Assembly (NCBI GenBank): GCA_002686955.1
Contig: NYZA01000172.1
Coordinates: 1 to 17,185 of the forward strand
Reading direction: 5' to 3'
Length of the DNA: 17,185 nucleotides
Source: Gemmatimonadota bacterium
Lineage (GTDB): Bacteria > GCA-2686955
Part shown: positions 1 to 17,185 of the stretch, in pieces
Layout: every line of letters starts with the position of its first letter
How positions within the stretch are numbered: the first letter of the stretch is position 1
Translations under genes and position numbers: made by a program
Notes under the pieces: generated by a model
The model's input: only the letters and a program-made list of their open reading frames with translations
Told to the model about the DNA's origin: nothing
Database searches by the model: none

Positions 1-2
1 CC

Positions 3-380
3 GAGCCGGCCACCGCCGAGATCGATCTCGCTCTCAGTGAGCGACGTTTCGCGCCGGGCGATTCGCTCGACTACACGCTCACACTCACCGGCGCTCTGCG
101 CTACGGCGATCCGCTCGTCCGGCGAGACGCCTGGGTCGAGCTCACGGGGAAGCGGCGCCACGGTGTCTTGGCGAAACGGGCCGCGATCCCGATCCGGCCC
201 GGTGGGCTGCACTCGATCGAGGGAAGCGCGGCGATCCCGGCCGATCTGCCGCTCGGTCCCTACCGCGTCAAGGCCCGCTGGGGGCTCTTCGGGAGCTCGA
301 TCGAGGCGAGCGATCTGGTCGATGTGGAGATCGTGCGGGTGGGGCGGGCTTTCGGGAGGGAGCCCAACACCGAACGATGA
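3..380 (+). CDS. C-terminal part of an unidentified beta-rich protein (5' end outside window)
   Basis: The frame is open from the first bases to a TGA at 378-380 and gives 125 residues with no start inside the window that must be used. An in-frame TTG at 168 would cut into what looks like a continuous domain, so I read the gene as entering from the left edge. The residues alternate polar and hydrophobic, with stretches such as SLDYTLTLTG, YRVKARWGLFG and SDLVDVEIVRVG. Together with Gly/Pro turns this suggests a beta-sandwich (Ig-like or macroglobulin-like) domain at the end of an exported protein. No catalytic motif is visible and the family is not recognised. It ends about 740 bp before the next gene, so it probably belongs to a separate transcription unit. 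Confidence 0.7.
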   Translation, partial: EPATAEIDLALSERRFAPGDSLDYTLTLTGALRYGDPLVRRDAWVELTGKRRHGVLAKRAAIPIRPGGLHSIEGSAAIPADLPLGPYRVKARWGLFGSSIEASDLVDVEIVRVGRAFGREPNTER

Positions 381-438
381 AGGCGAGCGAAACTGTGTTG
401 CCGGTGCGAGCACACTGAATCGCCGGTTCGGAGGAGCG

Positions 439-461
439 GAGCCAGGGGGCGTGCCTGGCTC
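439..461 (+). terminator. Hairpin, possible terminator of the upstream partial gene
   Basis: GAGCCAGG (439-446) and CCTGGCTC (454-461) form a perfect 8-bp stem with a 7-nt loop, 58 bp after the stop codon of the partial gene. No T-run follows, so it is not a canonical intrinsic terminator. It may protect the 3' end or pause polymerase. Confidence 0.35.
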
Positions 462-615
462 TGAATAGCGGAAGCCCGCTCCCCAATGCGCGGTCCCCCC
501 GGGGATCCCCCGCCTGTGTCGAAACGTCAGGGGGAAGCCCAAGAAGCTCCGGCAAGCAGAGCTGCTCTCTCCGGATGTCCAGTGAGTCTACTTCGCGCGC
601 CGGACAGTGCCCGTC

Positions 616-852
616 CTCGACCTCGCCAGAGGATGCGCTACGCGGCCATGACGCAGGGGCTCGGTACCTCTGGGGAGATGCGTGATGAGCCGGTTCGCGC
701 GGCACGTAATTCGGCGCGCAATTCAGGTGCAGATTGCGCAGAGAACGGTACGCGCGCCTCTTCGCGGGCATCTCGTGCCTGGAATGTTGCCACCCCCCTC
801 GACCTCGATCTCGTCGCCAAGACCGCGCAGCGCATCCTCCGGCGAGGTCGGG
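616..852. repeat. 32-bp imperfect inverted repeat with 173-bp spacer
   Basis: The left arm 616-647, read on the minus strand, matches the right arm 821-852 on the plus strand at 28 of 32 positions. All four differences are transitions. The central block AGCGCATCCTC(T/C)GGCGAGG is nearly identical. Read in one frame, both arms encode the peptide PRSASSGEV, and two of the differences are silent third-position changes. Between the arms, GCGCAAT (716-722) and ATTGCGC (733-739) form a further 7-bp stem. This may be a long hairpin in RNA, a pair of duplicated binding sites or relics of coding DNA. No transposase is nearby. Confidence 0.6.
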
Positions 853-1058
853 AGCCGTCTTCCGTCGGGGCTCCTATACCGGGGCCGGCGGTGGTCGATC
901 CGCGCCCGTCGAGCGGAGATTCGGCGAGCATGATGGCCCAGGCTCGACCATTTCCGTCCATGTTCTCAAACGGCTGTCCGATGGAAGCGGTTCCTCCGTA
1001 TTGCTCTTCCCCGCCGGAATCCGCCAAGGCCCTACTCCGATTCTGCCGATTCTGCTAA

Positions 1059-1075
1059 GGGTCAAAAGTTGACCC
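1059..1075. promoter_or_regulatory. Perfect 17-bp dyad, candidate operator over a -35 element
   Basis: GGGTCAA (1059-1065), spacer AAG, TTGACCC (1069-1075) form a perfect inverted repeat 50 bp before the ATG at 1126. The right half contains TTGACC (1069-1074), a good -35 hexamer, and 17 bp later lies ATTCAG (1092-1097), a poor -10. The layout fits a repressor or autoregulator site overlapping the promoter of the small exported protein and sigma-54 activator operon. The protein that binds is unknown. Confidence 0.45.
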
Positions 1076-1125
1076 ACACGCCGTCAGGCGGATTCAGGTT
1101 AGGCTCTCAACGTCAGGAGAACGTC

Positions 1126-1457
1126 ATGAGGATCCCGCGGAAGACGAAGACGATGGATGGCGCTGTTCGCCGGTGGGGGGTCTTGGGGCTCGCGGTGTGC
1201 TTGATTTGGGGGGTTCCGCAGACTGGGGAGGGGATCATTGTGGCGGCTCCCGAAGAGGAAGCCTGGAACGGTCGACAGAAGGAATCTCCAATACAGTGCG
1301 AAGCGGTGGTCTCCACCGCCCCGGAAGGGAACGAACCCGGGCGGTTCCTTGAGAGTTGGAGGCTCTGGTACGAGAGGCTCATGGGCACGCGCCACGCCAT
1401 CGAGTCTTCTGCATTTTTCCCTCTGGGCGGTCCCGCGAGACGAGAAGGGCAGGCGCA

Positions 1458-1461
<4 letters not shown>
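1126..1461 (+). CDS. Small putative exported or membrane-anchored protein, coupled to the regulator
   Basis: This frame gives 111 residues. I chose the ATG at 1126 because AGGAGA (1115-1120) lies 5 nt before it. A TTG further upstream (1069) would place the start inside the dyad. The N-terminus is basic (MRIPRKTKTMDGAVRR) and is followed by a hydrophobic stretch, WGVLGLAVCLIWGV (about residues 17-30), as in a signal peptide or membrane anchor. The remaining roughly 75 residues are hydrophilic and contain one Cys (IQCEAVV). No family is recognised. The stop overlaps the ATG of the sigma-54 activator (ATGA, 1458-1461), which implies translational coupling. It could be an export-linked sensor or a partner of the regulator, or merely a leader ORF. 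Confidence 0.6.
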
Positions 1462-4301
<2,840 letters not shown>

Positions 4302-4700
4302 GAGCTGAGCGGGTGGGGGCGGGTGTACGCGACAGTTGCTTGTAGGGGTGGATGTATCGGTGTCGCGGTGCTACCGCGAGGCGCGCATCGGGCGCGGGCG
4401 GCACGGAGGCGGTGCCGAAGCGGCGGCGCGGCGCCATCGTCTCGACCTGGCCGCGGGCGGCCGGGAAGAGATGTTGCACGCCGCCTCTGGAATCACGGGC
4501 ATGCGGTCCTGGGGACCGGAGATGGGAGAAGGTTCGACCGCACGAGAGCCTCTGAGCTTGGGGTGAGAGCGGAGACGGTTGTCCGCTACACTTTCCTGGC
4601 GCCGGGGATGTGGTGTGGCAGGACGGGTACTTCCCCCCGCGGGAGGAAGCACCAGATCCCCCCCGGACACGAGGCGCAACCGGTTTCTAGTGTCATGACA
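4302..4700. other. Convergent intergenic region
   Basis: This stretch of about 400 bp lies between the 3' ends of the activator (plus) and the secreted protein (minus). The open frames here have Arg/Gly-rich shadow-like translations and no ribosome binding sites. Visible structure is limited to a hairpin at 4363-4379, a mismatched GC-rich hairpin at about 4631-4650 (CTTCC and GGAAG ends) and the palindrome at 4687-4704. I see no gene in it. Confidence 0.6.
4363..4379 (+). terminator. GC-rich hairpin after the activator gene, possible terminator
   Basis: TCGCGGT (4363-4369), loop GCT and ACCGCGA (4373-4379) make a perfect 7-bp stem 61 bp after the activator's stop codon. There is no U-tract. 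It sits where a terminator would be expected between convergent genes, but termination here could equally be Rho-dependent. Confidence 0.35.
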
Positions 4701-4704
4701 CTAG
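4687..4704. promoter_or_regulatory. Perfect 18-bp palindrome over the stop codon of the secreted protein gene
   Basis: CTAGTGTCATGACACTAG is a perfect 18-bp palindrome. Its right end contains the minus-strand TAG stop of the secreted protein gene (4701-4703). It has no loop, so it resembles a dimeric protein's binding site more than a terminator. A second short palindrome, AACCGGTT (4678-4685), lies directly beside it. No function is established from the sequence. Confidence 0.5.
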
Positions 4705-5348
4705 TACACCACTCCGAAGTACATATCCGTGGTGCTGTGCTGGGTCCAAGTGACTCCACCGTCGAGCGTTTGCGCGGCGTTGCCGTAAGGGAAGCTGCCT
4801 GCGATCTGACCGACCACGAAGTTGGCGTTGATATCAGAGTGGTAGACGATGTGATAGGTCTGACCCGCCGTCATCGTGACCGGAGGATTGAGCAATCCGT
4901 GAGCGGTCGTGAACGCGGGGTAGGCCGGCATCCCTATGACGTCGATCGAAGCGGTGGAGCCCAGAACAACGCCCGAAGGATTGCCGCCGCCATCATCGGA
5001 TTGGATCTCGAAATGCACGGTGCAGTCGTCGAAGCCGTTCTTGGCGAAGCCGCCGCCGACCAGGATCACTGTTGCGTTGATCGGCGGGGCCACCGATTGG
5101 CTGACGATCCAGTTCAGCGCGCCATAGGCGCCCAGGCCTTGGGTCGGCGGCGCGCCGTCTTCGTCGTAGATATAGAGCGCGTCGGCTCCTGGGCCGTCGG
5201 CCTCGAGCCGTGAGCTCTCTACGTGGGTCGGGCTCGTGATCGAGCTCCGCACCACACCTTGCTCCGTCTCGATCGAGATCACTTCGGCTTGGGCCATCAG
5301 AGCGGCTCCGGTCAGGGCAGCCGCGCAGATCATCAGTTGCCTCGTCAT
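4701..5348 (-). CDS. Secreted beta-sandwich protein of unknown function
   Basis: The product has 215 residues with a clear Sec signal peptide: MTR, then the hydrophobic LMICAAALTGAALM and an AQA cleavage site before residue 22. I chose the ATG at 5348 because AGGAGG (5355-5360) lies 6 nt upstream of it. The longer open frame would add 74 Arg/Pro-rich residues ahead of the signal peptide. The mature part is rich in Gly, Thr and Val, with blocks such as TVHFEIQSDDGGG, MTAGQTYHIVY and a final DMYFGVVY. This is the pattern of a bacterial lectin- or fibronectin-like sandwich domain in which a line about what the domain 'takes in use' (TAGQTYHIVY) precedes the last strands. No catalytic residues or sorting signal are visible. 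It is transcribed alone and converges on the activator gene. Confidence 0.85.
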   Translation of the reverse strand: MTRQLMICAAALTGAALMAQAEVISIETEQGVVRSSITSPTHVESSRLEADGPGADALYIYDEDGAPPTQGLGAYGALNWIVSQSVAPPINATVILVGGGFAKNGFDDCTVHFEIQSDDGGGNPSGVVLGSTASIDVIGMPAYPAFTTAHGLLNPPVTMTAGQTYHIVYHSDINANFVVGQIAGSFPYGNAAQTLDGGVTWTQHSTTDMYFGVVY

Positions 5349-5673
5349 GCTTCGCCTCCTGGACTGGTATCGAACCGTGTCGGCTCGTGGAGCTGAAGCC
5401 GCTTCGGCTCCGGCTTCGGTAGATGGTCTGAGGAGAGGGTAATATCGCGGCCACCGCTCTGCAATGAATAGCTGACGGCTGGCCGGCGGATCTCTCCGCG
5501 GCCTTGGTGGGCCCGGGTACACGCGTTCAAAAGCCCCCGCGGCCGAGCCCCTATTGGGACGCGCGGCCATCGCGCCGGCGTCGTTGCCGCGACCGAGGAC
5601 CGGCGCCCCTCTGTCGCCCCCCCGGTACTCTTCTTCTCCCTCTTCCCTTGCCCATAGAGGCCGGAGAAAGGGG
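5349..5673. other. Intergenic region upstream of the secreted protein gene
   Basis: This 325-bp stretch lies between the minus-strand start of the secreted protein and the 3' end of the DUF5989-type gene, so it should hold the promoter of the former. A strong ribosome binding site is at 5355-5360. A nested hairpin lies in the presumed leader: AGCCG (5397-5401) with CGGCT (5405-5409), or alternatively GAAGCCG (5395-5401) with CGGCTTC (5411-5417). I found no convincing -35/-10 pair and no clear intrinsic terminator for the upstream gene. Confidence 0.5.
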
Positions 5674-5961
5674 CTAGAAAAGCGTGTAGATGAAGGGAAC
5701 GACCGCGGCGGACTCGGTAAGGAGGATGAAGACGCTCAGAAGCAGGAACACCAGCACGATCGGCAGGAGCCACCACTTCTTCGAGGTCTTGAGGAAGTAC
5801 CAGAACTCTCCGAAGAACTCCGCGACGCCCCCCACGGCGCCCGCGGCTCCGCTCTTGCGCTCTTTGCCGACGAGGGCATCGAGATCTTCTTGTCCGCTGC
5901 TCGCCGGCGTGCTTTCACTCGTCATCGTTCTGCCCTTGGGTCGTGGTTCAGCCGTGCCCAT
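5674..5961 (-). CDS. DUF5989-type small membrane protein
   Basis: The 95-residue product ends in a soluble-to-membrane pattern typical of DUF5989: an aromatic amphipathic segment GEFWYFLKTSKKWWLLP, one transmembrane helix (IVLVFLLLSVFILL) and the terminal signature SAAVVPFIYTLF. The first roughly 45 residues are hydrophilic and variable. The start at 5961 lies 6 bp after the stop of the metallohydrolase gene and has GGAGG at its end as a possible Shine-Dalgarno, though the spacing is long. An ATG at 5925 (MTSESTP) is a credible alternative and would give 83 residues. Members of this family are, to my knowledge, small inner-membrane proteins often encoded beside polysaccharide or carbamoyltransferase genes, and their biochemical role is unknown. 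Cotranscription with the lipoprotein suggests a partner in the same envelope process. Confidence 0.85.
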   Translation of the reverse strand: MGTAEPRPKGRTMTSESTPASSGQEDLDALVGKERKSGAAGAVGGVAEFFGEFWYFLKTSKKWWLLPIVLVFLLLSVFILLTESAAVVPFIYTLF

Positions 5962-5967
5962 TCTCTC

Positions 5968-8900
5968 TCACGTCCCCTCCAATGGGACCCCAATCTCCCC
6001 AAGCAAGTCAAGGGCTCGCTTGCGCATGCCCGAGTCGGCGGGCGAGAGCTCGACCGCCTTCCACAGGTGGCGTTCGGCGGCCGATCGATCGCCCGCTTCG
6101 ACCCAGAGCTCCCCCAGGAAGTAGTGCCCCGGGATGTTGAAGTTCTGAATCGCGGTGACCCGCTCGAACGACTCGATAGCCGCTGTGCGCTCACCGAGCT
6201 TGCGCTGCAGCTTGCCCAGTCCGATCCAGGCCCGCACCGAGAACTCGTCCGCCTCGATCGCCGCGCGGTAGAGCTGAAGGGCTTCTGGGTCGCGCCCGCG
6301 CTTCGCCTGAACGTCGCCGAGGTTGACCAGCACGCCCTCCCCGTCGAGCCCGAGCTCCCGCGCTCGCTCCAAAGATGCGGCAGCTTCGGTCCATCTTCGC
6401 TGCGCCTTCTGCACGAGGCCGAGATTGTAGTGAAGGCGGGGGTTGTCCGGCTCGCGCTCCAGCGCGCGGCGAACCAGCTCGAGTTGGTGCTCCGGCGTCG
6501 CCCGCTCCGCTAGCAGATCGTCCAGCACCGGCGCCGGATCGGCTCGGCCGAAGGGGTCGACCACCATCGAGACGGCGCCACGTGGCTCGGCCCACTCCTC
6601 CGCCGGGCTCAGATCGCCCCCTTCGACGAGGGGCAGTGAGAAGGGGATCGCCGGAACCGACTCCCCTCCCACGAATGTGCGATCGGCGAAGCGCTCGCCA
6701 CCGTTCCACAGGTCGATGACCACCTCGGGGGTGCCGCTACCCAAGAGCCTGCAGATCACCTCCATGCCGATCGGCTGTCTGGCTCTGGATACAAACGACA
6801 CTCTTCCTTCTTCGTCGTCCCAGATGTGGTCGGAGGATTCGGTAAAGCGCCAGGGCCGCACGGCGTAGCTCACGTTTCGGAATCGAAGCTCACCCATGTA
6901 CCAGCGGTACCGCTCCGTGAACGGACTGGTCGCCTCCCAGTCTTTGCTCCAGATCATCACTAGGCGGACGTGTCGGCTGTCGATTCGCTCCCGGAAGATG
7001 CTCGCGCCATCTTCGTAGCCGAAATTCAGCCAGCGCGGATCGTCGCTTTCTATCGCCCTCGCCGCCGGATGCCGATCGGCGACGTTCGTCGCTCGGGGGG
7101 CTCGTCCGCTGCCCCAAATCCGCACCGAGCGAAGTGTCGGTGTTTCATCGGCCCAGAGGCGCAGTGTGTGCATGCCCGATGACAACGAACGGTTCAGGAC
7201 AACGCGGCGCGGCCCCTCGTTTCGATGGTGCGAGCCGTCGAATGCCCGATCCCCTTCCCACCCGAAGCGCACGCCGTCCAGATCCAACTGCAAGTCGTCG
7301 TCGAGAAGGCGAGGGTTCTTCCCCCGAGCACCCACGAATTTCACTTCGGCGACGACCTCGATCCGAACATCTTCGTCGCCAGACTCGAATCGAAGCTCGC
7401 GCCAGATTTCGCGCCGAGCCGGCACCGGCTCGATTGGGCCTTCGAGCGAGAAGAGCTCACGCCTTCCGACCACGAACTCGACGCTCGCTTCGTTGTCGCC
7501 TTCATCCCCTTCGCGCACTCTTCCGCCGACGTCTACCTCGAAGTGCAGCTCGCAGAGACCCGCCGGCGCATCTTTCCACTGCGTCGTGAATCGGGCCTCC
7601 GCTCCGGCCCTGATCGCGGGAATCGAGACGCGCCCTACCCGTCGCGGGCGCCCCCCGACCTCGGCATCGATCTCCAAGGCCGTGGGTGAAGATGTCATCT
7701 TCCCTCTGTTTCGAACGACACCCGCGAGGATAAGATCGGCGCCCTCTTGTGATATGCTAATTCCTTCGCGCGTCACCTCGAGATCGGCGGTGGGGCGATC
7801 GATCCACACCGGGCTCGACCAGGCCATCTCGCCGTCTTCCTGGGTCACCCGGGCGTAGTAGTAGGTCGTCTGCCCCATCGGCTCGGCATCGGTCCAACTG
7901 AAGGTCTCGAAGGTCTCCGTTCCTTCGTGAATCGCCACCACTTTGTTGTTGCGAACGATTTCAATCGTTTCGATCGGACTCATGCCGAGCACCGTGGTGA
8001 TCGCGGTCGGCGCCGTATCGCTGACGAACTCCTGCCCCATGATGTGCCCGTCGACCCTGAAGTCCAGCACGATGCGCGCATTCGTGGTGGCGTAGCAGCG
8101 ACGATCTTCGAGAGCGCTGAAAACACCGGCTCTCGTCAGCTTGGTGGCCCAAACCGCGGCTAGACCGAGCTGGGCCGGCTTTCCAGAATGGCTGTCTCCA
8201 CCACCAATGAAACCGAGTCGGTGTCCGCGGGCGAGGGCATCATGGGCGGATGCGTCGCGAACGTTGATCGTCGAATAAGGCGTCGTGTACTTCTGGTCGA
8301 GCGGCGTTCGGGGTGTGATCGGATTCGGGCACCAATAGTACTCGGTGCGGCCGTGCAGTGAGTAGATCTCGACAATCTTTTGAAAGCGCTCGTCGTGAAA
8401 ACCCCAGTCGGTCGGCCGGAACGCCGAAGGAGCGTGGTGGGGAATGGTCAGCGCCCGCCTATTGCCGAGCGCCCGCCATAGGCCCTCGGGGTGATCGGTT
8501 CCCTCTTCCATCCGCCGGAGCATCGGTGCGTCTGCTTCGGAGATGAAATACACATTTTTGTCGCCGAGCTTGTTCGAATACTCGTAGGCGGGGAAGGTGA
8601 CGAAACGCCCCGGCTCGTTCCACTTGCCGACGAGCGAGTTGAGCTCGTTCCAGGTCTGGTCGTTGACCAGATAGTCGTGGTCGGTCAGCATCGCGAAATC
8701 GAGCCCTTCGATGTCGCGCGCGATCCGCCAGAAGTCTCTCGGATCGCCACGACCATCGGAGTACGATGTGTGCTCGTGGGTCTCACCAAAATAGAGCTGA
8801 TACTCGAAGGGAATCGGAACACAGGCGACGGTTGCTTCGCCGAAAACGAATTCGTCCTCTTCGACCCTGGCGCTGATCGTCTGGTAGCCGATGGTTCTGA

Positions 8901-9618
8901 GCGAAACCGAGGCGGGCAAATCGAAGCTCCCCTCCCCTCCCGCCTCGACGCGTTTCGGATCGGGCAGCTGCGCGAGCGAATCGCTGCATTCGAAGTAGAG
9001 CGTGCCCTCGAAAGGTTCCCCCATAGGCCCGGTGTCGATGTAGACGGAAAGGTCGAAAGGCTTGTGTCGGGCGGCATAGGCCGGTACCCGCACCGACAAG
9101 GTCGGAAGGATCAGAATCGGCGGCGTCGATGCCAAGGGGGCGGCGATTCCGTCGCCATCGCCGTCGACGGTGCACCCGATCGAATAGCGCCCGGCGTTTT
9201 CCGGCGGCAGTGGAGCGTGGAAGTTCAGCATGAGCTCATCCCCTTCGTACAGGGGACCGTCCCGCACGCCGAGGCGCACGCGCCAGAGCTCGCCGTCGAT
9301 CTCGGTATCGGCCTCGATTCTGGCGTTAGCCGCCGTCGTGCTGACGGTCGCCGACGCATCGAGCGCTTCGTCGAGAAGCTCCGAGCGGGTGATTCTCCTG
9401 GGGATCTCGAGTGTGACCTCTCCCCCCGCCTCGATCCCCGCCGGGCCCGCGATGAAGGTCCACCGCGGATACCAATCCCCTTCGCCAAGCCGCGCGGAGT
9501 TGTGCAGCACATCGAGGCGACCACTTCCATCGACATCCGAGCCGAACCCGCCGCAACCGGTCACGAGCAGGGCGTAGAGGATCGTCAGAACGACGGCGAT
9601 CGGTTGTCGTCTTTCCAC
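5968..9618 (-). CDS. CehA/McbA (DUF3604-like) PHP metallohydrolase lipoprotein with CARDB-like and TPR domains
   Basis: This is a 1216-residue lipoprotein. The signal peptide has a lipobox VTGC with Cys22 and Gly at +2, which favours export to the outer membrane or periplasmic leaflet. The PHP-type fold carries the expected metal ligands: HEH (281-283) in YFGETHEHTSYSDG, TDHD (312-315), His394/395 in TIPHHAP, His422 and GGDSH (473-477). A CARDB-like beta domain lies at about 610-715, further beta-rich regions at 720-1000, and three to four TPRs at about 1045-1200. CehA is known as a carbaryl hydrolase, but most family members have no known substrate, so 'metal-dependent hydrolase' is all the sequence supports. 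The start is a GTG at 9618 with a weak ribosome binding site, chosen because it gives a proper signal peptide. Relatives are usually shorter and lack the TPR tail. It diverges from the glycosyltransferase operon. Confidence 0.93.
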   Translation of the reverse strand: MERRQPIAVVLTILYALLVTGCGGFGSDVDGSGRLDVLHNSARLGEGDWYPRWTFIAGPAGIEAGGEVTLEIPRRITRSELLDEALDASATVSTTAANARIEADTEIDGELWRVRLGVRDGPLYEGDELMLNFHAPLPPENAGRYSIGCTVDGDGDGIAAPLASTPPILILPTLSVRVPAYAARHKPFDLSVYIDTGPMGEPFEGTLYFECSDSLAQLPDPKRVEAGGEGSFDLPASVSLRTIGYQTISARVEEDEFVFGEATVACVPIPFEYQLYFGETHEHTSYSDGRGDPRDFWRIARDIEGLDFAMLTDHDYLVNDQTWNELNSLVGKWNEPGRFVTFPAYEYSNKLGDKNVYFISEADAPMLRRMEEGTDHPEGLWRALGNRRALTIPHHAPSAFRPTDWGFHDERFQKIVEIYSLHGRTEYYWCPNPITPRTPLDQKYTTPYSTINVRDASAHDALARGHRLGFIGGGDSHSGKPAQLGLAAVWATKLTRAGVFSALEDRRCYATTNARIVLDFRVDGHIMGQEFVSDTAPTAITTVLGMSPIETIEIVRNNKVVAIHEGTETFETFSWTDAEPMGQTTYYYARVTQEDGEMAWSSPVWIDRPTADLEVTREGISISQEGADLILAGVVRNRGKMTSSPTALEIDAEVGGRPRRVGRVSIPAIRAGAEARFTTQWKDAPAGLCELHFEVDVGGRVREGDEGDNEASVEFVVGRRELFSLEGPIEPVPARREIWRELRFESGDEDVRIEVVAEVKFVGARGKNPRLLDDDLQLDLDGVRFGWEGDRAFDGSHHRNEGPRRVVLNRSLSSGMHTLRLWADETPTLRSVRIWGSGRAPRATNVADRHPAARAIESDDPRWLNFGYEDGASIFRERIDSRHVRLVMIWSKDWEATSPFTERYRWYMGELRFRNVSYAVRPWRFTESSDHIWDDEEGRVSFVSRARQPIGMEVICRLLGSGTPEVVIDLWNGGERFADRTFVGGESVPAIPFSLPLVEGGDLSPAEEWAEPRGAVSMVVDPFGRADPAPVLDDLLAERATPEHQLELVRRALEREPDNPRLHYNLGLVQKAQRRWTEAAASLERARELGLDGEGVLVNLGDVQAKRGRDPEALQLYRAAIEADEFSVRAWIGLGKLQRKLGERTAAIESFERVTAIQNFNIPGHYFLGELWVEAGDRSAAERHLWKAVELSPADSGMRKRALDLLGEIGVPLEGT

Positions 9619-9751
9619 TGGGAATCCAAGGAGATGGTGGAGCGTTTTGCGGGTGCGCCGAATCGTATCAGCTCCGCCCAGGAAACGCCTGTGACGTGTA
9701 AAGTCCTCATGTTCAATTCGAAATCAGTGCTTCGCGGGATCGAATCGACGC
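9619..9751. promoter_or_regulatory. Divergent promoter region between lipoprotein and glycosyltransferase operons
   Basis: The 133 bp separate two divergent GTG starts (9618 minus, 9752 plus), so promoters for both units must lie here or slightly inside the genes. It is visibly less GC-rich than the coding sequence around it, for example near 9693-9725. I could not pick a -35/-10 pair with correct spacing or a -24/-12 element on either strand. Co-regulation of the two units is possible but not shown. Confidence 0.5.
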
Positions 9752-11824
9752 GTGTCTTCCAAGCAAACTGAATCGCCAGCCGAATCGGCCGGGAGGGGGG
9801 GCTCCCAGGCTCCTTGGGTGTGGGGTCTCCTGCTAATGATCGCCACGGCGATCCGGCTACTAGGCACCGGCTTCAATATCTCGCTCGACGGCGGCTGGGT
9901 CGGAGCCTGGCACGCGGACGAGTACGGGCTGTGGAACAAATCGGGCCTGATCTGGCCCGATCTAGATCCGCATTACTGGGGCTATCCGGCCCTGCACCTC
10001 TATCTGCTGGCCGGCCTGAACGCCGTCTCCTTCGCCCTCGCGCGCGTGATCGGCATGGCTCCCGACCTCGACTACCACGCATATCTCGATGCGGTGCCGG
10101 GGCTGCGCTATCTGCTCGGCCGCTGGCTCTCGGTCGCGGCCGGCGTGGGAACGATCGTGCTTCTCGCGCGCCGCGGCCGGATCGTCGCGGGCGGTGCGGC
10201 TCTTTGGGCCGCCGCCTTCCTGGCTTTCTGTCCCCTGCACGTGCACCACTCCCACTACGCCACGCTCGGCGCCGTCTTCACGCTCCTCTTCACGGCGGCC
10301 TCCCTGGCCCAGCTGCGGCTCGTCGAGAGGGAGGGTCGGGGAGCGCTGGCCGCGGGCCTGCTGGCCGGACTGACGGTCTCGGAGAAGTACAACGCCGTCG
10401 TGCTCGTCGTCACCCTGCCGCTCGCCGCCGCCCTCGGGGCTCGTCGCGGTGGGGGCTCGATCGTTCGCCCGATCGCGAAAAGCGCCGCCGCCGCCTTCGC
10501 GATCACCCTCGCCGTCAATCTCGCCTTTCCGCTGAACTTCGAGACATCGTGGGCGGAGCTGACCCACAATGTGGACCGCGTCGTGCGCCTCGACACCGGC
10601 CCCTCCGAGGTCCATCCGATCATCGACTACCTGAAGATGCTCGTGCGCCACACCGGAGCGGGGCTGCTTCTGATGTCGGTCGTGGGCATCGCTGCGTTCA
10701 TCCAACGGCGGCGGGCGGCCGGCGCCCTCCTGGCTCTGATTCTCGTCGCCTACCTCGCGCTCATGGCGAGCTTCGGCTTTCAGGTGCCGCGCTACACCCT
10801 GCCGGTAGTTCCGCTGATCTGTCTGCTCGCGGCGACCGGTTGCGCGGCGATCGGCTCGGCCGTCGGCCGGTGGGCGCGCTTCCTGACGCCGGCGCTCGGG
10901 GTCTTGGTGCTCGCCGAGATGCTCCCCCGCACCCGCGACGTGCTCGACATCTTCGCCGTGACCGACAGCCGAATCGAAGCCTCGCGCTGGATCCGCCGCA
11001 ACCTGCCGGAAGGCAGCTCGATCGCCGTTGAATCGCAGGGCGAGTACGGACCGACCGTGAACGCGGAGCTCTTCGACCTGACCCCCTTCAGCTTCTTCGT
11101 CGGCCAGCCGATGTACGGCCCCTTCGTCAAACAGGCCCGCTGGTTGCTGATCGGCCGCGACGACAATGCCACGCCGAACCCGAAGGGCGGCGTGGCGCTG
11201 GAGCGGCTTTCGGTCGAGCTCGACGCGCCTGGCGAACGAGAGGCGGAGCGGCTCGCGGCGAAGAAGGCGGCGGAGCTCGGTCTGGAGCGCTGGACGCTCG
11301 AAAGCGATGTTCCCTGCGGCGACTTCGCCTCTTTGCTGGCGAAGGGCGTCAACTATGTCGCGATAAGCGAATCGATGTACGAAAACCCTGAGACCGGCGC
11401 CTTCAGCAACTTCTACCGCGATCTATGGAACGACCCGCGCACCCTTCGCGTCGCCCGATTCCCCGGGCGAGACTACGACCATTCGGTTCACCACCCCGAA
11501 ATCCGTATCTACCACGTTGGAAGCCCCGAGCTGCGTTCCGGCACCGACCGCGACGGCTACTATCGGCCCGAAAAAGGGAAGGCCTATCTCATGGACATCC
11601 CCTCATCGCTGGTCTCCGACATTCCGGGGGCGGAGGATCGATCGCATCTCGCGCTTTTCGAAGACGGTGTTCCTCTCGGTCCCGCCCACCAGCGACATAA
11701 ATTGATCCGTTCGGCGGGAGGAGGGCGCTACAGTCACCTGAACAAGCGCCTCGTCTTCTCGACATCGGATGGCAGCGACCCGAACACCAACGGCCGGCGC
11801 TACCACTGGATCGAGCTCAGATGA
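9752..11824 (+). CDS. GT39-like membrane glycosyltransferase with C-terminal module (first of operon)
   Basis: This is a 690-residue polytopic protein of the phospholipid carrier-dependent (GT39/ArnT/PMT-like) type, which moves a sugar from a polyprenyl-phosphate donor on the outer face of the cytoplasmic membrane. After the first transmembrane helix (about 22-40) comes the acidic loop WHADE (53-57), whose Asp/Glu is the likely catalytic base, then LDPHYWGYPALHLYLL. About ten more hydrophobic segments run to roughly residue 400. The HVHHSHYATLGAVFTLLF stretch is typical of the family. A soluble domain follows and ends in a distinctive module at 603-690 (FEDGVPLGP, GGGRYSH, FSTSDGSDPNTNGR) that is shared with the third gene. 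The GTG start is chosen because the next ATG (9836) lies within the first helix. The stop overlaps the following ATG (ATGA). Acceptor and sugar are unknown. Confidence 0.9.
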   Translation: MSSKQTESPAESAGRGGSQAPWVWGLLLMIATAIRLLGTGFNISLDGGWVGAWHADEYGLWNKSGLIWPDLDPHYWGYPALHLYLLAGLNAVSFALARVIGMAPDLDYHAYLDAVPGLRYLLGRWLSVAAGVGTIVLLARRGRIVAGGAALWAAAFLAFCPLHVHHSHYATLGAVFTLLFTAASLAQLRLVEREGRGALAAGLLAGLTVSEKYNAVVLVVTLPLAAALGARRGGGSIVRPIAKSAAAAFAITLAVNLAFPLNFETSWAELTHNVDRVVRLDTGPSEVHPIIDYLKMLVRHTGAGLLLMSVVGIAAFIQRRRAAGALLALILVAYLALMASFGFQVPRYTLPVVPLICLLAATGCAAIGSAVGRWARFLTPALGVLVLAEMLPRTRDVLDIFAVTDSRIEASRWIRRNLPEGSSIAVESQGEYGPTVNAELFDLTPFSFFVGQPMYGPFVKQARWLLIGRDDNATPNPKGGVALERLSVELDAPGEREAERLAAKKAAELGLERWTLESDVPCGDFASLLAKGVNYVAISESMYENPETGAFSNFYRDLWNDPRTLRVARFPGRDYDHSVHHPEIRIYHVGSPELRSGTDRDGYYRPEKGKAYLMDIPSSLVSDIPGAEDRSHLALFEDGVPLGPAHQRHKLIRSAGGGRYSHLNKRLVFSTSDGSDPNTNGRRYHWIELR
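11558..11821 (+). other. C-terminal module, copy 1
   Basis: These 88 codons are the end of the first glycosyltransferase. Aligned without gaps to the end of the third glycosyltransferase (15081-15347), I count 44 identities over the first 80 residues. The invariant part includes PLGP, H-x-x-HK, GGGR, SH, RL and FSTSDGSDPNTNGR. I know no named domain for it. Confidence 0.75.
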
Positions 11825-13344
11825 CGCGAGCCGATGCGTGGCCCCTGATCTCCGTTCTCTTACTGGGGCTGGCTCTCCGATGGACAGGCATCCGGGCTGC
11901 CTTCGATCACCCAGATGAGCTGCACCTGCACAGTCGGATCGAGTACCTGCTCGAGAGCGGGAGCCTCGATCCACACTACGAAGGTAGCGAGCTCGGCCAT
12001 TACCCCTGGGGAACCTTTCCGATCTACATTTACTCCTTCGGCAGAATTCTGTTGTCACCGCTTTTCGGCGAGGAGGAAATCTCCGGTCATCGGCCCTGGA
12101 ACGACCGGAGTTGGTCCGGCCTCTTCGGTGTCGCCACCGTGCTTCTCGTCTACATGCTGGGGCATCGAGCGGGAGGGCGAGGAGTCGGTATCTTGGCGGC
12201 AACGGCGATCTGCATTGCGCCGCTCCATGTTCAGATCTCTCACTATCTCACCCCCGATGCATTGGGTACACTTTTGCTCTGCACCGCGCTCCTGACCGCG
12301 GACATCGCTAGGCGCGACCATCATCATCGAATCGCGCTGCTCGGAGGGTCGAGCCTTGCCGCGGGCCTCGCCGTGGCGTGCAAGTACACCTTTTTCTCGG
12401 GCCTGCTAGCACCGGTAGCTGCGGCTTGGAGCGGGAGTGGATCGAGATGTGCGCGCCTTGCGATCGTCGCTGCCGTGTCGGCTACAGGGTTTCTGATCGG
12501 CGAGCCCTATGCCCTGTTCGACCTCTCCGGTTTCTGGCATCATTTGACGATCGAGGGGCGGGCCTATACGGGCCATATCGGTCAGGCAATGGCGGTGGGA
12601 GGACGAAGCCATCTCTTCTACCTCTTTTATCTCGCACGCTCGGGCCTCGGCCCGCTGCTCGCGCTGGCCTGCACGGCTGGTGTGGCCCACCTCCTGCTTT
12701 CAACTCCCAGACCGTACACGAGGGCGCGCACTTGGATCTGGGCGGGGCCCCCGTTGCTACATCTCGGATTCGTTGGATCGTTCCCGCTGCAGTACGATCG
12801 AAATGTGCTCCCACTCCTTCCTCCTCTCGCCGTCGCCGCCGCCGTCGGCATCGTGGTGCTGGGGGGCGGGCGGCACTTTCCCGGCCCCGGGCTTCGAGGG
12901 TGGGCGATCGCTCTGGGCGTGCTCGCTCCCACACTCGCGGCCTCGATCGTGCTCGATCTCGCCATCCGCCGCCCACATCCGCGCGACGAAGCGAACTGGT
13001 GGCTCCAGACGCGGGGGCCCGATTCCGGCCAGGTCCATTCCGAGACCTACAGCAACCCCTTGAGCGTGGGCGAGATGATCGCCGCCGGCTACCGATACGC
13101 CCTGACCGACGGACGGTACGAGCGGCCGCTCCGCTCCCATCCCGAACGCTATCCCGCGGTGGTCGAGGTCCTAGCCGAGCTCCGAGAAGGGGCTCGTGTG
13201 GCGAAGATCTGGCGCAATCCGATCCTCGATAACGACTGGCTCGTTCCGGCGTGGCTGGAGCATGGCGCCACCCTGCCCGACTACCACGGAAGCCGGGTCA
13301 CGCTCTGGGAGCTGCCGGGAGAGACGTCGGGGGAGAACCGGTAG
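11821..13344 (+). CDS. GT39-like membrane glycosyltransferase (second of operon)
   Basis: This 507-residue membrane protein starts at the ATGA overlap with the previous gene. Its first helix (about 7-25) leads into the acidic loop DHPDELHLHSRI (Asp32/Glu33), and a long extracytoplasmic loop with GHYPWGTFPIYIY follows. A family-typical stretch PLHVQISHYLTPDALGTLLL lies between later helices, and I see roughly ten hydrophobic segments in all. The C-terminal soluble part is short, only about 110 residues after the last helix, and lacks the module found in its two relatives. The role is therefore sugar transfer from a lipid-phosphate donor, with unknown sugar and acceptor. Divergence from the flanking paralogues suggests a separate specificity. 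The TAG stop is 2 bp before the next ATG. Confidence 0.88.
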   Translation: MTRADAWPLISVLLLGLALRWTGIRAAFDHPDELHLHSRIEYLLESGSLDPHYEGSELGHYPWGTFPIYIYSFGRILLSPLFGEEEISGHRPWNDRSWSGLFGVATVLLVYMLGHRAGGRGVGILAATAICIAPLHVQISHYLTPDALGTLLLCTALLTADIARRDHHHRIALLGGSSLAAGLAVACKYTFFSGLLAPVAAAWSGSGSRCARLAIVAAVSATGFLIGEPYALFDLSGFWHHLTIEGRAYTGHIGQAMAVGGRSHLFYLFYLARSGLGPLLALACTAGVAHLLLSTPRPYTRARTWIWAGPPLLHLGFVGSFPLQYDRNVLPLLPPLAVAAAVGIVVLGGGRHFPGPGLRGWAIALGVLAPTLAASIVLDLAIRRPHPRDEANWWLQTRGPDSGQVHSETYSNPLSVGEMIAAGYRYALTDGRYERPLRSHPERYPAVVEVLAELREGARVAKIWRNPILDNDWLVPAWLEHGATLPDYHGSRVTLWELPGETSGENR

Positions 13345-13346
13345 AG

Positions 13347-15350
13347 ATGATCCGCGCATGTCTCCGGATCGCCGTCGGCGAGGGCTCGCGCACCCCGAGC
13401 TGCCACGTCGCACTGCTCTTGATGCTCATCGGCTTTCTGATCCGCTTCATCGGGATCGGCTTCGGCGCCTCGATGGAGGGGGATTGGGTCGGGAATTGGC
13501 ACGACGACGAGGTGGCCTGGGTCGCGGGCTCGATCTCTTTCGCCGATCTGAACCCGCATTATTGGGGCTACCCAGCGCTCCATCTCTATCTGCTTTACCT
13601 GCTCAATCTCGCTCTCTACTCCGTGTCGTGGCTCGTCGGTTTCTCGATGCCGCGCGAGTACGGCGCCTTCATTCTCGCCAGCGAAGTCGAGCGGCTGATG
13701 ATCGCCCGCGCCGTTAGCGTCGCCTTCGCGACCACCACGCTTTGGCTGGTCTGGAAGCTGGCGAACCGGAGCCTCGGCCGTACGACCGCCCTGGTGGCCC
13801 TCGCCTTGGCGGTCTTCAACCCGGCGCTGGTTCGCCACGCTCACTACGCCACGGTCGATTCGTCGAACACCTTCTTCGTGCTCGCCGCTCTTGTGGCGGC
13901 CTTCGCGGTCTATCGCGATCCCGACTCGCGGAAAAAAGTGATGCTCTGTGGCGCGCTGGCCGGTTGCGCCGCTTCGATCAAGTATCTGGGGGGAATGGTG
14001 GCCCTTGCCCTGCCGATCGCCCTCGCGTGTGGGTTGAGCCAGCGCGGGCGGCGCTGGCTCGGTGTCTTCGCGCGCGGCGATCTCTGGGGAGCAGCCTTGA
14101 TCTCGATCGCCGTCTTCTTCGCGATCAACATCTACATTCTGCTCGACTGGAACGATTTCATCACCCTCTTCTCGGTCAATCTCGAGGCGGTTTCCGGGAG
14201 CGCGATCTTCGCGCAGAGCTGGTACGCCGGGCTCACCTTCCCGGCGCTCAATTTCTTCTGGGGTTTCGGCGGAACAGTCTTCATCGCGATCGGAGTTGTG
14301 TCGTTCATCTTCGGCAAGCGTCGCGAGGGGGCGATCCTGCTCGCCTTTCCCCTTGTTTTCGCTGCGGTCCTAGGCGATTTCGAATGGCGGATGAGTCGCC
14401 AGGTGCTGCCGGCGATCCCGATCTTGCTCATCGTAGCGGCCCGGGGCGTTACTTGGCTCGCATCGGCGTGCGCGCGGCCCTTCCCTGCCACGTCGCGGCG
14501 GATAGTGGAGCCGGCGGGGGCTTGCCTCTTCACCGGGTCGGTGTTGTTCACCTGCATGCCTATCCTAAAAACCGTGACTTGGACCTTCACCCACAGCGAC
14601 ACCCGGTACGATTTCGCCAGTTGGGCCGCGAGCAGCTTCGAACCGGGAACTCGGGTCTTGCTCGAAGACACGGGCGCCTACGGATCGCTGATCGATGACG
14701 CGAGGATAGAAGTGACGCCTCATCATCTCGCCCCCTCCGACGCCGTGAAGACGTATGCGGAGCTAAGGCGCAGCGATGTGGAGTATGTCGTAACGAGCTC
14801 GATCTTCACCGAGCTGGGCGATGGACTGAGCAGAGAGGGCGGTCTGCCGGACGAGCAGGCGGCGGGTTTCTATCGCGCGCTCGAGGCCGATCCACTTTTT
14901 GTTCCGATCGCGATCTTCGACAAGGGGGAGTTCGATTCGGGAGCATTGCTCGGCCGGAGCAACTTCGAGTACATCATTTTGACTAGAGTGTCGCCTTCAC
15001 AATTCGAAGTGCACAATCCCACGATCAAGGTGTACCGGCGGCTTCCCGTTCGACCGACCTACCATCGCGACTCCGACGGACACTATCCGCACCACAAGGG
15101 GTACGCATACCTTTTCGACATGCCGGTGCGGCTCGCTTGCGACGACGACGAGGATCGAGAGCGCTCGAGGGTCGTGCTCTACGAGGACGATCGCCCTCTC
15201 GGTCCCCCACATGCGATGCACAAAGATGTGATGCGGATCGGCGGCGGGCGCTTCAGCCACTGGGACGATCGGCTCTTCTTCTCGACGAGCGATGGAAGCG
15301 ATCCGAATACGAACGGACGCACCTATCGGGCGAGCGAGGTCGGGCCTTGA
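13347..15350 (+). CDS. GT39-like membrane glycosyltransferase with C-terminal module (third of operon)
   Basis: The product has 667 residues. I place the start at the ATG at 13347, 2 bp after the previous stop, with GGGGGAG (13329-13335) upstream. The open frame continues back to 13251, but that extension would overlap the previous gene and reads as an Arg/Pro shadow. The protein mirrors the first glycosyltransferase: a helix at about 21-38, the acidic loop WHDDE (51-55), LNPHYWGYPALHLYLLYLL, then VRHAHYATVDSSNTFF and about ten helices. A soluble domain follows and ends in the shared module (579-667; YEDDRPLGP, GGGRFSH, FSTSDGSDPNTNGR). The two are clearly paralogues that have diverged more in the membrane part than in this tail. 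The TGA stop overlaps the TTG start of the next gene. Confidence 0.9.
   Translation: MIRACLRIAVGEGSRTPSCHVALLLMLIGFLIRFIGIGFGASMEGDWVGNWHDDEVAWVAGSISFADLNPHYWGYPALHLYLLYLLNLALYSVSWLVGFSMPREYGAFILASEVERLMIARAVSVAFATTTLWLVWKLANRSLGRTTALVALALAVFNPALVRHAHYATVDSSNTFFVLAALVAAFAVYRDPDSRKKVMLCGALAGCAASIKYLGGMVALALPIALACGLSQRGRRWLGVFARGDLWGAALISIAVFFAINIYILLDWNDFITLFSVNLEAVSGSAIFAQSWYAGLTFPALNFFWGFGGTVFIAIGVVSFIFGKRREGAILLAFPLVFAAVLGDFEWRMSRQVLPAIPILLIVAARGVTWLASACARPFPATSRRIVEPAGACLFTGSVLFTCMPILKTVTWTFTHSDTRYDFASWAASSFEPGTRVLLEDTGAYGSLIDDARIEVTPHHLAPSDAVKTYAELRRSDVEYVVTSSIFTELGDGLSREGGLPDEQAAGFYRALEADPLFVPIAIFDKGEFDSGALLGRSNFEYIILTRVSPSQFEVHNPTIKVYRRLPVRPTYHRDSDGHYPHHKGYAYLFDMPVRLACDDDEDRERSRVVLYEDDRPLGPPHAMHKDVMRIGGGRFSHWDDRLFFSTSDGSDPNTNGRTYRASEVGP
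15081..15347 (+). other. C-terminal module, copy 2
   Basis: This is the second copy of the module described at 11558-11821, here forming the last 89 residues of the third glycosyltransferase. The FSTSDGSDPNTNGR segment is identical in both copies at protein level but differs in codons, so this is an old duplication under protein-level constraint and not a recent gene conversion. Confidence 0.75.
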
Positions 15351-17170
15351 GCGAGAGCTCGGCGCTCGCGGCGGCCTGGATCGCGCTGATCGGAGCGCTC
15401 GGAGTGTTGCTGGGCGCGGTGGCGCGGGCAGGGCTTCGGGGTGAAATCGTGTCGATGCCGGATCGACCAACGCGGGAGTCTGCGCGATTCATCGGATCCG
15501 CTTGGACTGGAGCGATCGTCGCCGCCGGGGTTGTGTTCGCGCCCGCGCTCGGCAGCTTCTTCATCAACGACGACTGGAAACATATTCAGATCGCCCAGGA
15601 GCTGTTGGCGCTTTCGCCGTTCGGGGCGCTCGCGCAGCTCTTCGTGCGCCTGCGCGAGATCACCGAAGAGAACGTGCGGATCCTCGGCTACGTCTCGTGG
15701 GTGGTGCGATGGGTCGTGCTGGGGTCGCATTCGGTGCTCTACCACGTGGGGGCGATCGGCGAGCACCTCGTCGATGCGGCGCTGGTTTTTCTGCTGGCGC
15801 GGCGGCTGGCGGGACAGCGCTCGGCGGGGGTTGCGGCGGGCGCCTTTTTTCTGGTGCACACGGTGCAGGCCGAGACGGTGGGCTACCTCTCGGCCGGTGA
15901 GGATCGGCTGGTGACCGGGTTGACGCTCGCTGTGTTGCTCGCGCATATCGCTTGGCGAGATGGGCGCTCGGCGGGCTTCCGTTGGGGGGCGGTGGCGGGG
16001 ACGGGCGCCGCGTTGCTGGCCAAGGAGATGGCGCTGGTGATCCCGGCGGCGGTCTTTCTGGTCGATCTCTTCGCGGCGCGAGGGGGGGCGACGGGCGCGA
16101 AGCGAGGGGGGGCTACGAGACTGCGCGGGGCGGTGGGCGCGGCGGCTCCGCACCTGGTCGTGGTCGGATTCTATCTGGCCTGGCGCTATGCGGTCCTGGG
16201 GCATATGGGCGGCTACCGCGATGCGGAAGGGGCGATGGTGCATCTGGCGTTCGACGCGGGTGCCGCCGCCCACTCCTTCTTCGGGGTCTTGCTGCCGGGT
16301 CTCGTGCTGCCTCGCCAGCTCGTCTGGACGGCCGCGTGGATCGAGCCCATCGTGTTGGCGCTCTGGGCGCTGCTCTTCGCGTTAGGGGTGGCCCGCGCCC
16401 GCTTCCCGGGCGCCGCTCTGGCGATCGGGGCGGGTCTGATCGTTCTGGCCTTCGGACCGGTGCACAATCTGCTGCCGACCTACGAGGCGTGGGCGAATTC
16501 ACGCTACCTCCAGCTCGCGGCGGCCGGGTTCGCCTGCATCGTCGGGGCGATCGTCGCGGGCGAAGGGGGACGGAAGGCGGCGGAGGGCGCGCGTTGGAGC
16601 TGCTTCGCCCTTCTCTTGCTCTATCTGGCCGGCACCTGCAGGGGAACCGTCGAGTTGATCGTTTCGACGGGGAGCGAGTCGAGGGACCTGCTCGCAGCGG
16701 TGGAGCCATTCGCCGCGCAGGCTCCCCCGCGCTCCGCCCTCGTGCTGTCGCCGCATCATGTGGGAACGACAATCCCGCCGGAGGTGCATTCCGCGCAGCC
16801 CGCTCTCGGCATGCCGAGCCGACCTCTCTATGGTCTCGAGGCCGACGGACGGCTGGAAGGCGAAGGCGATTGGTCGGGGCGGTCCTTTGGTCCCAAGCTC
16901 CTGGGCGAGGGGCGCACGGGGCGCTTGCTTCTCTGGAGCTCGAGCGGCGGCGAGCACGATTTCGTCGACGGGACGGCGGACTATCTGGCGGCGAGCTCTC
17001 GGGCACGGGGCGCTTCGGTGCTCGAGCTCGAAGTCGAAGAAGATGGGGCGGGGGAAGGGCGGGGCGCATTGCTCTGCCAAGGCCGGCCTGACCCTCCTGA
17101 CCAAGGTGTTGGCGATGGAACTGGGCCAGTATTACATCAACGTCAATGCCGTAGCTCCTGGCCTGATTGA
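15347..17170 (+). CDS. TMTC-like (GT-C) multi-pass membrane protein, fourth of operon, with abnormal 3' end
   Basis: The pattern is that of GT-C proteins related to the TMTC/PMT group: an acidic pair FFINDDWKHI (Asp75/Asp76) after an N-terminal helix, then FFLVHTVQAETVGYLSAGEDRL, the equivalent of the family's HPVxxE-x-V-x-W-x-S-x-R-x-D region. LLAKEMALVIPAAVFLVDLF follows, with about eleven hydrophobic segments in total. I prefer the TTG at 15347: it overlaps the preceding TGA (TTGA), has GAGG (15336-15339) 7 nt upstream and adds a further helix. An ATG at 15455 is the alternative. The frame runs to a TGA at 17168-17170, giving 607 residues, but the last roughly 35 codons, from about 17067, coincide with dehydrogenase coding sequence in another frame. 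The native C-terminus is therefore probably missing. Confidence 0.82.
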   Translation: MSESSALAAAWIALIGALGVLLGAVARAGLRGEIVSMPDRPTRESARFIGSAWTGAIVAAGVVFAPALGSFFINDDWKHIQIAQELLALSPFGALAQLFVRLREITEENVRILGYVSWVVRWVVLGSHSVLYHVGAIGEHLVDAALVFLLARRLAGQRSAGVAAGAFFLVHTVQAETVGYLSAGEDRLVTGLTLAVLLAHIAWRDGRSAGFRWGAVAGTGAALLAKEMALVIPAAVFLVDLFAARGGATGAKRGGATRLRGAVGAAAPHLVVVGFYLAWRYAVLGHMGGYRDAEGAMVHLAFDAGAAAHSFFGVLLPGLVLPRQLVWTAAWIEPIVLALWALLFALGVARARFPGAALAIGAGLIVLAFGPVHNLLPTYEAWANSRYLQLAAAGFACIVGAIVAGEGGRKAAEGARWSCFALLLLYLAGTCRGTVELIVSTGSESRDLLAAVEPFAAQAPPRSALVLSPHHVGTTIPPEVHSAQPALGMPSRPLYGLEADGRLEGEGDWSGRSFGPKLLGEGRTGRLLLWSSSGGEHDFVDGTADYLAASSRARGASVLELEVEEDGAGEGRGALLCQGRPDPPDQGVGDGTGPVLHQRQCRSSWPD

Positions 17171-17185
17171 CGTGCCGGCCCAGCG
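17067..17185 (+). CDS. Internal fragment of a short-chain dehydrogenase/reductase, cut by the window end
   Basis: Reading from 17067 gives 39 codons that match the core of the classical SDR family: CSAKAGLTLLTKVLAMELGQ followed by YYINVNAVAPGLIDVPAQ. SAKAG carries the catalytic Lys of YxxxK, and NAVAPG is the conserved PG motif after the active site. The residue four before the Lys is His (CAT, 17067-17069) where the family has Tyr, one base away from TAT. This suggests the real SDR sequence begins at or just before this codon. There is no start codon or upstream SDR half: the preceding DNA encodes the membrane protein in another frame. By my count the fragment is about 60% GC, lower than its neighbours look. 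It is probably foreign sequence joined by assembly error, or less likely a recombination product. Confidence 0.82.

What the first reader, a model, noticed from the sequence alone, without database searches (positions are those of the whole stretch)
11558..15347. Unnamed C-terminal module shared by two of three GT39-like glycosyltransferases in one operon
The first and third glycosyltransferases end in modules that align without gaps over at least 80 residues (44 identities by my count), with an invariant FSTSDGSDPNTNGR and conserved GGGR-x-SH and PLGP. The second glycosyltransferase between them lacks it. The module is on the extracytoplasmic side if family topology holds. Its Asp/Asn/Ser/His-rich conserved core looks like a ligand- or sugar-binding site, or a recognition tag for a partner. 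I know no named domain for it.
Basis: partly seen in the sequence, partly recalled or inferred. Interest (0 to 1): 0.7.

Follow-up and report, generated by a model that had tools for sequence, protein, structure and literature searches.

The report
Unnamed portable domain on glycan enzymes
Two membrane sugar-transferring enzymes in this window end in a small, unnamed protein domain that turns out to be attached to dozens of unrelated enzymes that build or trim surface sugars in many bacterial phyla (and apparently in giant viruses), so it is probably a shared handle with which those enzymes grip the same kind of sugar chain.

Summary
The first and third GT39-like glycosyltransferases end in an ungapped 88-residue module (53% identical, against 29% for the whole proteins). 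The second lacks it. It is not the family's standard periplasmic domain: a GT39 paralogue in the same genome and a homologue in a related genome lack it.

It is a mobile, apparently unnamed domain, with no Pfam, NCBIfam, PHROGs or PDB-sequence match. A profile found 168 distinct copies in 73 genomes or contigs of at least nine phyla, at either end, internal, solo or in tandem. Hosts include GT39/GtrII/GT4/GT61 glycosyltransferases, methyltransferases, sulfotransferases, radical-SAM enzymes, SGNH hydrolases, sulfatases, pectate lyases and Wzt-type ABC ATPases. Fold search adds giant-virus enzymes. Carriers cluster in surface-glycan loci: 68 of 121 carrier pairs lie within 30 kb, about 1.5 expected. 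AlphaFold gives a confident small beta domain (pLDDT 88-91) with no convincing PDB relative.

Best explanation: a non-catalytic glycan-recognition module holding enzymes, on either side of the membrane, on their common glycan. That function is inferred; the ligand is unknown.

The parts
9752..11824 (+). GT1: GT39/PMT_2-like polytopic glycosyltransferase, 690 aa, with C-terminal module
   Evidence: PMT_2 E 2.9e-7; about 10 hydrophobic segments, then a 322-residue tail
11555..11821 (+). Module copy 1 (GT1 residues 602-690)
   Evidence: Alignment A1, 53% identical to copy 2; profile E 4.1e-53; AlphaFold pLDDT 91.1
11756..11797 (+). Core FSTSDGSDPNTNGR of copy 1
11821..13344 (+). GT2: GT39/PMT_2-like glycosyltransferase, 507 aa, no module
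   Evidence: PMT_2 E 2.7e-9; no module match
13347..15350 (+). GT3: GT39/PMT_2-like glycosyltransferase, 667 aa from ATG 13347, with C-terminal module
   Evidence: PMT_2 E 4.9e-10; start candidates
15078..15347 (+). Module copy 2 (GT3 residues 578-667)
   Evidence: Profile E 2.3e-55; AlphaFold pLDDT 87.6, pTM 0.79
15279..15320 (+). Core FSTSDGSDPNTNGR of copy 2

Best explanation
The tail is one copy of a mobile, unnamed beta domain of about 88 residues. It is non-catalytic and most likely a glycan-recognition module. Its conserved site (E54, G73-x-G75-R-Y/F-S-H-W80, D90-x-S-[DN]93-P94-x-x-N97-G98-R99-x-Y101, plus the H63/H66 pair; numbering of the 108-residue GT3 fragment) would bind a feature common to surface glycans or their lipid-linked intermediates, and so hold or orient otherwise unrelated enzymes on the same chain. 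In GT1 and GT3 it would hang on the periplasmic side behind the GT-C membrane core and hold the acceptor or nascent glycan. Shown: the domain exists, is mobile, is conserved, has a confidently predicted beta fold, and sits in glycan loci. Inferred: that it binds a ligand, that the ligand is a glycan, and that this positions the enzyme.
For: 1) Hosts: among 85 carriers Pfam finds methyltransferases, GT1/GT4, sulfotransferases, SGNH/GDSL hydrolases, sulfatase, pectate lyases, PcRGLX lyase, PMT_2, ABC ATPase with Wzt_C, radical-SAM/SPASM, GFO/IDH/MocA and transglutaminase-like domains. Most can act on sugars or glycans. 2) In two Wzt-type exporter ATPases ABC_tran and Wzt_C lie at 44-176 and 408-542 (L088) and at 274-406 and 636-766 (L076), with the module between them (motif at 337 and 568). 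Wzt_C is an established carbohydrate-binding domain (PMC9445017). 3) Neighbours of carriers are asparagine synthase/amidotransferase (6), GT4 (5), methyltransferases (5), GT2 (3), epimerases, DegT and Polysacc_synt_2; none of these is among the listed families of a matched control from the same 12 genomes. 4) Carriers cluster: 68 of 121 pairs within 30 kb against about 1.5 expected. 5) It occurs both on soluble cytoplasmic enzymes and after an N-terminal anchor in exported or membrane proteins. Lipid-linked glycans are met on both sides of the membrane; a single protein partner is unlikely to be. 6) Polar site residues E54, D90, N97 and R99 stay at 92-100% in copies outside the scan motif. 7) Foldseek finds the same fold (TM 0.72-0.84, 24-37% identity) in giant-virus proteins, four of them annotated as methyltransferase, galacturonosyltransferase-like, radical SAM and glutamine amidotransferase.
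Against: No binding data, and no structural relative with a known ligand: the best PDB matches (XylC Z 7.7-8.0 at rmsd 4.4-5.1 over 100 residues; BT_1002 Z 7.3) are at noise level. The module hardly varies with host or genome (mean identity 42.3% within a genome against 40.0% between genomes, different hosts). A module reading variable surface glycans might be expected to diverge, so the ligand would have to be a common element, or the invariant residues may be structural or metal-binding. A few hosts (PASTA/PKD protein of Scalindua, transglutaminase-like proteins) are not obviously glycan enzymes.
Confidence: 0.55

Rival explanations
1. Protein-protein docking module: it gathers the enzymes of one pathway into a complex, through a common receptor or by self-association.
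For: Several unrelated enzymes of one locus carry it; tandem copies and solo membrane-anchored copies exist; the site is nearly invariant, as expected of a fixed partner.
Against: Carriers lie on both sides of the membrane and include secreted lyases, so one partner protein is unlikely. No common partner family was identified in the neighbour census. The window genome has carriers on three separate contigs.
Confidence: 0.2
2. Lipid-carrier or membrane-surface recognition: the module binds the polyprenyl (di)phosphate or head-group end of lipid-linked intermediates, which is the same in all pathways.
For: Explains a constant site and use on both sides of the inner membrane.
Against: Does not fit outer-surface or secreted hosts such as the Bacteroidota pectate lyases with lipoprotein-like leaders or sulfatases.
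Confidence: 0.1
3. A metal-stabilised (for example Ca2+) structural spacer without a specific ligand; the invariant Asp/Asn loop is a metal site and the module only aids folding or spacing.
For: Asp/Asn-rich invariant loop; small beta domain; occurs at either end or inside proteins.
Against: Spacers are seldom conserved at about 40% identity over phyla with invariant His, Trp and Arg; restriction to glycan loci is not explained.
Confidence: 0.12

Closest known systems
Wzt C-terminal carbohydrate-binding domain (PF14524) of O-antigen ABC exporters
   Same: Accessory domain in surface-glycan machinery; in two proteins (L088, L076) it sits in the same chain as our module.
   Different: Separate, non-overlapping Pfam domain of about 140 residues; specific for a terminal cap of the polymer (PMC9445017). 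Ours is about 88 residues, on many enzyme classes, with a near-invariant site.
Carbohydrate-binding modules (CAZy CBM families, as a kind)
   Same: Small non-catalytic beta domain, mobile, N- or C-terminal or in tandem, on enzymes acting on glycans.
   Different: No sequence or convincing fold match to a solved structure of any kind; most hosts are biosynthetic or cytoplasmic, whereas classical CBMs sit mainly on secreted glycoside hydrolases (own knowledge).
RiPP recognition element (RRE), as an analogy only
   Same: One small recognition domain fused to many unrelated tailoring enzymes of one pathway type (PMC12710340, abstract).
   Different: Different kind of locus (surface glycans, not peptides) and an all-beta predicted fold; no homology was tested or is claimed.
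Periplasmic C-terminal domain of GT39/ArnT-type GT-C enzymes
   Same: Same place in GT1 and GT3.
   Different: The module is an extra beyond it and occurs on dozens of enzymes that are not GT-C; paralogues lack it.

Membership tests
GT39 / PMT_2 glycosyltransferase (the hosts GT1-GT3) | PF13231 match above the gathering score | tested here: met
   31.3, 37.9 and 40.3 bits against a cut-off of 26.1
GT39 / PMT_2 glycosyltransferase (the hosts GT1-GT3) | Glycosyl transfer from a lipid-phosphate sugar | not testable with these tools
   Needs biochemistry
Standard periplasmic domain of GT39 enzymes (the module) | Present throughout the family and limited to it | tested here: not met
   Absent from GT2, from the C143 paralogue and from the G001 homologue; present on many unrelated hosts
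Any Pfam, NCBIfam or PHROGs family (the module) | Significant profile match over the module | tested here: not met
   no family covers the module; the best NCBIfam match is one of 99 members at E 0.0027
Wzt_C (PF14524) | Profile match over the module | tested here: not met
   In L088 and L076 Wzt_C matches a separate stretch downstream of the module
Carbohydrate-binding module | Discrete, mobile, non-catalytic domain on carbohydrate-active enzymes | tested here: met
Carbohydrate-binding module | Shown binding to a carbohydrate | not testable with these tools
   Needs glycan array, ITC or a structure
Carbohydrate-binding module | Fold of a known CBM family | tested here: inconclusive
   Foldseek: no PDB hit with E below 0.001; VIA Z at most 8.0 at rmsd 4.4-5.3

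The most novel reading that the evidence does not exclude
A general 'glycan recognition element': one small domain with a near-invariant site, spread horizontally across at least nine bacterial phyla and giant viruses, that lets unrelated synthesising, decorating, exporting and degrading enzymes on both sides of the membrane recognise a common element of surface glycans, so that carrying it marks an enzyme as part of a glycan pathway.
Probability: 0.3. Interest if true: 0.85.

Novelty: new variant of a known kind. Interest (0 to 1): 0.7.

Why it matters
A conserved domain shared by so many unrelated surface-glycan enzymes appears to have no name in the libraries searched. If it binds a glycan, it gives a direct handle on how enzymes of different folds are gathered on one growing polysaccharide, a marker for annotating hypothetical proteins in EPS and O-antigen loci, and a hint of a common element in glycans of distant phyla and giant viruses. 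A compact domain of 88 residues should be easy to express and test.

Tried and rejected
A single-sequence scan of genome contigs found nothing; the five-sequence profile found 180 relatives. Phage genomes have none and plasmids one, an SGNH hydrolase. PHROGs: none. PDB by sequence: only insignificant hits (PD-L2, E 0.2). PDB by fold: no significant hit; the XylC, BT_1002, tail-protein and Ig-like rows were read as common beta arrangements. Literature search for the motif strings: no relevant paper; a topical search gave none either. I considered locus-specific tags (modules in one cluster matching each other): rejected, because within-genome identity is barely above between-genome identity. 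I considered the invariant motif an artefact of the scan pattern: rejected for E54, G73, G75, D90, P94, N97, G98, R99 and Y101, which hold in 68 copies lacking the exact pattern. A RiPP-type recognition role was considered because of radical-SAM, Asn-synthase and transglutaminase-like companions, and set aside because the loci hold GTs, epimerases, Wzt ATPases and lyases. PADLOC was not scanned (cap reached); InterPro, CDD and dbCAN are not available here.

Full report
Observation. GT1 (9752-11824) and GT3 (13347-15350) are GT39/PMT_2-like enzymes, homologous over their length at 29% identity. Their last 88 residues align without gaps at 53%. A degenerate pattern for the core FSTSDGSDPNTNG occurs in the genome only at these two places. 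GT2 between them has no copy.

Not the ordinary tail of the family. The window's genome has one more related GT39-like enzyme with the module (C239) and an SGNH-type hydrolase with it (C224; assignment by eye from the sequence). A GT39 paralogue on C143 (33% identical to GT3) and a homologue in the only held genome of the same family (27%) have no module. The module is therefore an add-on.

How far it spreads. A five-member profile found 180 relatives in genome contigs, of which 80 were kept. They come from Alphaproteobacteria, Gammaproteobacteria, delta-proteobacteria, Planctomycetota, Bacteroidota, Chloroflexota, Armatimonadota, Acidobacteriota (Vicinamibacteria, Thermoanaerobaculia), Nitrospirae and Victivallales; phyla were read from record titles. 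Over the loci fetched by then there are 168 distinct modules in 73 genomes or contigs. After masking the module, the carrier frames fall into 68 BLAST groups; this is an upper bound on the number of host families, since remote homologues are not merged. Named host domains are listed. The distribution is sparse: 3 of 190 genomes of the Magnetospirillum class, 12 of 199 Planctomycetota and 2 of 198 Bacteroidota, the genome used as centre included each time. Genomes that have it may have up to 10 copies. This pattern fits horizontal spread.

Where the copies lie. In genomes with several carriers these often sit together: all 8 copies in Magnetospirillum sp. SS-4 within 28 kb, all in Azospirillum sp. 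TSO35-2 within 19 kb. Over 12 genomes, chosen because they carry the module, 68 of 121 carrier pairs lie within 30 kb against about 1.5 expected for random placement; three of the 12 show no such pair. Non-carrier neighbours are surface-glycan genes (Asn synthase 6, GT4 5, methyltransferase 5, GT2 3, epimerase, DegT, acetyltransferases, Polysacc_synt_2). None of these is among the 25 listed families of same-size control regions from the same genomes.

Topology. In GT1 and GT3 a tail of 260-320 residues follows the last predicted hydrophobic segment and ends in the module; by the known topology of GT39/ArnT enzymes (own knowledge) this is periplasmic. Many other carriers have one N-terminal anchor, then the module, then many membrane segments, or an anchor and the module alone. 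Others are soluble enzymes without signal or anchor, of classes that are cytoplasmic: methyltransferases, GT4, GT61, radical-SAM, sulfotransferases and Wzt-type ATPases. Hydrophobic segments were called with a simple Kyte-Doolittle scan, and charge bias around the first segment was not uniform.

Structure and conservation. AlphaFold gives the same small beta domain with one helix for both window copies (pLDDT 87.6 and 91.1). The conserved SDxSDPxTNGR segment is the loop before the last strand. Because loci were retrieved by a motif, conservation was recomputed on 68 copies lacking the exact motif: E54, G73, G75, D90, P94, N97, G98, R99 and Y101 are 92-100% conserved. No PDB relative is convincing. 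Foldseek against predicted viral proteins found clear relatives (TM 0.72-0.84, 24-37% identity) in Hyperionvirus and Harvfovirus proteins, four of them enzymes of the classes met in the bacterial loci.

Mechanism. The common denominator of the hosts is surface glycan, not reaction, fold or compartment. A module on a glycosyltransferase, a methyltransferase, a sulfotransferase, an exporter ATPase and a lyase is best explained by recognition of a shared substrate. Insertion between the ATPase domain and Wzt_C in two exporters points the same way, since Wzt_C is a proven glycan reader (PMC9445017). Against a classical specificity module is the near-constancy of the site: identity between modules depends little on genome or host, so the ligand should be a common element. 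Docking to a protein, lipid recognition and a metal-stabilised spacer remain open. The functional part is inference.

Novelty. No match in Pfam (2025 copy), NCBIfam 20, PHROGs or PDB sequences covers the module, and no relevant paper in the library holds its motif strings. Whether InterPro, CDD or dbCAN hold it could not be tested. I rate it as a new, unnamed accessory-domain family whose pathway-wide use sets it apart from known CBMs.

Noticed in passing
BFVD A0A3G5AAL9, A0A3G5AEI9, A0A3G5ADE5, A0A3G5A2W3, A0A3G5A4X5: The same module fold occurs in giant viruses (Hyperionvirus, Harvfovirus) on enzymes annotated as methyltransferase, amidotransferase, galacturonosyltransferase-like and radical SAM, the classes found in bacterial carriers or their neighbours.
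   Followed up: partly
L069:5842-6252, L048:5839-6240, L172, L173, L178-L180: Small proteins made of one N-terminal hydrophobic anchor and one module, frequent in Bradyrhizobium and on IMG/VR contigs; function unknown.
   Followed up: partly
L030:8230-10398 (-); L039 frame +1: Tandem copies: three modules before a radical-SAM/SPASM domain in Azospirillum; four further copies in one Asticcacaulis frame, one of them degenerate.
   Followed up: no
L131-L132 (Magnetospirillum sp. SS-4) and the neighbours: Asparagine-synthase-like amidotransferases and radical-SAM/SPASM proteins are frequent companions of the module, which hints at a particular class of amidated or amino-acid-decorated glycan.
   Followed up: partly
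window 5968-9618 (-): 1216-aa protein joining a DUF3604 match, a CARDB domain and C-terminal TPR repeats.
   Followed up: no
window 1356-4301 (+): Large protein that looks by eye like a sigma-54-type activator with a long N-terminal repeat region; not run against any library.
   Followed up: no
window about 15350-17170 (+): A fourth GT-C-like protein follows GT3 (weak PMT_2 match, E 7.1e-5, below the cut-off); it has no module.
   Followed up: no
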